Origin: Pontibacterium sinense
Lineage (GTDB): Bacteria > Pseudomonadota > Gammaproteobacteria > Pseudomonadales > Balneatricaceae
DNA: 61,747 nucleotides
Direction of reading: 5' to 3'
Assembly (NCBI RefSeq): GCF_015209595.1
Contig: NZ_JADEYS010000025.1
Span: 1-61,747, forward strand
The translations under genes were made by a program, and so were the position numbers. Within the stretch, counting starts at the first letter, position 1, and every line of letters begins with the position of its first letter. Below, one piece after another: positions 1-61,747 of the stretch. The notes under the pieces were generated by a model, which did not search any database, was not told where the DNA came from, and saw only the letters and a list, made by a program, of their open reading frames with translations.

Positions 1-13
1 GTTGCTTGTCCAT

Positions 14-54
14 ACTGCCTATCCTTAGCCATTGCTGGCTCAATAATAGGCAGT
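14..54. repeat. Imperfect hairpin at the window edge
   Basis: The 9-bp arms ACTGCCTAT (14-22) and ATAGGCAGT (46-54) are perfectly complementary, and AGCC/GGCT can pair inside them. No T-run follows on either strand. It could be the end of a transcript from outside the window or a leader element. Nothing else is seen in 1-157. Confidence 0.4.
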
Positions 55-157
55 TACACAGTTTTATCTACAGTCTCAGCTAATCCAACCTGCATCACAT
101 TACGTTAAACTGTTCATCCCTATGAAAGTACATATTGAAGTGCCATAGATCATAGTC

Positions 158-631
158 CTACCGCCCAATGGATGCCATAGCAGCCCCGGTAAGCTTCATC
201 AGGTCGGCTGCAGCCATTTCAATCTCTAACCCACGACGCCCTGCGCTCATACAGATGCTGTCGTAATTCTCAGCACTACTGTCCAACACCATAGGCAATC
301 TCTTTTTCTGCCCCAGCGGGCTGATGCCGCCCACCACATAACCGGTCGCACGTTCAGCATCGGTTGGGTTGGCCATTGCTACTTTTTTTGCTTTCAGCGC
401 GCTAGCCATCGCTTTTAAGTCCAGTTGCACAGATACCGGCACAACGGCCACGGCCAGTTTACGATTATCACCGTTCATCGCGACCAACAGCGTTTTAAAG
501 ACGCGTCCATACTCCAATCCCAACGCTTCAGCGGCTTCCTCACCGTAGGACGCCGCCGCGGGATCGTGACTGTACTCGTGGATGTTGTATTTAACCTTAC
601 CCTTTTTGGCCGCGTTGATTGCCGGTGTCAT
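158..631 (-). CDS. ybaK: Cys-tRNA(Pro)/Cys-tRNA(Cys) deacylase, YbaK/EbsC family
   Basis: This is a cytosolic trans-editing enzyme of the YbaK family, which hydrolyses Cys mischarged on tRNA-Pro. The 157-residue protein beginning MTPAINAAKK has the usual family length and the conserved segments FKTLLV and GYVVGGISPLGQKK, with the typical basic patch and glycine-rich loop. The reading frame extends 10 codons upstream to 661, but the MTPA start matches the family N-terminus, so I place the start at 631. It stands alone and is not obviously in an operon with its neighbours. Family assignment is firm; substrate preference is inherited from the family. Confidence 0.9.
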   Translation of the reverse strand: MTPAINAAKKGKVKYNIHEYSHDPAAASYGEEAAEALGLEYGRVFKTLLVAMNGDNRKLAVAVVPVSVQLDLKAMASALKAKKVAMANPTDAERATGYVVGGISPLGQKKRLPMVLDSSAENYDSICMSAGRRGLEIEMAAADLMKLTGAAMASIGR

Positions 632-727
632 TATTAGCTCCTTATACAGCAGAGCGGCCATTATAGGCCGCTCTGAATCAATCCTCTAATCACTACGAAA
701 TCTGGTCTTACCAAGCAATCAGCGGTG

Positions 728-1300
728 TTATTCGCGCATGCCGCGCCCGACGAAGACGTCTGCAATATCGATTACATCAATAATCGTCCCCTCCCCCCGA
801 CTCATACGGATCACTTTGTCCTGTATACGTATGATCTCTTCTGTCGCTGCATCGTATGGCAAACGTGCAGCAAGACTTTCTGGAACCGGATGCGCGTAGG
901 AGCGTACTTCTCGATCCACAACTTCACCGCGTTCCAACTTACGCTGCCACCCCGGAGGTAATTCGCCTCCCCGATCCAGTTTCTTTTGCAGACCCGGAGG
1001 AAGATCTTTTACTTTTCCACCTTTATGTCCGTGCTCTACACCTTCTTCGGCATAGTACTCACGAATCAGGTCATGATCATGCGCTGCAAAATACTGTTTT
1101 TTATCCGACGTTCTATTCTTTTTATCGGCTTTGGCAGGCTTAGCTTTCTCTTCAGATTTCGCCTTTACTTTGGCTTTTTTCATCTCTTTTGATTGTTGTT
1201 TCTCGTGTTTATCATTACCTGCCCACTCAGGTTTTCCCGCTAAAGCAGGGCTAGAAGCCAACGCTACACAGATCAATCCAATCAATACACGCATATTCAT
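728..1300 (-). CDS. Secreted CigR/RcnB-like basic protein
   Basis: A predicted exported protein of 190 residues with a signal peptide ending near ALAG (residues 1-21). A very Lys/Ala/Glu-rich low-complexity stretch follows (about 25-70), then the repeated motif LPPGLQKKLDRGGELPPGWQ (about 100-120), which is typical of the CigR/RcnB-like family. The C-terminus is a compact domain containing IIRIQDKVIRM. Family members act in the periplasm or at the envelope; no precise role can be assigned here. It starts directly after the stop of the upstream SYLF gene (stop TAG at 1301-1303), with AGGTAG overlapping as ribosome site, so the two are probably co-translated. Met3 (1294) is an alternative start. 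Confidence 0.65.
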   Translation of the reverse strand: MNMRVLIGLICVALASSPALAGKPEWAGNDKHEKQQSKEMKKAKVKAKSEEKAKPAKADKKNRTSDKKQYFAAHDHDLIREYYAEEGVEHGHKGGKVKDLPPGLQKKLDRGGELPPGWQRKLERGEVVDREVRSYAHPVPESLAARLPYDAATEEIIRIQDKVIRMSRGEGTIIDVIDIADVFVGRGMRE

Positions 1301-1852
1301 CTACCTGTCGATTTTGCTGATTTTTGCGCCCTCAATGGTGAGGTTGTACATCAGCCCTTTATTAGAAAAAATAAACCCAATGATCGGTTGCTGGGCGGTA
1401 TGGCTATCGATCTCTCCACCCGCACCAAATGTCGCCACGGCGACACTGCCGTCCACACCGGCTTCCCAACCATCGCTGTATAGAAATTTGTTCATCGCTT
1501 TCTGTGTCATAAACAGGATGACCTCAGACTTCATCTGAGCACCGAACTGCAAGCCTAAAGAGGCCGAGACCAGGTTGTAATAACCTTGGGTTTTTCCGCC
1601 TCGAAGCAATGCACCTTCGCCGTATTCTCCTCCAATGCCAAACCCAGCCTTGATCACCTCAGGAAAGACCAATACCCCAACCGCTTTCTGAGTGAGACGT
1701 TTACCGGACGATGAGCTTTTGTATAACTGAGACAGGGCTTCCTGCACCTTGGCGTTAATCTCCTGCCGCGAGGCCGCCTGAGCACTTGGAATCATCAGCA
1801 TAACGCTGAGCAATAATAAAAAAGTGAGCTGTAGTTTCCGTAACATCATCAA
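1301..1852 (-). CDS. SYLF (YSC84-like) domain lipid-binding exported protein
   Basis: 183 residues with a clear signal peptide (about 1-26, ending SAQA) and a SYLF/YSC84 domain over the rest. Diagnostic segments are the KAVGVLVFPEVIKAGFGIGG block and a glycine-rich region with GVDGSVAVATFGAGGEID. SYLF proteins bind lipids, and the bacterial versions are exported. The downstream CigR-like gene follows with no gap, suggesting a two-gene operon of envelope proteins. The exact function is unknown; the domain call is secure. Confidence 0.8.
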   Translation of the reverse strand: MMMLRKLQLTFLLLLSVMLMIPSAQAASRQEINAKVQEALSQLYKSSSSGKRLTQKAVGVLVFPEVIKAGFGIGGEYGEGALLRGGKTQGYYNLVSASLGLQFGAQMKSEVILFMTQKAMNKFLYSDGWEAGVDGSVAVATFGAGGEIDSHTAQQPIIGFIFSNKGLMYNLTIEGAKISKIDR

Positions 1853-2101
1853 TTCCCCTTCTCTGGGATAGTTGTGTGTTACCTACCTGTAACGAGCCTG
1901 TGACCGAAAGCCGCAAGACTGTACAACAGCCGATCAGAGGTGTCCTGAGATTCAGATTAGTGCGGGAAGACGGTTCTGGCAAAAAGCGTGCGATGATCAG
2001 AGTGGTATTGGCAAGAAAAGTTCAGGGTAAAGCCAGACCTGATCAAGTGACAGGACATCACGATCAGGTATCTACAACGATGGTTCCTATTAATTGGGTA
2101 T

Positions 2102-2131
2102 GGTTGGGTATCGCTGGCGCTCGCCCCAATC
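2102..2131. repeat. Degenerate copy of a dispersed GGTTGGGTATCGC repeat
   Basis: This short stretch in the gap between mobA and the SYLF gene contains GGTTGGGTATCGC followed by GCTCGCCCC. It resembles the repeat elements at 15843-15978, where GTTGGGT and ACCCAAC arms flank GAGC/GCTC cores. The remainder of 1853-2138 shows no gene. Confidence 0.4.
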
Positions 2132-2138
2132 AACAGCA

Positions 2139-2744
2139 TCAGGCTGACAAGGAGAGATGTTCGAAGGTGTTCATGTTCACCAGACACTGGGCATGGGTTT
2201 CAACATCAATTTCCTGAATCGGAAACTGCTTGTACCACTTAAATACCGCACGCTGCCCGGACGCAAGCCTCTCATTGAGGTTTGAGTGGTATTGCAGAGG
2301 GATAACCGCATGCAAAAACTGCGGCCGTCCAGCCGCACGCAGCAAAGTAATAGCATCGGGCTGTTGCCGCGCTTTATTGATCAGCAGAGCAATCAACTCC
2401 TGACTGATCAGGGGCGTGTCACAGGGCAGCACCAGCAAATGACTGTGCTGAGTGCTCAATTGATTCATTGCGGCCTGTACACCCGCCAACGGCCCCACAA
2501 ACCCTTGGGTATCATCGGTCACCGTCTGCTCACCAAACCCGGCATACACCGACTGATTACGGTTACAGCTGATCACCAGCGCATCCACCAGCGGCCGCAC
2601 TTTGTCCAGCGTCCAGCTGATCATCGGATCTTGCTTGAAAGGCACGAGTCCTTTGTCTTCACCGCCCATACGACTGCCCTGCCCGCCGGCAAGAATCACC
2701 GCAGCGACTGAGGTCACAGGTTTCAGATCAGATGATTTCATCAC
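2139..2744 (-). CDS. mobA: Molybdenum cofactor guanylyltransferase MobA
   Basis: MobA attaches GMP to Mo-molybdopterin to make the guanine-dinucleotide cofactor required by NarG. The N-terminal nucleotide-binding signature LAGGQGSRMGGEDKGLVPF (residues about 17-36) is intact, and VLPCDTPLI near residue 107 carries the metal-binding Asp. The 201-residue length fits the family. It is the last gene of the Moco operon, 23 bp after moeA, and so supplies the bis-MGD cofactor for the nitrate reductase encoded about 9 kb away. Cytosolic. Confidence 0.95.
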   Translation of the reverse strand: MMKSSDLKPVTSVAAVILAGGQGSRMGGEDKGLVPFKQDPMISWTLDKVRPLVDALVISCNRNQSVYAGFGEQTVTDDTQGFVGPLAGVQAAMNQLSTQHSHLLVLPCDTPLISQELIALLINKARQQPDAITLLRAAGRPQFLHAVIPLQYHSNLNERLASGQRAVFKWYKQFPIQEIDVETHAQCLVNMNTFEHLSLSA

Positions 2745-2767
2745 GCAGTCTCCGTGTCGGATCTGGC

Positions 2768-3997
2768 TTAAGCCAACAGGCCATTAAACGGGATAAATTC
2801 GAGCTGATCGCCCTTTGCAACAGCCTGCTCGGAAGGGATAACCAACAAGCCGTCGGCCATGACTGAAGAGCTGAGCACACCGGAGCTTTGACTGTGTGCA
2901 GGCGCCGCGCTTAGCTCGCCATTCTCTGCGCTGAGAGCGGCACGCAGGAATTCCTCACGTGCGACCACTTTCTTACGTTCGTAACCACTTTTCACCAAGA
3001 AGCGTTTTGGCAACACCTCTCCACAACCTTGCATGGTACGAATGTAGGGGCGTGCCAACATCAGGAATGTCACCAGTACCGCACCGGGGTTGCCCGGCAA
3101 GCCGATAAATGGCGTGTCTCCGACACGCCCATACGCCAGCGGTTTGCCCGGCTTGATCGCCAGACGCCAGAGCATCAGCTCGCCGAGGCTTTCAACAGCC
3201 GCTTTGACATGATCTTCTTCGCCCACCGATACACCACCGCTGCTGATCACAAGATCAGCGTCTGCAGCAGCATCCTTCAAGGCATTGCGCGTAGCGTCCG
3301 GGTCATCTTCGATAATTCCCGGGAAAACCACGTCAACGCCCATCGGCTCCAGTAGCCCCTGAAGGGTAAAATAGTTGGAGTTGAAGATTTTGCCGGGACC
3401 ACAGGACTGCCCGGGTAGAACCAGTTCATCACCGGTCGTCAGCACCGCAACTTTAATTCTGCGGTACACATTTACCTTCGGAACGCCCACCGAAGCGATG
3501 ACCCCCAGATGACGACCATCCAACACGGTGCCTTGTGCAACAACGCAATGGCCCGGCTGAATATCCTGCCCCTCAGGGCGGATATGATCCCCCTCTTCGG
3601 GATGAATCAGCAGCTGAATATCATTCCCCACCCGTCGGCATTGCTCCTGCATAATCACGGCATCCGCACCGGGAGGGATCTCTGAACCCGTAAAGATGCG
3701 GGCGGCCGTACCCGGCTCAAGGCTCTGTCCCTGCTCACCCGCTGCAATACGCTGGCTAATCGGAATGAGCAAGCTTTCCGGTAGCGATGTGGTGTTCACC
3801 GCATAGCCGTCCATCGCACTGTTATCCGCGGGCGGGACGGAAATTGTGGAGCACACATCAGCGGCCAGCACACGACCAACAGCCTGATCAAGCGCCAGCT
3901 CCTCCGTACCGGAAACAACGCTGGCCGATGCCAGCAGCTTTTCTAACGCTGTGTTAAAAGGCATTAAACGATCGTAATCACAGCTACAGGCAGTCAT
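2768..3997 (-). CDS. moeA: Molybdopterin molybdenumtransferase MoeA
   Basis: MoeA inserts molybdate into adenylylated molybdopterin. The 409-residue protein shows the standard domains: the N-terminal region with PADNSAMDGYAV (about 55-66), the molybdopterin-binding domain with VLTTGDELV and the ISSGGVSVGEEDHV motif, the GLPGNPGAV loop, and a C-terminal beta domain. It lies between moaB (57 bp upstream) and mobA (23 bp downstream), all on the minus strand. Nothing unusual is visible. Confidence 0.95.
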   Translation of the reverse strand: MTACSCDYDRLMPFNTALEKLLASASVVSGTEELALDQAVGRVLAADVCSTISVPPADNSAMDGYAVNTTSLPESLLIPISQRIAAGEQGQSLEPGTAARIFTGSEIPPGADAVIMQEQCRRVGNDIQLLIHPEEGDHIRPEGQDIQPGHCVVAQGTVLDGRHLGVIASVGVPKVNVYRRIKVAVLTTGDELVLPGQSCGPGKIFNSNYFTLQGLLEPMGVDVVFPGIIEDDPDATRNALKDAAADADLVISSGGVSVGEEDHVKAAVESLGELMLWRLAIKPGKPLAYGRVGDTPFIGLPGNPGAVLVTFLMLARPYIRTMQGCGEVLPKRFLVKSGYERKKVVAREEFLRAALSAENGELSAAPAHSQSSGVLSSSVMADGLLVIPSEQAVAKGDQLEFIPFNGLLA

Positions 3998-4054
3998 AAA
4001 GTCTCTCCGGCAATCGGGTCGTACAGGTCTTCAGGCAATTCTTCTATGCATCAA

Positions 4055-4603
4055 TCAGGAACGGGAGCCACACGCCGTGTTCACATTCGGCATCACCATC
4101 TCAACAAAATTACACGGACGATGACGGGCATCCAGCTGTTCACGGATGATTTTTTCCCACGCCGTTTTACAGGCTTTAGGTGATCCTGGCATAGCAAAGA
4201 TCACCGTACGGTTGGCGACACCTGCAACTGCACGTGATTGAATGGTCGATGTACCAATCTCGTCATAGGAGATCTGGCGGAACAGCTCACCGTAACCTTC
4301 AACCTGTTTATCAAACAATGGCGTCAGTGCTTCCGGCGTGGTGTCACGTGCGGTAAAACCAGTACCACCTGTCACCAGAATGATATGCACCTCAGGCTGT
4401 GCGATCCATTGAGACACCACAGAGCGCAGTTGATAGATGCAATCCGGCTTGATTTCACGCCACCACAAGGCGTGGCCAGCATCGGTGACACACTGTTGCA
4501 GCGTGTCGCCGGACGTATCGGTCTCCAGTGTGCGGGTGTCAGAAACGGTTAATACCGCAATGTTGAGCGGCTGAAAAACCGCATCTTTTTTTGCGTGCCC
4601 CAT
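4055..4603 (-). CDS. moaB: Molybdopterin adenylyltransferase-like protein MoaB
   Basis: A MoaB/Mog-fold protein of 182 residues with the IAVLTVSDTR start motif, the VTGGTGFTARDTTPEA molybdopterin-binding loop (about 110) and the FAMPGSPKA segment. The family binds and adenylylates molybdopterin; MoaB of enterobacteria is catalytically weak, so this copy may be the functional adenylyltransferase or an accessory. The start at 4603 has GGAG about 7 bp upstream and matches MoaB N-termini, which means the first 55 bp are shared, in another frame, with the end of the upstream DGC gene. Confidence 0.9.
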   Translation of the reverse strand: MGHAKKDAVFQPLNIAVLTVSDTRTLETDTSGDTLQQCVTDAGHALWWREIKPDCIYQLRSVVSQWIAQPEVHIILVTGGTGFTARDTTPEALTPLFDKQVEGYGELFRQISYDEIGTSTIQSRAVAGVANRTVIFAMPGSPKACKTAWEKIIREQLDARHRPCNFVEMVMPNVNTACGSRS

Positions 4604-5022
4604 CTGGAGTCTCCATCGGAATCATCATTAGTGCACCGGCTGGCATCTGCGTTGTCACGTTGCAGCTGTTCCAGGCGGTGCTCAAGTTGTTCGATTACCT
4701 CAACGAAATCTTCTGTTGAGGCTTTTTTACCAAGGCGCTTCTTATGGCCTTGCTCATAAAGCTTTATGTGTTGATCAGCTTCTACGCCACATTTGTCGAG
4801 ACACGCTGCGACACAATGCATCTGACAGCCATCAATTGCGATGATATTGCGCCCTGACTGTGCCACTTTAACCAATGCAGGTACGCCGCCGCCCACGCCA
4901 GAAATACAGGACATTTCGGCCTTGCCCTCATGATCGAGATGTACCGCCACGTCGTTCGCCAGCTGCGCCACGCTGGAACAACCCGAGCAGGCATAGACTA
5001 ACGGCAGGTCGCGGCGTTTCAT
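4549..5022 (-). CDS. DGC-domain putative zinc-binding protein
   Basis: A 157-residue cysteine-rich protein with the pattern YACSGCSS near the N-terminus and DGCQMHCVAACLDKCG in the middle. The DGC triplet and paired cysteines place it in the DGC (putative zinc- or metal-binding) family, whose role is unknown. The start at 5022 overlaps the stop of the upstream Crp/Fnr regulator as ATGA, with AAGGG about 8 bp upstream, so the two are translationally coupled. The C-terminal 18 residues are encoded by DNA that also encodes the start of moaB and look like unconserved tail. Its place inside a NarL-linked Moco operon suggests a metal- or NO/redox-linked job; this is inference. Confidence 0.75.
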   Translation of the reverse strand: MKRRDLPLVYACSGCSSVAQLANDVAVHLDHEGKAEMSCISGVGGGVPALVKVAQSGRNIIAIDGCQMHCVAACLDKCGVEADQHIKLYEQGHKKRLGKKASTEDFVEVIEQLEHRLEQLQRDNADASRCTNDDSDGDSRWGTQKKMRFFSRSTLRY

Positions 5023-5723
5023 CCCATTAACCCTTTCAAACCGGTCACACTCAGGATCGTCAGATGGCACCCATCGACTTCCAATAACCCACGGCTTTTA
5101 AAGTCACGCATCACACGAGAGAAGGTTTCCGGCTGCATCGCCAACCGTGCGGCGATGAGTTGCTTGGCCACCGGCAACTTCACCTCCACCCGTTCGTCGT
5201 CACCTTTCACCAGACTAAGCAAAAAACGGATCACCCGATGAGACGCACTTTGCAACGTCAGGGTTTCGATCTCTGCCATGCTGTTTTGTAAACGACACGC
5301 CATCGCGGCCAATACGCCAAAACAACTTTCTGAGGAATCACGTAACAAACGTTGATAGATGTTACTGCTCAGAGAGATCACCTGACTGTGCTCAATCGCA
5401 CTGGCGTTCACCGGATAGTGATGTTCGGCCATAAACATGGCAGCTTCGCCCACGGCATTATCCGGTGTCAGGACATTCATCACGATTTCGCGCCCTTCCG
5501 AGGTCAGACGAAACAGCTTGATACTGCCCTGTAACACGATGAAGAAACGCTCAGCTTCTCCATCTTGCTGGAATAAGGTTTGATCCGCTTTCAAATCGAT
5601 CAGTCGGGAATGACTGGTGAGCGCATGAAACTGTTCATCGTTAAGTGCTGCGAGCAGCGTATGCTGACGAATCTGCCGAAGTGCCTCGGCCATCATGGTC
5701 TCTTTATCACCGATTTTATTCAT
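5019..5723 (-). CDS. dnr: Crp/Fnr-family regulator of the Dnr (NO/denitrification) type
   Basis: A 234-residue Crp/Fnr regulator: cyclic-nucleotide-binding-like sensor domain (about 20-130), dimer helix, and HTH with AARLAMQPETFSRVMRDFKS. It lacks the N-terminal cysteine cluster of FNR. From memory of P. aeruginosa DNR, the segments KLFRLTSEGREIVMNVLTP, AAMFMAEHHYP and the IETLTLQSASHRVIRFLLSL helix resemble it closely, pointing to a haem/NO-responsive Dnr rather than an oxygen-sensing FNR. It follows moaA by 7 bp and overlaps the DGC gene by ATGA, so an NO- or nitrate-linked regulator is embedded in the Moco operon. The subfamily is my reading; the Crp/Fnr family is certain. The start could also be at an internal Met around residue 10. 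Confidence 0.8.
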   Translation of the reverse strand: MNKIGDKETMMAEALRQIRQHTLLAALNDEQFHALTSHSRLIDLKADQTLFQQDGEAERFFIVLQGSIKLFRLTSEGREIVMNVLTPDNAVGEAAMFMAEHHYPVNASAIEHSQVISLSSNIYQRLLRDSSESCFGVLAAMACRLQNSMAEIETLTLQSASHRVIRFLLSLVKGDDERVEVKLPVAKQLIAARLAMQPETFSRVMRDFKSRGLLEVDGCHLTILSVTGLKGLMG

Positions 5724-5730
5724 CGCTCAC

Positions 5731-6732
5731 CTAACCCCCGGTCATGTTCATAAACCGCAACACCTGTGGGGCGTCATCCTCAGCAAACTGATGGCCCTCC
5801 GGACGGCGGATGATCGCATCACGAATCAGTGCTTCGATGCGTTGAGATTCTCCGGGATAGCGACGTAGCACCTCGCGCAAATCAACCGAGTTTTCCTGCC
5901 CTAAACACAGCAGCAAGCGTCCCTCCGCAGTCACCCGCAGGCGATTGCAGCTGGAACAGAAATTATGACTATGAGGAGAGATAAAGCCGATTTTGCCCTG
6001 CGCACTTGGAATCCGATAGTAACGGGAAGGCCCACCGGTAGTATCCGTGCTCGGCAGCAGGCCGTAAGCCGTTTCTACGACCTGTCGCACATCATCGCTG
6101 GAGCAGTAAGCCTGTTTACGGTCGTGAGATTGGATCTGCCCTAACGGCATCTCCTCGATGAAACTGATATCGATATCACGCTGTTGCGCGTAATCCACCA
6201 GCGACAAGATCTCATCGTCATTGTGATTCTTCATCACCACAGCGTTGAGTTTGATCTTCTCAAATCCTTCCACCACTGCCGCATCAATACCCGCCAACAC
6301 TTGAGGTAACATATCGCGCCGGGTCATCTTCGCAAAGCGCTCCGGATTGAGGCTGTCGAGGCTGACGTTAATGCGCTTCAGACCTGCATCTTTCAGTGGC
6401 TTAGCAAACTTGCTCAGCTGAGAACCGTTGGTGGTCAGGGTCACTTCGTCTAAACCCGGCAATGCTGAAAGTCTGGCGATAAGATCAACAATGCCACGGC
6501 GTACCAGCGGCTCACCGCCGGTCAGACGGATACGTTTAATCCCCAGATTAACGAAAGATTCACCCAGTGTGGCCAGCTCTTCCAATGAAAGCACTTTAGC
6601 CCGTGGCAAAAACTGCATATCTTCAGCCATGCAGTACACACAACGAAAATCACAGCGGTCAGTTACGGATAAACGGATGTAATCGATCTTGCGACCGTAA
6701 CCGTCAATCAACTGTGTTTCGGGTGTGTTCAT
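5731..6732 (-). CDS. moaA: GTP 3',8-cyclase MoaA (radical SAM)
   Basis: MoaA starts molybdopterin synthesis by rearranging GTP. The 333-residue protein has the radical-SAM cluster C27-x3-C31-x2-C34 (CDFRCVYC), the LTGGEPLVRRG motif, the C-terminal second cluster C-x2-C-x13-C (FCSSCNRLRVTAEGRLLLC) and the conserved C-terminal Gly-Gly. It is the first gene of the Moco operon. A NarL-type palindrome lies 61 bp upstream (6793-6808), so Moco synthesis is probably nitrate-regulated. Partner genes moaC, moaD and moaE are not in the window. Confidence 0.95.
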   Translation of the reverse strand: MNTPETQLIDGYGRKIDYIRLSVTDRCDFRCVYCMAEDMQFLPRAKVLSLEELATLGESFVNLGIKRIRLTGGEPLVRRGIVDLIARLSALPGLDEVTLTTNGSQLSKFAKPLKDAGLKRINVSLDSLNPERFAKMTRRDMLPQVLAGIDAAVVEGFEKIKLNAVVMKNHNDDEILSLVDYAQQRDIDISFIEEMPLGQIQSHDRKQAYCSSDDVRQVVETAYGLLPSTDTTGGPSRYYRIPSAQGKIGFISPHSHNFCSSCNRLRVTAEGRLLLCLGQENSVDLREVLRRYPGESQRIEALIRDAIIRRPEGHQFAEDDAPQVLRFMNMTGG

Positions 6733-6792
6733 AGCTGAACTCCTGGGAAAGTAATTGCAATCGATTATCGCAACGCGCCCAAGGCTCAGGTA

Positions 6793-6808
6793 TACCTCAC
6801 AGGTGGTA
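6793..6808 (-). promoter_or_regulatory. NarL-type 7-2-7 site upstream of moaA
   Basis: TACCTCA-CA-GGTGGTA is a near-perfect inverted pair of NarL/NarP heptamers (TACYYMT) with the 2-bp spacing NarL and NarP require. It is one of four such sites in the window. No clear FNR box accompanies it; TTGC...GCAA dyads at 6755-6773 do not fit the FNR consensus. A lone TACCCCT heptamer is also present at 6884-6890. The rest of 6733-7027 holds no gene. Confidence 0.75.
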
Positions 6809-7027
6809 AGAGAGAGGAATATTGGAGATAGGAATAAGCATCCAAATGCCCCATTTTATAAGGCATGACGGGCATTTTTCGAATACCCCTATAGGTCGGA
6901 AAAGACGTCAGGGACAAAAGCACGTTCTATTGATTTAGCGCAGGGTTATTGGCCTACTACGCCAAGAAAACACACAGCAGGTATGGTTTTAGGCAGCCTG
7001 CGGGCCAGTTCCGACCCAACAAGGTAC

Positions 7028-7054
7028 AAAAAAGGCACCTAAAAAGGTGCCTTT
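7028..7054 (-). terminator. Rho-independent terminator after the carbonic anhydrase gene
   Basis: On the minus strand AAGGCACC and GGTGCCTT form an 8-bp stem around a T-rich loop and are followed by TTTTTT. It lies just downstream of the carbonic anhydrase stop and probably ends the nar-linked transcript. The A-run on the other side makes it potentially bidirectional. Confidence 0.85.
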
Positions 7055-7071
7055 CCACTTCATCGAGACAA

Positions 7072-7695
7072 TCACTCCACCCAATACAACTCCGGCATAC
7101 TATTGAAGTCATCCGCATCCACTTTCAGGTCTTTAATCACACCATCTTCGATGCTATAGATCCAACCATGAATCGTAAGCTCTCGGCCTGCTTTCCAGGC
7201 ACGCTGAACCGGTTTGGTTTTACAGACGTTGCTCACTTGTGCCATCACGTTCAATTCACAGAAACGGTCAACACGGCGGTCTTCATCGGTTTCTGCACTG
7301 AGAATATCCCGATTTGCGTAACCGATATCTTTCAGGTGACGCAACCAGTTATCGATCAGGCCCAGATCCTGATGGCCGAGCGATGCACGCACACCACCGC
7401 AACCATAGTGTCCGCAGACAATGATGTGTTTAACCTTAAGCACATCAACCGCGTAGTGCAGCACAGAGAGACAATTAAGGTCTGTATGCAGCACCATATT
7501 GGCGATATTACGGTGAACGAAGAGCTCTCCCGGCATCAAACCCACAATCTCATTGGCGGGTACCCGGCTATCGGAGCAGCCAATCCAGAGATAATCCGGT
7601 TTCTGCTGCGCTGCCAGCTCTTTAAAAAAACCCGGACGGCGCTCTTCCATCTTCTTCGCCCAGGCTTTGTTATTGGCTAATAGATCAGAAAGCAT
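7072..7695 (-). CDS. can: Beta-carbonic anhydrase
   Basis: Interconverts CO2 and bicarbonate in the cytosol. The 207-residue protein has all beta-class zinc and active-site residues: C40, D42 and R44 in CSDSRVPA, then H96 and C99 in VCGHYGCGGV. It lies 49 bp after the nar-linked prolyl isomerase on the same strand and is followed by a strong terminator. It may therefore be the last gene of the nar transcript, although an own promoter in the 49-bp gap or inside the upstream gene cannot be excluded. Confidence 0.93.
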   Translation of the reverse strand: MLSDLLANNKAWAKKMEERRPGFFKELAAQQKPDYLWIGCSDSRVPANEIVGLMPGELFVHRNIANMVLHTDLNCLSVLHYAVDVLKVKHIIVCGHYGCGGVRASLGHQDLGLIDNWLRHLKDIGYANRDILSAETDEDRRVDRFCELNVMAQVSNVCKTKPVQRAWKAGRELTIHGWIYSIEDGVIKDLKVDADDFNSMPELYWVE

Positions 7696-7744
7696 CTTGT
7701 TCCCCTCGCAACCATGACATCAGAGACAGACGTCCCAACAGTGT

Positions 7745-8560
7745 CTACTGAACCAACAGGGCATCTGCGCCCAGTAACTCGATACCAGCAATTTCAGCAT
7801 CACCCGCCAGCAACTGAATGTACTGATTTACAGCACGGCGGTAGTTACGTTCCTGCAGGTACATACGAATACGGTCTTCAACCGCTTCGTAAGGCAGTTG
7901 CTCACCTTCAACACGCTGGTCGATACGGACCACATGAAAACCGTAACGGCTTTCAACCGGTCGTTCTGCCAGGCCTACGTCAAGGTTAAACACCTGACGC
8001 TCAAACTCCGGCACGGTCTGACCTTTATCCAGCTGCCCCATCTGACCGCCCACTTCTTTTGATGGACAATCGGAATTCAGCTGCGCCAGTGCCGCAAATC
8101 GATCCGGGTTATCTTGCAGCGTGCTGATCAGCGACTCAGCTTCAGCCTGACGTGCCGCACGTTCTTCCAGATCATTGGGATCGGCACCCAGCAAAATATG
8201 GCTTGCTGCGATCAGTACAGGCGTTTTGAAACGCTCCATATTGGCTTCGAAATAACGTTCGCAAGTTTCTGGATCTGCAGTAGACAGGTCCACTTCTTGC
8301 TCCAGTAAGGTACTGATCAGTTGTTCGTAATCAGCATCGCTATCATCAGGAACAAGATTTAATTCTTTAGCGCGCTGTAATAACAGCTCGCGCACCACCA
8401 GCGACTGTGCAGCCTGCTGACGGGAGTCTTCCATTGTTTCCGCCGGGTAGTACTGCATCTCTTGCAGGATAGTCGTGGCTTCAATGGTTTTGCCGTTGAC
8501 AATCACATCATCAAAATCCGGTGCTTCTGTTGGCAGGGAGGTGGTTTCAATCATCTGCAT
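7745..8560 (-). CDS. Parvulin-type peptidyl-prolyl isomerase of the nar operon
   Basis: A 271-residue protein with an N-terminal helical region (about 1-110) and a parvulin/rotamase domain (about 113-215) marked by ASHILLG, the DCPSKEVGGQMGQLDKGQ stretch and GFHVVRID. It has no signal peptide, so it is probably cytoplasmic, unlike SurA or PpiD. Located 70 bp after narI on the same strand. Parvulin genes following narI are known in pseudomonad nar operons and are thought to help nitrate-reductase folding or assembly; the role here is inferred from position. Confidence 0.85.
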   Translation of the reverse strand: MQMIETTSLPTEAPDFDDVIVNGKTIEATTILQEMQYYPAETMEDSRQQAAQSLVVRELLLQRAKELNLVPDDSDADYEQLISTLLEQEVDLSTADPETCERYFEANMERFKTPVLIAASHILLGADPNDLEERAARQAEAESLISTLQDNPDRFAALAQLNSDCPSKEVGGQMGQLDKGQTVPEFERQVFNLDVGLAERPVESRYGFHVVRIDQRVEGEQLPYEAVEDRIRMYLQERNYRRAVNQYIQLLAGDAEIAGIELLGADALLVQ

Positions 8561-8630
8561 GAGGTTGCTCCTCAGACGGTGGTAAAAAGTAGAGACACCC
8601 GCGGCTTATACCGCAGGTGTCGGATCGATC

Positions 8631-9305
8631 TTAACGCTGACGTACGATCTGGTAACCGCGGGCGAAGTATTTCACCGGCGCGCTCCAGATGTGCACCATA
8701 CGGGTGAATGGGAAGACAACAAACATAGTCAGACCCACAAAGATGTGCAGCTTGTAGATAAAGCCGACATTCACCAGATGGCTCGCCGCATCAGCCTGCA
8801 GTGTAACCAGACTCTGTGCCCAACCTGCGAGTAGCAACATCACGCTACCGTCCAGGTGACCCATAGAGAATGGGATGGTCAGCAGACCCAGTGTTACCTG
8901 TACGAACAGCAGGATCAGGATAAAGATGTCTGCTTTAGTACTGGTCGCTCGGACACGTTTGTCACCCAGGCGACGTTTCAACAGCAGGAAGCAGCCAACC
9001 CAGCACACCACACCCGCAATACCACCACTGATGATTGCAAGCAGCTGCTTACCACCGGTAGAGATAAACGGTTCGTACACCGCATGTGGTGTCAGCAGAC
9101 CCACAAGGTGACCGAAGAAGATGAACAACACGCCCACGTGGAACAGGTTGCTCGCCATACGGAACCCTTTCGAGCTCAGCATCTGACTGGAGCTTGCGCG
9201 CCAGGTGTATTGTTCCCGGTCGTAACGAATCCAGCTACCGATCAGGAAGATGGCACCGGCGATGTACGGGTACACCCCAAACAAAAGATCATTAATGTAA
9301 GACAT
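8631..9305 (-). CDS. narI: Respiratory nitrate reductase gamma subunit NarI (cytochrome b)
   Basis: The membrane anchor of nitrate reductase A, which takes electrons from quinol through two b haems. Five hydrophobic segments are visible, and the haem-ligand histidines lie in FHVGVLFIFFGH (N-terminal half) and in LHIF plus MVHIW (C-terminal half). I place the start at MSYINDLLFG (9305), preceded by GGGAG; this gives 224 residues, matching E. coli NarI (225). The frame is open further upstream to 9410 but that part overlaps narJ and is not conserved. Confidence 0.96.
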   Translation of the reverse strand: MSYINDLLFGVYPYIAGAIFLIGSWIRYDREQYTWRASSSQMLSSKGFRMASNLFHVGVLFIFFGHLVGLLTPHAVYEPFISTGGKQLLAIISGGIAGVVCWVGCFLLLKRRLGDKRVRATSTKADIFILILLFVQVTLGLLTIPFSMGHLDGSVMLLLAGWAQSLVTLQADAASHLVNVGFIYKLHIFVGLTMFVVFPFTRMVHIWSAPVKYFARGYQIVRQR

Positions 9306-9324
9306 TCTATTTCTCCCGGGCCCC

Positions 9325-10077
9325 TCAGGAGCCGGTTGTACCTGTCGGAGACGGTTGAACACTCGGCTGAATATGCAGTGGTTTTGCGATATCCACGGAA
9401 TCCAGTTCACGACGACGCTGAGTCAGCAGGCTATCGCCACAGCTGGACGCGCTGTCCTGAGCGCCACCCTCGGTGAAGCGCACCATCTCTTCTTCCCAGA
9501 CTTTATCGAGTGCTTCAGGGGTATCGTCACGCGCTTCAGACGCAACTTTTTCCTTCAGCTCCTCACGCTCAACTACCACCCCGGTCAGGCTCAGCAGTGC
9601 TTCGAACAGCACCGCATAACCACTTTCCCGTTTGTGCAGTCGCGCTTCCAGCAGGGCTAGAATGTGGCTGATATCGGCCAGCCACTGGCGTACTTCCTGT
9701 TCCGGCCGTATAGACAGGAACTCAAGAAACAGCGGGATGTAATCAGGTAGCTCACGCTGGCTGATCTCAAAGCCCTGTTTCTCGTAGACGGACATCAGAT
9801 CCACCATCGCCTGACCACGGTCACGGCTTTCACCATGGACGTGTTCAAACAACAACAGAGAGTGGGAACGTCCCCGATCGAACAGCGACACGTACTCTTC
9901 CTGAACATCCAGCAGATCGGAGGTGCAGATCTGATCGATAAACTCGATCAGCGCCGCTTTCTGTGGTTCTTCCAGGAAAACATCGTCGCGCAGTTCATCG
10001 ATCAACTCCTGACGACCCTCCAGAAGCTCAGCTTCTGGATAGTCCATCAGGGCGGAGATGATTTTCAGATTACGCAT
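9325..10077 (-). CDS. narJ: Nitrate reductase molybdenum cofactor assembly chaperone NarJ
   Basis: A TorD-family chaperone that binds apo-NarG and times cofactor insertion and membrane docking. It has the NarJ signature LLLFEHVHGESRDRGQAM (about 75-93) and the all-helical makeup of the family. Its 250 residues are slightly longer than E. coli NarJ (236); the extra length is a low-complexity Ser/Pro/Thr tail. The start overlaps the narH stop by 8 bp, and narI follows 19 bp downstream. Confidence 0.95.
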   Translation of the reverse strand: MRNLKIISALMDYPEAELLEGRQELIDELRDDVFLEEPQKAALIEFIDQICTSDLLDVQEEYVSLFDRGRSHSLLLFEHVHGESRDRGQAMVDLMSVYEKQGFEISQRELPDYIPLFLEFLSIRPEQEVRQWLADISHILALLEARLHKRESGYAVLFEALLSLTGVVVEREELKEKVASEARDDTPEALDKVWEEEMVRFTEGGAQDSASSCGDSLLTQRRRELDSVDIAKPLHIQPSVQPSPTGTTGS

Positions 10078-11632
10078 CGGTCAACTCCTTCGGGTCTACC
10101 TGCTTCACGCCGCTGATCTTCTCGACCATAGTGACGTTCTGCTTCTTCGCCCCGAACAGGTTGAATTCAGTCTCACCACCGGCACAGCCGTTACCAAAGC
10201 TGAAGCCACAACCGTTACGCTCTGGGAAGGCTTCCTTCGCCAGTTCGCGGTGGCTGGTAGGAACGACAAAGCGATCTTCGTAGTTGGCGATTGCCAGGTA
10301 ACGATACATCTCTTTTGCCTGTCCTTCGGTCAGACCCACTTCTTCCAGAACTTCCAGATTCAGCTTGCCTTCCACCTGTTCGTCACGCTTGTATGCACGC
10401 ATCGCCAGGATACGCTTCAGCGCTTCCTTAACAGGCTTCTCGTCACCGGCAGTCAGCAGGTTCGCCAGGTACTTAACCGGGATTCGCAGGGAATCAACAT
10501 CCGGCAGTGCACCGTTCATACCGATCTTGCCAGCATCAGCTGCAGACTGGATCGGGCTTAGTGGTGGCACATACCAAACCATTGGCAGTGTGCGGTATTC
10601 AGGGTGCAGAGGCAGCGCCAGTTTCCAGTCCATCGCCAGTTTGTACACTGGAGAGTTCTGAGCGGCTGTGATTACGTTGTCATCAACACCATCTTTGCGT
10701 GCCTGAGCAATCACTGCCGGATCAAACGGATCCAGGAAGATTTCCAGCTGTTTCTCGTACAGGTCCTGTTCGTTACCGGATGCTGCAACTTCTTTAATGC
10801 GGTCCGCATCGTAAAGCATCACACCGAGGTAACGGATACGGCCAACACAGGTCTCGGAGCAGACAGTCGGCAGACCGGACTCAATACGTGGGTAACAGAA
10901 GATACACTTCTCAGATTTACCGGTTTTCCAGTTGTAGTAGATCTTCTTGTACGGGCAACCGCTGACACACATGCGCCAGCCGCGGCACTTGTCCTGATCG
11001 ATCAGTACGATACCGTCTTCTTCGCGTTTGTAGATCGCACCGGATGGGCAAGATGCTACGCATGCAGGGTTCAGACAGTGCTCACACAGACGTGGCAGGT
11101 ACATCATGAAGGTGTTCTCGAACTGGCCGTAGATATCCTTCTGTACGTTGTCGAAGTTCTTATCTTTAGAACGTTTGACGAACTCAGTACCGAGGATCTC
11201 TTCCCAGTTCGGACCCCATTCGATCTTGTCCATACGGTCACCGGTGATCAGTGAGCGTGGACGAGCAACCGGCTGGTGCTTACCTTCTGGCGCGTTGTGC
11301 AGCTGCTGGTAATCGAAATCGAACGGCTCGTAATAATCGTCGATCTCAGGCATATCCGGGTTGGCGAAGATATTCGCCAACACACGCCATTTACCACCGA
11401 TACGCGGCTCGATGTTGCCATCGGCTTTGCGAATCCAGCCACCTTTCCACTTGTCCTGGTTCTCCCACTCTTTCGGGTAACCGATGCCAGGCTTAGTTTC
11501 AACGTTGTTGAACCAGCCGTACTCCATACCCTCACGTGAGGTCCAGACGTTCTTACAGGTGATTGAGCAGGTGTGACAACCGATACACTTATCGAGATTC
11601 AGCACCATGCCTACTTGGGAGCGAATTTTCAT
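10070..11632 (-). CDS. narH: Respiratory nitrate reductase beta subunit NarH (Fe-S)
   Basis: The electron-transfer subunit between NarI and NarG, carrying three [4Fe-4S] clusters and one [3Fe-4S] cluster. Cysteine clusters are in order: CIGCHTCSITC (about 17-27), CEHCLNPACVASC (about 184), CRGWRMCVSGC (the Trp that yields the 3Fe-4S cluster), CIFC and C-x3-C after SGLPT. Its 520 residues compare with 512 in E. coli. The start overlaps the narG stop as ATGA, so translation is coupled. Confidence 0.97.
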   Translation of the reverse strand: MKIRSQVGMVLNLDKCIGCHTCSITCKNVWTSREGMEYGWFNNVETKPGIGYPKEWENQDKWKGGWIRKADGNIEPRIGGKWRVLANIFANPDMPEIDDYYEPFDFDYQQLHNAPEGKHQPVARPRSLITGDRMDKIEWGPNWEEILGTEFVKRSKDKNFDNVQKDIYGQFENTFMMYLPRLCEHCLNPACVASCPSGAIYKREEDGIVLIDQDKCRGWRMCVSGCPYKKIYYNWKTGKSEKCIFCYPRIESGLPTVCSETCVGRIRYLGVMLYDADRIKEVAASGNEQDLYEKQLEIFLDPFDPAVIAQARKDGVDDNVITAAQNSPVYKLAMDWKLALPLHPEYRTLPMVWYVPPLSPIQSAADAGKIGMNGALPDVDSLRIPVKYLANLLTAGDEKPVKEALKRILAMRAYKRDEQVEGKLNLEVLEEVGLTEGQAKEMYRYLAIANYEDRFVVPTSHRELAKEAFPERNGCGFSFGNGCAGGETEFNLFGAKKQNVTMVEKISGVKQVDPKELTDA

Positions 11633-14600
11633 TTGGCTGCCTCCTGAACGGTGTTGTTGTCTTCACCATCCAACCAGTCGATGTTCTTCATCTTACGAAC
11701 AACTACAAACTCATCACGGTTGGAACCAACAGTGCCGTAGTAGTTAAAGCCGTAGGACTGTTGTGCATAACCACCGATCATGTGAGTCGGTTTAGGGCAT
11801 ACACGGGTTACCGAGTTATGGATACCACCGCGGGTGCCGGTTGTTTCTGCACCAGGTACGTTCACGATACGTTCCTGTGCGTGGTACATCATGGTCATAC
11901 CTTCATTCACACGCTGTGATACCACCACACGGGCAGCAATCGCGCCGTTGGTGTTGAAGATCTCAACCCAGTCGTTATCTTCGATACCGACTTTTGCTGC
12001 ATCCACTTCAGACATCCAGATAATCGGACCACCACGAGACAGAGTCAGCATGATCAGGTTGTCACTGTAGGTGGAGTGAATACCCCACTTCTGGTGCGGT
12101 GTGATCCAGTTCAACGCGATCTCTGGGTTGCCGTTTGGCTTGGCATTCATGATCGGGTTAACCGACTTGGTGTTGATCGGCGGACGATACGACATCAAGC
12201 TTTCACCGAAGTCACGCATCCACTCGTGATCTTGATAGAACTGCTGACGACCGGTAACCGTACGCCAAGGGATCAACTCATGAACGTTGGTGTAACAAGC
12301 GTTGTAAGACACGTGCTCATCTTCCAGACCTGACCAGGTTGGAGAGGAGATGATCTTACGAGGCTGCGCCTGAACATCACGGAAGCGGATTTTTTCCTCT
12401 TCTTTTGGCTTCGCCAGGTGTGAGTGATCAAGACCGGTGTACTCACCCAGTGCTTCCCACGCTTTCACTGCAACGGTACCGTTGGTTTCCGGCGCAAGGC
12501 TCAGGATCATCTCAGCCGCATCGATCGCTGTTTCCAGCTTCGCCCGACCTTCAGATGCACCCTCTTCGGTGTGAGTCCAGTTGAGTTTCTTAAGGAAATC
12601 GACCTCTTCCTTCGTATCCCAAGTGATACCTTTACCGCCGTTACCCAGAGATTCCAGCAACGGACCTACAGAAGTGAAGCGCTTGTAGGTATTCGGGTAG
12701 TCACGTTCAACCACCGCCAGATTTGGCATGGACTTGCCTGGAACCGGCTCACATTCGCCTTTCTTCCAGTCCAGTACGCCCATCGGCTGTGCCAGTTCTC
12801 CCGGAGTATCGTGCTGCATAGGAACAGTAACGATATCTTTCTCAACACCCAGGTGACCAACGCAGACCTCAGAGAATTTCTCAGCAATGCCTTTGTAGAT
12901 ATCCCAGTCAGAGCGCGCTTCCCAAGCAGGGTCAGTCGCTGCAGACAGAGGGTGAATGAACGGGTGCATGTCCGATGTATTCAGGTCATCTTTCTCGTAC
13001 CAGGTTGCAGTTGGCAACACGATATCGGAGTAGAGACAGGTGGTAGACATACGGAAGTCCAGCGTTACCAGCAGGTCAACCTTGCCTTCAGCGCCCTTGT
13101 CATTCCAAATCACTTCTTCCGGCTTCTTACCGTTGTCTTCACCCAGATCTTTGTTCATCAGACCGTGGTTTGTACCCAGCAAGTATTTCAGCAGGTACTC
13201 GTGACCTTTACCGGAGGAACCCAGCAGGTTAGAGCGCCATACAAACATGTTACGCGGGAAGTTTTTCGGGTTATCCGGATCTTCACAGGCGAAGCTCAAC
13301 GCACCGGATTTCAGCTGTTCAACCGTGTAATCCTGTGGTGACTTGCCCGCAGCTTCTGCCGCTTTTGTCAGCTCCAGTGGGTTAGTACCCAGCTGAGGCG
13401 CAGATGGCAACCAACCCATACGCTCTGCACGTACGTTGTAGTCAATCAGGCTACCGGTCCACTTGGACTTGTCAGCCAACGGAGACAGGATCTCATCAAC
13501 GTCCAGCTTCTCATAACGCCACTGGCTAGAGTGGTTGTAGAAGAAGGAGGTACCGTTCATGTGACGTGGTGGACGCTGCCAATCCAAACCAAATGCCAGA
13601 GGCAACCAACCACACTGTGGACGCAGTTTTTCCTGACCCACATAGTGTGCCCAACCACCACCAGACTGACCGACACAACCACACATGATCAGCATGTTCA
13701 TCAAGCCACGGTAGTTCATGTCCATGTGATACCAGTGGTTCATACCGGCACCGACGATGACCATGGAGCGACCTTTGGTCTTGTTGGCGTTATCAGCGAA
13801 CTCACGCGCAACCTGGATCACCACATCGCGTTTAACACCGGTAATCGGCTCCTGCCATGCAGGGGTGTAAGGCGCGTTGTCGTCGTAGGAAGTCGCAACA
13901 AAGTCACCACCCAGACCACGGTCAATACCGTAGTTCGCCAGCATCAGGTCGTACACTGTCACGACGAGTTTTTCGCCATCGACAGTATTGATGCGTTTAG
14001 CCGGCAGATTGTGATGAACAACGTCAGCAAACTTGTTGTTGGTAAAGTGTTCGTTTTCTTCACCGCCGAAGTAAGGGAAGCCAACAGACACGACTTCATC
14101 GTGGCTATCCAGCAACGACAGTTTCAACGTAGTTGAACGGCCTTCGCTTGCTTCTTTCTCTTCAGTGTTCCACTTACCTTTTTCACCCCAACGGAAACCG
14201 ATAGAACCGTTTGGTACAACAAAGCTGTTGCTCTGCTCATCAAAGGCGACTGTTTTCCATTCAGGGTTGTTGTCTTGTCCGAGGCCCGCATCAAAGTCGG
14301 ATGCACGGGTGAATCGACCTGCAGCGTAACTGCCATCTTCACGCGCTTCCAGTTCTACAAGGAACGGCATATCCGTGGTTTTACGCACGTAGTCGGTGAA
14401 GTACTGGCTTGGGTTATCAACGTGGAACTCTTTCAGGATGACATGACCAAATGCCATCGACAGTGCAGCATCTGTACCCTGTTTCGGGTTCAGCCACAGG
14501 TCACAGAGTTTCGCAACTTCGGAGTAATCCGGTGTGATACCGACGGTCTTCGTACCTTTGTAACGCACTTCTGTAAAGAAGTGAGCATCCGGGGTACGGG

Positions 14601-15381
14601 TCTGAGGTACGTTAGAACCCCAAGCGATGATGTAGTTGGAGTTATACCAGTCAGCCGATTCAGGTACGTCGGTCTGCTCACCCCATGTCATCGGAGATGC
14701 AGGTGGCAGGTCACAGTACCAATCGTAGAAGCTCAGGCAAGCACCGCCAATCAGAGACAGGTAACGCGCACCAGCTGCATAAGAGACCATGGACATTGCC
14801 GGGATTGGAGAGAAGCCAATCACACGGTCAGGACCATGCTCTTTAATCGTGTAAGTGTTAGACGCAGCGATGATCTCGTTAACTTCATCCCAGCTTGAAC
14901 GTACAAAACCACCCTGACCACGAACAGACTTGTAGGACTTCGCTCTCGCATCGTCTTCTACAATTGATGCCCATGCCGCCACCGGATCGCTATTGCGGGC
15001 TTTCGCCTCACGCCACAGCTTCAACAGGCGTTTACGGACAGTTGGGTACTTCAAACGGTTGGCACTGTAGATATACCAAGAGTAACTCGCGCCACGTGGG
15101 CAGCCACGTGGTTCATGGTTTGGCAGATCCGGGCGTGTACGTGGGTAGTCAGTCTGCTGGGTTTCCCAGGTGATCAGACCGTTTTTCACGTAGATTTTCC
15201 AGCTACAAGAGCCGGTGCAGTTTACGCCGTGGGTCGAACGCACGACTTTATCGTGCTGCCAACGCTGGCGATAACCGTCTTCCCAATCACGACTTTCATC
15301 GGTGGTCTGGCCATGACCGCCAGAGAAGCTCTCGGGCTTTTGTTTTTTCAGATATTTTAATCGATCAAGCAAATGGCTCAT
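11629..15381 (-). CDS. narG: Respiratory nitrate reductase alpha subunit NarG
   Basis: The catalytic, cytoplasm-facing subunit reducing nitrate to nitrite on Mo-bisMGD. At 1250 residues it is close to E. coli NarG (1247). The FS0 [4Fe-4S] site with a His ligand is seen in HGVNCTGSCSWKIYV (about 50-64), and the Mo-ligand Asp region in YCDLPPASPMTWGEQTD. It begins narGHJI. Its promoter region (15382-16060) has an FNR box and a NarL site, giving a predicted 5' leader of about 175 nt. It uses the moaA/moaB/moeA/mobA products encoded downstream. Confidence 0.97.
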   Translation of the reverse strand: MSHLLDRLKYLKKQKPESFSGGHGQTTDESRDWEDGYRQRWQHDKVVRSTHGVNCTGSCSWKIYVKNGLITWETQQTDYPRTRPDLPNHEPRGCPRGASYSWYIYSANRLKYPTVRKRLLKLWREAKARNSDPVAAWASIVEDDARAKSYKSVRGQGGFVRSSWDEVNEIIAASNTYTIKEHGPDRVIGFSPIPAMSMVSYAAGARYLSLIGGACLSFYDWYCDLPPASPMTWGEQTDVPESADWYNSNYIIAWGSNVPQTRTPDAHFFTEVRYKGTKTVGITPDYSEVAKLCDLWLNPKQGTDAALSMAFGHVILKEFHVDNPSQYFTDYVRKTTDMPFLVELEAREDGSYAAGRFTRASDFDAGLGQDNNPEWKTVAFDEQSNSFVVPNGSIGFRWGEKGKWNTEEKEASEGRSTTLKLSLLDSHDEVVSVGFPYFGGEENEHFTNNKFADVVHHNLPAKRINTVDGEKLVVTVYDLMLANYGIDRGLGGDFVATSYDDNAPYTPAWQEPITGVKRDVVIQVAREFADNANKTKGRSMVIVGAGMNHWYHMDMNYRGLMNMLIMCGCVGQSGGGWAHYVGQEKLRPQCGWLPLAFGLDWQRPPRHMNGTSFFYNHSSQWRYEKLDVDEILSPLADKSKWTGSLIDYNVRAERMGWLPSAPQLGTNPLELTKAAEAAGKSPQDYTVEQLKSGALSFACEDPDNPKNFPRNMFVWRSNLLGSSGKGHEYLLKYLLGTNHGLMNKDLGEDNGKKPEEVIWNDKGAEGKVDLLVTLDFRMSTTCLYSDIVLPTATWYEKDDLNTSDMHPFIHPLSAATDPAWEARSDWDIYKGIAEKFSEVCVGHLGVEKDIVTVPMQHDTPGELAQPMGVLDWKKGECEPVPGKSMPNLAVVERDYPNTYKRFTSVGPLLESLGNGGKGITWDTKEEVDFLKKLNWTHTEEGASEGRAKLETAIDAAEMILSLAPETNGTVAVKAWEALGEYTGLDHSHLAKPKEEEKIRFRDVQAQPRKIISSPTWSGLEDEHVSYNACYTNVHELIPWRTVTGRQQFYQDHEWMRDFGESLMSYRPPINTKSVNPIMNAKPNGNPEIALNWITPHQKWGIHSTYSDNLIMLTLSRGGPIIWMSEVDAAKVGIEDNDWVEIFNTNGAIAARVVVSQRVNEGMTMMYHAQERIVNVPGAETTGTRGGIHNSVTRVCPKPTHMIGGYAQQSYGFNYYGTVGSNRDEFVVVRKMKNIDWLDGEDNNTVQEAAK

Positions 15382-15563
15382 GTCTTATCTCCTGAAACCC
15401 CTTGGTCAGGACTGAGCCCATCTTAGATGGACTCGGCGGTTTTACCCGGTGTGCAATAACCTGATCTGCTCAAGGATCGGGCCACCCCAACAACCGGATG
15501 ACGGCTGGTCTGTTACAGATTTATCTGCGTCCGTGCAGTCCATCTGCGTTTACTGTGAGACCC

Positions 15564-15569
15564 AAGTTA
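15564..15569 (-). promoter_or_regulatory. Predicted narG -10 element
   Basis: TAACTT on the minus strand lies where a -10 hexamer should be if the FNR box at 15592-15605 is centred at -41.5. This predicts a start near 15557 and a leader of about 175 nt before the narG ATG. It is a weak match to TATAAT, as is common at activator-dependent promoters. Confidence 0.45.
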
Positions 15570-15591
15570 CGCCACTATCAGCCGGAGACTG

Positions 15592-15605
15592 TTGACCCAG
15601 ATCAA
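15592..15605 (-). promoter_or_regulatory. FNR-type box of the narG promoter
   Basis: TTGACCCAGATCAA matches the FNR/Anr/Dnr dyad TTGAT-N4-ATCAA with one mismatch. It sits about 210 bp before narG and 52 bp (centre to centre) from the NarL site at 15643-15658. Either FNR or the Dnr-like regulator encoded at 5019-5723 could bind. Confidence 0.8.
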
Positions 15606-15642
15606 CATCCAAAATGCGCAAAAACCTTGCTAATCAACGAGT

Positions 15643-15658
15643 TACCACCAAAGAGGTA
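15643..15658 (-). promoter_or_regulatory. NarL-type 7-2-7 site of the narG promoter
   Basis: TACCACC-AA-AGAGGTA is an inverted heptamer pair with NarL spacing. Its centre is 52 bp upstream of the FNR-box centre, about -93.5 from the predicted start. The same arrangement is seen at narK1 and at the third narK. Confidence 0.78.
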
Positions 15659-15842
15659 TATCGAATTACCGGTTTAACCTGATGATTTATAAAGGTTTTT
15701 TAGAGACAGGAAGAACAAGGGGGTAAGTGAGGGAGTAGCCAGGGTTCTTAATGGGTACCACTTCAACAGCCGACGTGGGGAAGGCTAGAACAGCGGATAT
15801 TTTGTAGATAGCACACCAAAATATGGGGCCTGTTTTTAGATG

Positions 15843-15978
15843 CTGGGTATCGCTACGCTCGACCCAAGCTGCAGTGAGATTACTGGAGACTGAGTAGCAA
15901 ATGTTGGGTTCGACCCAACCTACAGGCAAAGTACGCTCGTAGTCTTCGTAGGTTGGGTTGAGCAACGCGATACCCAAC
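15843..15978. repeat. Cluster of three REP-like palindromic repeats between narK2 and narG
   Basis: Three related units lie at 15843-15868, 15903-15930 and 15948-15978. Each combines GTTGGGT and ACCCAAC arms with GCTC/GAGC or TCGA cores, so each can fold into a hairpin and alternate units are inverted. A related fragment lies at 2102-2131. They look like dispersed intergenic REP/MITE-type repeats. An open frame over them (15687-15977) is a product of the repeat and not a gene. Confidence 0.65.
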
Positions 15979-16011
15979 AGCTATACGAAACACCTCAACA
16001 GCGCACAAACG

Positions 16012-16036
16012 CAAAAACGGGGTCCGAAGACCCCGT
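16012..16036 (-). terminator. UUCG-tetraloop terminator after narK2
   Basis: On the minus strand ACGGGGTC-TTCG-GACCCCGT is a perfect 8-bp stem closed by the very stable UUCG loop and followed by TTTT. It lies 25 bp past the narK2 stop, so narG depends on its own promoter downstream. Confidence 0.9.
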
Positions 16037-16060
16037 CAAAACACCTAAGGGAGAAAAATC

Positions 16061-17665
16061 TTAAGGGTTTTTGAACTCAGCTTTAGGGCCGAGGTAGTAC
16101 CACCAGTTCAGTACCAGACATACCGCGTAGAATACCGCGAAGCCGTACAGAGCAACTTCTGGAGTCGCCAGCTTGATCTGCTCACCGAAGATTTTAGGGA
16201 TCAGGAAGGCACCGTAAGCCGCTACCGCAGAAGTCCAACCCAGTGCAGGACCTGCCTGCTCTTTCGGGAATACCATCGCGATAGTACGGAAAGTGGAACC
16301 GTTACCAATACCAGTTGCGGCGAACAGCACCAGGAACAGGATCAGGAATGGTACGAAGAACTCTTCCGGAGTTGCAGACTGGTAAGCCGCTTTCAGGAAG
16401 TAAGCTACACCCAATGCACTTGCGATCATTACGACAGCAACGTACTGAGTCACTTTAGCGCCACCCACTTTATCCGCAATCCAACCGCCAACAGGACGGA
16501 TCAGTGCGCCGATAAATGGTCCCATCCAAGCGTACATCAGAGCAGATGGGCCGTTAGCGTTCACAGTTTCGTGGGTCAGTACACCGTCTACCATGATGTG
16601 CTGGTAACCGAATACGACTTTGATCGCCAGGGCGAAACCTGCGGAGTAACCGATGAAGCTACCGAAAGTCATGGTGTAGATAACACTCATCACCCAGGTG
16701 TGCTTGTTTTCAAAGATCTTGAACTGACGCTGCAGATTTGGACGGATATCACCCGGGATCATCTTCATCAGCATGATGGTGCTGAAGAGGATACCCGCGA
16801 TCACAGGCCATTTAGCCCAGCCTGGTGCACCCATACCCAGTGGTGCAGGCAGAATCACATACAGACCACATGCTGCGGTGAAGAAACCGATCAGCAGCAG
16901 GCCAGTGATTTTACCCATCGCACCTGCAGGAGAACCGATATCAGGAGATACCGCTTCGGTACGGATGTTGTTCATGCCGAACCAACCCGCAATCGCCAGA
17001 GGGATCAACAGCAGCAACCATACAAAGCCAGCATTGTGGATGTAGGTTTCAGAACCCGCAGGGATCTTACCGATCAGCGTACCGGAGGTGTTTTCCAGAA
17101 TCATCGGCTCACCACCGAAGATACCAAATGTCATCACCAGTGGGATCAGGATCTGCATGGTAGTTACACCTGCATTACCCAGACCTGCGTTCAGACCCAG
17201 CGCCAGACCCTGCTGACGTTTCGGGAAGAAGAAGCTGATGTTGGACATGGACGATGCAAAGTTACCACCACCAATACCGGACAGGAACGCCAGGATCTGG
17301 AACACATACAATGGCGTATCTTTGTCCTGCAGCGCAAAACCTGCACCCGCAGCCGGCAACATCAACAGCGCCGTGGTAAAGAAGATGGTGTTTCGACCAC
17401 CCGCAATACGAATAAAGAAACTACTCGGGATACGCAGCGTTGCACCGGTCAGACCGGCAATACCCGCGAGAGTAAACAGTTCAGCTTTTTCAAAGCCAAA
17501 ACCGAGGTTCAACATCTGTACTGTGATGATGCCCCAGTACAACCACACGGCGAAACCACTCAGCAAGCTGGGGATCGAGATCCACAGATTTCGGTTCGCC
17601 ACCTTCTTGCCTTCGGATTCCCAGAACTTGGTGTCCTCGACATCCCACGTGCGTAGATCAGACAT
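16061..17665 (-). CDS. narK2: NarK2-type nitrate/nitrite MFS transporter
   Basis: An inner-membrane major facilitator carrier for nitrate import and nitrite export. About 12 membrane segments are visible, with the family motifs GGGNFASSMSNISFFFPK and GIGNGSTFRTIAMVFPKE, the nitrate-signature regions of NarK. At 534 residues it is longer than E. coli NarK (463) because of insertions in the loops near 225-250 and 330-400. I chose the start MSDLRTWDVE (17665), which has GGAG upstream, over the longer frame to 17728. It follows narK1 by 117 bp and ends in a strong terminator. Confidence 0.92.
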   Translation of the reverse strand: MSDLRTWDVEDTKFWESEGKKVANRNLWISIPSLLSGFAVWLYWGIITVQMLNLGFGFEKAELFTLAGIAGLTGATLRIPSSFFIRIAGGRNTIFFTTALLMLPAAGAGFALQDKDTPLYVFQILAFLSGIGGGNFASSMSNISFFFPKRQQGLALGLNAGLGNAGVTTMQILIPLVMTFGIFGGEPMILENTSGTLIGKIPAGSETYIHNAGFVWLLLLIPLAIAGWFGMNNIRTEAVSPDIGSPAGAMGKITGLLLIGFFTAACGLYVILPAPLGMGAPGWAKWPVIAGILFSTIMLMKMIPGDIRPNLQRQFKIFENKHTWVMSVIYTMTFGSFIGYSAGFALAIKVVFGYQHIMVDGVLTHETVNANGPSALMYAWMGPFIGALIRPVGGWIADKVGGAKVTQYVAVVMIASALGVAYFLKAAYQSATPEEFFVPFLILFLVLFAATGIGNGSTFRTIAMVFPKEQAGPALGWTSAVAAYGAFLIPKIFGEQIKLATPEVALYGFAVFYAVCLVLNWWYYLGPKAEFKNP

Positions 17666-17782
17666 AACTGATTCTCCAGGCTTAGAGCAGAACAGGAATG
17701 TACTTCCCGTCCTCTTATATGTGTTCAAATGGCACTTTCTGATCTCTTCAAACCTAAACCGGCCCCCCGGGTGTCCGCCATC

Positions 17783-19075
17783 CTAAGCGTCCAGGTTCTC
17801 TTTCAGAAAGTTATTCTGGATCGCCTCCTGCAAACGCTGCTTCTGGTCCTGTTTGCTGATGCCGTAAAACATGGTGACCATGCATACCGCCAGCAGACCG
17901 TAAAGCAACATGAAGCAAGAGCTACGAACCCCAAACAGGTCTGTCACCAGACCAAAACTGATCGGCAGTACAAAACCACCAATCGCTCCCAGCAGCCCGA
18001 CAGCGCCGCCCACAGTCCCCATCCGATCGGGGTAGTAGTCGTACACCATGCGAAACACGCTGGCTTTGCCAAATCCCATTGCCACACCCACAATCATCAC
18101 TAGTACAGTAAACATCCAGACCGGCATCTCGAGCAGAAACGTCATGTCTTGCTCAGTGCCATGAATAGTCATGGTTGTAGGTGGATAGGAAAGGAAAAAG
18201 AGACAGATCAGACAGATCCAGAAAACCGACCAGTTCACCCGGCGCGCGCCAATCTGATCCGCACACCAGCCACCGATAACCCGGGTTAACGCACCGGGTA
18301 CAGTGAACAGCAAGGTCAGGAAGGACGCAGTTTTCAGATCCAGTCCATATTGAGTGACGTAGTATTCAGGCAACCATAAGGTCAATGCCACGTAGCCACC
18401 GAATACGAAGAAATAGTAGAGACCGAAACGCCATACACGCAGATCAAGCAGTGGGATAAACAGCTGATTCAGCTTAGGTTCGCTCTGTTGCTCAGTGCGG
18501 CGCTGATGCACCGGGTCGTCCTGTGTCAGCAACCAGAACAACAGCCCCAGCAACACCAGTACGAAGGCGTACGCCACCGGCGCCATGCGCCAGCCGTAAG
18601 CGATAATGATCAGCGGCGCAACAAGGTTGGTCAGTGCCGCACCCAGGTTGCCAGCACCGAAGATGCCCATCGCCAACCCCTGATTGTCACGGGAAGCCCA
18701 GGCAGATACATAATGGATTCCGATGGCAAAACTACTGCCGGCCATACCAATACAAAGGCCCAGCGCCAGATACTGCCAGTATGTTTCAGCGTACGAGAAG
18801 GCGTAGAGCGGAATACTGACTAGCAGGACTAAGCCCGTCATCAGTTGACGGCCGCCAAAGCGCTCTGCCAACATCCCCATCGGCAAGCGAGCCAGCGCAC
18901 CACTCAGGATCGGTGTCGCCACCAAAAACCCGAATTCCGTCTCGCTCAACTGTAGTTCATACTTGATCTGTACACCGATTACCGAGATCAACGTCCAGAC
19001 AGCAAAGCACCCTGCGAACATCAATGTGCTCATAATCAGTGCTGATATTTGCTTTTGAGTATCCTGGGCCATCAC
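17783..19075 (-). CDS. narK1: NarK1-type nitrate transporter (MFS)
   Basis: A 430-residue MFS carrier with about 12 membrane helices. GNLGAALTNLVAP and the GKASVFRMVYDYYP region correspond to the two nitrate-signature segments, and the shorter loops fit type I NarK (proton-coupled nitrate uptake). Tandem type I and type II NarK next to narGHJI is a known denitrifier arrangement. It is divergent from narX. The promoter has an FNR box, a NarL site and a correctly placed -10, with a predicted leader of only about 28 nt. Confidence 0.88.
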   Translation of the reverse strand: MMAQDTQKQISALIMSTLMFAGCFAVWTLISVIGVQIKYELQLSETEFGFLVATPILSGALARLPMGMLAERFGGRQLMTGLVLLVSIPLYAFSYAETYWQYLALGLCIGMAGSSFAIGIHYVSAWASRDNQGLAMGIFGAGNLGAALTNLVAPLIIIAYGWRMAPVAYAFVLVLLGLLFWLLTQDDPVHQRRTEQQSEPKLNQLFIPLLDLRVWRFGLYYFFVFGGYVALTLWLPEYYVTQYGLDLKTASFLTLLFTVPGALTRVIGGWCADQIGARRVNWSVFWICLICLFFLSYPPTTMTIHGTEQDMTFLLEMPVWMFTVLVMIVGVAMGFGKASVFRMVYDYYPDRMGTVGGAVGLLGAIGGFVLPISFGLVTDLFGVRSSCFMLLYGLLAVCMVTMFYGISKQDQKQRLQEAIQNNFLKENLDA

Positions 19076-19109
19076 AATCTCGGAGGTGTTTGAACTTGCG
19101 TTAAGTCAA

Positions 19110-19115
19110 AACCTA
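19110..19115 (-). promoter_or_regulatory. Predicted narK1 -10 element
   Basis: TAGGTT on the minus strand lies exactly at -12 to -7 if the FNR box at 19138-19151 is centred at -41.5. The predicted start is near 19103. Confidence 0.5.
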
Positions 19116-19137
19116 TCCCTCACAGAGCATCCGGGTA

Positions 19138-19151
19138 TTGATCCGAATCAA
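19138..19151 (-). promoter_or_regulatory. FNR-type box of the narK1 promoter
   Basis: TTGATCCGAATCAA is a perfect TTGAT-N4-ATCAA dyad in the narK1-narX intergenic region, 62 bp before narK1. Its centre is 52 bp from the NarL site centre. Confidence 0.88.
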
Positions 19152-19188
19152 GTTCTAACTTACTGAAAAGATGGCGGTTTTATAGGAA

Positions 19189-19204
19189 TACCTCCTTAGT
19201 GGTA
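19189..19204. promoter_or_regulatory. NarL-type 7-2-7 site between narK1 and narX
   Basis: TACCTCC-TT-AGTGGTA is an inverted heptamer pair between the divergent narK1 and narX genes. It could serve narK1 (at about -93.5) and autoregulate narXL. Confidence 0.78.
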
Positions 19205-19297
19205 CCTCTTATTTCCTTTGTAAGCTGCTGTTTTAGCTGATAATTTGTGGACTTTAGTAGAAGGCGTAAGAAAACGCTTTTCAGCGACTGGTTCTTT

Positions 19298-21151
19298 ATG
19301 AGTACCGCCAGTCAATCACGGGGCTTACCTATGAATTTCCTCAACCAATCGATCATCACTCGTCTTGGTACCGCCATGTTTGCCATCAGTTTGATGGCGC
19401 TGATCAGCATGATCAGCTCGGTCATTGTGGCGGAAAGTACACAGGGGGATGCCGCGGGTATCAACCTGGCCGGCTCATTACGAATGATGTCCTACCGCAT
19501 TGTGGCTGAAACCCAACAGCACGAAATTCACGCATCGGAAAACACCCTGCAGAAAGTACAAAATTCGCTGGATGAGTTCGAACAACGCATCAAAAGCCCC
19601 AAACTGGCGAACGTTATTCCCAGTGACAGTGAACACAATCAGCGACAGTTCTATGAGAGCCTGATTGACGAATGGCAGAATGAACTCGCCCCCGCTCTGA
19701 CCATGGCAATCCAGGCAGGTCCACGTGGAAATGCCGAATATCTGCGCAGCTTCGAAGAATTTGTCCCCAAGATCGATCATCTGGTGCAGCTTCTAGAGGA
19801 AAGCACCGAATCCAAGATCAAGTTACTCAGCCTGGTACAAGGCATCAGCCTGTTTATGACCATCCTGATCATCTTCATCGCCATGTATGACATCAAAAGT
19901 AACGTCGTAGAACCGCTGGCCCAACTGCTGGATGCCGCCAAAAAAGCCGGTCAGGGTAACCTTGATGCCCGGGTGTATTACCAGAGTGACGATGAACTGG
20001 GGCTGCTAGGCACAACCTTCAACCATATGGCCGAAGAACTATCCAAAACCTATACCGATCTTGAAAACCGGGTGCAGAAAAAAACCGCGCAGCTGCGCAA
20101 CACCAACGAAACCCTGCAACTGCTGTATGAAGCTACCCGCCGCTTTAACCGCGACGAAGATATCTGTCGCCGCCTGATGCCCGTCATGAAAAAGCTGGAA
20201 GAAGTCATTCCGGTAGGCCCGGTCCGCGTCACCTTGTGTGAACCTAACCAGCGCAACAGCTATCGCACCTTAACCACTCAGCTTCTGGAACGCCCGGATG
20301 ATTGCGCCAATCAGAGCTGTGATGTGTGCCTGGTATCACGCATCGACAACAAAGTACGCGACTCGCTGAGCATTCCGATTCAGACCCGAGAGGCGTATTT
20401 CGGCGAATTTATCGTTGAATTCAACCCGGATACTCCACCGTCAAACGAGCAGATACGTCTGCTCACCACGTTAGTGGAAAACCTTGGCACTGTGCTCTCG
20501 CTTGAATTGAAGGCAGAAAAAGAACAGCAGATGTCCCTGATGGAAGAGCGCGCGGTTATTGCCCGCGAGCTGCACGATTCACTGGCACAATCCCTCTCTT
20601 ATCTGAAGATGCAGGTCAGCCGATTGCAGATTTTGCGTAAAAAGCATGCGGATGAAAGCCAGATTGATGATGTGACCAATGAGCTGAAGGAAGGCTTGAA
20701 CAATGCGTATCGTCAGTTACGAGAACTGCTGACAACCTTCCGCCTGACACTGGACCAACCGGGCCTGAAACCGGCTTTGGAAGCGACCATCAAAGAGTTC
20801 TCTGAGCGCTTGGATCTCGATATCGGACTGAAGTACAGCTTGCGCCACCAAAGCCTCAGCCCGAACGAAGAGGTGCATGTTTTGCAGCTGGTCCGTGAAG
20901 CCCTCGCGAATGTCGTTAAACACAGTCAGGCCAGCGAGGTATCGGTCCATGTTATGCAACCCGGTGAACAGGTTGAAGTCTGCATTGAAGACGATGGTAT
21001 CGGATTACCCAATGACAAAGACCTCACCAACCATTATGGTCTGGTAATCATGCGCGACCGCGCCAGCACCTTGAACGGCGACCTGTCGGTTAACAATCGC
21101 GACGGCGGTGGTGTTCAGGTCATGATGCGCTTCCGCCCTAAACAGAGATAA
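19298..21151 (+). CDS. narX: Nitrate/nitrite sensor histidine kinase NarX
   Basis: A membrane sensor kinase: TM1, periplasmic sensor with the nitrate-binding P-box INLAGSLRMMSYRI, TM2 (LFMTILIIFIAMYDI), HAMP, a central cysteine-bearing region (CANQSCDVC), and a HisKA_3 kinase with the phosphoacceptor in ELHDSLAQSLSYLK, N box VREALANVVKHSQ and G box DDGIGLP. It phosphorylates NarL in response to nitrate. The frame opens with GTG at 19247, but plausible starts are Met at 19298 or 19331; neither has a strong Shine-Dalgarno and the second begins just before TM1. narL follows 15 bp downstream. Confidence 0.93.
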   Translation: MSTASQSRGLPMNFLNQSIITRLGTAMFAISLMALISMISSVIVAESTQGDAAGINLAGSLRMMSYRIVAETQQHEIHASENTLQKVQNSLDEFEQRIKSPKLANVIPSDSEHNQRQFYESLIDEWQNELAPALTMAIQAGPRGNAEYLRSFEEFVPKIDHLVQLLEESTESKIKLLSLVQGISLFMTILIIFIAMYDIKSNVVEPLAQLLDAAKKAGQGNLDARVYYQSDDELGLLGTTFNHMAEELSKTYTDLENRVQKKTAQLRNTNETLQLLYEATRRFNRDEDICRRLMPVMKKLEEVIPVGPVRVTLCEPNQRNSYRTLTTQLLERPDDCANQSCDVCLVSRIDNKVRDSLSIPIQTREAYFGEFIVEFNPDTPPSNEQIRLLTTLVENLGTVLSLELKAEKEQQMSLMEERAVIARELHDSLAQSLSYLKMQVSRLQILRKKHADESQIDDVTNELKEGLNNAYRQLRELLTTFRLTLDQPGLKPALEATIKEFSERLDLDIGLKYSLRHQSLSPNEEVHVLQLVREALANVVKHSQASEVSVHVMQPGEQVEVCIEDDGIGLPNDKDLTNHYGLVIMRDRASTLNGDLSVNNRDGGGVQVMMRFRPKQR

Positions 21152-21166
21152 GTAGCAGGATTTTTT

Positions 21167-21835
21167 ATGAGTGACATAAGCAGTGAGCAAGGTAGCAAGG
21201 CATCGATCCTATTGATCGACGACCACCCGCTGCTACGAAAAGGTGTAAAACAGCTGATCGAACTGGATACCGATCTGGAAGTGGTTGCTGAAGCCAGTAA
21301 CGCTCACGAAGGATTAGCACAAGCATTGGAACACGAGCCTGATCTAATCTTGCTGGATCTTAATATGCCCGAGATCAACGGCATCGAGACCCTGAAGATG
21401 CTGCGTGACGATGGCGTCAGCTCACGCGTGGTGGTCTTTACAGTGTCAGACAATGAAGAGGATGTGGTCGCCGCCCTTAAAGCGGGTGCCGACGGATACC
21501 TGCTGAAGGATATGGAGCCTGAAGAGTTGCTGAGCAATCTGAATCAGGCAGCAACCGGGAAAATGGTCATCAGCGAACGCCTGACAACCCTGCTTGCGCA
21601 AGCGCTACAAAGTAAACGCACAGCCTCGAAAGGGCCAGACATCAGCAGCCTGACCCCGCGCGAGAAACAGATCATTAAATTGATTGCCGCGGGCCTGCCG
21701 AATAAACTGATCGCTCGCAAACTGAGCATTACTGAAGGCACTGTGAAAGTTCATGTGAAGCACTTGCTGAAGAAACTGAACCTGCGCTCACGTGTAGAAG
21801 TCGCCGTTTGGGCAGTACAGGAAGGCCTAAAATAG
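21167..21835 (+). CDS. narL: Nitrate/nitrite response regulator NarL
   Basis: A 222-residue NarL/FixJ regulator. The receiver domain (about 12-130) has the acidic pair D18-D19, phospho-acceptor D64 (LLDLNMPE), T92 and K114; the LuxR-type HTH (about 155-215) has [15 protein letters not shown] and [20 protein letters not shown]. It pairs with the adjacent NarX. Its predicted targets are the four 7-2-7 palindromes found at moaA, narG, narK1/narX and the third narK. Confidence 0.95.
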
Positions 21836-21874
21836 GCCACCAGCACCACGCCTCAACAGGTTATCTCTGACAGA

Positions 21875-21922
21875 TCCGCAGACCTCCAGAAAGGACATAC
21901 ACGCTTCCCGGAGGTCTGCGGA
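21875..21922. terminator. 13-bp perfect inverted repeat between narL and the GGDEF-EAL gene
   Basis: TCCGCAGACCTCC (21875-21887) and GGAGGTCTGCGGA (21910-21922) form a perfect 13-bp stem with a 22-nt loop, between convergent gene ends. No T-run follows on either strand, so it is either a U-poor bidirectional terminator or an mRNA 3'-end stabiliser. Confidence 0.55.
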
Positions 21923-21930
21923 TGCGGGTG

Positions 21931-24900
21931 TCAATCACCGCCGACAGGCTGCTCTATATTCGCCAGATGCCCGATGGCATAGTCATTCATTAACACACAC
22001 AAACAGCTCAACAGATCATCACTAAGGTCATTCAACTCCTCCTGAGCCTTCGCAACCGCTTGCATGTCTCCTGACGCTCCGTGCAGACAAACATCTTCAC
22101 CGCAGTGATGTACCTGCTTGTGCAGATCGATAATCTCCTCAAACAGCGTTGAGCCGCCATATCGCTGATTCCCTTCATTGTACAACCACTGGCCAAAGCG
22201 ACACTCGCAGGGATCCAGTGGCGGTATAAACTGATCATCAGAATGTACATAACGATCAATGGCCCGGACCCAGGCACGGTGTTCAATCGCCGCAAACAGC
22301 AACGACAGGTCATCACGGCTGATGCGCTGCTGGCGTTGCCACACCTTAGGTGGTTTCCACTGAGCCATCCAGCCGGCCACTTCATCCGCTGGCATCGGTT
22401 TAGCAATCGCGTATCCCTGCCCCAACTCACATCCCAGTTGCAGCAACATCGTACCGTGCTCAATGTGCTCAACACCTTCAGCGATAACCTGACGACGGAA
22501 GGCTGAGGACATCCCCATGATGCCTTCAAGAATCGCCAGATCATCCGGGTCATCCAGCATATCCCGCACAAAGGAGCGATCAATTTTTAACACTGCGGCC
22601 GGTAAGTGCTTCAGATAGGTCAGCGAAGAATACCCGGTACCAAAATCATCCAGCGCAAAGCTGACACCGATCGCCTGACAGTCCCGCATGACCGCCGACA
22701 CTTTCACGATGTCCTGCAAGGCGCTGGTCTCCAGCACTTCCAGCTCCAGGCTTTCAGGACGTACATTCGGATATGCAGCCAACATCGCTTGTAATCGCCG
22801 CACGAAATCGGCCTGCTGCAGTTGCAAGCCACCAATGTTCACACTAACGGGAATATCCAGCTCGGCCATATTCCAGCGTTCGATCTGCTGTAACGCCTGC
22901 TCTATCACCCATTCACCCAGATCAACGGCAACGGGCTGATCTTCGATCACGGGTAAAAATTCTGCGGGCTGCAACAGCCCTTCTTCCGGATGATTCCAGC
23001 GAATCAACGCTTCCATACCCACAACCCGGCCGCTACGCATGTTCACTTTCGGTTGGTAATGGAGTTGGAACTCATTTTGTTTCAACGCCTCAGCGATACG
23101 GCCTTGGCTTTCATGTTGACCGCGCATACTGCGATCATGCTCCGTATCAAAGAAGTAGTAACGGTTTTTGCCCGACAGCTTGGCCTGATACATCGCCTGA
23201 TCGGCCTGACGCATCAGCTGATCCGCATCAACATCTTCCATCTGCGGATAGAACGTCACTCCAAGACTGGCAGATACTTGCAGCACCAAGTCATCTATCA
23301 GGATAGGCTCTGCAATAGTGTTCAGGATACGGCGTAACATTGGAATTGAACTCGCGGCATCCTCTATGCCAATCAATACCGCAACAAACTCATCCCCACC
23401 CAGACGGGCAATCGTGTCACCTTCACGCAACACACGCTGAAAACGATGTGAAATAGCCATAAGCAGGTGATCACCAACCTCATGACCGTGGCTATCATTG
23501 ATCTCCTTAAAACCATCCAGATCGATATAAACCACCGCTAACCCCTGTCCCCGGCGGTCTTCCTGATGCATTGCCTGACGCAAACGATCAGAAAGTAAAA
23601 GACGGTTAGGTAGGCTGGTTAACTTGTCATGGTAGGCACTAAACTCCAGCTGATGTTGCTGCTGTTTCTGGGTCGTGATATCAGTGCACACTCCCACCCA
23701 CTTGTAGGGAAGACCACTGTCATCAAGCAATGGCAATGCACGGTCACTCCAGAAACAGTAGGTTCCATCTTTATGCTGGATTCGATATTCATAGCTAATA
23801 GGCTGGGTTGAGGTTCGGTGCAACTGCACAGCATCAACTAACATCCCAGCATCTTCTGGATGAATCAGTTTGAGCCAGGTTTCAATATGGTGTGAAACCT
23901 CCCCCTCGTCATAGCCGAGAATACGATCAATATCACCAAACCACTGCAATGAGTCGGTGGCGACATCCCACTCATAGATCAAATCATAGGCGGCCTTGCC
24001 AGCCACCTTAAATCGCTGCTCACTTTCACGCAGCGCTTGCTCAATCCGCTTGATCTCTGAAATATCTACGGAAATACCGCAGAGCGCATAAATTTCACCG
24101 TCCTCTGTACGTAAAGGCAGCTTGGTTGTTTTATACGTGGTCGGTTCGCTGGTACCGAGTATTTTGACGGTCTCTTCTTTCCGTAAGGCCTCGCCCTGCA
24201 CCATCACCTGACGATCATTCTCCCGGATATGCTGTGCACTCTCCGCGTCGAAAAATTTTGTATCGGTAAAACCTACAATGTCCTGCTCTTCGCTGTGCCA
24301 GATATCACGAATAGGTTGGTTAGCAAACAGATACCGTCCCTCGTCATCTTTCAGATAGATGTAAGCATCCACGTTATCCAAAATTGTACGCAGTTTGCCT
24401 TCACTCTCCGCCACCTGCTTCTGTGCAGTAACGATATCCGTAATATCATGAGCGATAACGAGTATCTGGTTATTACCCTGCGCATCAAGAAACGGTTTTT
24501 TGATCGATTTGAAATGACGCACCTCTCCCGTGGCAGAATCGGTACTATCTTCGTACACCACTTCGGTTTCACCGCGAGCCATGACAGCCAATACATTTTC
24601 GCGGAAGAACTCGACCATTTCAGCGGGCACACCAAAATCACCGTCATCCTTGCCGACCATCTCTTCTGGCGTGGTGTGATACAAGCGGGCCACCGCCTTA
24701 TTGCCTAATAGGAATTTTCCATTGCCGTCTTTAAGCACCAGCACATCCGGCATTTCGTCAATCACGGTCCTCAGCAGCAATTCCCTCTCGTGCAAGGCGC
24801 GCAAGGATGTCCTGAGTTGTGATTGAGCCTGCTCAGCCTGATGACGGGCTTTTGAGGCTGAACTTACGGCACGCGCCATTTCCAGAAATGCCACAAGGAG

Positions 24901-25776
24901 GATCAGTGAAGCCAATCCATACCCCAGACGCATCGCAATTAAATTCTCGGCAGGCCCCACAAAAGACGACGTCGGCACAGCAGCCACTTGCCAATGCCCT
25001 ACCGGCAGTTGAATGTCAGTCAGTTCAGGTTGTTCATTAAACAACGGAGCGCGACCAAAAAAGACATCTCCGTTCACACCTAACGCATCGCGCCCACGAA
25101 TCGCAATCTCAACCGGCAGTTCATGATTTAGGATGCCACTATTCCGATACAAACTCTGTTCATCGATCAACGCACTGGCGATGCCCCAAAAATAATCCTC
25201 TCCCTTACTGTTTTCAAGAATGACTGGCATCCGGGCGATAAACGCAGTTCCACCTTCAATCAGTTCCACGGGGCCCGCCAATACAATACCTCCAGATTCG
25301 CGGGCCCGCTCAATGGCACCAAACTGGTTTGGCACCTGACGCAAGTCGAGCCCCAAGACGTCTTCGCCATCAACCAGCGGGTAAATCAACTTGATCTTCA
25401 AATCAGGCGCAGCAGACAACCCAAGTAGTTGAGTATTTTTTTTCAACAATGCAGCAGCGGCTTTCTCGAACGCACGCTGATCTAGCTGAGGATCGGTTGC
25501 CAATGCCGCAACCAGTCCTTTCGCCAACTGCATATCACTAATCAACGTGTTTTCTAATTGATTGCGCAGGGTATAAAGATGCTTCTGAACCTCTGCACGT
25601 CGTTCCGTTGCATAACGCTCAGCACTGAGCGCTTCAGCCAGATAAATACCAAGTGCCAGTGCGAAAAAAAGAATCAAGCCCAGTATATAAACGGCTGGCG
25701 GGGTGAAGTGAGTTGTCGCGGGCGGGGCTGATGACTGCTCACCCGCATCGGAACTAGAAGGTTGGGTCAACCGCAT
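21931..25776 (-). CDS. Membrane CHASE-PAS-GGDEF-EAL-CZB cyclic-di-GMP protein
   Basis: A 1281-residue multidomain regulator. In order: cytoplasmic N-terminus, TM1 (about 29-48), periplasmic CHASE-type sensor (about 75-270), TM2 (about 282-300), three PAS/PAC units (about 335-450, 460-575, 580-705), GGDEF (about 715-870), EAL (about 885-1130) and a C-terminal zinc-binding CZB domain (about 1150-1240). The GGDEF active site is intact (ARLGGDEFVAVL). EAL catalytic motifs are present too (MEALIRW, DDFGTGYSS, EGVEH), so both c-di-GMP synthesis and breakdown are possible. The CZB has the H-W, CRFGQWL and LHKQVH zinc ligands. It is convergent with narL. A link to nitrate respiration is only positional. 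Confidence 0.9.
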   Translation of the reverse strand: MRLTQPSSSDAGEQSSAPPATTHFTPPAVYILGLILFFALALGIYLAEALSAERYATERRAEVQKHLYTLRNQLENTLISDMQLAKGLVAALATDPQLDQRAFEKAAAALLKKNTQLLGLSAAPDLKIKLIYPLVDGEDVLGLDLRQVPNQFGAIERARESGGIVLAGPVELIEGGTAFIARMPVILENSKGEDYFWGIASALIDEQSLYRNSGILNHELPVEIAIRGRDALGVNGDVFFGRAPLFNEQPELTDIQLPVGHWQVAAVPTSSFVGPAENLIAMRLGYGLASLILLVAFLEMARAVSSASKARHQAEQAQSQLRTSLRALHERELLLRTVIDEMPDVLVLKDGNGKFLLGNKAVARLYHTTPEEMVGKDDGDFGVPAEMVEFFRENVLAVMARGETEVVYEDSTDSATGEVRHFKSIKKPFLDAQGNNQILVIAHDITDIVTAQKQVAESEGKLRTILDNVDAYIYLKDDEGRYLFANQPIRDIWHSEEQDIVGFTDTKFFDAESAQHIRENDRQVMVQGEALRKEETVKILGTSEPTTYKTTKLPLRTEDGEIYALCGISVDISEIKRIEQALRESEQRFKVAGKAAYDLIYEWDVATDSLQWFGDIDRILGYDEGEVSHHIETWLKLIHPEDAGMLVDAVQLHRTSTQPISYEYRIQHKDGTYCFWSDRALPLLDDSGLPYKWVGVCTDITTQKQQQHQLEFSAYHDKLTSLPNRLLLSDRLRQAMHQEDRRGQGLAVVYIDLDGFKEINDSHGHEVGDHLLMAISHRFQRVLREGDTIARLGGDEFVAVLIGIEDAASSIPMLRRILNTIAEPILIDDLVLQVSASLGVTFYPQMEDVDADQLMRQADQAMYQAKLSGKNRYYFFDTEHDRSMRGQHESQGRIAEALKQNEFQLHYQPKVNMRSGRVVGMEALIRWNHPEEGLLQPAEFLPVIEDQPVAVDLGEWVIEQALQQIERWNMAELDIPVSVNIGGLQLQQADFVRRLQAMLAAYPNVRPESLELEVLETSALQDIVKVSAVMRDCQAIGVSFALDDFGTGYSSLTYLKHLPAAVLKIDRSFVRDMLDDPDDLAILEGIMGMSSAFRRQVIAEGVEHIEHGTMLLQLGCELGQGYAIAKPMPADEVAGWMAQWKPPKVWQRQQRISRDDLSLLFAAIEHRAWVRAIDRYVHSDDQFIPPLDPCECRFGQWLYNEGNQRYGGSTLFEEIIDLHKQVHHCGEDVCLHGASGDMQAVAKAQEELNDLSDDLLSCLCVLMNDYAIGHLANIEQPVGGD

Positions 25777-26066
25777 GATGATCTGTTCCTTTGTCTGAGC
25801 ATCCGACTACTACGATTGATTCAATCGCCAGTCAAAGGCAAGGGTCCAGGATCTCCACGATTCAAACACATCGGAGATCAATCTGAATAGTTGCACAATA
25901 ACGCGCACGCAGCAATTCAAACAACAAACGATTAGATGCCCCATTGTCGTGGAACAAAGTACGGGGATACGCAACGGATATGCAGACACATAAAAACGCC
26001 AACACTCTAACGTATCTGGGAGATAGCAACGGGTGCTAACGGTTGGGAATGGGGGGATTTTGAGAC

Positions 26067-26100
26067 AAAAAAAACCGGCGGAACATCGCTGTCCACGCCG
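26067..26100 (-). terminator. Strong terminator of a small minus-strand transcript
   Basis: On the minus strand the stem CCGGC...GCCGG encloses a second stem GGACA-GCGA-TGTTC and is followed by eight T. It begins 2 bp after the stop of the small ORF 26103-26348 and 290 bp before the GGDEF-EAL gene. This is good evidence for a short transcript in 26100-26450. From 25777 to 26066 I see nothing else beyond the promoter region of the GGDEF-EAL gene. Confidence 0.85.
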
Positions 26101-26102
26101 GA

Positions 26103-26348
26103 TTACTTGCCAGTTAATACGAGGCCCTGAACACCTCTGAGAGTCAAGGTTCTAAAACAGCCATCGCACGCTGTCAGATAACGAGGAGAGGGTATCATCT
26201 GACATTTAACCCGAGCATTTAGGTTAATACGTGCAACAACCGTGAGAACGCCATCAAAGATAATCCTGATATTCAATTCCACCAATACCTCTGAAGAGAT
26301 AACTTTTATATACCCCTCTAAAATCCGGCCATTTTTAACATCTGTCAT
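26103..26348 (-). CDS. Small unknown protein (81 aa) with its own terminator
   Basis: I do not recognise this protein. It begins MTDVKNGRILEGYIK, has alternating hydrophobic and charged residues suggestive of beta strands (EVLVELNIRIIFDGVL), two cysteines (CQM and CDG) and a basic C-terminal half. GGGAAAG lies about 4 bp before the ATG, and a strong intrinsic terminator starts right after the stop. These support expression, but the same region could be a non-coding RNA of about 300 nt with a chance ORF. It stands alone between the GGDEF-EAL gene and the divergent third narK. Confidence 0.4.
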   Translation of the reverse strand: MTDVKNGRILEGYIKVISSEVLVELNIRIIFDGVLTVVARINLNARVKCQMIPSPRYLTACDGCFRTLTLRGVQGLVLTGK

Positions 26349-26422
26349 TTACTTTCCCATCGCTATGCGCTGCATCGACAACTGACAAAAACGGGGGCTG
26401 AATTTGACGTTAGACGAACGTG

Positions 26423-26441
26423 TACCCCTTAAGATACCCCC
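26423..26441 (+). promoter_or_regulatory. Two single NarL heptamers, same orientation
   Basis: TACCCCT (26423-26429) and TACCCCC (26435-26441) match the NarL half-site consensus TACYYMT closely and lie 12 bp apart, about 90 bp upstream of the full 7-2-7 palindrome of the third narK promoter. They may be auxiliary sites. Confidence 0.4.
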
Positions 26442-26522
26442 AATACCAAAAACCAAACCCACACACGACAAACGAACGACAATAGCCTTATTTTTCAATA
26501 CGTTAACAACCAAAAAACCTAC

Positions 26523-26538
26523 TACCACAAAGGTGGTA
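26523..26538 (+). promoter_or_regulatory. NarL-type 7-2-7 site of the third narK promoter
   Basis: TACCACA-AA-GGTGGTA is a strong inverted heptamer pair. Its centre lies 52 bp upstream of the FNR-box centre, exactly as at narG and narK1. Confidence 0.82.
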
Positions 26539-26575
26539 TATGCCCCTTCCCACTGCCTGACAGCCTAGTAAAGCG

Positions 26576-26589
26576 TTGATATATATCAA
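26576..26589 (+). promoter_or_regulatory. FNR-type box of the third narK promoter
   Basis: TTGATATATATCAA is a perfect FNR dyad. TATTTT at 26612-26617 stands exactly where a -10 would be if the box is centred at -41.5, predicting a start near 26624 and a leader of about 186 nt. Confidence 0.88.
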
Positions 26590-26672
26590 TATCCGCCGAT
26601 TAGAAAGGGCCTATTTTGGCAGCAAGATTATTGTCATTGCTACCGCCCAACGGGTTTATTTGCTGAAAGCAC

Positions 26673-26738
26673 GTGTCTTTATCTGCGTTTAAAAACACCA
26701 CCGTTTTTGATCGCTCAAAAAGATAAACCACGAGACAC
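26673..26738 (+). promoter_or_regulatory. Structured leader of the third narK mRNA
   Basis: Within the predicted 186-nt leader, GTGTCT (26673-26678) pairs with AGACAC (26733-26738) and TTATCT (26679-26684) with AGATAA (26721-26726), with a 6-nt bulge on one side. Inside, AAAAAC (26691-26696) and GTTTTT (26703-26708) form a small hairpin with loop ACCACC. I recognise no riboswitch family. Confidence 0.4.
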
Positions 26739-26809
26739 AAAGCACTATCTGTTTTCCGGTACAACGCCTGTAACGCATCAAACGCTGTTATTATTTTAGG
26801 AGCAGTCAC

Positions 26810-28282
26810 ATGTCCACTAGCAGAATAAGGTTATTAGATTTTGGCGATCCCAAGATTAAAACCTTACACGTAACTTGGTTCGCATTTTTCCTGACCTTCG
26901 TGGTCTGGTTCAGCCATGCGCCGATGATGGCCTATATCAAGGATGTCTTTGGTCTGACCAGCGCCGAAGTCAAAGCCCTGCTGATATTAAACGTAGCGTT
27001 GACGATTCCGTCGAGGATCATCGTCGGCACACTGGTGGACAAGTTCGGCCCGCGGCTCATTTACAGTATATTGTTGGTTATAGGGGGCACAATCTGTTTA
27101 GGTTTTGCCGCCGCACAAACCTATGAACAACTTGCAATCATGCGTTTCCTCAGCGGCTTTATAGGCGCCGGTTTCGTTATTGGTATCCGCATGGTCAGTG
27201 AGTGGTTCCCCGCGAAACAAGTAGGTGTTGCAGAAGGTATCTACGGTGGCTGGGGTAACTTCGGTTCAGCAGCAGGCGCGATGACTCTGCCAACTGTCGC
27301 ACTGATGTACGGCGGTGAAAACGGCTGGCGTTATGCACTGGTATCCATCGGCATAATGGCAATCCTGTACGGCTTCTTCTACTACCGTGTAGCCCGCAAC
27401 ACTCCCAAAGGCTCCACTTACTTCAAACCGAAGAAAAGTGGTGGCCTGGAAGTCACTAGCAAAGGCGACTTCGTTTTCTACATCCTGATGAACATCCCGA
27501 TGTACGCGGCGCTGGCAGTCCTGACTTGGAAACTGTCACCAACCAACATCGGTTTGCTGGATGAATTTTCCACTAACGCAATCTACGTCACTTTGATTGT
27601 GCTGTTCTTCGTACAACTGCGTGCGATCTACCATGTAAATGCCGAGAATCTTAAACATGGTGTGCCAGAGCTGCATCGTTACAAGTTCAAACAGGTTGCT
27701 GTTCTGGATGTAGCGTACTTTGCAACATTCGGCTCCGAGCTGGCCGTTGTATCGATGCTGCCGCTGTTCTTTCTGGAAACCTTTGAAGGCCTAAGCCCTG
27801 TAACTGCGGGCTTGCTAGCGTCTGGTTTTGCCTTTATGAACTTAGTTGCCCGCCCAACCGGGGGCCATCTGAGTGATAAAATCGGTCGTAAGAAAACCTT
27901 GAGTGTTCTGATTCTGGGTCTGGCCATTGGCTACTGCGTCCTGAGCCAGATTGATGGCGGTTGGTGGATTCCAGTGGCAGTGATCGCCACCATGTGCTGC
28001 TCATTCTTCGTACAGGCCGGTGAAGGCGCAGTCTTCGCAGTCGTACCTCTGATCCAGCGCCGCATGACAGGTCAGATCGCCGGTATGGCAGGCGCATACG
28101 GTAACGTGGGTGCAGTGTGTTACCTGACCGTATTGAGCTTTGTAGATTACTCGACTTTCTTCCTGGTTATCGCAGCGTCTGCAGCCGTCGTCTTCGTGAT
28201 GGTTCAGTTTATGGATGAGCCAAGCGGTCAGATGGCCGAGGTACTGCCAGATGGCACAGTACAGCTTATCGATGTGGAGTAA
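26810..28282 (+). CDS. Third nitrate/nitrite transporter, NarK/NRT2 family
   Basis: A 490-residue MFS transporter with about 12 membrane segments. The nitrate-signature regions are [19 protein letters not shown] with [12 protein letters not shown], and [12 protein letters not shown] with [13 protein letters not shown]. It is only distantly similar to the NarK1 and NarK2 proteins at 16-19 kb and is closer to the NasA/NRT2 type used for nitrate uptake. The promoter has NarL and FNR sites, so despite a Nas-like sequence it is predicted to be used in anaerobic nitrate respiration. AGGAG precedes the ATG. A kinase-phosphatase gene follows after a terminator. Confidence 0.9.
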
Positions 28283-28300
28283 TAACCACATCTGAACGCT

Positions 28301-28335
28301 AAGGTGGGGTCAGTCTCTGACTCCGCCTTTTTCCG
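28301..28335 (+). terminator. Terminator between the third narK and the PP2C-kinase gene
   Basis: AAGGTGGGGTCAG and CTGACTCCGCCTT form a 13-bp stem (two G-T pairs) with loop TCT, followed by TTT. It should separate or attenuate transcription into the gene at 28371. Confidence 0.85.
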
Positions 28336-28370
28336 TTTTTAGGATGTGGCAGAAAACAGGATAGTGATTT

Positions 28371-30098
28371 ATGTACCTAAGCAATGAGATTGAGCTTGAA
28401 ACCGGTCAGTGCAGCGAAAAAGGCCGCAAAGAACGCAACGAAGATTGCCTGGGTACGTATCAGCCGGAAGGCAACCTGCTCACAACTAAAGGGGCTGTCG
28501 CTATCATTGCTGACGGCGTCAGCACAGCTGAAGCTGGCGCAGAAGCGGCCCAATACTGTGTACAGGAGTTTCTGAGTGACTACTTCGATACACCTGATAT
28601 CTGGACGGTCAGTAAATCGGCTCAAAAAGTCCTGACCTCGATCAACCGCCTGCTCTACGCCCGCAGTCACGAATACCTGTCCACCACCCGTGGACATGTC
28701 TGCACCTTGTCGGTACTGGTCATCAAATCCCGCAAAGCGCACTTATTCCATATAGGTGATAGCCGTATCTATCTGGTGCGTAATCAAAGCCTGGAGTTGC
28801 TCACTGAAGATCACATCACCCGTCTGAGCGAAAGCAACAGCTGCCTATCTCGCGCGATGGGCATGGATACACATCTGGAAATTGACTATCGCGTTATCGA
28901 TATCGAAGAAGGTGACCTGTTTCTGCTCAGCACTGACGGTATCCATGACTCTCTGGAACCTTCACAGCTTAAACAGCTCGCGCTATCTGATAGCAACTTA
29001 CAAACCTGTAGCGAAAACTTGGTTCAAGCCGCTTATGATGCAGGCAGCACCGACAACCTGAGTTGTCAGCTGGTACGCATCGAAAAGATCTCAGATGATA
29101 CGCTCAATGAGATTACTGATCGCCTGACCGACCTTCCCTTCCCGCCCGAACTGGAAAGGGGCATGAAGATCGATAACTACTTTATCGAATCAGAACTCTA
29201 TGCCAGTAATCGCAGTCAGCTGTACAAAGTACGTGACCTGGAAACAGAACAGTTATGGGTGATGAAAACCCCCTCTCATAACTACGAGGATGACCCTGCT
29301 TATATCGAACGTTTTGTGATGGAAGAATGGGTCGGCAGCCGAATCAACAGCCCCAACGTGGTGAACGTACATATCCCCAACCGAGCCAAGAACTTTCTCT
29401 ACTACCTGATGGAACCTATCGAAGGGGTCCCGCTGGACGAGTGGATAGAAGCCAATCCGACACCGAAACCTGCCGTCGCAATCCAGATCGTTAAACAGAT
29501 TGCGCAGGGCCTGAAAGCCTTCCATAAACGCGAAACTCTGCATCAGGACCTGAAGCCCAGTAATGTAATGATCCGCCCCGATAATAGTGCGGTCATTGTG
29601 GATTTTGGATCAGTGTTTGTTGCCGGTATTAACGAGATCTTTGTACCGATCGAGCGAGACCGTATTCTCGGCACCATGAATTACTCAGATCCGGTATTCC
29701 GCTTGGGACAAAATACCGGCATCAAGGGGGATATGTTCTCTCTGGCAGCGATGACATACGAGATTTTCACCCACAATCTGCCGTTTGGTGACGGACTGGA
29801 AAACTGTGAAAAACCGCAACAATTGCAGAAACTCAAATACATCCCTGCGGATCGGCATAACCCGATCATTCCTATCTGGTTCGACCGCGCTCTGGAAAAA
29901 GCGATGACTATTGAACCTCAACACCGCTACGACACGATCGACCAGTTCATGCATGACCTGACAGAACCCAACCCAGATTTTCTGGTCTCCCGGGAAGTGG
30001 CGCAGAAATCACCCAATGCCCTGATTTTCTGGCAGTTAATGTCGTTGGTGTGGTTTATGATCGCCCTGTTTACCCTGATTGCATTCTGGTTAAAGTAA
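28371..30098 (+). CDS. Bifunctional PP2C phosphatase / Ser-Thr protein kinase, tail-anchored
   Basis: 575 residues in three parts. An N-terminal PP2C phosphatase domain (about 10-240) has NEDCLG, ADGVSTAEAG, HIGDSRIYL and STDGIHDSL; its metal-binding aspartates are present. A protein kinase domain (about 270-530) has a catalytic loop HQDLKPSNVM (Gln in place of Arg of HRD) and metal-binding DFGS, with ATP-site Lys in LWVMKTPS, but its glycine loop is degenerate. A single C-terminal membrane helix (about 552-573) anchors it. Fusions of this type next to nitrate transporters are known in pseudomonads, so regulation of nitrate uptake or assimilation is plausible but not shown here. Confidence 0.88.
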   Translation: MYLSNEIELETGQCSEKGRKERNEDCLGTYQPEGNLLTTKGAVAIIADGVSTAEAGAEAAQYCVQEFLSDYFDTPDIWTVSKSAQKVLTSINRLLYARSHEYLSTTRGHVCTLSVLVIKSRKAHLFHIGDSRIYLVRNQSLELLTEDHITRLSESNSCLSRAMGMDTHLEIDYRVIDIEEGDLFLLSTDGIHDSLEPSQLKQLALSDSNLQTCSENLVQAAYDAGSTDNLSCQLVRIEKISDDTLNEITDRLTDLPFPPELERGMKIDNYFIESELYASNRSQLYKVRDLETEQLWVMKTPSHNYEDDPAYIERFVMEEWVGSRINSPNVVNVHIPNRAKNFLYYLMEPIEGVPLDEWIEANPTPKPAVAIQIVKQIAQGLKAFHKRETLHQDLKPSNVMIRPDNSAVIVDFGSVFVAGINEIFVPIERDRILGTMNYSDPVFRLGQNTGIKGDMFSLAAMTYEIFTHNLPFGDGLENCEKPQQLQKLKYIPADRHNPIIPIWFDRALEKAMTIEPQHRYDTIDQFMHDLTEPNPDFLVSREVAQKSPNALIFWQLMSLVWFMIALFTLIAFWLK

Positions 30099-30112
30099 CC
30101 CGTTAAAACTGT

Positions 30113-30817
30113 TTATTCGCGCCATTCGAAACGGGGAAACAATCTGTGCAGCTCCGCTTTCAGCTGCACTTTTTCTGCGCTTGGGATACTTACTGCTTCA
30201 CGCAGCGCAGGATCGTAGCACGGACCGCCGTGATTGATCTGTAATGCATATTGTGTAACCCCGCGTGCTGCCAGATGCTCGGCCAGCCGGATCAAATCTT
30301 CCGGTTGCAGTAACCGCCAGTCCACCGTAGTACGACACTCAAATGCCGTTCCCGCCGCCAGCAGTAACTCCAGACTGCGCGCATTCTGAATATGTTGATT
30401 CGGCTTACCTGTGACTGCCTGATACAGATTTGCCGGTGCTTTTACATCCAGCCCGATCCAATCCACCAGCCCCAGCAGCTGAGCCAGTGAGCTGGCACTC
30501 ACACCCGAGGTGTGTAATCCCACCTTATAGCCCAGCTCGATGACACTGAGGATTCCCGTTCGAAGTCCCGGCTGCAGAGTAGGTTCACCCCCACTAAACA
30601 CCACTGCTTCCAGTAGTCCCTTACGCTGCGTTAAAAAACTGGTCACCTTGGACCAGCTCAGGTTCCCCTGCCCCTCTACAAATGGAATCAGGTGAGGATT
30701 CTGACAATACCCGCAACGCAGCGGGCACCCTTGTGTATACAGCACACAGGCCAGATGATCCGGATAATCAATCGTGGTCAGTGGTGTCAAACCACTGATC
30801 TGCAATGCGGCTGTCAT
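30113..30817 (-). CDS. nrdG: Anaerobic ribonucleotide reductase activase NrdG (radical SAM)
   Basis: The activating enzyme that generates the glycyl radical on class III ribonucleotide reductase. Its 234 residues include the radical-SAM cluster C31-x3-C35-x2-C38 (CPLRCGYC), SGGEPTLQPG and the GLDVKAP region. It is the third gene of the nrdD - glycyl-radical protein - nrdG run, 38 bp after the small ORF, and ends convergently with the PP2C-kinase gene (14 bp apart). Confidence 0.93.
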   Translation of the reverse strand: MTAALQISGLTPLTTIDYPDHLACVLYTQGCPLRCGYCQNPHLIPFVEGQGNLSWSKVTSFLTQRKGLLEAVVFSGGEPTLQPGLRTGILSVIELGYKVGLHTSGVSASSLAQLLGLVDWIGLDVKAPANLYQAVTGKPNQHIQNARSLELLLAAGTAFECRTTVDWRLLQPEDLIRLAEHLAARGVTQYALQINHGGPCYDPALREAVSIPSAEKVQLKAELHRLFPRFEWRE

Positions 30818-30855
30818 TTAGAACTCCTCACAATACCTGACGAATAGGTCTCACG

Positions 30856-31023
30856 TTACGCTTGCGGCTCAACAAAGTGGCGACGTTCACGGTGTTCCGC
30901 TTGCTTACCTACGTTAAATTGCGCCACCGGACGGTGGTAGCCCATCACACGCGTCCATACTTCGCAACGCTGGCGCTCTTCTGGTTTTAGCTGGGTCACG
31001 GCATTCATAGCTTGAGTATTCAT
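30856..31023 (-). CDS. Separate glycyl-radical segment of class III ribonucleotide reductase
   Basis: A 55-residue protein carrying CEVWTRVMGYHRPV followed by FNVGKQAEHRERRHF, which is the C-terminal glycyl-radical segment normally fused to the end of NrdD. The radical glycine should be G28 in RVMGY. It has its own ATG with AAGGAT about 7 bp upstream, lies 32 bp after the stop of the NrdD body and is in a different frame. The body ORF lacks any RVxGY motif, so the two polypeptides must combine to make one active enzyme. A longer GTG start at 31041 is less likely. Confidence 0.85.
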   Translation of the reverse strand: MNTQAMNAVTQLKPEERQRCEVWTRVMGYHRPVAQFNVGKQAEHRERRHFVEPQA

Positions 31024-31055
31024 GTTGATATCCTTGATCACTGTAGTCGGTCGAT

Positions 31056-32774
31056 TTAATGGGTCGCGTGTTCTTGTTTTAGCTTCTCTTGCATGCGCTG
31101 CTCATCGCAACGCGGACAAAACTCGTGCTCTCCGGCCAGATAACCATGCACCGGACAGATCGAAAATGTGGGCGTGATCGTGATATAGGGCAGCGCAAAA
31201 CGGGTCAGCGCCGTTTTCACCATCTGTTTGCAGGCACGCACACTGGAGATGCGTTCACGCATGTAAAGATGCAATACCGTACCGCCCGTATATCGGGTTT
31301 GCAGTTCATCCTGCATCTCCAACGCCGTAAACGGATCATCGGTATACCCGACAGGCAACTGGCTGGAGTTGGTGTAATAAGGCTGTTCGTAGGTACCGGC
31401 CTGCAAAATATCCGGATAACGCTTCTGATCCTCACGGGCGAAACGATAGGTCGTGCCTTCAGCGGGCGTCGCTTCAAGGTTGTAGAGATGGCCGGTTTGT
31501 TGCTGGAAATCGGTCAGGCGCTGATTGATATGGTTTAACAAACGGATCGCTTCGGTCATTCCCTCTTCGCCAGAGATATCAAACTGATCATCGCTAAAAT
31601 TGCGCAGCATTTCGTTGATGCCGTTAACGCCAATGGTGGAGAAGTGATTGCGTAAAGTCCCCAGATAACGCTGGCTGTAGGGAAATAAGCCTTCGTCCAT
31701 CAGGTGCTGAATACGTTGACGCTTCAGCTCCAGTGAATCTTTTGCCAATAACAGCAGATGATCCAGTTCCGCATAAAGCGCATCCCAATCCCCTTTACAA
31801 CGATACCCCAAACGCGCGCAGTTAACGGTCACTACACCTATAGAACCGGTCTGCTCTGCAGAGCCAAAGAGACCATTACCGCGCTTAAGTAACTCGCGCA
31901 GATCCAGTTGCAGACGGCAACACATGGAGCGCACCATGTTCGGTTCCAGGTCCGAGCGAATAAAGTTCTGAAAATAGGGCAAGCCATATTTCGCTGTCAG
32001 GCTGAACAAACGCTCAGAGTTTTCGCTCTCCCAGTCAAACTCTTTGGTGATGTTGTAGGTGGGAATCGGGAAGGTAAATACCCGCCCTTTGGCGTCACCC
32101 TGCTCCATCACTTCCAGATAAGCGCGGTTGATCATATCCATCTCAACCTGCAGATCACCGTAGCTAAACGGCATCTCCTCACCAGCAATTACCGGAATCT
32201 GTTCTTGCAGGTCATCCGGGCAATGCCAGTCAAACGTCAGATTGGTAAACGGTGTTTGTGTCCCCCAGCGAGAAGGCACATTGAGGTTATAGATCAACTC
32301 CTGCATGCATTGCAGCACCGCGGGATAATCCATCTGATCTTTCCGTACAAACGGCGCCAGATAGGTATCAAATGAACTGAAGGCCTGCGCCCCAGCCCAT
32401 TCATTCTGCAAGGTACCGAGGAAATTGACGATCTGCCCGATTGCGCTGCTCATATGTTTCGGTGCACCGCTTTCCAGACGACCGGGAATGCCGTTCAGAC
32501 CTTCGTGCAACAACGTCCGCAGAGACCATCCGGCACAGTAACCCGACAGCATATCCAGATCATGAATATGCAGATCACCTTGCCGATGTGCCAAACCAAT
32601 CTGAGGGGTGTAGACCTCGTTCAGCCAGTAGTTGGCAATCACCTTGCCCGATACGTTCAGAATCAATCCTCCGAGCGAGTATCCCTGATTGGCGTTGGCA
32701 TTCACCCGCCAATCACTTCGCTCCAGATACTCATCCACCGTACTTCTTACCGCCACTGACTGATGATTATCCAT
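31056..32774 (-). CDS. nrdD: Class III anaerobic ribonucleotide reductase, catalytic body (NrdD without glycyl-radical tail)
   Basis: Reduces ribonucleoside triphosphates without oxygen. The 572-residue protein has the ten-stranded barrel regions with HIHDLDML, SMCCRLQLDLRELL and the thiyl-radical segment VVTVNCARLGY, and ends with a zinc site CPVHGYLAGEHEFCPRC. Two things are missing: the N-terminal ATP-cone allosteric domain (the protein starts directly with VDEYLERSDWRVNANANQGY) and the C-terminal glycyl-radical motif, which is encoded by the next small ORF. GAGGG precedes the ATG at 32774. The FNR box at 32861-32874 should control it. Confidence 0.9.
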   Translation of the reverse strand: MDNHQSVAVRSTVDEYLERSDWRVNANANQGYSLGGLILNVSGKVIANYWLNEVYTPQIGLAHRQGDLHIHDLDMLSGYCAGWSLRTLLHEGLNGIPGRLESGAPKHMSSAIGQIVNFLGTLQNEWAGAQAFSSFDTYLAPFVRKDQMDYPAVLQCMQELIYNLNVPSRWGTQTPFTNLTFDWHCPDDLQEQIPVIAGEEMPFSYGDLQVEMDMINRAYLEVMEQGDAKGRVFTFPIPTYNITKEFDWESENSERLFSLTAKYGLPYFQNFIRSDLEPNMVRSMCCRLQLDLRELLKRGNGLFGSAEQTGSIGVVTVNCARLGYRCKGDWDALYAELDHLLLLAKDSLELKRQRIQHLMDEGLFPYSQRYLGTLRNHFSTIGVNGINEMLRNFSDDQFDISGEEGMTEAIRLLNHINQRLTDFQQQTGHLYNLEATPAEGTTYRFAREDQKRYPDILQAGTYEQPYYTNSSQLPVGYTDDPFTALEMQDELQTRYTGGTVLHLYMRERISSVRACKQMVKTALTRFALPYITITPTFSICPVHGYLAGEHEFCPRCDEQRMQEKLKQEHATH

Positions 32775-32860
32775 CACACCCTCAACACTATATATGGTTA
32801 TTTAATTACAGATTAGCACAATATGTAGTGCATTTTGCAGAACGCAGGCACAAGTCAGCC

Positions 32861-32874
32861 TTGATTGATATCAA
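32861..32874. promoter_or_regulatory. FNR-type box between nrdD and ubiT
   Basis: TTGATTGATATCAA is a perfect FNR dyad. For ubiT the -10 TATCAT (32897-32902) sits exactly at -12 to -7 for a box at -41.5 (start near 32909). Toward nrdD, CAAAAT (32832-32837, minus strand) sits within 1 bp of the corresponding position. One box may thus drive both divergent promoters. Confidence 0.88.
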
Positions 32875-32928
32875 GGGGGTAAAATTAAATTTCGCTTATC
32901 ATAACGGCCACTAAACAGGAGTAATCTG

Positions 32929-33417
32929 ATGTCACTTCTCACCGCCCGTTTGCCCTTTCCCCGCCCTGATGCCTCTACGTTGGTGAGCCGGGTAATCAGT
33001 AAAACCGAATCGGTTCTGCCATTTAAGCTGAAGAAAAATCTGCTGGAAAAGGCGCTTAACCAAGCGTTTAAGCAACCTCTGGAAGACGATGAGTTCTATT
33101 TCCTAGAGGGACAACAACTGGGCCTTGAGGTTACTGATCTGGCGATACGTGTGGTGATCAGCTGTGAAGATGAACAATTAATTGTATGTGCCAGCGACAC
33201 CGCAGATGCCTGGATCAAAGGGGAAGCCCGTGATTTCCTGATCCTTGCTAACCGTGAACAAGACCCGGATACACTCTTCTTCCAGCGCCGTTTATTGATT
33301 GAGGGAAATACCGAGTTGGGACTGGCGGTGAAGAATCTACTGGATAGTGTGGATTGGGATGAGATGCCCAGCACCATGCGGAAAGGGATTGAACTTGCGA
33401 GTCGATTACCTCTGTAA
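32929..33417 (+). CDS. ubiT: O2-independent ubiquinone biosynthesis accessory factor UbiT (SCP2 domain)
   Basis: A 162-residue SCP2 lipid-binding protein of the UbiT (YhbT) family, which works with UbiU-UbiV to make ubiquinone without oxygen. Typical segments are LPFKLKKNLLEKALNQAF, the EGEARDFLILANREQDPDTLFFQRRL-type core (seen as GEARDFLILANREQDPDTLF) and IEGNTELGLAVKNLLDSVDW. AGGAG precedes the ATG. Its promoter carries a perfect FNR box with a good -10. The partner genes ubiU and ubiV lie 2.7 kb downstream on the other strand, separated by a LysR-oxidoreductase pair. Confidence 0.93.
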   Translation: MSLLTARLPFPRPDASTLVSRVISKTESVLPFKLKKNLLEKALNQAFKQPLEDDEFYFLEGQQLGLEVTDLAIRVVISCEDEQLIVCASDTADAWIKGEARDFLILANREQDPDTLFFQRRLLIEGNTELGLAVKNLLDSVDWDEMPSTMRKGIELASRLPL

Positions 33418-33450
33418 TCCCATCACCGTGATAATGACGTCCGGCGGTCG

Positions 33451-33484
33451 GTAAGGTACATGTGTGCAACGTCATGTACCTTAC
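33451..33484. repeat. 12-bp perfect inverted repeat after ubiT
   Basis: GTAAGGTACATG (33451-33462) and CATGTACCTTAC (33473-33484) are perfect complements around a 10-nt spacer. No T-run follows, so it is not a classical terminator. It lies in the gap between ubiT and the LysR gene, at the left edge of the pair that separates ubiT from ubiUV. Confidence 0.55.
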
Positions 33485-33582
33485 GAGCAGAGATCATGGA
33501 TTTTTAAAACCCGTTCTCCATGTTCACTGTCGATTCACCATGGAGATACCAGCCTTCAATTTCACGTGCTATCTAAAGTAAA

Positions 33583-34482
33583 TTAACCAGCAATCCCCAG
33601 ATGTGCACACTTTTCTCTAAGCATCTCCCTGAACGCAATCACAGCGGGCGTCACTTGCTTTCGGCTAGGGCAAAGCAAGTAAAGCTGCGCCGACGGTGAC
33701 TGGTAATCGGATAGTATTTGTACCAGTTTTCCGCTCTGAAGATCGGACGAGATATCTATCTTGGATCTGTAAGCAATGCCCTTTCCTGCAACAGCCCACC
33801 GCCGAACAATATCAGTATCGTTACTGACTCTGTTGCTGCTGACCTTTATTTCGTATCTGCCTAACTTATCCACATACGTCCAGTTGTTGAAAAGATGGCC
33901 GTCCAGCCGGTACAACAAGCAATGGTGCTCTCTTAATTCCTCCGGATGGGAAGGCTCTCCAAACGTCGATATATAGTCTGGCGATACGCAGGTAATTCTA
34001 TCGATGGTCGCAATATGAAACGCCACCATCGTTGAGTCTTCTGGCTTTCCATAACGCAGTGCGACATCAACCTTGTCCATAAAAAAATTGGAGAGGGAAT
34101 CACCTACATTCAAGTCAATCGACAAAGAAGGATGCGCCTCCATCAACTCATCGATCCAAGGAAGCACCAGATTGCGCCCTAAATCAGAGGACACTGAAAG
34201 CCGCAGCTCACCGCCAACCCTGCCCATCATCTGTTGGGCCGATATGCGTCCCTGATCGAGCGACTCCAGGGCCTGACGGCAATGAAACAGGAACTGCTCC
34301 CCTTGTGATGTAATCCGCAACTGTCTGGTCGTTCTGATAAACAGCTGGATATCGAGCTGCTTTTCCAATCGTTTGAGAGCAGAACTAGCCGCCGCAGTTG
34401 AAATTCCCTGCTGTTTTGCAGACTCGGTGATGCTGCCGGTTTCCGCGATCCGAATAAACAGATTAAGGTCTGACGTATTCAT
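33583..34482 (-). CDS. LysR-family transcriptional regulator
   Basis: 299 residues: N-terminal winged HTH (about 1-60, with ITESAKQQGISTAAASSALKRLEKQ) and a substrate-binding LysR effector domain (about 90-295). It resembles the CrgA/DsdC-like group with the RLDGHLFNNW type linker. It is divergent from the Old Yellow Enzyme gene at 34676, the usual layout for a LysR regulator and its target; the 193-bp gap between them should hold its operator. Effector unknown. Confidence 0.88.
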   Translation of the reverse strand: MNTSDLNLFIRIAETGSITESAKQQGISTAAASSALKRLEKQLDIQLFIRTTRQLRITSQGEQFLFHCRQALESLDQGRISAQQMMGRVGGELRLSVSSDLGRNLVLPWIDELMEAHPSLSIDLNVGDSLSNFFMDKVDVALRYGKPEDSTMVAFHIATIDRITCVSPDYISTFGEPSHPEELREHHCLLYRLDGHLFNNWTYVDKLGRYEIKVSSNRVSNDTDIVRRWAVAGKGIAYRSKIDISSDLQSGKLVQILSDYQSPSAQLYLLCPSRKQVTPAVIAFREMLREKCAHLGIAG

Positions 34483-34675
34483 TGTTAACTTTTATTTAAT
34501 AGTATTTATATGATTGCCATGTTTTTAGTTTATTAAAGAACATCAATAATGTCCCTCTCTCCTTCGGTAACTGACCAACAGAAACACATGTTAAATCCAG
34601 CCTGACCCAAGCTTAGCTCGATGACCGTTGTGTGAGTTGCAATGAAAACAATACGCAGATTTAAAGGGAGCGGGC

Positions 34676-35893
34676 ATGCTTGAAACAGCAGACACTCATT
34701 ATTTACTGAACCGTTCATTGGAACTGCCTTGCGGTGCCATTTTAAAAAACAGGCTAGTAAAGTCAGCCATGTCTGATTCGCTTGCAGACGGCGGAGGCAA
34801 TCCGACCGACGCTCAGATTCGGCTCTATGAAAGATGGGCAGAGGGCGGGGTTGCACTATCGATAATCGGTGAAGTTCAGGGCGACCCCCGCTTTCCTGAG
34901 AAACCTGGCAACCTAGTATTCGGTACCCACTCTAATCTTCAGGCATTGAGCTCATTGGCTACCCGCGCTGCCATTCAAGGTGCACATATATGGCCTCAGA
35001 TTGGCCATGCTGGGGCATTGTCTCACCGAGCTATCAGCCAGCCTGCAGGGCCATCAGCGCTTGAGATTGGAAGTTTTAGATGCGCGGGTATGTCCAGAGC
35101 AAAGGTGGAGCAGTTACCTGATATGTATGCCAGAACCGCACGACTGGCTAAAGATGTCGGATTCACAGGCGTTCAGATTCACGCCGCTCATGGTTTTTTA
35201 CTCAGCCAGTTTCTGTCGCCATTGTTCAACCGTCGCAACGATCAATACGGCGGTTCTATTGAAGCACGCAGTCGCATTATCGTCGAAGTAATTAAAAAGG
35301 TTCGGCGGGCCGTAGGACCTCGATTTCCGGTAGGGATTAAGATCAACTCCTCTGACCAGCTAGAAGGAGGCTTAACACAGGCCGATGCTCTGGAGGCTAT
35401 TCGTATTCTGGATCGCACGTCGATTGATCTAATTGAGTTAAGTGGTGGCACCTACTTTCCTGGTGCAAAAGCAAGTTCCGATGCATCAGGTGGAGGACCG
35501 TACTTTGTTGAGTTTTCCCACCGGGCGAAGCAAGTGACCGACGTACCGTTACAGGTAACAGGCGGAATCAAAACACGCGTCGATGCGCTGGAATCACTGA
35601 CTAGTGGCGCTGCTGATACGGTGGGGTTGGCTAGAGCTATGGTGCTCAATCCAGCACTTGCGAATGATTGGGTAGCGAATACCGGGGGTGATCCAGCTTT
35701 TCCAACGTTTGAGGCGCCACCTGCAGGCGGAATTACCGCGTGGTATACGATGCGTTTAACCGCCATAGGCAATGACTGTGAGAGCCGCTTTAAGATGGAC
35801 CTTCCATCAGCGATCTCCCTTTATGAGGAGCGTGATGAGTGTCGATGCGCAACATGGCTGCGCCGGTTCCCCCATCAGGTATCAGAGGTCTAA
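34676..35893 (+). CDS. NADH:flavin oxidoreductase, Old Yellow Enzyme family
   Basis: A 405-residue FMN TIM-barrel reductase. Family marks are LKNRLVKSAMSD near the N-terminus, PQIGHAG, the catalytic segment VQIHAAHGFLLSQFLSPLFNRR with QYGGS, and GGIKTRVDAL / GLARAM for phosphate binding. Such enzymes reduce activated alkenes, nitro compounds or similar electrophiles; the substrate cannot be told. It lacks the C-terminal Fe-S/FAD domains of 2,4-dienoyl-CoA reductase. GGGAG precedes the ATG. Its codon usage seems less CTG-rich than neighbouring genes (by eye), which would fit acquisition together with the LysR gene. Confidence 0.88.
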   Translation: MLETADTHYLLNRSLELPCGAILKNRLVKSAMSDSLADGGGNPTDAQIRLYERWAEGGVALSIIGEVQGDPRFPEKPGNLVFGTHSNLQALSSLATRAAIQGAHIWPQIGHAGALSHRAISQPAGPSALEIGSFRCAGMSRAKVEQLPDMYARTARLAKDVGFTGVQIHAAHGFLLSQFLSPLFNRRNDQYGGSIEARSRIIVEVIKKVRRAVGPRFPVGIKINSSDQLEGGLTQADALEAIRILDRTSIDLIELSGGTYFPGAKASSDASGGGPYFVEFSHRAKQVTDVPLQVTGGIKTRVDALESLTSGAADTVGLARAMVLNPALANDWVANTGGDPAFPTFEAPPAGGITAWYTMRLTAIGNDCESRFKMDLPSAISLYEERDECRCATWLRRFPHQVSEV

Positions 35894-36019
35894 GACAACA
35901 CCCTGCTGTTCCGGGGCGATGGATTTCAATGTGTCACAGATATCCAGATCTGCCGTTAGATTCTCAGTGAAAAGCAGGCGTCTTTAGCGTTAAGGCCCGC
36001 GATCGGTCGCATATTCAAA

Positions 36020-36056
36020 TAGAAAAGCCAGCCATCCGCTGGGGAATGACTGGCTT
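36020..36056 (-). terminator. Terminator after ubiV
   Basis: On the minus strand AAGCCAG and CTGGCTT arms, extended by CAT/ATG pairs, enclose a loop and are followed by TTCTATT. It lies 33 bp past the ubiV stop. Confidence 0.7.
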
Positions 36057-36088
36057 ACCTTGTCCCTATTCTTGACTCTATCGGCACA

Positions 36089-36991
36089 TCACTCCACCCA
36101 CTGAATCCCCGGCTCGCCATACCAGTATCCGTTGCATTGGTCCTGACTGATCATGTGGATAGTATCTGAGATAGATTCCCCTTGCAGACGTGCCGCAAAG
36201 CGCTCAATCACCTCCCCTAAACCTTCACGCTGGGGGCTGATACGCACTTTGTTGACGCCTATCGCCTGCATCCGATCCAGCTCATGTTCCAGGTTATAGT
36301 GCTCGGCCGACAAGGTTTGGATACCGTTCATCGTGAATAGCGCTTTGCCTTCCTGCGAGCGCATCATCAAACCATCCGGATATTCGATACAGCAAAACTC
36401 GCAGTTATCCTTAGGCACGTTGCGATAACGGGCCGTAAAGCAGCGAGCCGCATATGCCAGCGGCAAACAGCCGTAGGCAAACACTTCGGTTTCCAGATCG
36501 GGCATCGAACCATCCTGTTCTGCCTGATGCAGCAGTGTGGTTAGGGTCTCAGCACCCAGTTCCACCGGCATGACCCAGCGTCGCATACCACTTTGATACA
36601 GTCGTTTCAGCACCTGAACATTGTAGACATTAATCGAGGGTCCGGTGATGAACGGCACGCCCTGCTGACTCAACATCTGCACGGCGGCCATATCATTGGC
36701 TTCCACCTGATAGTCACCGTTGTTGCAGATTCTGCGCAGCGCTTTGAGCTCCGATTCGGCTTCAAGTAACGCAAGCCCCGATAGTACGACTTGTTTGCCA
36801 CATTCCTGCAGCTCCCGCGCCAAGCCCAGCCAGTCATCCAGTTTAAGCTGGCGACGTTTAGAGCAGACTGTCTCCCCCAGATAGATAGTCTCGACGGACG
36901 ATTCAGCCATTTCAGCGTAGAAGTTAAAAACGTCCTGCTTGGGCCAGAAATACAGCATCGGTCCCAGCGTCAGTTGCATCTGATTATCCAT
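36089..36991 (-). CDS. ubiV: O2-independent ubiquinone hydroxylation protein UbiV
   Basis: A U32-peptidase-like protein that forms a heterodimer with UbiU and carries a [4Fe-4S] cluster used in oxygen-free ring hydroxylation. Cluster cysteines C43, C184, C197 and C201 are all present ([22 protein letters not shown]), each offset by 4 from the E. coli positions. I chose [10 protein letters not shown] (36991), preceded by AGGAG, over the longer frame to 37027; 300 residues then fit the family. It lies 10 bp after ubiU. Confidence 0.94.
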
Positions 36992-37001
36992 GAGCCGTCT
37001 C

Positions 37002-37994
37002 CTACTGCCAGCTGCGGTGGTATGCACCGATGGTGGTGGTTGAACCTTCGGAAAGATCGGTCAGCCCCTTGTTCCACTCCGGTTGCACTGTATAGGCTCC
37101 CGAGGCTTTGGCGCGATCCAGCGCGCTGCGCCAAATGCTGACAACTTGAGCTACATAGGCAGGACTGCGCTGGCGACCCTCGATTTTGACCGCACTGATG
37201 CCGATCGATTCCAGCTCTGGAATGAGATCAAGGGTGTTAAGACTGGTGGGTTCTTCCATCGCATGATAAACGTTCCCCTCCACATCAAAGCGCCCTTTAC
37301 ACAGCGTCGGGTATCCGGCCTTTTCGCCTTCACCATACCGGTCGATCAACACTTCATTCAGGCGAGATTCCAAACCCTGATCCGTTTCTTTCCAACGTAC
37401 CGCCTTGGCGGGAGAACAGGCTCCGCGCGTATTGGGGGATTCATCGGTCAGATAGGAGGATAGATAACAGCGCCCTTCCACCATGATGCAGAGGCTACCG
37501 AAGGCAAACACCTCAAGCTCCACCGGGCTGTGTTTGGACAAGTGCTCGACTTGTGCCAGCGAAAGCACACGCGGCAGTACCGCACGCTTAATATTAAATT
37601 GCTGCTGGTAGTAACTTAGCGCTTCGTAGTTAGTAGCAGAACCTTGTACTGACAGGTGCAGGTTAAGATCAGGATGACGATCGGCGGCATAGCCCAGCAC
37701 CCCCATATCCGCTGCGATAAGTGCATTCACACCCAGATCAGCGGCCATATCCACAGCCTGCTGCCAGATCTGCCAGCCCTGAGGCTGCGGATAGGTATTG
37801 ATTGCACACAGCACTTTGACACCACGGCTGCGGGCGTATTCGATCCCTTTCTCGGCTTTGCGCCGGTCAAAGTTCAGACCAGCAAAGTGACGAGCATTGG
37901 TTGCGTCCCTGAACCCGAAATAAACCGCGTCGGCACCATTATCAACCGCCGCTTTTAACGCAGGAAAACTGCCTGCCGGACAGACCAGCTCCAT
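37002..37994 (-). CDS. ubiU: O2-independent ubiquinone hydroxylation protein UbiU
   Basis: The U32-family partner of UbiV. Starting at MELVCPAGS (37994, GGAGG five bases upstream) the 330-residue protein has cluster cysteines at C169, C176, C193 and C232, the same numbers as E. coli UbiU, inside [24 protein letters not shown] and YPTLCKGRF. First gene of the ubiUV operon, with a perfect FNR box 63 bp upstream. It supports ubiquinone-dependent respiration, such as nitrate reduction through NarGHI, when oxygen is absent. Confidence 0.95.
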
Positions 37995-38056
37995 CACTAC
38001 CTCCAGTAAAATCGGATAACAGTGCGGCAGCGTATCAATGCAGTCAGGATAAATAC

Positions 38057-38070
38057 TTGATGGGCATCAA
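38057..38070 (-). promoter_or_regulatory. FNR-type box of the ubiUV promoter
   Basis: TTGATGGGCATCAA is a perfect FNR dyad 63 bp before ubiU. TACGCT (38029-38034, minus strand) lies at the -10 position expected for a box centred at -41.5, with a start near 38022. Confidence 0.88.
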
Positions 38071-38111
38071 GCGGTCAAAATCAGTGGGAAAGGTCAAACG
38101 TCGAGGGATAC

Positions 38112-38330
38112 TTATCGTTCTCGCAGCGGCTGTAACAGCGATTCCAGACCGTTGATCCGGATTTCCAGCAACAACCCCAATAACAGGCCTAGCTCTCCTT
38201 TCGGAAAGCCTTCACGCGCAAACCACAGCAGATACGATTCTGGCAGATCCATCAACACCCGCCCCTGATATTTGCCAAACGGCATCTTCATGCGGGCCAT
38301 TTTTTTTAACATCTGCGGATTCAGATCCAT
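38112..38330 (-). CDS. DUF3820 family small protein
   Basis: A 72-residue protein containing MPFGKYQGRVLMDLPESYLL and FPKGELG, the marks of the DUF3820 family. Its cellular role is unknown. It sits upstream of ubiU on the same strand, but the FNR box and spacing of 118 bp suggest ubiUV is transcribed separately. Confidence 0.8.
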   Translation of the reverse strand: MDLNPQMLKKMARMKMPFGKYQGRVLMDLPESYLLWFAREGFPKGELGLLLGLLLEIRINGLESLLQPLRER

Positions 38331-38363
38331 ACCGTGACTCTATCTCTGCTGAACTCATTGGGC

Positions 38364-39260
38364 TCAAGTGTTATGGGCATCACCGGGGGTTAAGTGCGGT
38401 CCCTGAAACAGCAATGTATCACTATCCAGCTGCTGTTCCAGCCAATCCACGAACACCCGAATGCGCGCCAGATTACGCTTTTCCGGATGCATTAACAACC
38501 ACAGCGCCCGCAGCGGAAACGCCTCCGTTAACCCGACTAACCCGCTCACGGGTTCAGCCATATAACAGGGTAAACACGCGACACCTAAACCGTTACTGGC
38601 GGCAGTCAACATCGCAGGCCCTACATTGCAAAACAGCCGTGCCTTAACATCCGGGTAATGCTGTTGTTGCCAGAGCGCTTCCGGCAAGTTGTGATAGCGG
38701 TCTTCAAATAAGATCCACGGCAGATCACCAACCTGCAGACCTGGGTCCACCAGCGCTTTGTGGCCATACACGGCATAGTTCAGGTCGGCCATACGGCGGG
38801 TTACGATGCTGCTCTGATCAGGGCGCCCCATACGCAGCGCCAGATCCGCCTCGTGCCGCCCTAAATCCAGCTGACTGCTATCGGCAATGATTTCCAGCTC
38901 TATATCAGGATAACGCTCATAGAAATCCGGTAAGCGCTGCAACAGGTAACTGTTGATAAAGGTATGGACCGAAGTGATGCGCACCCGCCCACGCAGGTCT
39001 TCATCCTGCCCCAGCAGATCACTCTGCAGACGACCAATCTCCAGTTCCACCTGCTCTGCGCGCATCAATACCTGCTGCAGGGCATCGGTTGGCAAGTAGC
39101 GGTTATCAATGCGCTGAAACAGCTGAGCACCTAGTGCGCTCTCCAACGCTTTAAGCCGGCGCGAGACCGTGGTCATATCGACACCCGTTTCTTTTGCGAC
39201 GGCGCTCAACGTCCCTAACCGACTGAGGGCTAACAGGTACTTAAGATCATTCCAGTTCAT
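38364..39260 (-). CDS. LysR-family transcriptional regulator
   Basis: 298 residues from MNWNDLKYLLALSRLG (39260), with an N-terminal HTH (LSAVAKETGVDMTTVSRRLKALE) and a LysR effector domain containing LGRHEADLALRMGRP. The upstream 14 codons of the frame are not conserved. It is divergent from the GST gene at 39412, which is probably its target. Effector unknown. Confidence 0.88.
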   Translation of the reverse strand: MNWNDLKYLLALSRLGTLSAVAKETGVDMTTVSRRLKALESALGAQLFQRIDNRYLPTDALQQVLMRAEQVELEIGRLQSDLLGQDEDLRGRVRITSVHTFINSYLLQRLPDFYERYPDIELEIIADSSQLDLGRHEADLALRMGRPDQSSIVTRRMADLNYAVYGHKALVDPGLQVGDLPWILFEDRYHNLPEALWQQQHYPDVKARLFCNVGPAMLTAASNGLGVACLPCYMAEPVSGLVGLTEAFPLRALWLLMHPEKRNLARIRVFVDWLEQQLDSDTLLFQGPHLTPGDAHNT

Positions 39261-39411
39261 TTGCGTCTCAGATTTACACCTAAAGTGATAACCAAACTGC
39301 AATATTGCATATCAAAACTGCATCTATATACATTTTAACTGCATTTTTACAGATCTACACTGGAATCATTCCAATAACATGACGCCGTCATTCAGCGATT
39401 GAGGCCCACCC

Positions 39412-40206
39412 ATGATCACCTTATACACTCACATTATGTCGCCCTGTGCACAAAAGGTGCGTATTGTTCTGGCAGAAAAGGACCTGCCCTGGACCGCTCA
39501 CCCTATCGATCTGCCCAACAAAGAAAACCTGCAGAGCTGGTATCTGGCCCTCAACCCGCTGGGGGTTGTACCAACGCTGGTACATAACGATCAGCCGGTC
39601 ATTGAATCTTCTGTGATCTGTGAATATCTGGAAGATGCTTTTCCTCAACCCGCTCTGCGTTCGGCTGACCCGGCTCAGATCGCCCGCATGCGTGTTTGGC
39701 TGAAACATATCGACAACAAGCTGCACCCCTCTTGTGGCGCGTTGCAGTGGCCGCTGGTCATGCGCCCGGGACTAATGGCAAAAAGCGACGAGGAACAACA
39801 GCGGTTGATTGATCAAATTCCAGAGGCACCTCGCCGTGAACGTCAGCGTCGACTACTGGCACAAGGCCTGGAAGCGCCCGATGTTGCGGGTGCCGTCAAG
39901 GTCTACCACGACACCATCGTCCAGATGGAAAAGACACTGCAACAACAACCTTGGTTAAGCGGGCAGGAATTCGGAATCAGTGATTGTGCGACAGCGCCCT
40001 ACTTCCAGACCTTGATTCAGTTTGACTGGCTAAGCATGCTGGAAGGATTCCCGGAGGTCAGTGCTTGGTTAGACCGTATCACCGAACGCCCCTCTTTCCA
40101 GAAAGCGGTTAGTGAGGACTTTGATCCGGGCCTTCTGGCAGATCTGAATACCCGTGGACGTGACGCGTGGCCGGTGATTGCCAAGCACCTTAAAGCAAAC
40201 ATCTAA
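39412..40206 (+). CDS. Glutathione S-transferase family protein
   Basis: 264 residues: a thioredoxin-fold GST N-domain (about 1-80) with SPCAQKVRIVLAEKDL, the cis-proline region GVVPTLV and VIESSVICEYLED, then a helical C-domain (about 90-250) with FGISDCATAPYF. The C-domain has an insertion around 125-160 rich in Arg, Gln and Glu. Substrate unknown; the Cys in SPC may be the catalytic or mixed-disulfide residue. Control by the divergent LysR gene is inferred. Confidence 0.88.
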   Translation: MITLYTHIMSPCAQKVRIVLAEKDLPWTAHPIDLPNKENLQSWYLALNPLGVVPTLVHNDQPVIESSVICEYLEDAFPQPALRSADPAQIARMRVWLKHIDNKLHPSCGALQWPLVMRPGLMAKSDEEQQRLIDQIPEAPRRERQRRLLAQGLEAPDVAGAVKVYHDTIVQMEKTLQQQPWLSGQEFGISDCATAPYFQTLIQFDWLSMLEGFPEVSAWLDRITERPSFQKAVSEDFDPGLLADLNTRGRDAWPVIAKHLKANI

Positions 40207-40474
40207 ACAACCACTTCGTCTTTTCGCCAGCCTGCCTTCAGATACACAGGTAAGCTGGCCCACCCCTCTATGCCTGCACTCTTACCGTTAACAGGATCCA
40301 TCTCCGCATCCGACTCTCATCCTTCATCAATCTGGCATTCCTCACACTCCCACCACTGATCCGGATACCGTGCCATTAATTCTACTCAACAACACTGATA
40401 TTCAAGGGAACCGATTAGCCAAATCAAGAGTCTCATAGCGGGCGAAGAAAGAATCAGAATTCAGGAGCCGCGTT

Positions 40475-40708
40475 ATGAAAGAGTACTCCCGTATCAACTG
40501 TGAAGTGCACGACGGCTATGAATTGGCGTGTATGCGCAACGCGATCCACGAGATCAGCTGGCAACAAGATGGCGAGACCCACAACGAGCAACTGCGCTTT
40601 CTCGACCTGGATTGCAGCAACAAGGAAGAGCACCTGATCGCGGAAAACCGCGAAGGGAAGAAGTTTCGAATCCGCCTTGATATGATCACCAGCACGCTAC
40701 CCTACTAA
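40475..40708 (+). CDS. rof: Rho-binding antiterminator, Rof/YaeO family
   Basis: A 77-residue Sm-like small protein resembling E. coli Rof (YaeO), which binds Rho and blocks its termination activity. The resemblance is clear at INCEVHDGYELACMRN and at the C-terminal RIRLDMITS. AGGAGCC precedes the ATG. A MOSC-domain gene follows after 25 bp and may be co-transcribed. Confidence 0.82.
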   Translation: MKEYSRINCEVHDGYELACMRNAIHEISWQQDGETHNEQLRFLDLDCSNKEEHLIAENREGKKFRIRLDMITSTLPY

Positions 40709-40733
40709 CCGCTCATCAGGAAGAGTACACACC

Positions 40734-41534
40734 GTGTCAGATATAAACCTCAGTGCGATCAACGTTTACCCTATCAAGTCCACCGCCGGTATTGCGCTGG
40801 ATCGCAGTTATGTTGAGACAAGCGGCCTGAGTTTTGATCGCCGTTTTATTCTGTCTGACCCGGCAGGAGACTTTATCTCCGCACGAAAATACCCGCAAAT
40901 GCTGCACTTTCGCACCGCCCTGTTACCTGATGGGCTCTACGTGATAGCCCCTGATGGCGACAGCATCGCTATCCATATTCCGGAGTTTTTCCAGAATTAC
41001 CGTCAGGTTAATGTCTGGGGCACTGAGATCAATGCTCAGCTGTGCGGGATGCAGTTTGATGAGTGGTTCAGCAATAAGCTGGATGTAGAATGTCAGCTGC
41101 TCTATTTTGGAGAGCAGTCCGAGCGTGGGACACCGCGTTTCCCTGAAAAGCCGGTGTCTTTTGCCGACGGTTATCCCTTATTGCTGATCTCCGAGGCCTC
41201 ACTGGAGGATCTCAGCCAACGCGCCGACAAACAGTTCGATATGCGCCAGTTCCGCCCCAATATTGTCGTCGAGGGTTGCACTCCCTTTGCTGAAGACGGC
41301 TGGAATGCTATCAAGATCGGTGAAGTTATTTTTGACGTGGTAAAGCCCTGTACCCGTTGCGTAATGACGACCTACCATCCCGACACACTTGAACGTATGC
41401 TAAAAAGTGAACCGCTTAAAACACTGGCCAGCTACCGTCGTAACGACAAAGGTGAAGTCGAATTTGGGCAGAATATCATCCCAAGAAATGAAGGTATTAT
41501 TCAGACGGGTGATCAGATCGAACTGATTGGATAA
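40734..41534 (+). CDS. MOSC domain protein (YcbX-like, without ferredoxin domain)
   Basis: 266 residues: MOSC N-terminal beta barrel (about 5-120, starting INVYPIKSTAGI) and MOSC domain (about 125-264, with RFRPNIVV-type segment FRPNIVVEGCTPFAEDGW and the Moco-binding cysteine in PCTRCVMTT). MOSC proteins bind molybdenum cofactor and act as mARC-like reductases of N-hydroxylated compounds, or deliver sulfur. It lacks the C-terminal ferredoxin domain of E. coli YcbX, so an external electron donor would be needed. Start is GTG with AGGAAG upstream. It depends on Moco like NarG. Confidence 0.88.
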   Translation: MSDINLSAINVYPIKSTAGIALDRSYVETSGLSFDRRFILSDPAGDFISARKYPQMLHFRTALLPDGLYVIAPDGDSIAIHIPEFFQNYRQVNVWGTEINAQLCGMQFDEWFSNKLDVECQLLYFGEQSERGTPRFPEKPVSFADGYPLLLISEASLEDLSQRADKQFDMRQFRPNIVVEGCTPFAEDGWNAIKIGEVIFDVVKPCTRCVMTTYHPDTLERMLKSEPLKTLASYRRNDKGEVEFGQNIIPRNEGIIQTGDQIELIG

Positions 41535-41559
41535 TGAGCGGGTACTTAGGATAAGAAAG

Positions 41560-41586
41560 ACAGGCCGGTATCACTGGCCTGTTTTC
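41560..41586 (+). terminator. Terminator after the MOSC gene
   Basis: ACAGGCC (41560-41566) and GGCCTGT (41576-41582) form a 7-bp stem with a 9-nt loop, followed by TTTCG. It lies between convergent ends of the MOSC and ybaN genes. Confidence 0.8.
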
Positions 41587-41594
41587 GTTTAGCG

Positions 41595-41987
41595 TTACTC
41601 AGATTTGACCGCGGCAGGTACCGTAGCCGGATAGGAAGGTCTGCTCCAGACATAGACGAGCGCAACGATTACCACCACAACCGCTAACATCTTCAGCCAA
41701 AGGTCAAACTCACGAAAGATCAACGGATAGCTCACCATGACAAGCATCATGGTACTGGAGAAACACTTCACTTTAAGCGGGATCACACCATGGCGCTCCC
41801 ACTCATCAATAATCGGACCGAACAATCGGTGGCTCAGCAACTTCTGGTGTAAGCGTTCAGAGCTACGCGAGAAACAGTACGCCGCAAGAAGTACAAACGG
41901 CGTGGTCGGCAACAACGGCAAAAAGATACCGATAAATCCAGCCAGCAAGCAGATCAGCCCTACAACGAGATAGATCACTCTGCCCAT
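41595..41987 (-). CDS. ybaN: YbaN family (DUF454) inner-membrane protein
   Basis: 130 residues from MGRVIYLVVG (41987), preceded by GGAGGAG. It has an N-terminal hydrophobic hairpin with GFIGIFLPLLPTTPF, the conserved LPTTPF motif of DUF454, then FSRSSERLHQKLLSHRLFGPII, and two further membrane helices (about 75-115). Function unknown. Isolated gene. Confidence 0.85.
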   Translation of the reverse strand: MGRVIYLVVGLICLLAGFIGIFLPLLPTTPFVLLAAYCFSRSSERLHQKLLSHRLFGPIIDEWERHGVIPLKVKCFSSTMMLVMVSYPLIFREFDLWLKMLAVVVVIVALVYVWSRPSYPATVPAAVKSE

Positions 41988-42104
41988 GCAGTACTCCTCC
42001 ATCCAACTTTCATCAAGCCAGACACCCTACGTTCATGATTCTGTTAATGTCGCGTATAACTACTAATCCTAGCGCAGACAGCCTTCCCCGTCACACCAGA
42101 GCGT

Positions 42105-42554
42105 TTATTTACCCGCTTTTGCCAAAAAACGATCCAGTTTATTGGCGAACATCTGACGATCATTCTGATTGAGTGCAGGAGGCCCCCCGGTATCAATACC
42201 GGAGCTTCTCAGCGTATCCATAAAATCACGCATCGACAGACGTTGGCGAATATTCTCTTTGCTGTACATTTCACCACGCGGATTCAGGGCATGTCCGCCC
42301 TTTTCAATAACCTCAGCAGCAAGAGGAATATCAGCAGTGATCACCAGATCTCCTGCCTCCAGCTTCTGTACAATGGTGTTGTCTGCCACATCAAATCCGG
42401 CCGGCACCTGGATCGAATTGATCATAGGGGACGGAGGTGTTGCCAGAAACTGGTTTGCAACCAGTGTTAACCGGGTTTCCGTCCGTTCAGCAGCACGAAA
42501 TAAAATATCTTTAATTACACGCGGACACGCATCCGCATCAACCCAAATCTGCAT
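42105..42554 (-). CDS. yaiI: YaiI/YqxD family protein (UPF0178/DUF188)
   Basis: A 149-residue protein matching the YaiI/YqxD family: [15 protein letters not shown] at the N-terminus, [27 protein letters not shown] and the C-terminal [18 protein letters not shown]. The fold is PIN-like with clustered aspartates, suggesting nuclease-like metal binding, but no function is established. Single gene. Confidence 0.9.
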
Positions 42555-42784
42555 ATCTCTACCGATTATCAGCTCAGATGCATCGTTTCATTGAAAAAAT
42601 GTATGCATGAACTACCTTTATTGAACAAACAATAAACGCACAAAATATGAGTGTACATTCAATAACTTATATTACGTGGTTCGAACAGTTTAAGAATACC
42701 CTTATTTAGCAGAAACGAGTGCTCCCGACCAATAGCAGGATGCTGACACATGTTGTCGCAGATTCAGGGAGGAGCTGCCGTAAC

Positions 42785-42817
42785 GATTTTTTGGATCGCA
42801 TAGGTCCCCAAAAAATC
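42785..42817 (+). promoter_or_regulatory. Hairpin in the leader of the double-receiver gene
   Basis: GATTTTTTGG (42785-42794) and CCAAAAAATC (42808-42817) pair perfectly 38 bp before the start codon at 42855. Two CACCGG copies follow (42827 and 42839), the second next to the GGAGAAGGAA ribosome site. It could be a leader regulatory element or an upstream terminator. The rest of 42555-42784 is AT-rich with no gene seen. Confidence 0.4.
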
Positions 42818-42854
42818 TCGTGCGCCACCGGATACAACACCGGAGAAGGAACCC

Positions 42855-43997
42855 ATGAGCCGTCAGAATCGATTCGCAGTACTGCTGATCACAGACAACA
42901 AAGGTCCGCTAGAAACTATCATACGCCTGATAAAAAGGCACTTTACCTGTTTCTATCTGGCCTGCAGTCCTGAACAAGCGGTAGAAGTCATAAACAGCAA
43001 AGGTATTGATGTTGTGCTGTTCGGCTACGGAGACGTTCAGGAAGCAGAGGTCTGCTTCCTTCATATGATTCGAAATGATCGGACCATCGAAGATAAGATA
43101 TCGTCGACTATGGTACTCTGCAGCAAAGAGCAGGTACAGAATGCGTTTAATATCTGCAACAAAGATATCTTCAACGACTACTTCATCGTAAAACCACTCT
43201 ACGATCCGCACCATATTCTGTTACGCCTTCGCACCCTCCGTCGTCTGCTATCCACCAACAGCCTGAAACAAAGTAAATCCATGTCGGTGGATGAAATGTG
43301 CAGCTTCTTTGATCAAGTCGCCACTTCCGGTCAAGAACTGATGGACCTCAACCAGGAATCACTGGAACGCCTGATGGCAACGGTGACGTTCTCCATGGAG
43401 TCAATGAAGGAGCGTATGCGCAACGAACAGCCCAATAACCCGAACATTTGCGCGCAAACCGTTAATGCCATTATCGATGATCATGCCACTAACACCCTGC
43501 TGCCCCAATTACAGGGAGAAAAACAAGACGCGAGTGAAAGCGTTAACTCATTGGTAAATGATCTGGTGACCCAAACCGAAAACAACAAGTCCAGCCTGCA
43601 GAATGAAATAAAGCAGAACCAACCTTCTGCAGTGAGCATCATGATTATAGAAGATGAAGAACAGGAACTGATGAGGCTGGCGACCTATCTGGAAGAGACC
43701 GGATATTCTCCCAATGTATCCACCCATGCAACCCATGCCCTTAAGATGCTAGAGCAGTGGCAACCACGCATTGTACTGGTTGATTTGACACTGCCTGATA
43801 TGAGCGCTCTCCACGTCATCTCCCGTATTCAGAGCCATCCTAAACTGCAGAATACGAAAATCATGGCGCTGGCCAAACAAGGGGATAAAGACAAAGTCAT
43901 GGAAGCTGTTAAGATGGGAATAAACGAGGTCATGATGAAGCCTGTCGATAAAGACATGCTGATGTACAAAATCAATTACAACTTAACCAGTGGATAA
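42855..43997 (+). CDS. Double-receiver response regulator with a pseudo-receiver N-domain
   Basis: 380 residues. The N-terminal domain (about 8-130) has a receiver-like fold, but where the phospho-Asp should be the sequence reads VVLFGYGD, so it cannot be phosphorylated in the usual way. The middle (about 140-250) is a helical Gln/Asn-rich linker. The C-terminal domain (about 258-378) is a full receiver, with the acidic pair in IIEDEEQ, phospho-Asp in VLVDLTLPD and Lys in MKPVDKDM. No DNA-binding or enzymatic output domain is present, so it probably acts by protein contact. The partner kinase is not in the window. Confidence 0.85.
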   Translation: MSRQNRFAVLLITDNKGPLETIIRLIKRHFTCFYLACSPEQAVEVINSKGIDVVLFGYGDVQEAEVCFLHMIRNDRTIEDKISSTMVLCSKEQVQNAFNICNKDIFNDYFIVKPLYDPHHILLRLRTLRRLLSTNSLKQSKSMSVDEMCSFFDQVATSGQELMDLNQESLERLMATVTFSMESMKERMRNEQPNNPNICAQTVNAIIDDHATNTLLPQLQGEKQDASESVNSLVNDLVTQTENNKSSLQNEIKQNQPSAVSIMIIEDEEQELMRLATYLEETGYSPNVSTHATHALKMLEQWQPRIVLVDLTLPDMSALHVISRIQSHPKLQNTKIMALAKQGDKDKVMEAVKMGINEVMMKPVDKDMLMYKINYNLTSG

Positions 43998-44038
43998 AGA
44001 ACAACCACTGTCGCGAGTCCCTAAGAAAGATAGCTTTT

Positions 44039-44566
44039 ATGCCCGTTGTCCAGAAAGATCCCGACCACAACCGCCGTTTTATGGCCCGCCTCATGACCTA
44101 TGGCTTCTGGATTATTTTGCTGGCTGGCTTCACTGTCTACTTTGGTGGTCTGCTGGAAAAAAAACACAATCCCAACCTTCACCTGGCCAACTCAACCGGT
44201 CAACCGTCACCTGAAGTTGTTCTGAAGCGCAACGCCTATGGGCACTATGTCGCACCGGGCTTGATCAACGATGTACCCGTCATTTTTATGTTGGACACTG
44301 GCGCAACCTCAATTAGCATTCCTAAATCGGTGGCCGATACAATGCAGTTGCGGCAACGTGGTAGCAGTAGGGTTAACACCGCAAATGGCTCAATCACAGT
44401 GCACAACGTTCGTCTGGACAGTGTCTCTTTAGGAAGCATTACACTCAACGATATGCGGGCACATATTAATCCGTATATGGAAGGTAATACCGTGTTATTG
44501 GGTATGAGCTTCATGAAACATCTGGAAATGGTGCAAAAAGGCGACACCTTACGCCTGCGTCATTAA
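44039..44566 (+). CDS. Membrane-anchored retropepsin-like aspartic protease
   Basis: 175 residues with one N-terminal membrane helix (about 20-40, IILLAGFTVYFGGL) and a periplasmic clan AA aspartic protease domain (about 60-173) with the catalytic FMLDTGATSIS motif, IPKSVA and the VLLGMSFMKHLEM segment that closes the fold. Matches the TIGR02281-type single-domain family; active enzymes should be dimers. It starts 41 bp after the double-receiver gene and may share its transcript. Substrates unknown. Confidence 0.88.
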   Translation: MPVVQKDPDHNRRFMARLMTYGFWIILLAGFTVYFGGLLEKKHNPNLHLANSTGQPSPEVVLKRNAYGHYVAPGLINDVPVIFMLDTGATSISIPKSVADTMQLRQRGSSRVNTANGSITVHNVRLDSVSLGSITLNDMRAHINPYMEGNTVLLGMSFMKHLEMVQKGDTLRLRH

Positions 44567-45260
44567 GCACGTCCAGCGCCCTTCAATACATCCACTCTCG
44601 CAGCGGTAATTTACCTCAGCTCCCATTTTAAACCACAAAACTTTGTACACTATCGTGGGACCAGGATAACAAAACATCAGCCCCCTAATGAGCCTGATCC
44701 AAAGCCCCCGCAATCAAACAAATGTTTCAAACTTTGATCATTAAAAAACCTTAACTTGAACAAACATACAGAAACAGTGTAAGCAATCTACAGAACAAAG
44801 CGACTTGTTCGATTTTCCATACAAATCACGTTGATTTCCCATGAGTTATGTAGTTTTACGACACAAATGATAAACAAGTCACAAATGTCTTATTGAGTGA
44901 AATCAATAGATTTACACCTTTTTCAAACAACAGCAGAAATATAGGTATTTTCCCCGTAGTTTTTCCAGTTAATTTCTGTATGATGACACTCCTGATTCAA
45001 AAGCGAACAACTGTACGTTTATCGCTCATAAGATCTAAAACAGAATGTCCGCCTGTTCCAGAAGTCATTTGTATCCAGCTATGTTGTCGGATGATGTCAA
45101 ATGGGAACCATGGCAAAACCATCACGGTTCTGCTGTCTCCTGATACTGGTAGTTTGTAGTCGGTATGCAGTCAGGATGTGATCGGATGGTTTCGTAACGT
45201 TGATGGGAATACTGGGAGGGGAATGCTCTTCTCAGGATTCGAACGTCTGTGATGTAAAAC
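44567..45260 (+). other. AT-rich non-coding stretch upstream of the repeat array
   Basis: No convincing gene. An 88-codon frame at 44893-45159 has no ribosome site or recognisable sequence. A possible -10 TATGAT lies at 44979-44984 but without a good -35. TTGAGTGAAATCAA (44893-44906) differs from the FNR dyad by one base, yet no -10 is at the right distance. The stretch 45165-45245 is rich in GGA, including CAGGATG and GGGAGGGGA. A GTAGTCGG motif at 45156 resembles the array units that follow. Confidence 0.4.
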
Positions 45261-45480
45261 CTAAGTAGTCGGATACCGTTGGGTTACCCGTAACTGAACA
45301 CCTAAGTAGTCAGACAGTATGTAGTCGTCTGTGGAATAGCGCTAAGTAGTCAGACAGTTAAGCCGTCGTCTGTGCGCTGTTTCTAAGTAGTCGGACAGAT
45401 AGTTGTCGTCTGTGGTGAGCAGTTTGTTGTCGGGTCCTAGTGGCATCCGTGGTTTACATCTAAGTAGTCAGACTGAAAAT
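45261..45480 (+). ncRNA. Tandem array of six about 40-bp hairpin units, candidate structured RNA
   Basis: Units start at 45261, 45302, 45342, 45383, 45422 and 45460 (spacing 41, 40, 41, 39, 38). Four begin CTAAGTAGTC exactly and one more begins so with a different stem; the fifth unit is diverged (GTTGTC for GTAGTC). After this linker the units can fold a 5-bp stem: CAGAC/GTCTG (45311-45331 and 45351-45372), CGGAC/GTCTG (45392-45412), CGGGT/ATCCG (45431-45449), and a version with one mismatch CGGAT/ACCCG (45270-45290). The base changes keep pairing, with a G-U pair that works only in the plus-strand RNA. The last unit lacks the 3' arm. No ORF spans the array. Confidence 0.6.
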
Positions 45481-45510
45481 CCTGCATGATAGCAATAACG
45501 TTACAAGGGT

Positions 45511-45559
45511 ATCAGGGATGATCACTTTTCACCCTGATGCTGCCCTCGCTGGCAGCATC
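45511..45559 (+). terminator. Two stacked hairpins after the repeat array
   Basis: ATCAGGG pairs with CCCTGAT across 45512-45538, and the alternative GATGCTGCC (45536-45544) pairs perfectly with GGCAGCATC (45551-45559) around CTCGCT. They overlap by three bases and so may be mutually exclusive. No T-run follows, so this is a weak terminator candidate or a 3' stabiliser. Nothing further is seen from 45560 to 45684. Confidence 0.4.
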
Positions 45560-45684
45560 AGCTCCAAACCTCCTGCTCTTATACAAACCACCCAGATACA
45601 CGAATAAATGCGCTTTACCCCACTTCTTAGCCAGAGTCGCCTAGCTAACAACAATCGATTAGCAACCGCTGAAACAGTACTTAC

Positions 45685-46278
45685 CTAATTTTTAACCCAA
45701 ACAACAAACTGGTTATTTGCCGGCATCGCATGATCATGTTGCAATCGCATCCCGTTATTTTGAGCCCAACGATCAAGCGTCTCGAAATCCCGGATACCAC
45801 TGCGCGGATCGCGGTCTTTCAACCAGAGATCAAAATTAGCATTGCTAGCGCTGGTGTATTGGCCGCTATAGCGGAATGGCCCATAAACACAAAGCTTGCC
45901 TCCGCATTCCAATAATGCCCCTGCACCGTCAAAAAATGCCCGGACTGAGTTTTCGTCCATAATATGCAGAGTATTCGCAGTGAAGATAGCATCCGGTTGA
46001 TGGGGGATCTGCCAAGGCTGAACACCGACATCCAAAGCCAGCGGCGACAGGATATTTTCACAAGGAGAGTTCTGCAGATTCTCTAATAACGCGGGCAAAT
46101 TAAAAGACAGATCACTCGGCACCCATGTCAGGGAAGACATAGCCTGAGAGAAGTACAGCGCGTGCTGACCTGATCCGCTCCCGATCTCCAGTACACAGCG
46201 GTGACTCTCTAGATAGTGCTGTAACATCGGCAGGATAACGCCTTTGTTCCGCTCACAGGCTTCAGAAAAGTTCAGCAT
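45685..46278 (-). CDS. DUF938 family SAM-dependent methyltransferase-like protein
   Basis: A 197-residue Rossmann-fold protein with SAM motif I VLEIGSGSGQHALYF, PSDLS as motif II, ALDVGVQPW and FTANTLHIM. It matches the DUF938 family, whose methyl acceptor is unknown. It follows the HAD gene at 46300 by 21 bp on the same strand, so the two are probably co-transcribed. Confidence 0.88.
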   Translation of the reverse strand: MLNFSEACERNKGVILPMLQHYLESHRCVLEIGSGSGQHALYFSQAMSSLTWVPSDLSFNLPALLENLQNSPCENILSPLALDVGVQPWQIPHQPDAIFTANTLHIMDENSVRAFFDGAGALLECGGKLCVYGPFRYSGQYTSASNANFDLWLKDRDPRSGIRDFETLDRWAQNNGMRLQHDHAMPANNQFVVWVKN

Positions 46279-46299
46279 TAAAACGACTCCGGTTTCAGG

Positions 46300-47085
46300 T
46301 TATTCCAATGATTTCCAGTACGCCGGCAGCTCTGCAAACGACGCCAAGATCCCGTCCGGCACTATATCACCGGAGAGATCTGTCTGCTGAAACTTGCCGG
46401 TTTTCACGAGCGCAGCTTTCAGGCCTGCTGCCTGGGCGCCACCCACATCACCGCGAATATCATCTCCGATCATCAGAGCCTCACTGGCTTTTACATCGAG
46501 CATAGTCAACGCCTGTTGGAAAAAGTCACGGGAAGGCTTCCCGAACACAATAGCAGCGCGCCCCGTCGCAAACTCCAACGCTTTCACAAAAGGTCCTACA
46601 TCCAACTGTAAGCCCTGAACAGAACGCCAGTAACGACTCAGCCCTAACGCAAGCAACGGGCAATCTGGGTTGGACATCAACAGCCGAAAGGCTCGATTCA
46701 ATTCACCAAAGCTCCACTCCTCCGCCAAGTCCCCCACAATGACCGCTGAAACACACCCATCGTCTGTACCTGCCCATTGGGCAAACTGACTCAGGTCTTT
46801 CTGGGTGGTTTTGGGTAAAAATGAGGCAATCGTTACTGCCCCCTGAGTATTAAGCCAACCGGCCACAGCAACGACAGGCGTAAGTACTTCCTGAGGTTTG
46901 ATCTGAATATCCATGAGGCGAAGCTTCTCAACAACGGCGTCCCTCGGACGCGAAGTCGTATTCGTAACAAACAGATACGGGATTCTTCGGGCTTTGAGCC
47001 AGTCGAGCGTACGCTGAGCGCCGGGGATTGGTTGATCTGCCTGATAAATGACACCATCAAGATCAATGAGTACCGCTTTGATCAC
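46300..47085 (-). CDS. HAD-IIA family phosphatase (LHPP-like, TIGR01458 type)
   Basis: A 261-residue HAD hydrolase. Motif I is LIDLDGVIY, motif II TNTTSR, the Lys in FGKPS and motif IV IGDDIRGDVGGAQ. The class IIA cap lies between residues about 75 and 180. Related proteins (LHPP, NagD) dephosphorylate small phosphate esters or phospho-amino acids; the substrate cannot be told. First gene of a pair with the DUF938 gene. Confidence 0.88.
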   Translation of the reverse strand: MIKAVLIDLDGVIYQADQPIPGAQRTLDWLKARRIPYLFVTNTTSRPRDAVVEKLRLMDIQIKPQEVLTPVVAVAGWLNTQGAVTIASFLPKTTQKDLSQFAQWAGTDDGCVSAVIVGDLAEEWSFGELNRAFRLLMSNPDCPLLALGLSRYWRSVQGLQLDVGPFVKALEFATGRAAIVFGKPSRDFFQQALTMLDVKASEALMIGDDIRGDVGGAQAAGLKAALVKTGKFQQTDLSGDIVPDGILASFAELPAYWKSLE

Positions 47086-47140
47086 AGTCTATTCATCTCT
47101 TGAGACTTTGCTGTCTTATAGTGTAGGCGGAATTTCAGGC

Positions 47141-47165
47141 AGAAAAATGCCCGCACAAGGCGGGC
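47141..47165 (-). terminator. Terminator downstream of the tonB-like gene
   Basis: On the minus strand GCCCGC-CTTGT-GCGGGC is followed by ATTTTTCT. It lies about 265 bp past the tonB stop and just before the HAD gene promoter region. Confidence 0.7.
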
Positions 47166-47187
47166 CAAATCGACGGTTTAGAACACA

Positions 47188-47209
47188 GTGCGGACAAACA
47201 GGTCCGCAC
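47188..47209. repeat. 8-bp perfect hairpin in the tonB-HAD gap
   Basis: GTGCGGAC and GTCCGCAC flank AAACAG. No T-run follows. It is about 20 bp from the terminator at 47141-47165, so the two could act as a tandem 3' structure. The remainder of 47210-47428 is AT-rich and shows no gene. Confidence 0.5.
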
Positions 47210-47428
47210 AATTTACCCAGCTGAAGGGGGTGCCGGGCAAAGGAAAGTCAAATTCACTGTTTGGTTAGTACCTGCTAAACGCAATTAGTTCCGAAAAAAT
47301 GTGAAAAATTTCTATTTTTGGACTAACACATTGATAAACAATGTGATTATTTCTTAATCAAAATTCGGCGTAATTTTACACAGCAGTCCTCCAGAATCAC
47401 AAAGACACTGAACTGGTTTCAACTCCGC

Positions 47429-48328
47429 TCAGTTCAGCTTAAACATAACAGGGATTGAGACCCAGGACTCGATAGCAACACCACCTTCCTTCGCAGGTTC
47501 AAATAACCAGTGCTTTGCCGCTTTTAATGCAGCTTTATCGAGCAGTTCAAATCCACTGCCGTGCACAACCTTTATTTCCAGCGTCACACCACGGGGATCA
47601 ACCAATGCGTGCAACAACACTTCACCCTGTTGCTTCTTACGCTTAGCTTTACGCGGGTACTTTGGAGGACGGGGTACCTCTCGATACTTCGCTTTGATCA
47701 CTCGGATCGGCTCTGCTTCCGGCTTCGCTACACCGTGCTCCGCATCAATAGAGCGCGAATCCGATACAGACGAGGCGTCGATGGGATCAATCGTCTGATG
47801 AAAAGCTTCTGCCTGCTCTGCAACGACCTTTTCAACCGATACCAGTGACTTAACTGGCTGTGGCTGTGGCTGTGGCTGTGGCTGTGGCTGTGGCTGTGGC
47901 TGTGGCTGTGGCTGTGGCTTTGGCTTTGGCTGTGGCTTTGGCTTTGGCTTTGGCTTTGGCTTTGGTAAAGCTTGCTGAACACTTTCCCTGGCGGCAACCT
48001 CCGAAGTCTGTACATCCTGTTTGAGACTAACATCCGCTTTGGGTTCCGCTGCAAGCTTCTTTGTTTCGCGAGGCGGTTCTGTCTGATCAGGGCCGGATGA
48101 AGTCACGATCTCAGGAATAACTTCCGTCGCATCCAGATCTGGTGGGGATGGATGTGCAAAAGCTAACCGAACATGATGGACCACCCGTGCAGCAGGTTGC
48201 TCGGTGGTAACCTCTCTGGCTGAGAGCTCCGGAGACGAGCTGCCCCAGCCCAGCGCAAAGCTCAGGTGGGCCAGAATAGAGAATGAAGCCGCGGCACAAA
48301 GCGGCTTTACTGAATCATACGGTAACAT
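47429..48328 (-). CDS. tonB: TonB-family energy transducer with long PQ/PK repeat linker
   Basis: 299 residues: short cytoplasmic start, one membrane anchor (about 9-28), an acidic periplasmic stretch, a proline-rich rigid rod of Pro-Lys then Pro-Gln dipeptides (about 121-158), and a TonB C-terminal domain (about 220-299, with YPRKAKRKKQQGEVLLHALV and WLFEPAKEGG). It should carry proton-motive energy from ExbB-ExbD to the adjacent outer-membrane receptor, whose stop lies 36 bp upstream. ExbB and ExbD are not in the window. The linker is encoded by a hexanucleotide tandem repeat. Confidence 0.92.
   Translation of the reverse strand: MLPYDSVKPLCAAASFSILAHLSFALGWGSSSPELSAREVTTEQPAARVVHHVRLAFAHPSPPDLDATEVIPEIVTSSGPDQTEPPRETKKLAAEPKADVSLKQDVQTSEVAARESVQQALPKPKPKPKPKPQPKPKPQPQPQPQPQPQPQPQPQPQPVKSLVSVEKVVAEQAEAFHQTIDPIDASSVSDSRSIDAEHGVAKPEAEPIRVIKAKYREVPRPPKYPRKAKRKKQQGEVLLHALVDPRGVTLEIKVVHGSGFELLDKAALKAAKHWLFEPAKEGGVAIESWVSIPVMFKLN
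47854..47966. repeat. Hexanucleotide tandem repeat (TGGCTG/TGGCTT) in tonB
   Basis: About 18-19 copies of a 6-bp unit, first TGGCTG then mixed with TGGCTT, encode the PQ/PK rod of the TonB protein. Changes by whole units keep the frame, so slippage would lengthen or shorten the rod without destroying the protein. Confidence 0.9.
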
Positions 48329-48364
48329 CGGGATACAAGCCCTTCACCGAAGGGCTGCCACCTG

Positions 48365-50653
48365 TCAGAATCGCGCGCGAATGCCAACGGTGGCAGTACG
48401 TGGCTTGCCTGGTGCAACAAAGCGATCATCATCGATACCCTGATCGCCCAACACTTCATCAGATTCACCGTACACACCGAAGGTCTCGTATTCGCTATCA
48501 AATACGTTCTCAATCCGTGCAAACAACTCAACCGAAGGATTCGCCTTATATGTTGCCCGCAGATTTGCCAACGTATAACCATCCACTTGTTCGTTCAGGT
48601 TGGCTTCGTCACCGCGATAGTATTGGCTGCTGTTGAACTGAACATCCATACCGAGTGCCAGCGCCTGAGTAGCATTCCAGTCAGCCGCCAGCTTGATGTT
48701 GTGACGAGGTAAAGTTGGAATACGATCTCCCTTCTCGACTGCAATCTGACCATTCGCATTAGCCTGCGGATTGTTCGGGCTATTGGCGATAAATCCAGTT
48801 TGGAAAGTCGCATCTAAATAGGTATAGCTACCGCTGAACTGCCAGTCACCCATCGATTTGGCAAACGCCGCTTCAATACCCTGACGACGGGTACGTCCTA
48901 CATTGTCAAAGTAGCCCTCGCTGGTCAGAGAACCGCCATTAATGAACAAGATATCGTCATGATTGGTAGTGTGAAACAGCCCCAAATTCCAATTCAGGTC
49001 GGATGACTCGCCACGAATACCCATCTCATAACTCTTAGCAACCACTTGGTACAGCGGTGGATCAGAGATAAAGGCATTCGGCAGCTTACATGGATCATCC
49101 GGGTCGGCACAGCTCAACTCTACCGGGGTCGGTGCACGTGAACTTTCAGAGTAGCTACCGTAAACGCTCATGCCATCATCCAGCGTATAAGCCAAACCCG
49201 CTGCAGGATTGAAACGGCTGAAGCTATGTACACCGTTCAGCTCAGTGCCGTAATTATCCTCCATCACGATACGGCTGTAGTTGTAGCGACCAGACAGTGT
49301 GGCAGAGAGGCGGTCCGTCAGATCAACCGTATCCGTCAGAAACAGACCGTAATGCTCAACTTCGGAGTGCAGACGCACCCGCGCTTCATCAACATATACA
49401 CCCAGCCCTTCAGTACCTCGGGTATTGGTCAATTCCGCCAGCTCGGTATCCGCAGCAAAATCAGATTGAGCAGTGTCATAACTGAAACCCACAATCAGCT
49501 GATTGTCTAAACCCGCAAGTTCATTTTCCAGCGCTAACTGCAACGCGCCGCCAAAGGCATCTGTATCAGTGTTGCTTCGGTTATTGGTGGCTTCAGGCTC
49601 TTCACCATTGATCGTTGCGGTGACATTATTGCCATTTAGGTCTTCAACAATCTCTTCTTCGGCACCATCTTCCTCGCAGAGAAAACCTGCATTCGCCGCA
49701 TCTTCACAAGCTTCAAAGTCAGTATCATCCCCGTTAAAGGTCGCTACTTCGTTCTTGCGGTAGTAAAGGTTGCCGGCCAACTGAGTATTATCATCCAACC
49801 AACGGTCACCACTCAGCGCAAGCAGTTTGAGCTTTGTTTCGGTCTGATCGGGATGGGTAAACACCTGCTCACGACCAAACTGATCTAACAGGTCGATTGG
49901 GGACGCACCGTTACCCAGAAGCTTGTTGTCATTTGCTGCCAGCGTCAGATCCAGGCTGCTGTCGTCCCCACGCCAGCTCAATGTAGATAACAACTGCCGC
50001 ACATCAGACGGAGAAAAATCACGCCAGCCATCTTCCTCATCGTAATTACCAATCACGAAGTATCCGAAACGACCGTCATTTCCTGCGCTGCTGAACTGCA
50101 CATTACGGCGGCCATGTTCACTCACCAACGCTTCTACTTCATTACCTTGATGATCAAAACCATTTTTAAGCCGCAGAGAGAGCGCGCCACCCAACGTGTT
50201 CTGACCAAATACGGGGTTAGAACCGGCAAATAGATTGACGGAATCAATCGCACCTTGCGGCAACAGATCCCAGTTCACCGTATCACCAAACGGCTCGTTA
50301 AAACGGATACCGTTGACGTATACCGACATACCTTGTGGTAAGCCCAGCAGAGGAGATGCGGTGAAACCACGGTATTGAACGTCAGGCTGATAGGGGTTGT
50401 TCTGCGCTTCATTAATGGAGATACCACTAAAATTCAGACGCATGTAATCACTTAGGCTACGTGACTGGCTCTGTTGAATTGCATCAGAATTAGCGCTTTG
50501 CACCGAGGCTGCCAGTTTGCTTTTCTCAATCCCCGTACCATGTATTGGCGTTTGACCAACAACAGTGACGCCCTCCAATTCTGTCACGGCGGCATGGGCA
50601 TTAAGTGCTGTCAGTATGCTCAGTACAGGCACCACCAAAAGTGTGCGTTTCAT
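48365..50653 (-). CDS. TonB-dependent outer-membrane receptor
   Basis: 762 residues with a signal peptide (about 1-21, ending AHA), a TonB-box-like start (ELEGVTVVGQ), a plug domain (about 45-160, with VNLFAGSNPVFGQNTLGGAL) and a 22-strand barrel ending in the terminal aromatic ..VGIRARF. An acidic Asp/Glu/Asn-rich loop lies near 310-365. Ligand unknown: I see no Fur box or cobalamin riboswitch upstream, so neither siderophore nor B12 can be supported. It lies upstream of and probably with the tonB-like gene. GGAG precedes the ATG. Confidence 0.9.
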   Translation of the reverse strand: MKRTLLVVPVLSILTALNAHAAVTELEGVTVVGQTPIHGTGIEKSKLAASVQSANSDAIQQSQSRSLSDYMRLNFSGISINEAQNNPYQPDVQYRGFTASPLLGLPQGMSVYVNGIRFNEPFGDTVNWDLLPQGAIDSVNLFAGSNPVFGQNTLGGALSLRLKNGFDHQGNEVEALVSEHGRRNVQFSSAGNDGRFGYFVIGNYDEEDGWRDFSPSDVRQLLSTLSWRGDDSSLDLTLAANDNKLLGNGASPIDLLDQFGREQVFTHPDQTETKLKLLALSGDRWLDDNTQLAGNLYYRKNEVATFNGDDTDFEACEDAANAGFLCEEDGAEEEIVEDLNGNNVTATINGEEPEATNNRSNTDTDAFGGALQLALENELAGLDNQLIVGFSYDTAQSDFAADTELAELTNTRGTEGLGVYVDEARVRLHSEVEHYGLFLTDTVDLTDRLSATLSGRYNYSRIVMEDNYGTELNGVHSFSRFNPAAGLAYTLDDGMSVYGSYSESSRAPTPVELSCADPDDPCKLPNAFISDPPLYQVVAKSYEMGIRGESSDLNWNLGLFHTTNHDDILFINGGSLTSEGYFDNVGRTRRQGIEAAFAKSMGDWQFSGSYTYLDATFQTGFIANSPNNPQANANGQIAVEKGDRIPTLPRHNIKLAADWNATQALALGMDVQFNSSQYYRGDEANLNEQVDGYTLANLRATYKANPSVELFARIENVFDSEYETFGVYGESDEVLGDQGIDDDRFVAPGKPRTATVGIRARF

Positions 50654-50856
50654 AGAAGCGTTCTCCGGCTCTTATTATTTTAACTCTGATTGCAACGGAT
50701 CGGACACAGCTGCAATAAAAGTGTCATGAAATAAGTTTGCCGAAGACTCCAATGGTTAACATTTCTACGGTCAGCAGTATATGAATGCCGCTTTAGCATC
50801 GATACCAAAGCACACGCATACGACAGTCGGTAAAATTCTAGGGAAAACAGGAAGTA

Positions 50857-50883
50857 GCTGCCGGGAAATATTCCCGAAGCAGC
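50857..50883 (-). terminator. Hairpin after the HAD gene at 50887
   Basis: On the minus strand GCTGC-TT-CGGGAA-TAT-TTCCCG-GCAGC is an 11-bp stem with a small bulge just past the stop codon. The T-rich part after it is interrupted (TACTTCCTGTTTTCC), so it is a moderate terminator candidate. Confidence 0.6.
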
Positions 50884-50886
50884 AAT

Positions 50887-51486
50887 TTAAGCGTTTTTCA
50901 GATGGTGAGTCAGTGCCTGAAGGGACGATACACGCAGGTCAGTGAGTTCCGGCCAGTGGCGATCACGATCATCAACATGAATCGTAAAGGTGCCTGCTGC
51001 ACGACCCGTTTCCAGATCATAGCGAAAATCACCCACCATTACGGCTTCATCCGGCATTCGTTGCCAGCTATTCAGTAGCAACGTAATACCCTGTGTATCG
51101 GGTTTTGGTCGTGCTTCATCACGTCCGATAATCCGGTCATGAATGAAAAAATGTTCCGCCCCAATAGCCGCTAATGATGCAATAGCAATACTCTGAGTAT
51201 TGCGGGTAAGAATACCCATATCACACCGATTAACCGCTAAAAACTCCAGCAGCTCAAGAACGCCCGGTGCCGGCTTTGCCCGAGCGGCATAGAGATGCTC
51301 AAGCTCATCCAGCCGAACCATCATCTCCTCTCGTTCAGAGGATGGACGGGCTGCAATGGTTGCCAGAATATCCTGATCGGGTGCGATACCCAACTCCTGC
51401 CTGATATGTAGAAAATCATGCACCGGTTGCGTCAGCGTGCCGTCAAGATCAAAAATCCAGGCCCTGCGATCTGGCAGTGATAACAC
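50887..51486 (-). CDS. HAD-IA family hydrolase (phosphoglycolate phosphatase-like)
   Basis: A 199-residue HAD phosphatase: motif I WIFDLDGTLT, motif II LTRNT, Lys in RPKPDTQG and motif IV GDFRYDLETG. The cap region (about 20-85) is of the small helical C1 type. The substrate is not known. The start is GTG, one base after the stop of the AlbA_2-type gene, with AGGA about 8 bp upstream; translation is probably coupled. Confidence 0.87.
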   Translation of the reverse strand: MLSLPDRRAWIFDLDGTLTQPVHDFLHIRQELGIAPDQDILATIAARPSSEREEMMVRLDELEHLYAARAKPAPGVLELLEFLAVNRCDMGILTRNTQSIAIASLAAIGAEHFFIHDRIIGRDEARPKPDTQGITLLLNSWQRMPDEAVMVGDFRYDLETGRAAGTFTIHVDDRDRHWPELTDLRVSSLQALTHHLKNA

Positions 51487-51487
51487 G

Positions 51488-52318
51488 TCAGGTATCCTCG
51501 TTGTTTTCTATATCAAGGTTCTCAACCAGCATACCAAGATTGCTATGAATCTCCTCAAGCATATCCAAACGCTCTCCGTTGGCTTTGCCCGAAAGTATCA
51601 GCTGCTCCAGTGTCATTAGACTGTCACGACTTTCTTTCAATACCTGCAACAGATCCCGCGAGCGCTTCTTATTGCTGTCGGTTAACCGACCAATACGGTT
51701 TAGCGTCCTTCGCAGCTGGTCATCCAGATCATGAATATGATCACTGACATCCAGCATACCTGCACTTAACACATGGCGGATAGAACCGACCTGCTGTTCC
51801 AATTGATGGACAGCATCGTGAAAACGGGAAATAAACTGCTCACCTTCTCGATCCATAAAGATCGCCAGCAATTCATCGGGGAATAATGCACGCACGCGCG
51901 CATCTGAGCGAATACAGTATTCGCCCCGCTGGGTGCAGTAGGGTTTGTAATGTCCGGGGGGGATTTCGATACGCAGAATCGGTTTTCGGGCAATATTCTC
52001 CACGAAAATACCCAACTCTACCGTCGGAAAGCAGTCGGTTGCTTTGTTTACAATAACCAGTCGCGCATTGTCGTCGACCTCACAGCCCACCACTTCGCCA
52101 CGCTGAACACCTTCCACATCAGTATATTCATCTACACCAACAAGAATAGTGCCGCCCAGCGGCGTATTGGCAAAGGCCACAAGATCACGGCTTTTAATGC
52201 CACTGACATCGCGTTTAAAGTCGACGTTCATGCCTTCTGAAACTTGCAACAGAGACAAGGTACGCCGACTGAGTCCCCGGTATTCTTTCTGAATACCGGG
52301 TTTAGTGTGCCTGTGCAT
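51488..52318 (-). CDS. AlbA_2 (Schlafen-like) domain protein with coiled-coil tail
   Basis: 276 residues. The N-terminal part (about 25-150) fits the AlbA_2/divergent AAA_4 fold, with NVDFKRDVSG, LVAFANTPLGGTILVGVDE and YCIRSDARVRAL. The C-terminal part (about 165-270) is helical with heptad-like Leu spacing, including ISRFHDAVHQLEQQVGSI and LLQVLKESRDSLMTLEQLI, and is likely a coiled coil. Such proteins may bind nucleic acids; the role is unknown. It is translationally close to the HAD gene. Confidence 0.75.
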   Translation of the reverse strand: MHRHTKPGIQKEYRGLSRRTLSLLQVSEGMNVDFKRDVSGIKSRDLVAFANTPLGGTILVGVDEYTDVEGVQRGEVVGCEVDDNARLVIVNKATDCFPTVELGIFVENIARKPILRIEIPPGHYKPYCTQRGEYCIRSDARVRALFPDELLAIFMDREGEQFISRFHDAVHQLEQQVGSIRHVLSAGMLDVSDHIHDLDDQLRRTLNRIGRLTDSNKKRSRDLLQVLKESRDSLMTLEQLILSGKANGERLDMLEEIHSNLGMLVENLDIENNEDT

Positions 52319-52356
52319 GCAGAGCCTCCTGACGGACAGGCTCTACCAGTACTTAT

Positions 52357-52743
52357 TTACTGATAGCAATCTTCATCGAAAGGATCGAGAGGATTTTCCA
52401 GCAACTGATCATTGCTGAAGTACAGAATGCTGCCTTCAAACTTCAGTTTCTTGCCAGAGAACCAACGATCCAGCTCTTCTACGCCTTCTTCTGATTCACT
52501 AATTTGCATCCAGCTGCGTACCATTGAGTAGAAGTAGACAGCGAATAAACCCGTCGCAACTCCCAGGAAGAAGTTAGACGCCAGTGCAAAAAGTAAAGCC
52601 ACAACACCAGCGACCCACACCTTGCTGGCACGGGATGTTACGTAAGCACCACGAGCAGTGTCGAAGCGCTCTTTTAAACGAATATAACGACGAAAATTCT
52701 GTTGGATTTCGTATTTATCTGACGCCGAAAGAGTGTGTTCCAT
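52357..52743 (-). CDS. Small membrane protein of unknown function
   Basis: I do not recognise this 128-residue protein. From MEHTLSASDKYEIQQNF (52743) it has a charged helical N-terminus, two adjacent membrane helices (about 42-78, VWVAGVVALLFALASNFFLG and VATGLFAVYFYSMV) and an acidic C-terminal tail ending PLDPFDEDCYQ. The frame upstream to 52788 is less likely because the gene would then start in a hydrophobic, unconserved peptide. It stands between pepN and the AlbA_2 gene on the same strand. Confidence 0.65.
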   Translation of the reverse strand: MEHTLSASDKYEIQQNFRRYIRLKERFDTARGAYVTSRASKVWVAGVVALLFALASNFFLGVATGLFAVYFYSMVRSWMQISESEEGVEELDRWFSGKKLKFEGSILYFSNDQLLENPLDPFDEDCYQ

Positions 52744-52828
52744 TGTCCATCCTTGCGAATGTAATTGTTTTAAATTGAGTATAACCAAGCCGGGAAGTAG
52801 CGTCTTCCCGACTAAAGTAAGGTTTCAG

Positions 52829-55456
52829 TTAAGCCAGACTTTTGCTCACTACTTCATAAACATCCTTAGACAGCCCATCGCTATCAAGAATGCGCTGAAG
52901 TTGAGCCTTCATCTGTTGCTGTCGCGCTTCACCATATTTCTTCCAGCGCGTCAGCGGTGTCAGCATCCGGGATGCCACCTGCGGATTTTGCTTATTCAGT
53001 TCGAGAATACGGTCACCCAAGAATCGGTAACCACTGCCATCCGCCATATGGAAGTTAATCGCATTCTGGCCGCAGAATCCACCCAGTAATGCACGAAGTT
53101 TATTCGGATTTTTCATATCAAAAGCAGGATGCTGCATCAGAGCTTCAACATCAGCTAAAGTTCCAGGTTCAGGATTCGTTGCCTGGATCGCAAACCACTG
53201 ATTTACCACCAGTGCTTCATCCTGCCACTGCTTATAAAAACGCTCAAGTAACTTGTGCGCGGCCTGCTTAAACCGGGAGTGTGCAACCATGGACAACGCC
53301 GCAGACTGATCCGTCATGTTATCTGCGTTAACATACTGCTCTTCAGCCAACGCCAGATAGCGCGCCTCTTCAGTCGCCATCAGATACGACAGGCACAGGT
53401 TTCTCAGGCTACGACGGGCAATCGAAGCAGCATCAGGTGAATACTCACCAGCCAGCTCACAGGCTTCATAAACAGACAGCAGTATCGACTCCAGTCCTTG
53501 TGCTAATTCTTTACGCACAAAGTTACGGACATGATGAATCGCGTCCACATCTATTTCGGTTGCCAGTTCACTCAAATACGCTTCGCTTGGTAACGTCAGA
53601 ACCTTCGCCACCATCGCTTTGTCCAACGTACTGTCTTCCAGAATCGCGCGGAATGCATCAACCAAACGCGGATCTAACGTCAGCGCCACGCCATTCTGAT
53701 GGTCGTGAATCAACGATTGCATGATATCCACAGCCAGCTTCTGTGCCGCATCCCAGCGAGAGAAACCATCGCTGTCATTCGCCATCAGGAACACCAGTTC
53801 ATCACGCTGGTATGGATAGTGCGATTTAACCGGTGCAGAGAAACCTCGCAGTAACGATGGAACAGGACGGGACTGGATATTTTCGAACGTGAAGCTTTGC
53901 TCCGCTTCGGTCACATCCAATACCAATGTTGTCTCGCCATTCACCAGCGTTAAATCATTGCCCTGCTGATCGAGTAGACCCATCGCTAGTGGGATATGCA
54001 TAGGCTCTTTAGTCGCTTGCCCAGGGCTTGCCGGGCAGCTCTGCTGAACATGCAAAACATAGCGATGTGCCTGCGGATCATATTCATCGCTAAACTTCAG
54101 TTCAGGCGTTCCCGCCTGACTGTACCAGAGGCGGAACTGACTGAGATCACGGCCCGATGCGTCTTCCATCGCCGCCACAAAATCATCAGTCGTTACAGCC
54201 TGACCGTCGTGGCGCTCAAAGTAGAGATCACTACCGGCTCGAAACTGCTCTTCCCCTAACAGCGTGTGGATCATCCGCACAACTTCTGCACCTTTTTCAT
54301 AAATCGTCAGGGTGTAGAAATTAGAGATCTCGATAAAAGAAGCCGGACGAATCGGATGCGCCATAGGTCCCGCATCTTCAGCAAACTGAGCGGTACGCAA
54401 CAAGGCCACATCTTCTACACGCTTAACGGTGCGGGAATTCATATCAGCAGAGAACTCAGCATCACGGAAAACCGTAAAGCCCTCTTTCAAGCTCAGCTGG
54501 AACCAATCACGGCAGGTCACACGGTTACCCGACCAGTTGTGAAAATATTCGTGTGCAACAACGCCTTCAACCCGCTGGAAGCCCGCATCAGTTGTTGTTT
54601 TAGGGTGCGCCAGAACACAGGACGTATTAAAGATATTGAGCCCTTTGTTCTCCATCGCTCCCATGTTGAAGAAATCAACGGCAACGATCATATAGATATC
54701 GAGATCGTATTCGCGCCCGTATACCTCTTCATCCCAACGCATTGCATTCTTCAGAGAGGCCATCGCGTATTCGAGCTTATCGAGATCCTTCGCTTCACCG
54801 TAGATCAGCAGTTTTACATCGCGATCAGACATCGTGGGGTAGCTGTCTTCGATGTACTCCAGATCACCCGCGACCAACGCAAACAAATAAGCTGGCTTAG
54901 GGAATGGATCTTCCCATGTGATCCAGTGACGGCCATCATCACTCTCACCCTGCTCCACCGGGTTACCATTCGACAACAACACCGGATACAGCGCTTTGTC
55001 CGCTTCTACCGTTGTACGGAACACCGACATCACATCAGGGCGGTCCGGGTAAAAGGTAATCCGGCGGAAGCCTTCGGCTTCACACTGTGTACAGAACATC
55101 CCGTCCGACTTATACAACCCTTCCAGCGCTGTATTATCTTGTGGCTGAATACGCGTCAGGGTTTCACATAAAAAGGAGGCTGGAACACTTTTGACAATCA
55201 GCTTTTCACCTTGTCGCTGATAGTCCTTTTCCGACAGCACCTGATCATTGATAGCAATGCGACATAGTTCCACATCTTCATGACCAAACAACTCAAATGC
55301 AGCACCTGCGCCACCATCAACATTAGCCGTCACCTGCATCCGGGTACGGACCAGTGTATCCTGCTCATGCAGCTCAAAGTGCATATCAGTGCTTTCTATC
55401 AGGTAACGTGGTGCCTGATAGTCTTTGAGAAAAATTTCATTAAGTTCCTGAGACAT
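52829..55456 (-). CDS. pepN: Aminopeptidase N (M1 family)
   Basis: A cytosolic zinc aminopeptidase that removes N-terminal residues from peptides. With start MSQELNE (55456) it has 875 residues, close to E. coli PepN (870). GAMEN lies at 266-270, zinc ligands H302 and H306 with catalytic E303 (HEYFH) and third ligand E325, each 5 above the E. coli numbers. The longer frame to 55534 would overlap the upstream DUF2797 gene and is rejected. It follows that gene by 16 bp. Confidence 0.96.
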   Translation of the reverse strand: MSQELNEIFLKDYQAPRYLIESTDMHFELHEQDTLVRTRMQVTANVDGGAGAAFELFGHEDVELCRIAINDQVLSEKDYQRQGEKLIVKSVPASFLCETLTRIQPQDNTALEGLYKSDGMFCTQCEAEGFRRITFYPDRPDVMSVFRTTVEADKALYPVLLSNGNPVEQGESDDGRHWITWEDPFPKPAYLFALVAGDLEYIEDSYPTMSDRDVKLLIYGEAKDLDKLEYAMASLKNAMRWDEEVYGREYDLDIYMIVAVDFFNMGAMENKGLNIFNTSCVLAHPKTTTDAGFQRVEGVVAHEYFHNWSGNRVTCRDWFQLSLKEGFTVFRDAEFSADMNSRTVKRVEDVALLRTAQFAEDAGPMAHPIRPASFIEISNFYTLTIYEKGAEVVRMIHTLLGEEQFRAGSDLYFERHDGQAVTTDDFVAAMEDASGRDLSQFRLWYSQAGTPELKFSDEYDPQAHRYVLHVQQSCPASPGQATKEPMHIPLAMGLLDQQGNDLTLVNGETTLVLDVTEAEQSFTFENIQSRPVPSLLRGFSAPVKSHYPYQRDELVFLMANDSDGFSRWDAAQKLAVDIMQSLIHDHQNGVALTLDPRLVDAFRAILEDSTLDKAMVAKVLTLPSEAYLSELATEIDVDAIHHVRNFVRKELAQGLESILLSVYEACELAGEYSPDAASIARRSLRNLCLSYLMATEEARYLALAEEQYVNADNMTDQSAALSMVAHSRFKQAAHKLLERFYKQWQDEALVVNQWFAIQATNPEPGTLADVEALMQHPAFDMKNPNKLRALLGGFCGQNAINFHMADGSGYRFLGDRILELNKQNPQVASRMLTPLTRWKKYGEARQQQMKAQLQRILDSDGLSKDVYEVVSKSLA

Positions 55457-55472
55457 CTTCTGACTTCCATTA

Positions 55473-56300
55473 TCAGGCACTAAACGCAACCTGATAGGCT
55501 GTGAATTTGCGAATATTGATAACCCCACCATCAAGGATCAGATACTGCCCCTTAATACCCTGGAGCACACCGCTCACTTCAGGTGTTTTATCAAAATTGA
55601 AGGTCGATACCTTCTGAGGATAGTTCATAACCGGGTAGTTGATTTCGATCTGATCAGCCTCAGGTAAACGTTGTATCGCTTGAATACCATATTGCTGCTC
55701 AAGCTCGGACAATCCCTCAGCACAGAGTTCAAACAACTTGTCTCGCTCTACCGCAAGATCCAGTGGGTCAACCTGCCCTTTGAGCATTGCCCGCCAATTG
55801 GTTTTATCGGCAACATGCTCACCTAGCAGACGTTCAACAAAACCCGATTGCTGACGCGTTGAGACTTTCAGAATAGGTAAAGCCTGAATAGCCCCCTGAT
55901 CCAGCCAACGAGTCGGAACCTGAGTACCTCGTGTGATCCCTACCTTTACACCAGAAGAGTTCGCCAGATACACATAGTGATCCGCAAAACAGGTACGTTC
56001 ACCCCAAGCAGGATCGCGACAAGTCCCTTCATGAAAGTGACAGGTTTCCGGGCTCACCATACAACGGTCACATTGTGGGAGTTTGGTAAAACAGGGATAG
56101 CAGTATCCCTGACTAAAGCTCTTTTTCGTTTTCCGACCACAATGAGTGCAATTGATAGCACCCAGATACTGCAGTGAGATCGGCTTACCGATCAGCTCGT
56201 TCATTGGGACTTCTTCATCACCCAATGGCAAACGGTACTGCACTGTGTCGGCAAGTTCAGTGCGCATTTTTTGCAAAACGCCACGTGCCAGCTCTTGCAT
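55473..56300 (-). CDS. DUF2797 family protein with zinc-ribbon-like cysteines
   Basis: 275 residues of the DUF2797 family: INCTHCGRKTKKSFSQGYCY and CFTKLPQCDRCMV give paired cysteines typical of a zinc-ribbon, followed by VYLANSSGVKVGITR, which resembles a GIY-YIG-like fold. The function is unknown. The gene lies between the DUF1315 gene (9 bp upstream) and pepN (16 bp downstream), all on the minus strand, so they form an operon-like run. Confidence 0.85.
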   Translation of the reverse strand: MQELARGVLQKMRTELADTVQYRLPLGDEEVPMNELIGKPISLQYLGAINCTHCGRKTKKSFSQGYCYPCFTKLPQCDRCMVSPETCHFHEGTCRDPAWGERTCFADHYVYLANSSGVKVGITRGTQVPTRWLDQGAIQALPILKVSTRQQSGFVERLLGEHVADKTNWRAMLKGQVDPLDLAVERDKLFELCAEGLSELEQQYGIQAIQRLPEADQIEINYPVMNYPQKVSTFNFDKTPEVSGVLQGIKGQYLILDGGVINIRKFTAYQVAFSA

Positions 56301-56309
56301 AAGAAGGGA

Positions 56310-56579
56310 TCAATCCGCGTCAGAAAGGATTTTTAGCGTTTGTGGTTCCAATGGATCAGCACCATGCTGAGAACCGTCTTTCTTTGTACGGTCAATAAAC
56401 CCCGTACGCGCTTCCGGTGGAAGTTTTTCCATATCATAAGCGATGACTGCACGCATGCAGATATCACGCTGCTCACTACTCAGGCGTCGCCCATCAGGCC
56501 ACTTACCCAACTCTACCGCCTGTTTCAGCGACACATGCATCTCAGGCGTCATCGCTGCAATCAGTTCTTCATAGGTCAT
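56310..56579 (-). CDS. yeaC: YeaC family protein (DUF1315)
   Basis: An 89-residue protein from MTYEELIAAMTPEMHVSLKQ (56579). The segment LGKWPDGRRLSSEQRDICMRAVIAY is the DUF1315/YeaC signature. Function unknown. The frame extends to 56618, but the shorter start matches the family. Next to the DUF2797 gene, 9 bp away. Confidence 0.87.
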   Translation of the reverse strand: MTYEELIAAMTPEMHVSLKQAVELGKWPDGRRLSSEQRDICMRAVIAYDMEKLPPEARTGFIDRTKKDGSQHGADPLEPQTLKILSDAD

Positions 56580-56650
56580 CTCATGATACTCCTGTTGCCA
56601 ATGGGCGCAGTTTACCATATCCCATTCATTGTCACTTAACTGAGCTCAAG

Positions 56651-57511
56651 TCAGGACTTCCGCCTTGGGCGAGCAACCATTTCCCCGAAGGGTACAAACA
56701 CAAAGCCAGCAATCAAACCCGCCAAATGGGCTGTATTCGCAATCGCACCTAGCCCCATACCTTCGAGTAATCCGCTATACCCCAGAACTAACCAGACGAC
56801 CATAAAACCCAGCAACGCCGGAGGTAGGCCGATCGCGTTGGACGGGTTCCGCCGGTCCCATAACCAGGCATATCCCAATAGAGCAAATACAACGCCTGAC
56901 ATGCCACCAAACAGCGGTCCGCTGATATAGAACTGTGCCAAATTGGACGATATACCAGAGAACAAAACCAGACCTGCGAGCGCCCAGCGGCCCTGAAAGT
57001 ACTCAATTTTGCTGCCAACGATCCAGACCCAGAGCAGATTAAAGATGATATGCAATACACTGAAGTGGATAAAGACAGGGGTAATCAAGCGCCACCATTC
57101 ACCGTTGGTGAACGTATAAGAAAGGCTGGTAGTGACCAGTTTACCGTTTCTTTCAACAATATCGGTCATGGTAAACAGCCGGAAATACTCGAAATTCTCT
57201 CCCATGCCTATCAAAAAAGTAATTCCCAGGCTGAGTAAAATAAGAGAGACGGTTAACCAGATCTGTGGCAGACCAACCGCTGAAATGCCTGTTTTAGGCT
57301 GGGCGTGGCCGACTTTAATCTTGCGCAGGTCAGCACCCTCTTTCCACATCTGAAACAGGGCCGCAATTTTTTCCGAATCAATGCTGGGAGCGACCCACAA
57401 CTGCTGTTGCTGGTCACGCTCAAGAATACGATGGGGGATTTCGTTCATCCAAAGAAATTCGGCGAACTCAGAGAGGTCCTCAGACAACGGGACCTCTAAC
57501 ACTTTTATCAT
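56651..57511 (-). CDS. glpG: Rhomboid intramembrane serine protease, GlpG-like
   Basis: 286 residues: a cytosolic N-terminal domain (about 1-62), a linker, and a six-helix rhomboid core. The catalytic dyad is S205 in GGMSGVVFALLGY and H262 in NTAHLAGLIAG; the oxyanion-hole residues H154 and N158 lie in VLHIIFNLLW. It cleaves membrane-spanning segments in the inner membrane. Length and domains match GlpG. Single gene between DUF1315 and the metallophosphoesterase genes. Confidence 0.92.
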   Translation of the reverse strand: MIKVLEVPLSEDLSEFAEFLWMNEIPHRILERDQQQQLWVAPSIDSEKIAALFQMWKEGADLRKIKVGHAQPKTGISAVGLPQIWLTVSLILLSLGITFLIGMGENFEYFRLFTMTDIVERNGKLVTTSLSYTFTNGEWWRLITPVFIHFSVLHIIFNLLWVWIVGSKIEYFQGRWALAGLVLFSGISSNLAQFYISGPLFGGMSGVVFALLGYAWLWDRRNPSNAIGLPPALLGFMVVWLVLGYSGLLEGMGLGAIANTAHLAGLIAGFVFVPFGEMVARPRRKS

Positions 57512-57544
57512 GGCGACCTCTTCAAGGGACTGATGGCAGGTCCC

Positions 57545-58513
57545 CTATTCGAAGATTTCCTTGCGTACATCAACCCAGATAAATTTATCTTTGCGTAATT
57601 CTGCTTCGCCATCGTATCGGTAGGCAACCAATTTACCAAACTTCACCGCACTGTAATCCAAGCATGCGATATTGCTGGTAATGGGAGCAGGTTCGCCATC
57701 ACGCCAGTAGTGACCGATAAATAATGGTTTCTCATCCAGACTATAGTGCATCAGATCATCATGATCCTGCTCATTGAGTACCATTCGCGCAACATGGGTC
57801 GGCAGCGGATCAGGCTGGAACACCACATCCGCATAATAATACGGACTTTGCGCCCAGAATTTAGTGCGGAAGAAACTCCGTTTAAATCCATCCTTGCTGA
57901 TCATCACCTCACCGTTTGGCATGCGAAGATGCGTGCCACGCAGTAAACGATCCATCAACGTCCACTCCATGCTGCCCTGCTGACCAGAACGGTGCATGAA
58001 ATCATCCGTCAATACCTGATCCGGGTACTGCTCCAGAAAACGATCGATCAGTGGCTGATGCCAGCACGCATGGACCACCCTGAAGGCATCGAACTCCATA
58101 AACAAGGGCATTTCCCGCATCCACTGCAAGAACTCTGTTTGCTCCTGTGGGTAGTTCGCAAACTGCTCCAATGTCTCATTGAGAATGCGCCGATGGCGCG
58201 CGGTATGTTCACGCAGATACGGCATCCCCGAGCCCGGCCGTCCCGGTGTCAGATAACAGAGATAGTTATACTCGTGGTTTCCCATCACGATATGGGCACT
58301 ACCAGCATCGACCATATCACGCACAATGTGCAGTGATTCACGAATGCGTGGACCACGATCCACAATATCCCCAAGAAAAATCACTTTCCTCTCAGGATGA
58401 CGATATACGCCTCCTTGCTTGCTGTAGCCAAGTTTTTCCAACAACATCTGCAGGCTCAATGCACATCCATGCACGTCACCAATCAGATCATATCCTCGCC
58501 ACTGCTCCGTCAC
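57545..58513 (-). CDS. Calcineurin-like metallophosphoesterase
   Basis: 322 residues from a GTG start at 58513, which follows the nadK stop almost directly and has GGGAG upstream. The metal-binding motifs are in order: LIGDVHGC, FLGDIVDRGP, MGNHEYN, VHACW and IGHYW. The PAP2/ApaH-like PPP fold suggests a phosphatase for nucleotides or phosphoproteins. The longer frame to 58552 would overlap nadK. The pairing with nadK suggests co-transcription. Confidence 0.85.
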   Translation of the reverse strand: MTEQWRGYDLIGDVHGCALSLQMLLEKLGYSKQGGVYRHPERKVIFLGDIVDRGPRIRESLHIVRDMVDAGSAHIVMGNHEYNYLCYLTPGRPGSGMPYLREHTARHRRILNETLEQFANYPQEQTEFLQWMREMPLFMEFDAFRVVHACWHQPLIDRFLEQYPDQVLTDDFMHRSGQQGSMEWTLMDRLLRGTHLRMPNGEVMISKDGFKRSFFRTKFWAQSPYYYADVVFQPDPLPTHVARMVLNEQDHDDLMHYSLDEKPLFIGHYWRDGEPAPITSNIACLDYSAVKFGKLVAYRYDGEAELRKDKFIWVDVRKEIFE

Positions 58514-58514
58514 A

Positions 58515-59396
58515 TCAGTCTCCCAGCTTCGTACCCCACCCGAGTTTTTCACGGCAGGTGCTATAGAAATCGTAGTTCAGCGGGTGGATAAGCTTGAGTT
58601 TATGAGGCTTCTTATGAATGGTAATTGTATCGCCCGGTGCACAGTTAATGTGGTTCTGACCATCACAAGAGATTGTAGGATAGGTTTCGTTCTGCTCACC
58701 GATCACCATCTTCAACTCGCTGTTGCCATCAACCACAATCGGACGACTAGACAAGGTATGAGGGAACATCGGCACTAATACCAGCGCATCCAGCTTCGGA
58801 TGCATGATAGGACCACCACCTGAGAGTGCATAAGCTGTCGAACCTGTCGGCGTAGACACGATAATGCCATCGGAACGCTGGGTATAAACAAACTGCCCTT
58901 CGATATAAAGCTCGAACTGGATCATACGCGCAGCTTTACCTGGGTGAAGTACGCAGTCGTTCAACGCTGTCGCTTCTCCCACAGGAACACCATCACGCTT
59001 CACAGTCACATCGATCAAAAAGCGACTTTCGACGGTATATTTACCTTCTAATACTTCGCCGACTTTCTCTTCGATCTCCTGCGGTGCAATGTCAGTCAGG
59101 AAACCTAAATTACCGCGGTTTACACCCAGAACAGGGATGTGAGACAACGCCAATGAGCGCGCAGCACCCAACAAGCTGCCGTCGCCACCCACAACGATCA
59201 CGAGGTCGCATATCTCCCCCATCATCTTCTGCTTGCTCACTTGCTGGCCGTGACCTGGCATCACTTCAGCAATTTTTTGATCCAGAACACAGGTAATTCC
59301 GCGGTCACCCAGAAAGCGAATCAGATGCTTCATGGTATCGATCACCTGTTTGCTACCCAGACGTCCGATCAGACCGACATTACGAAAGTAATCCAT
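58515..59396 (-). CDS. nadK: NAD kinase
   Basis: Makes NADP from NAD with ATP or polyphosphate; cytosolic and essential in most bacteria. The 293 residues show the VVVGGDGSLLGAAR motif (GGDGS at 70-74), GVNRGNLGFLTD, NDCVLHPGKAARM, SDGIIVSTPTGSTAYALSGGGPI and FPHTLSSRP. Full family length. It is upstream of the metallophosphoesterase gene and its ATG is not shared with others. Confidence 0.97.
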   Translation of the reverse strand: MDYFRNVGLIGRLGSKQVIDTMKHLIRFLGDRGITCVLDQKIAEVMPGHGQQVSKQKMMGEICDLVIVVGGDGSLLGAARSLALSHIPVLGVNRGNLGFLTDIAPQEIEEKVGEVLEGKYTVESRFLIDVTVKRDGVPVGEATALNDCVLHPGKAARMIQFELYIEGQFVYTQRSDGIIVSTPTGSTAYALSGGGPIMHPKLDALVLVPMFPHTLSSRPIVVDGNSELKMVIGEQNETYPTISCDGQNHINCAPGDTITIHKKPHKLKLIHPLNYDFYSTCREKLGWGTKLGD

Positions 59397-59439
59397 TTGT
59401 TCTCCAATGTTGTCCCGTTATAGATGCCCACAGACGCTA

Positions 59440-60366
59440 TTATAAAAGACCACGCTCAAGAAAACCTCGTCGTCCCTGCAATCCACCCGTATGAATTGCA
59501 ACGATTTTAGTTCCGCGGCTGAATTTACCTTGAGCAATCAGTTTATGTAAGCGAAACATCATCTTACCGGTGTAAACAGGATCTAGCTCAATTTTTGTCT
59601 GCATTTCAAATTGATGCATAAACTCAATGAGCTCTGCACTGAGTTTGGCATACCCCCCCTCATGGCCGTCGAGATCCAACTGCCAGTTTGAGACGGAGCC
59701 AGCTTCAACTGCTGCCAACAGAGACTGAACATCATGCTTCAGAAAACCTCCACCTTTAAGCACGGGGATCCCCAAAACGTCAGTCACTGCGGGTTTAGCC
59801 GCAATGAGCCCGGCCAAGGTTCCACCGGTACCACACGCAGACACCAACAGATCAGGCTCCGGCAGTACGCGCCAGCAGTCATGATCAAACAGATCAGAAA
59901 AACCTCTTACCGCGAGTGCATTACTACCGCCCTCGGGGACTATGCGCGAACCGGGATAGGTTGAACATAGTGCTTTGTGGTAGAGAATATCCTCCCGGAG
60001 ACGGTATTCACTTCGACTGACAAATTTTAGCGTCATACCCCAGCGCTGAGCGTCACTCAACGTTGGATTGCCCGCGTATTCAGGCTCTCCACGTACGATA
60101 CCCAACGTCTGAATACCCATTTCATGGCCCGCCCAGGCCAGAGCATGCAAATGGTTGGAATATGCCCCACCAAAACTGATCACACGTTCACAATCTGAAG
60201 CTTTAGCTTCCAATAGGTTTTGGCGCAGCTTAAACCACTTATTGCCACTGACTTGCGGGTGAATTAAATCCATACGAAGCAGATACAGAGAGATCCCCTG
60301 CTCAGCACAAACCGGCAGCTTGACCTGATCAAGGCGCATTGACTGGTTTGGATCAATATACGACAT
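59440..60366 (-). CDS. PLP-dependent ACC deaminase / D-cysteine desulfhydrase family enzyme
   Basis: 308 residues from MSYIDPNQSM (60366). The PLP lysine should be K43 in SGNKWFKL; SFGGAYSNHLHALA and ACGTGGTLAGLIA hold the substrate and phosphate-binding loops. Known members of this family are ACC deaminase and D-cysteine desulfhydrase; the activity here is not decided from sequence, but D-cysteine desulfhydrase is more usual outside plant-associated bacteria. Divergent from the small ORF at 60467. Confidence 0.88.
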   Translation of the reverse strand: MSYIDPNQSMRLDQVKLPVCAEQGISLYLLRMDLIHPQVSGNKWFKLRQNLLEAKASDCERVISFGGAYSNHLHALAWAGHEMGIQTLGIVRGEPEYAGNPTLSDAQRWGMTLKFVSRSEYRLREDILYHKALCSTYPGSRIVPEGGSNALAVRGFSDLFDHDCWRVLPEPDLLVSACGTGGTLAGLIAAKPAVTDVLGIPVLKGGGFLKHDVQSLLAAVEAGSVSNWQLDLDGHEGGYAKLSAELIEFMHQFEMQTKIELDPVYTGKMMFRLHKLIAQGKFSRGTKIVAIHTGGLQGRRGFLERGLL

Positions 60367-60466
60367 GGAAAGAAGCCCAAAAGAATAGTAGACGCAGCTC
60401 AACGTCACACAGCTGTAACTTTAAACTCATACTGTTATGCAAAATCAAACACGAAAGGAAAGAGCA

Positions 60467-60553
60467 ATGGAAGACTACACTGAAGAGCTACTGGAAATAC
60501 TGAACGAAGACTATGACGATGATGATTTTTTCGATGACGCTACAGAGATGTGA
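60467..60553 (+). CDS. Candidate 28-residue acidic microprotein
   Basis: An ATG with AAAGGAAAG 4-8 bp upstream opens a 28-codon frame with no basic residue. It starts MEDYTEELLEIL and contains a run of eight consecutive acidic or aromatic residues ending FFDDATEM. It fills the gap between the divergent D-cysteine desulfhydrase-type gene and the GGDEF gene. I know no family for it. A ribosome site, small size and strong acidic bias support but do not prove translation; the stop is 8 bp from the end of the convergent GGDEF gene. Confidence 0.4.
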   Translation: MEDYTEELLEILNEDYDDDDFFDDATEM

Positions 60554-60561
60554 CCTTCGCG

Positions 60562-61485
60562 TTACACCTCTGCCTCTACCTTATCTGCGACCTGACGCTT
60601 AATCATCATTGTCCGATTTCCCCCAGCGTTCTTTGCCTCATACATCGCCAAATCTGCGCGCTGAATAAAATGATCTACATCTTCAAGAGCCAGTGTATCC
60701 GTCACGCCCAAACTTAGTGAAGCGTTGATCACAACGGTATTACCCAGGTCTATGCTGTACCGTGAAATTTCGTTAAAACGCATACGAATACGTTCAGCCA
60801 GCTGTGCCGACTCGATACAGTCCGTTTGCGGCAGCAAAACCATAAATTCATCTCCGCCATAGCGAAAACACGCATCTACACTGCGGCTGCATTCTCGAAG
60901 TGCACGACTAACATCTCTCAAAATGCGGTCGCCTTCGAGATGCCCCAGCTGATCATTCACTTGCTTGAGGTTATCTAAATCCACACAAATCAGGCTCAAC
61001 GGAGACTGATAGCGCTCAGCCCGATCCATCTCTACCGATAACACGCCATAGAAATGGCGCTGATTGTACAACCCGGTTAGCTCGTCGGTGATCGACTGTT
61101 TCTTCAGTTTCTCTTCCAGGCGTTTTCGTTCGCTCATATCATGGAAGAATCCAACACTTCCCCCACCGTCATGCTCTTCGAGCAATGATGCCGATAACCG
61201 AATAGGAATTTCCTGACCGAGCGCACTTTTTAAAACGGTTTCATAACCTTCGACAAAACCGCACTCACCAAAGTCATTACTCTGGATCAGCCGCTTAATC
61301 TCTTTCGCATGATCAAGACTGGTGTAGATCTCTGAGATATGCAGACGCCCAATGACCTCTTCACTGTTGTACCCCAACAGCCTTTGCGCCGCGGCATTAA
61401 ACAGATTAATTAAGCCACCGGCATCGACACCAATGATGGGGTCGGGACACAAGCTAACGAGAGTACGACTATCAATCTTTTTCAT
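60562..61485 (-). CDS. PAS-GGDEF diguanylate cyclase
   Basis: 307 residues: PAS sensor domain (about 5-120, with LINLFNAAAQRLLGY and FFHDMSERKRLEEKL) and GGDEF domain (about 135-300, RYGGDEFMVLLPQ intact) without an inhibitory RxxD site that I can see in front of it. Predicted soluble and active in c-di-GMP synthesis. Signal unknown. It is the second GGDEF protein in the window. Confidence 0.9.
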   Translation of the reverse strand: MKKIDSRTLVSLCPDPIIGVDAGGLINLFNAAAQRLLGYNSEEVIGRLHISEIYTSLDHAKEIKRLIQSNDFGECGFVEGYETVLKSALGQEIPIRLSASLLEEHDGGGSVGFFHDMSERKRLEEKLKKQSITDELTGLYNQRHFYGVLSVEMDRAERYQSPLSLICVDLDNLKQVNDQLGHLEGDRILRDVSRALRECSRSVDACFRYGGDEFMVLLPQTDCIESAQLAERIRMRFNEISRYSIDLGNTVVINASLSLGVTDTLALEDVDHFIQRADLAMYEAKNAGGNRTMMIKRQVADKVEAEV

Positions 61486-61674
61486 GATCTAAAACACCAA
61501 AGAGCACATCGCGTCACACGCCTTGTGGATAACCTCGCCACCGGAACGTGACATACCAACAAGTACAGGAATATCGAGACTACTGCGATTAAATCAAAAT
61601 CACAACCGAAGAGTAGGGACTATCTAGATGTTTTTAAAACGAAAATATGCTGAAGAGAAATACGAGGAGGTTAG

Positions 61675-61747
61675 TGGTGGGCGTAGACAGGCTCGAACTG
61701 CCGACATTCTGCTTGTAAGGCAGACGCTCTCCCAACTGAGCTATACG
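61675..61747 (-). tRNA. tRNA-Val (UAC), 5' end cut by the window edge
   Basis: The minus strand reads CGTATAGCTCAGTTGGGAGA at the start and ends TACGCCC-A-CCA with CCA encoded. The D arm, an anticodon stem TCTGC/GCAGA with loop CTTACAA (anticodon TAC, valine), the variable loop and the T arm with GTTCGAG are present. The first three bases, expected GGG to pair with the 3' CCC, lie beyond the window. Confidence 0.93.

Follow-up and report, generated by a model that had tools for sequence, protein, structure and literature searches.

A predicted noncoding RNA element with an array of GUNGUC units in the genus Pontibacterium

Judged from its sequence, the intergenic locus analysed here is a real, unnamed noncoding element of the genus Pontibacterium, and very probably gives rise to an RNA. 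A preliminary description had proposed a structured noncoding RNA, read from the + strand, in which a tandem array of hairpins keeps its pairing by compensatory changes. Conservation, synteny, strand asymmetry and the helices beside the array lend good support to such an RNA, but the proof from the stems of the array units fails against shuffled sequences. The window, i.e. the whole stretch of DNA analysed (61,747 bp), is the entire contig G000:C18 of a 4.6-Mb genome (G000), which was compared with the four other genomes of the genus: G001, G002 (Pontibacterium granulatum A-1), G003 (a record named 'uncultured Marinobacterium sp.' N1E34-Z) and G004 (an Oceanospirillaceae MAG). The following features were assigned to the locus.

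44039-44566, + strand: TIGR02281 aspartic protease gene, upstream flank of the gap that holds the array.
44849-44863, strand not set: operator-like palindrome TGTAGTTTTACGACA, 11/12 to TGTAGT-N3-ACTACA.
44956-44984, + strand: proposed promoter (putative), GTAGTT, 17-nt spacer and TATGAT.
44990-45545, + strand: predicted noncoding transcript with putative ends, a conserved block without codon periodicity.
45140-45170, + strand: hairpin of the leader, CTGATACTGG/TCGGTATGCAG; in G002 one A-U pair is changed to U-A.
45194-45201, + strand: 5' arm of the closing helix, GTAACGTT, in which G002 has one U-A to C-G change and one broken pair.
45212-45235, + strand: hairpin with invariant CTGGGAGGG, whose partner varies C/U; one mismatch in G002.
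45261-45480, + strand: six-unit array carrying GTNGTC motifs; both arms of a 5-bp stem are found in units 2-5.
45497-45504, + strand: 3' arm of the closing helix, AACGTTAC.
45507-45538, + strand: GGGTATCAGGGA, identical in all four loci; can pair ATCAGGG/CCCTGAT.
45534-45561, strand not set: GC-rich hairpin CTGATGCTGCC/GGCAGCATCAG, a possible transcript end that has no T run.
45685-46278, - strand: DUF938 gene, convergent downstream flank.

The array had been described as lying in a 1.1-kb gap without likely genes and as not covered by any ORF, and both statements were confirmed: the gap between the protease and DUF938 genes extends from 44567 to 45684, no ORF of at least 50 aa overlaps 45261-45480 and stops are present in all six frames. 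The element occurs once in the window genome. G002, G003 and G004 likewise have a convergent DUF938-type gene 3' of the array. On the 5' side lies the protease gene in the window, G002 and G004, and another ORF in G003. In G001 the DUF938 gene sits in a different neighbourhood that is devoid of array motifs; there it adjoins a phosphotransferase-like ORF (by eye; L031, G001:C13:99500-106500), and the motifs are absent from this 7-kb stretch.

The conserved element measures about 550 bp (~44,990-45,540), roughly 2.5 times the length first reported; the interval 45261-45480, to which the preliminary description confined it, makes up less than half. In 60-bp bins from 44999 to 45538, identity was 0.83-1.00 to G004 and 0.53-0.88 to G002, level with that of the flanking genes. 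Upstream, at 44579-44698, it was 0.50 and 0.38 (G004) and 0.48 and 0.45 (G002), and the region 44699-44938 is still 0.75-0.92 identical to G004. Downstream, at 45539-45658, identity to G002 was 0.23 and 0.28, and that to G004 declines only slightly (0.85, 0.78, 0.73). The differences over the array were distributed over the three codon positions as 4/10/6 and 31/24/21, without periodicity, whereas those in the protease gene were strongly periodic (6/2/35 and 37/19/92). The conserved unit is noncoding. A protein-coding reading was rejected on the absence of an ORF across the array, the 40-nt period and the missing codon periodicity. Two shorter frames were also rejected. An 88-aa frame with a TTG start (44893-45159) is open in the window and in G004, with differences to G004 that are even across codon positions (9/6/7), and has no counterpart in the ORF lists (at least 80 aa) of G002 and G003. 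A 26-codon leader frame, read by eye, stays open in the window and G004 and meets stops in G002.

The repeat itself is as first described in that six units follow one another at 38-41 bp, with starts at 45261, 45302, 45342, 45383, ~45422 and 45460 (spacings 41, 40, 41, 39 and 38). The linker said to be common to all of them, CTAAGTAGTC, is exact in five of the six, but unit 5 has TTTGTTGTC instead. TRF reported 2.8 copies at 45302-45414 (score 119). Between 44987 and 45545, GTNGTC is found 11 times on the + strand and not once on the - strand, counted without overlap (13 times on the + strand if overlapping matches are included); in 300 dinucleotide shuffles the mean non-overlapping count was 1.7 and none reached 11. 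The corresponding counts for the four loci were 11, 11, 11 and 17 on the + strand and 0, 1, 0 and 0 on the - strand. Six units are present in the window, G002 and G004, with nearly the same spacings in all three, and nine in G003. The motifs of the array are direct repeats whose spacing alternates between ~16 and ~24 bp. From unit to unit the linker hardly changes, and conserved positions span most of the 40-nt unit. Likeness of the units inside one array was 0.80 in G003, 0.59 in the window and 0.54 in G002. Orthologous identity of units 2-5 was 1.00, 0.97, 0.92 and 0.81 between window and G004, and 0.82, 0.74, 0.72 and 0.59 between window and G002, non-orthologous units of the latter pair showing 0.57. 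Evolution of the array would thus fit selection for several equivalent sites plus occasional expansion. A second repeat is present in the window at 47855-47965, where about 18 copies of TGGCTG encode, on the - strand, Pro-Lys/Pro-Gln repeats in a 299-aa ORF (47429-48328). This ORF has the look of a TonB-type linker and adjoins a TonB-dependent-receptor-like ORF (by eye); the repeat is a possible slippage site.

Every unit had been thought to carry a 5-bp stem. Such a stem was seen in units 2-5 (four of six), but units 1 and 6 are divergent and the second arm is absent from unit 6. Compensatory changes in these stems, the key argument of the preliminary description, were not substantiated. Stem covariation was assessed in 20 units (19 distinct) from four genomes, columns 10-14 being paired with columns 27-31. 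The stem pairs in 90/93 cells, and both sides have changed in one cell only. In all, 96.8% of the cells pair against 96.2% in the shuffles, and 239 of 500 shuffles did no worse than the real units; as shuffled stem partners pair as well, the argument is unsupported for the units. The stem changes between units are mostly A-U/G-U swaps. The claim that the G-U pairs point to the + strand did hold, since 90/93 cells pair with G-U allowed compared with 75/93 if only Watson-Crick pairs count, the number that would remain on the - strand. When 27 units were folded singly, two fell below z -2 against base shuffles and 25 did no better than z -2. Nor was the proposed row of hairpins recovered, either in the minimum-energy fold of the whole + strand or in a consensus fold of three sequences, the latter retaining a local hairpin in unit 3 only. 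Changes on both sides affect 18 of the 126 pairs of this consensus fold, many of them inside a long inter-unit duplex, a model feature that we judge not to be trustworthy. Folding of the whole + strand RNA gave z -2.3, with 3 of 100 shuffles as good, and z -1.7 was obtained for G003. The - strand of 44987-45575 folds better than the + strand (z -3.9, 0/100 shuffles, versus z -2.3), which runs against the preferred strand.

The few real compensations sit in the leader and the closing helix and not in the unit stems. That the RNA would be on the + strand is suggested by several features: A/G changes face U, GTNGTC at the window's locus is confined to this strand, the partner of CTGGGAGGG varies C/U, and the changes in leader and closing helix compensate. 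The identity of GGGTATCAGGGA in the four loci, where it can pair downstream in each (by eye), points in the same direction; the pairing ATCAGGG/CCCTGAT was read by eye and is predicted as such for G002 alone. A helix GUAACGUU/AACGUUAC is able to join both ends around the array. The flanks of the array at 45196-45220 and 45496-45520 are directly alike (AACGTT, four bases, GGG, then GGGA), and because of this resemblance the closing helix appears to join two related elements. Folding of 75-nt 3' segments gave z -3.0 (window), -4.3 (G004), -1.7 (G002) and -4.2 (G003). At the 3' end of the element no T-run terminator was found. Two rival hairpins at 45507-45561, ATCAGGG/CCCTGAT and CTGATGCTGCC/GGCAGCATCAG, share CTGAT, and G002 is without the second.

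Consistent with the statement that no known family was recognised, Rfam 15 at the gathering threshold gave only a tRNA in the window, and no match with E up to 5 was obtained for 44900-45650. A published description of the element was not found in the open-access papers searched. BLAST with the intergenic region matched 4 of 57 genomes (one of them that of the window itself), and all four belong to the five of the genus; the G003 sequence as query again matched four of these five. In G001 neither BLAST nor the unit model gave a match anywhere in the genome. A model search with the units as seed, recommended earlier, was clearly positive in four of the five genus genomes, but no relative was recognised in the other 111 genomes of the family. 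Among the 116 family genomes BLAST, the unit model and a model of the 3' core each ranked the same four far above the rest, the best E values outside them being 0.024, 0.0048 and 0.0029, respectively. In 390 genomes of the order (a sample in which the genome of the window and no fewer than 17 members of the family set recur) the unit model found the window's genome plus one weak single match (L090), with no array there. Weak BLAST matches in 9 of the 111 family genomes and weak unit-model matches at L036, L037 and L090 were rejected, as 300-600 bases read at each contained no array; weak 3'-core matches in 12 of the 111 were set aside by E-value alone. A DNA pattern gave two hits in Ruminococcaceae, with one match each, and had no match in viral contigs. 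Weak relatives can be missed by these searches, because stricter filters applied whenever more than 40 genomes were searched.

Upstream of the element lies an imperfect 15-bp operator-like palindrome of the RccR/HexR type. The palindrome at 44849 is the only place in the 61.7-kb window that scores at least 10/12, and such palindromes precede the element in all four loci: 11/12 in the window and G004, 10/12 in G002, nine bases ahead of its TATGAT, and two of 11/12 each in G003. A looser pattern, TGTARTWWWWYTACA, which we take to be a HexR consensus, was matched as often in 9/100 shuffles for the window, 14/200 for G004, 6/200 for G002 and 0/200 for G003; taken singly, the operators of the window, G004 and G002 are weak. 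The block ATTTCTGTATGAT is identical in the window, G004 and G002 but not in G003, whose TATGAT block is missing, and a scan for consensus promoters did not flag the proposed promoter at 44956-44984. Perfect palindromes precede aceE, the neighbour of pdhR, in G000 and G001 (from ORFs and families) and in G002 and G003 (from the flanks), with a second copy of 10-11/12 near each aceE. According to PMC5489143, from which the RccR half-site was taken, two such 15-bp sites 68 bp apart precede aceE of P. fluorescens and are bound by RccR, the affinity of which for these sites is lowered by KDPG. One RpiR-family protein was present in each of three genomes searched; that of the window genome is HexR-like at 295.2 bits, just below the cut-off of 296. 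PdhR, a GntR-family protein (355.4 bits against a cut-off of 330) whose gene adjoins aceE, might bind the palindromes instead. Transcription of the element is perhaps tied to the pyruvate/KDPG state. Two further perfect palindromes are present in G000, between transporter-like and cysteine-synthase-like ORFs (L084:1501-1515; G000:C33:22916) and between polyphosphate-kinase-2-like and EAL/HDOD-like ORFs (L086:1501-1515; G000:C52:74638), these ORFs being read by eye.

A sponge or titration role, which the preliminary description had put forward, seems the most likely reading; of the readings left, a multivalent protein-binding RNA fares best, with a chance that we put at about even. The partner of the GUNGUC units would more likely be a protein than an mRNA. 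The proposal as a whole, for and against which the balance appears level, is that of a ~550-nt noncoding RNA with a motif array that titrates an RNA-binding protein, under a carbon-state operator common with aceE. Its conservation, noncoding character, repeat anatomy, synteny and operator-like sites are observed. The transcription and its ends, the binding regulator and the titration, which we infer, would take the following form. The RNA would be made from the + strand and be conserved in Pontibacterium, its leader and 3' end folding into conserved hairpins and the GUAACGUU/AACGUUAC helix bringing its ends together. Between these ends 6-9 units would each present GUNGUC before both arms of a weak 5-bp hairpin. 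The repeated motif would constitute a multivalent landing site that, as in CsrB or CrcZ though with another motif, titrates an RNA-binding protein (with lower probability, a second RNA), and transcription would follow the central carbon state by way of the TGTAGT-N3-ACTACA-type operator. Only tentatively can one go on to suppose a new class of RNA, an end-to-end-closed scaffold whose 6-9 units bind many copies of an undescribed GUNGUC-specific protein and which is controlled by a pyruvate/KDPG operator that also precedes pyruvate dehydrogenase.

An unlikely alternative is that GUNGUC or the linker base-pairs with mRNAs or small RNAs, the RNA being an antisense regulator or an RNA sponge. The near-constancy of the linker would suit this, as would the placing of both motif copies of each unit in predicted unpaired or weakly paired positions. 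It is opposed by the complementarity to the linker, a genome-wide survey of which had been suggested: all exact copies of the complement GACTACTTAG fall within the array in G000 (5/5) and G004 (3/3), although 3 of 4 occurrences in G002 and 2 of 5 in G003 are elsewhere. Antisense action by the full-length linker is therefore unlikely. The pattern read backwards, a control that is not composition-matched, occurred 19, 16, 17 and 14 times in the four genomes.

Still less probable is a CsrA-titrating RNA in which CsrA is bound by conserved GGGA/GGA elements of the leader and 3' part, with the array as their scaffold. GGGA does occur five times in each of the four predicted transcripts (reached by 3, 3, 4 and 5 of 300 shuffles), three of them are enriched in GGA (12, 15 and 1 of 300; G003, 168/300), and elsewhere in the five genus genomes no CsrB match exceeds the cut-off (a weak one in G002 has E 0.011 over 30 positions). 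However, the CsrB model has no match at the locus, A-N-GGA is not enriched, and the units of the array do not preserve GGA, the base there alternating between A and G. We consider it improbable to a yet higher degree that the array acts as DNA, as a series of direct sites for a DNA-binding protein. Its regular spacing and the resemblance of its GTAGT to the half-site TGTAGT, which is itself present in several units (mostly in G003), could be so explained, but the array scores at most 9/12 for the full palindrome, the alternating spacing in direct orientation does not fit, and the leader, the closing helix, the 3' element, the C/U partner variation, A/G facing U and the strand asymmetry are left unexplained. 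A functionless neutral repeat, i.e. a decayed mobile element or a slippage product, would accord with the variable unit number and the genus member that lacks the element, but is very hard to reconcile with a single-copy, syntenic locus that is conserved like its flanking genes and has matching spacings in three genomes.

Multi-site bacterial RNAs have led to the global regulators CsrA and Hfq/Crc, or to toxins. With its GUNGUC motif, the conserved architecture of its flanks and a possible connection with the control of pyruvate dehydrogenase, the element, which is carried by the named strain P. granulatum A-1, would offer a specific bait with which to look for a new RNA-binding regulator of marine gammaproteobacteria.

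Among known systems, the RccR operators of Pseudomonas aceE share the TGTAGT-N3-ACTACA palindromes, which are paired upstream of aceE in this genus too; they differ in that here one precedes a candidate noncoding element, and the main text of PMC5489143 contains neither 'sRNA' nor 'non-coding'. Unlike in a CRISPR array, conservation runs through most of the 40-nt unit, and near-identical repeats are not separated by unique spacers. The ToxI RNA of type III toxin-antitoxin systems also consists of tandem structured repeats of similar length (36 nt), but here the leader is long and conserved and no toxin gene follows on the same strand, the next gene being the convergent DUF938. CrcZ, the carbon-controlled sponge RNA of Pseudomonas that titrates Hfq/Crc by A-rich motifs, shares the idea of a sponge under carbon control; it differs from the GUNGUC units and closing helix found here, the comparison extending to the general Rfam scans. 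The CsrA-titrating RNAs CsrB, RsmY and RsmZ, with their many repeated short motifs and hairpins, are similar as single-copy noncoding RNAs with many repeated motifs and in a possible link to the carbon state, whereas the present element, which the CsrB model does not match, repeats GUNGUC at a spacing of 40 nt.
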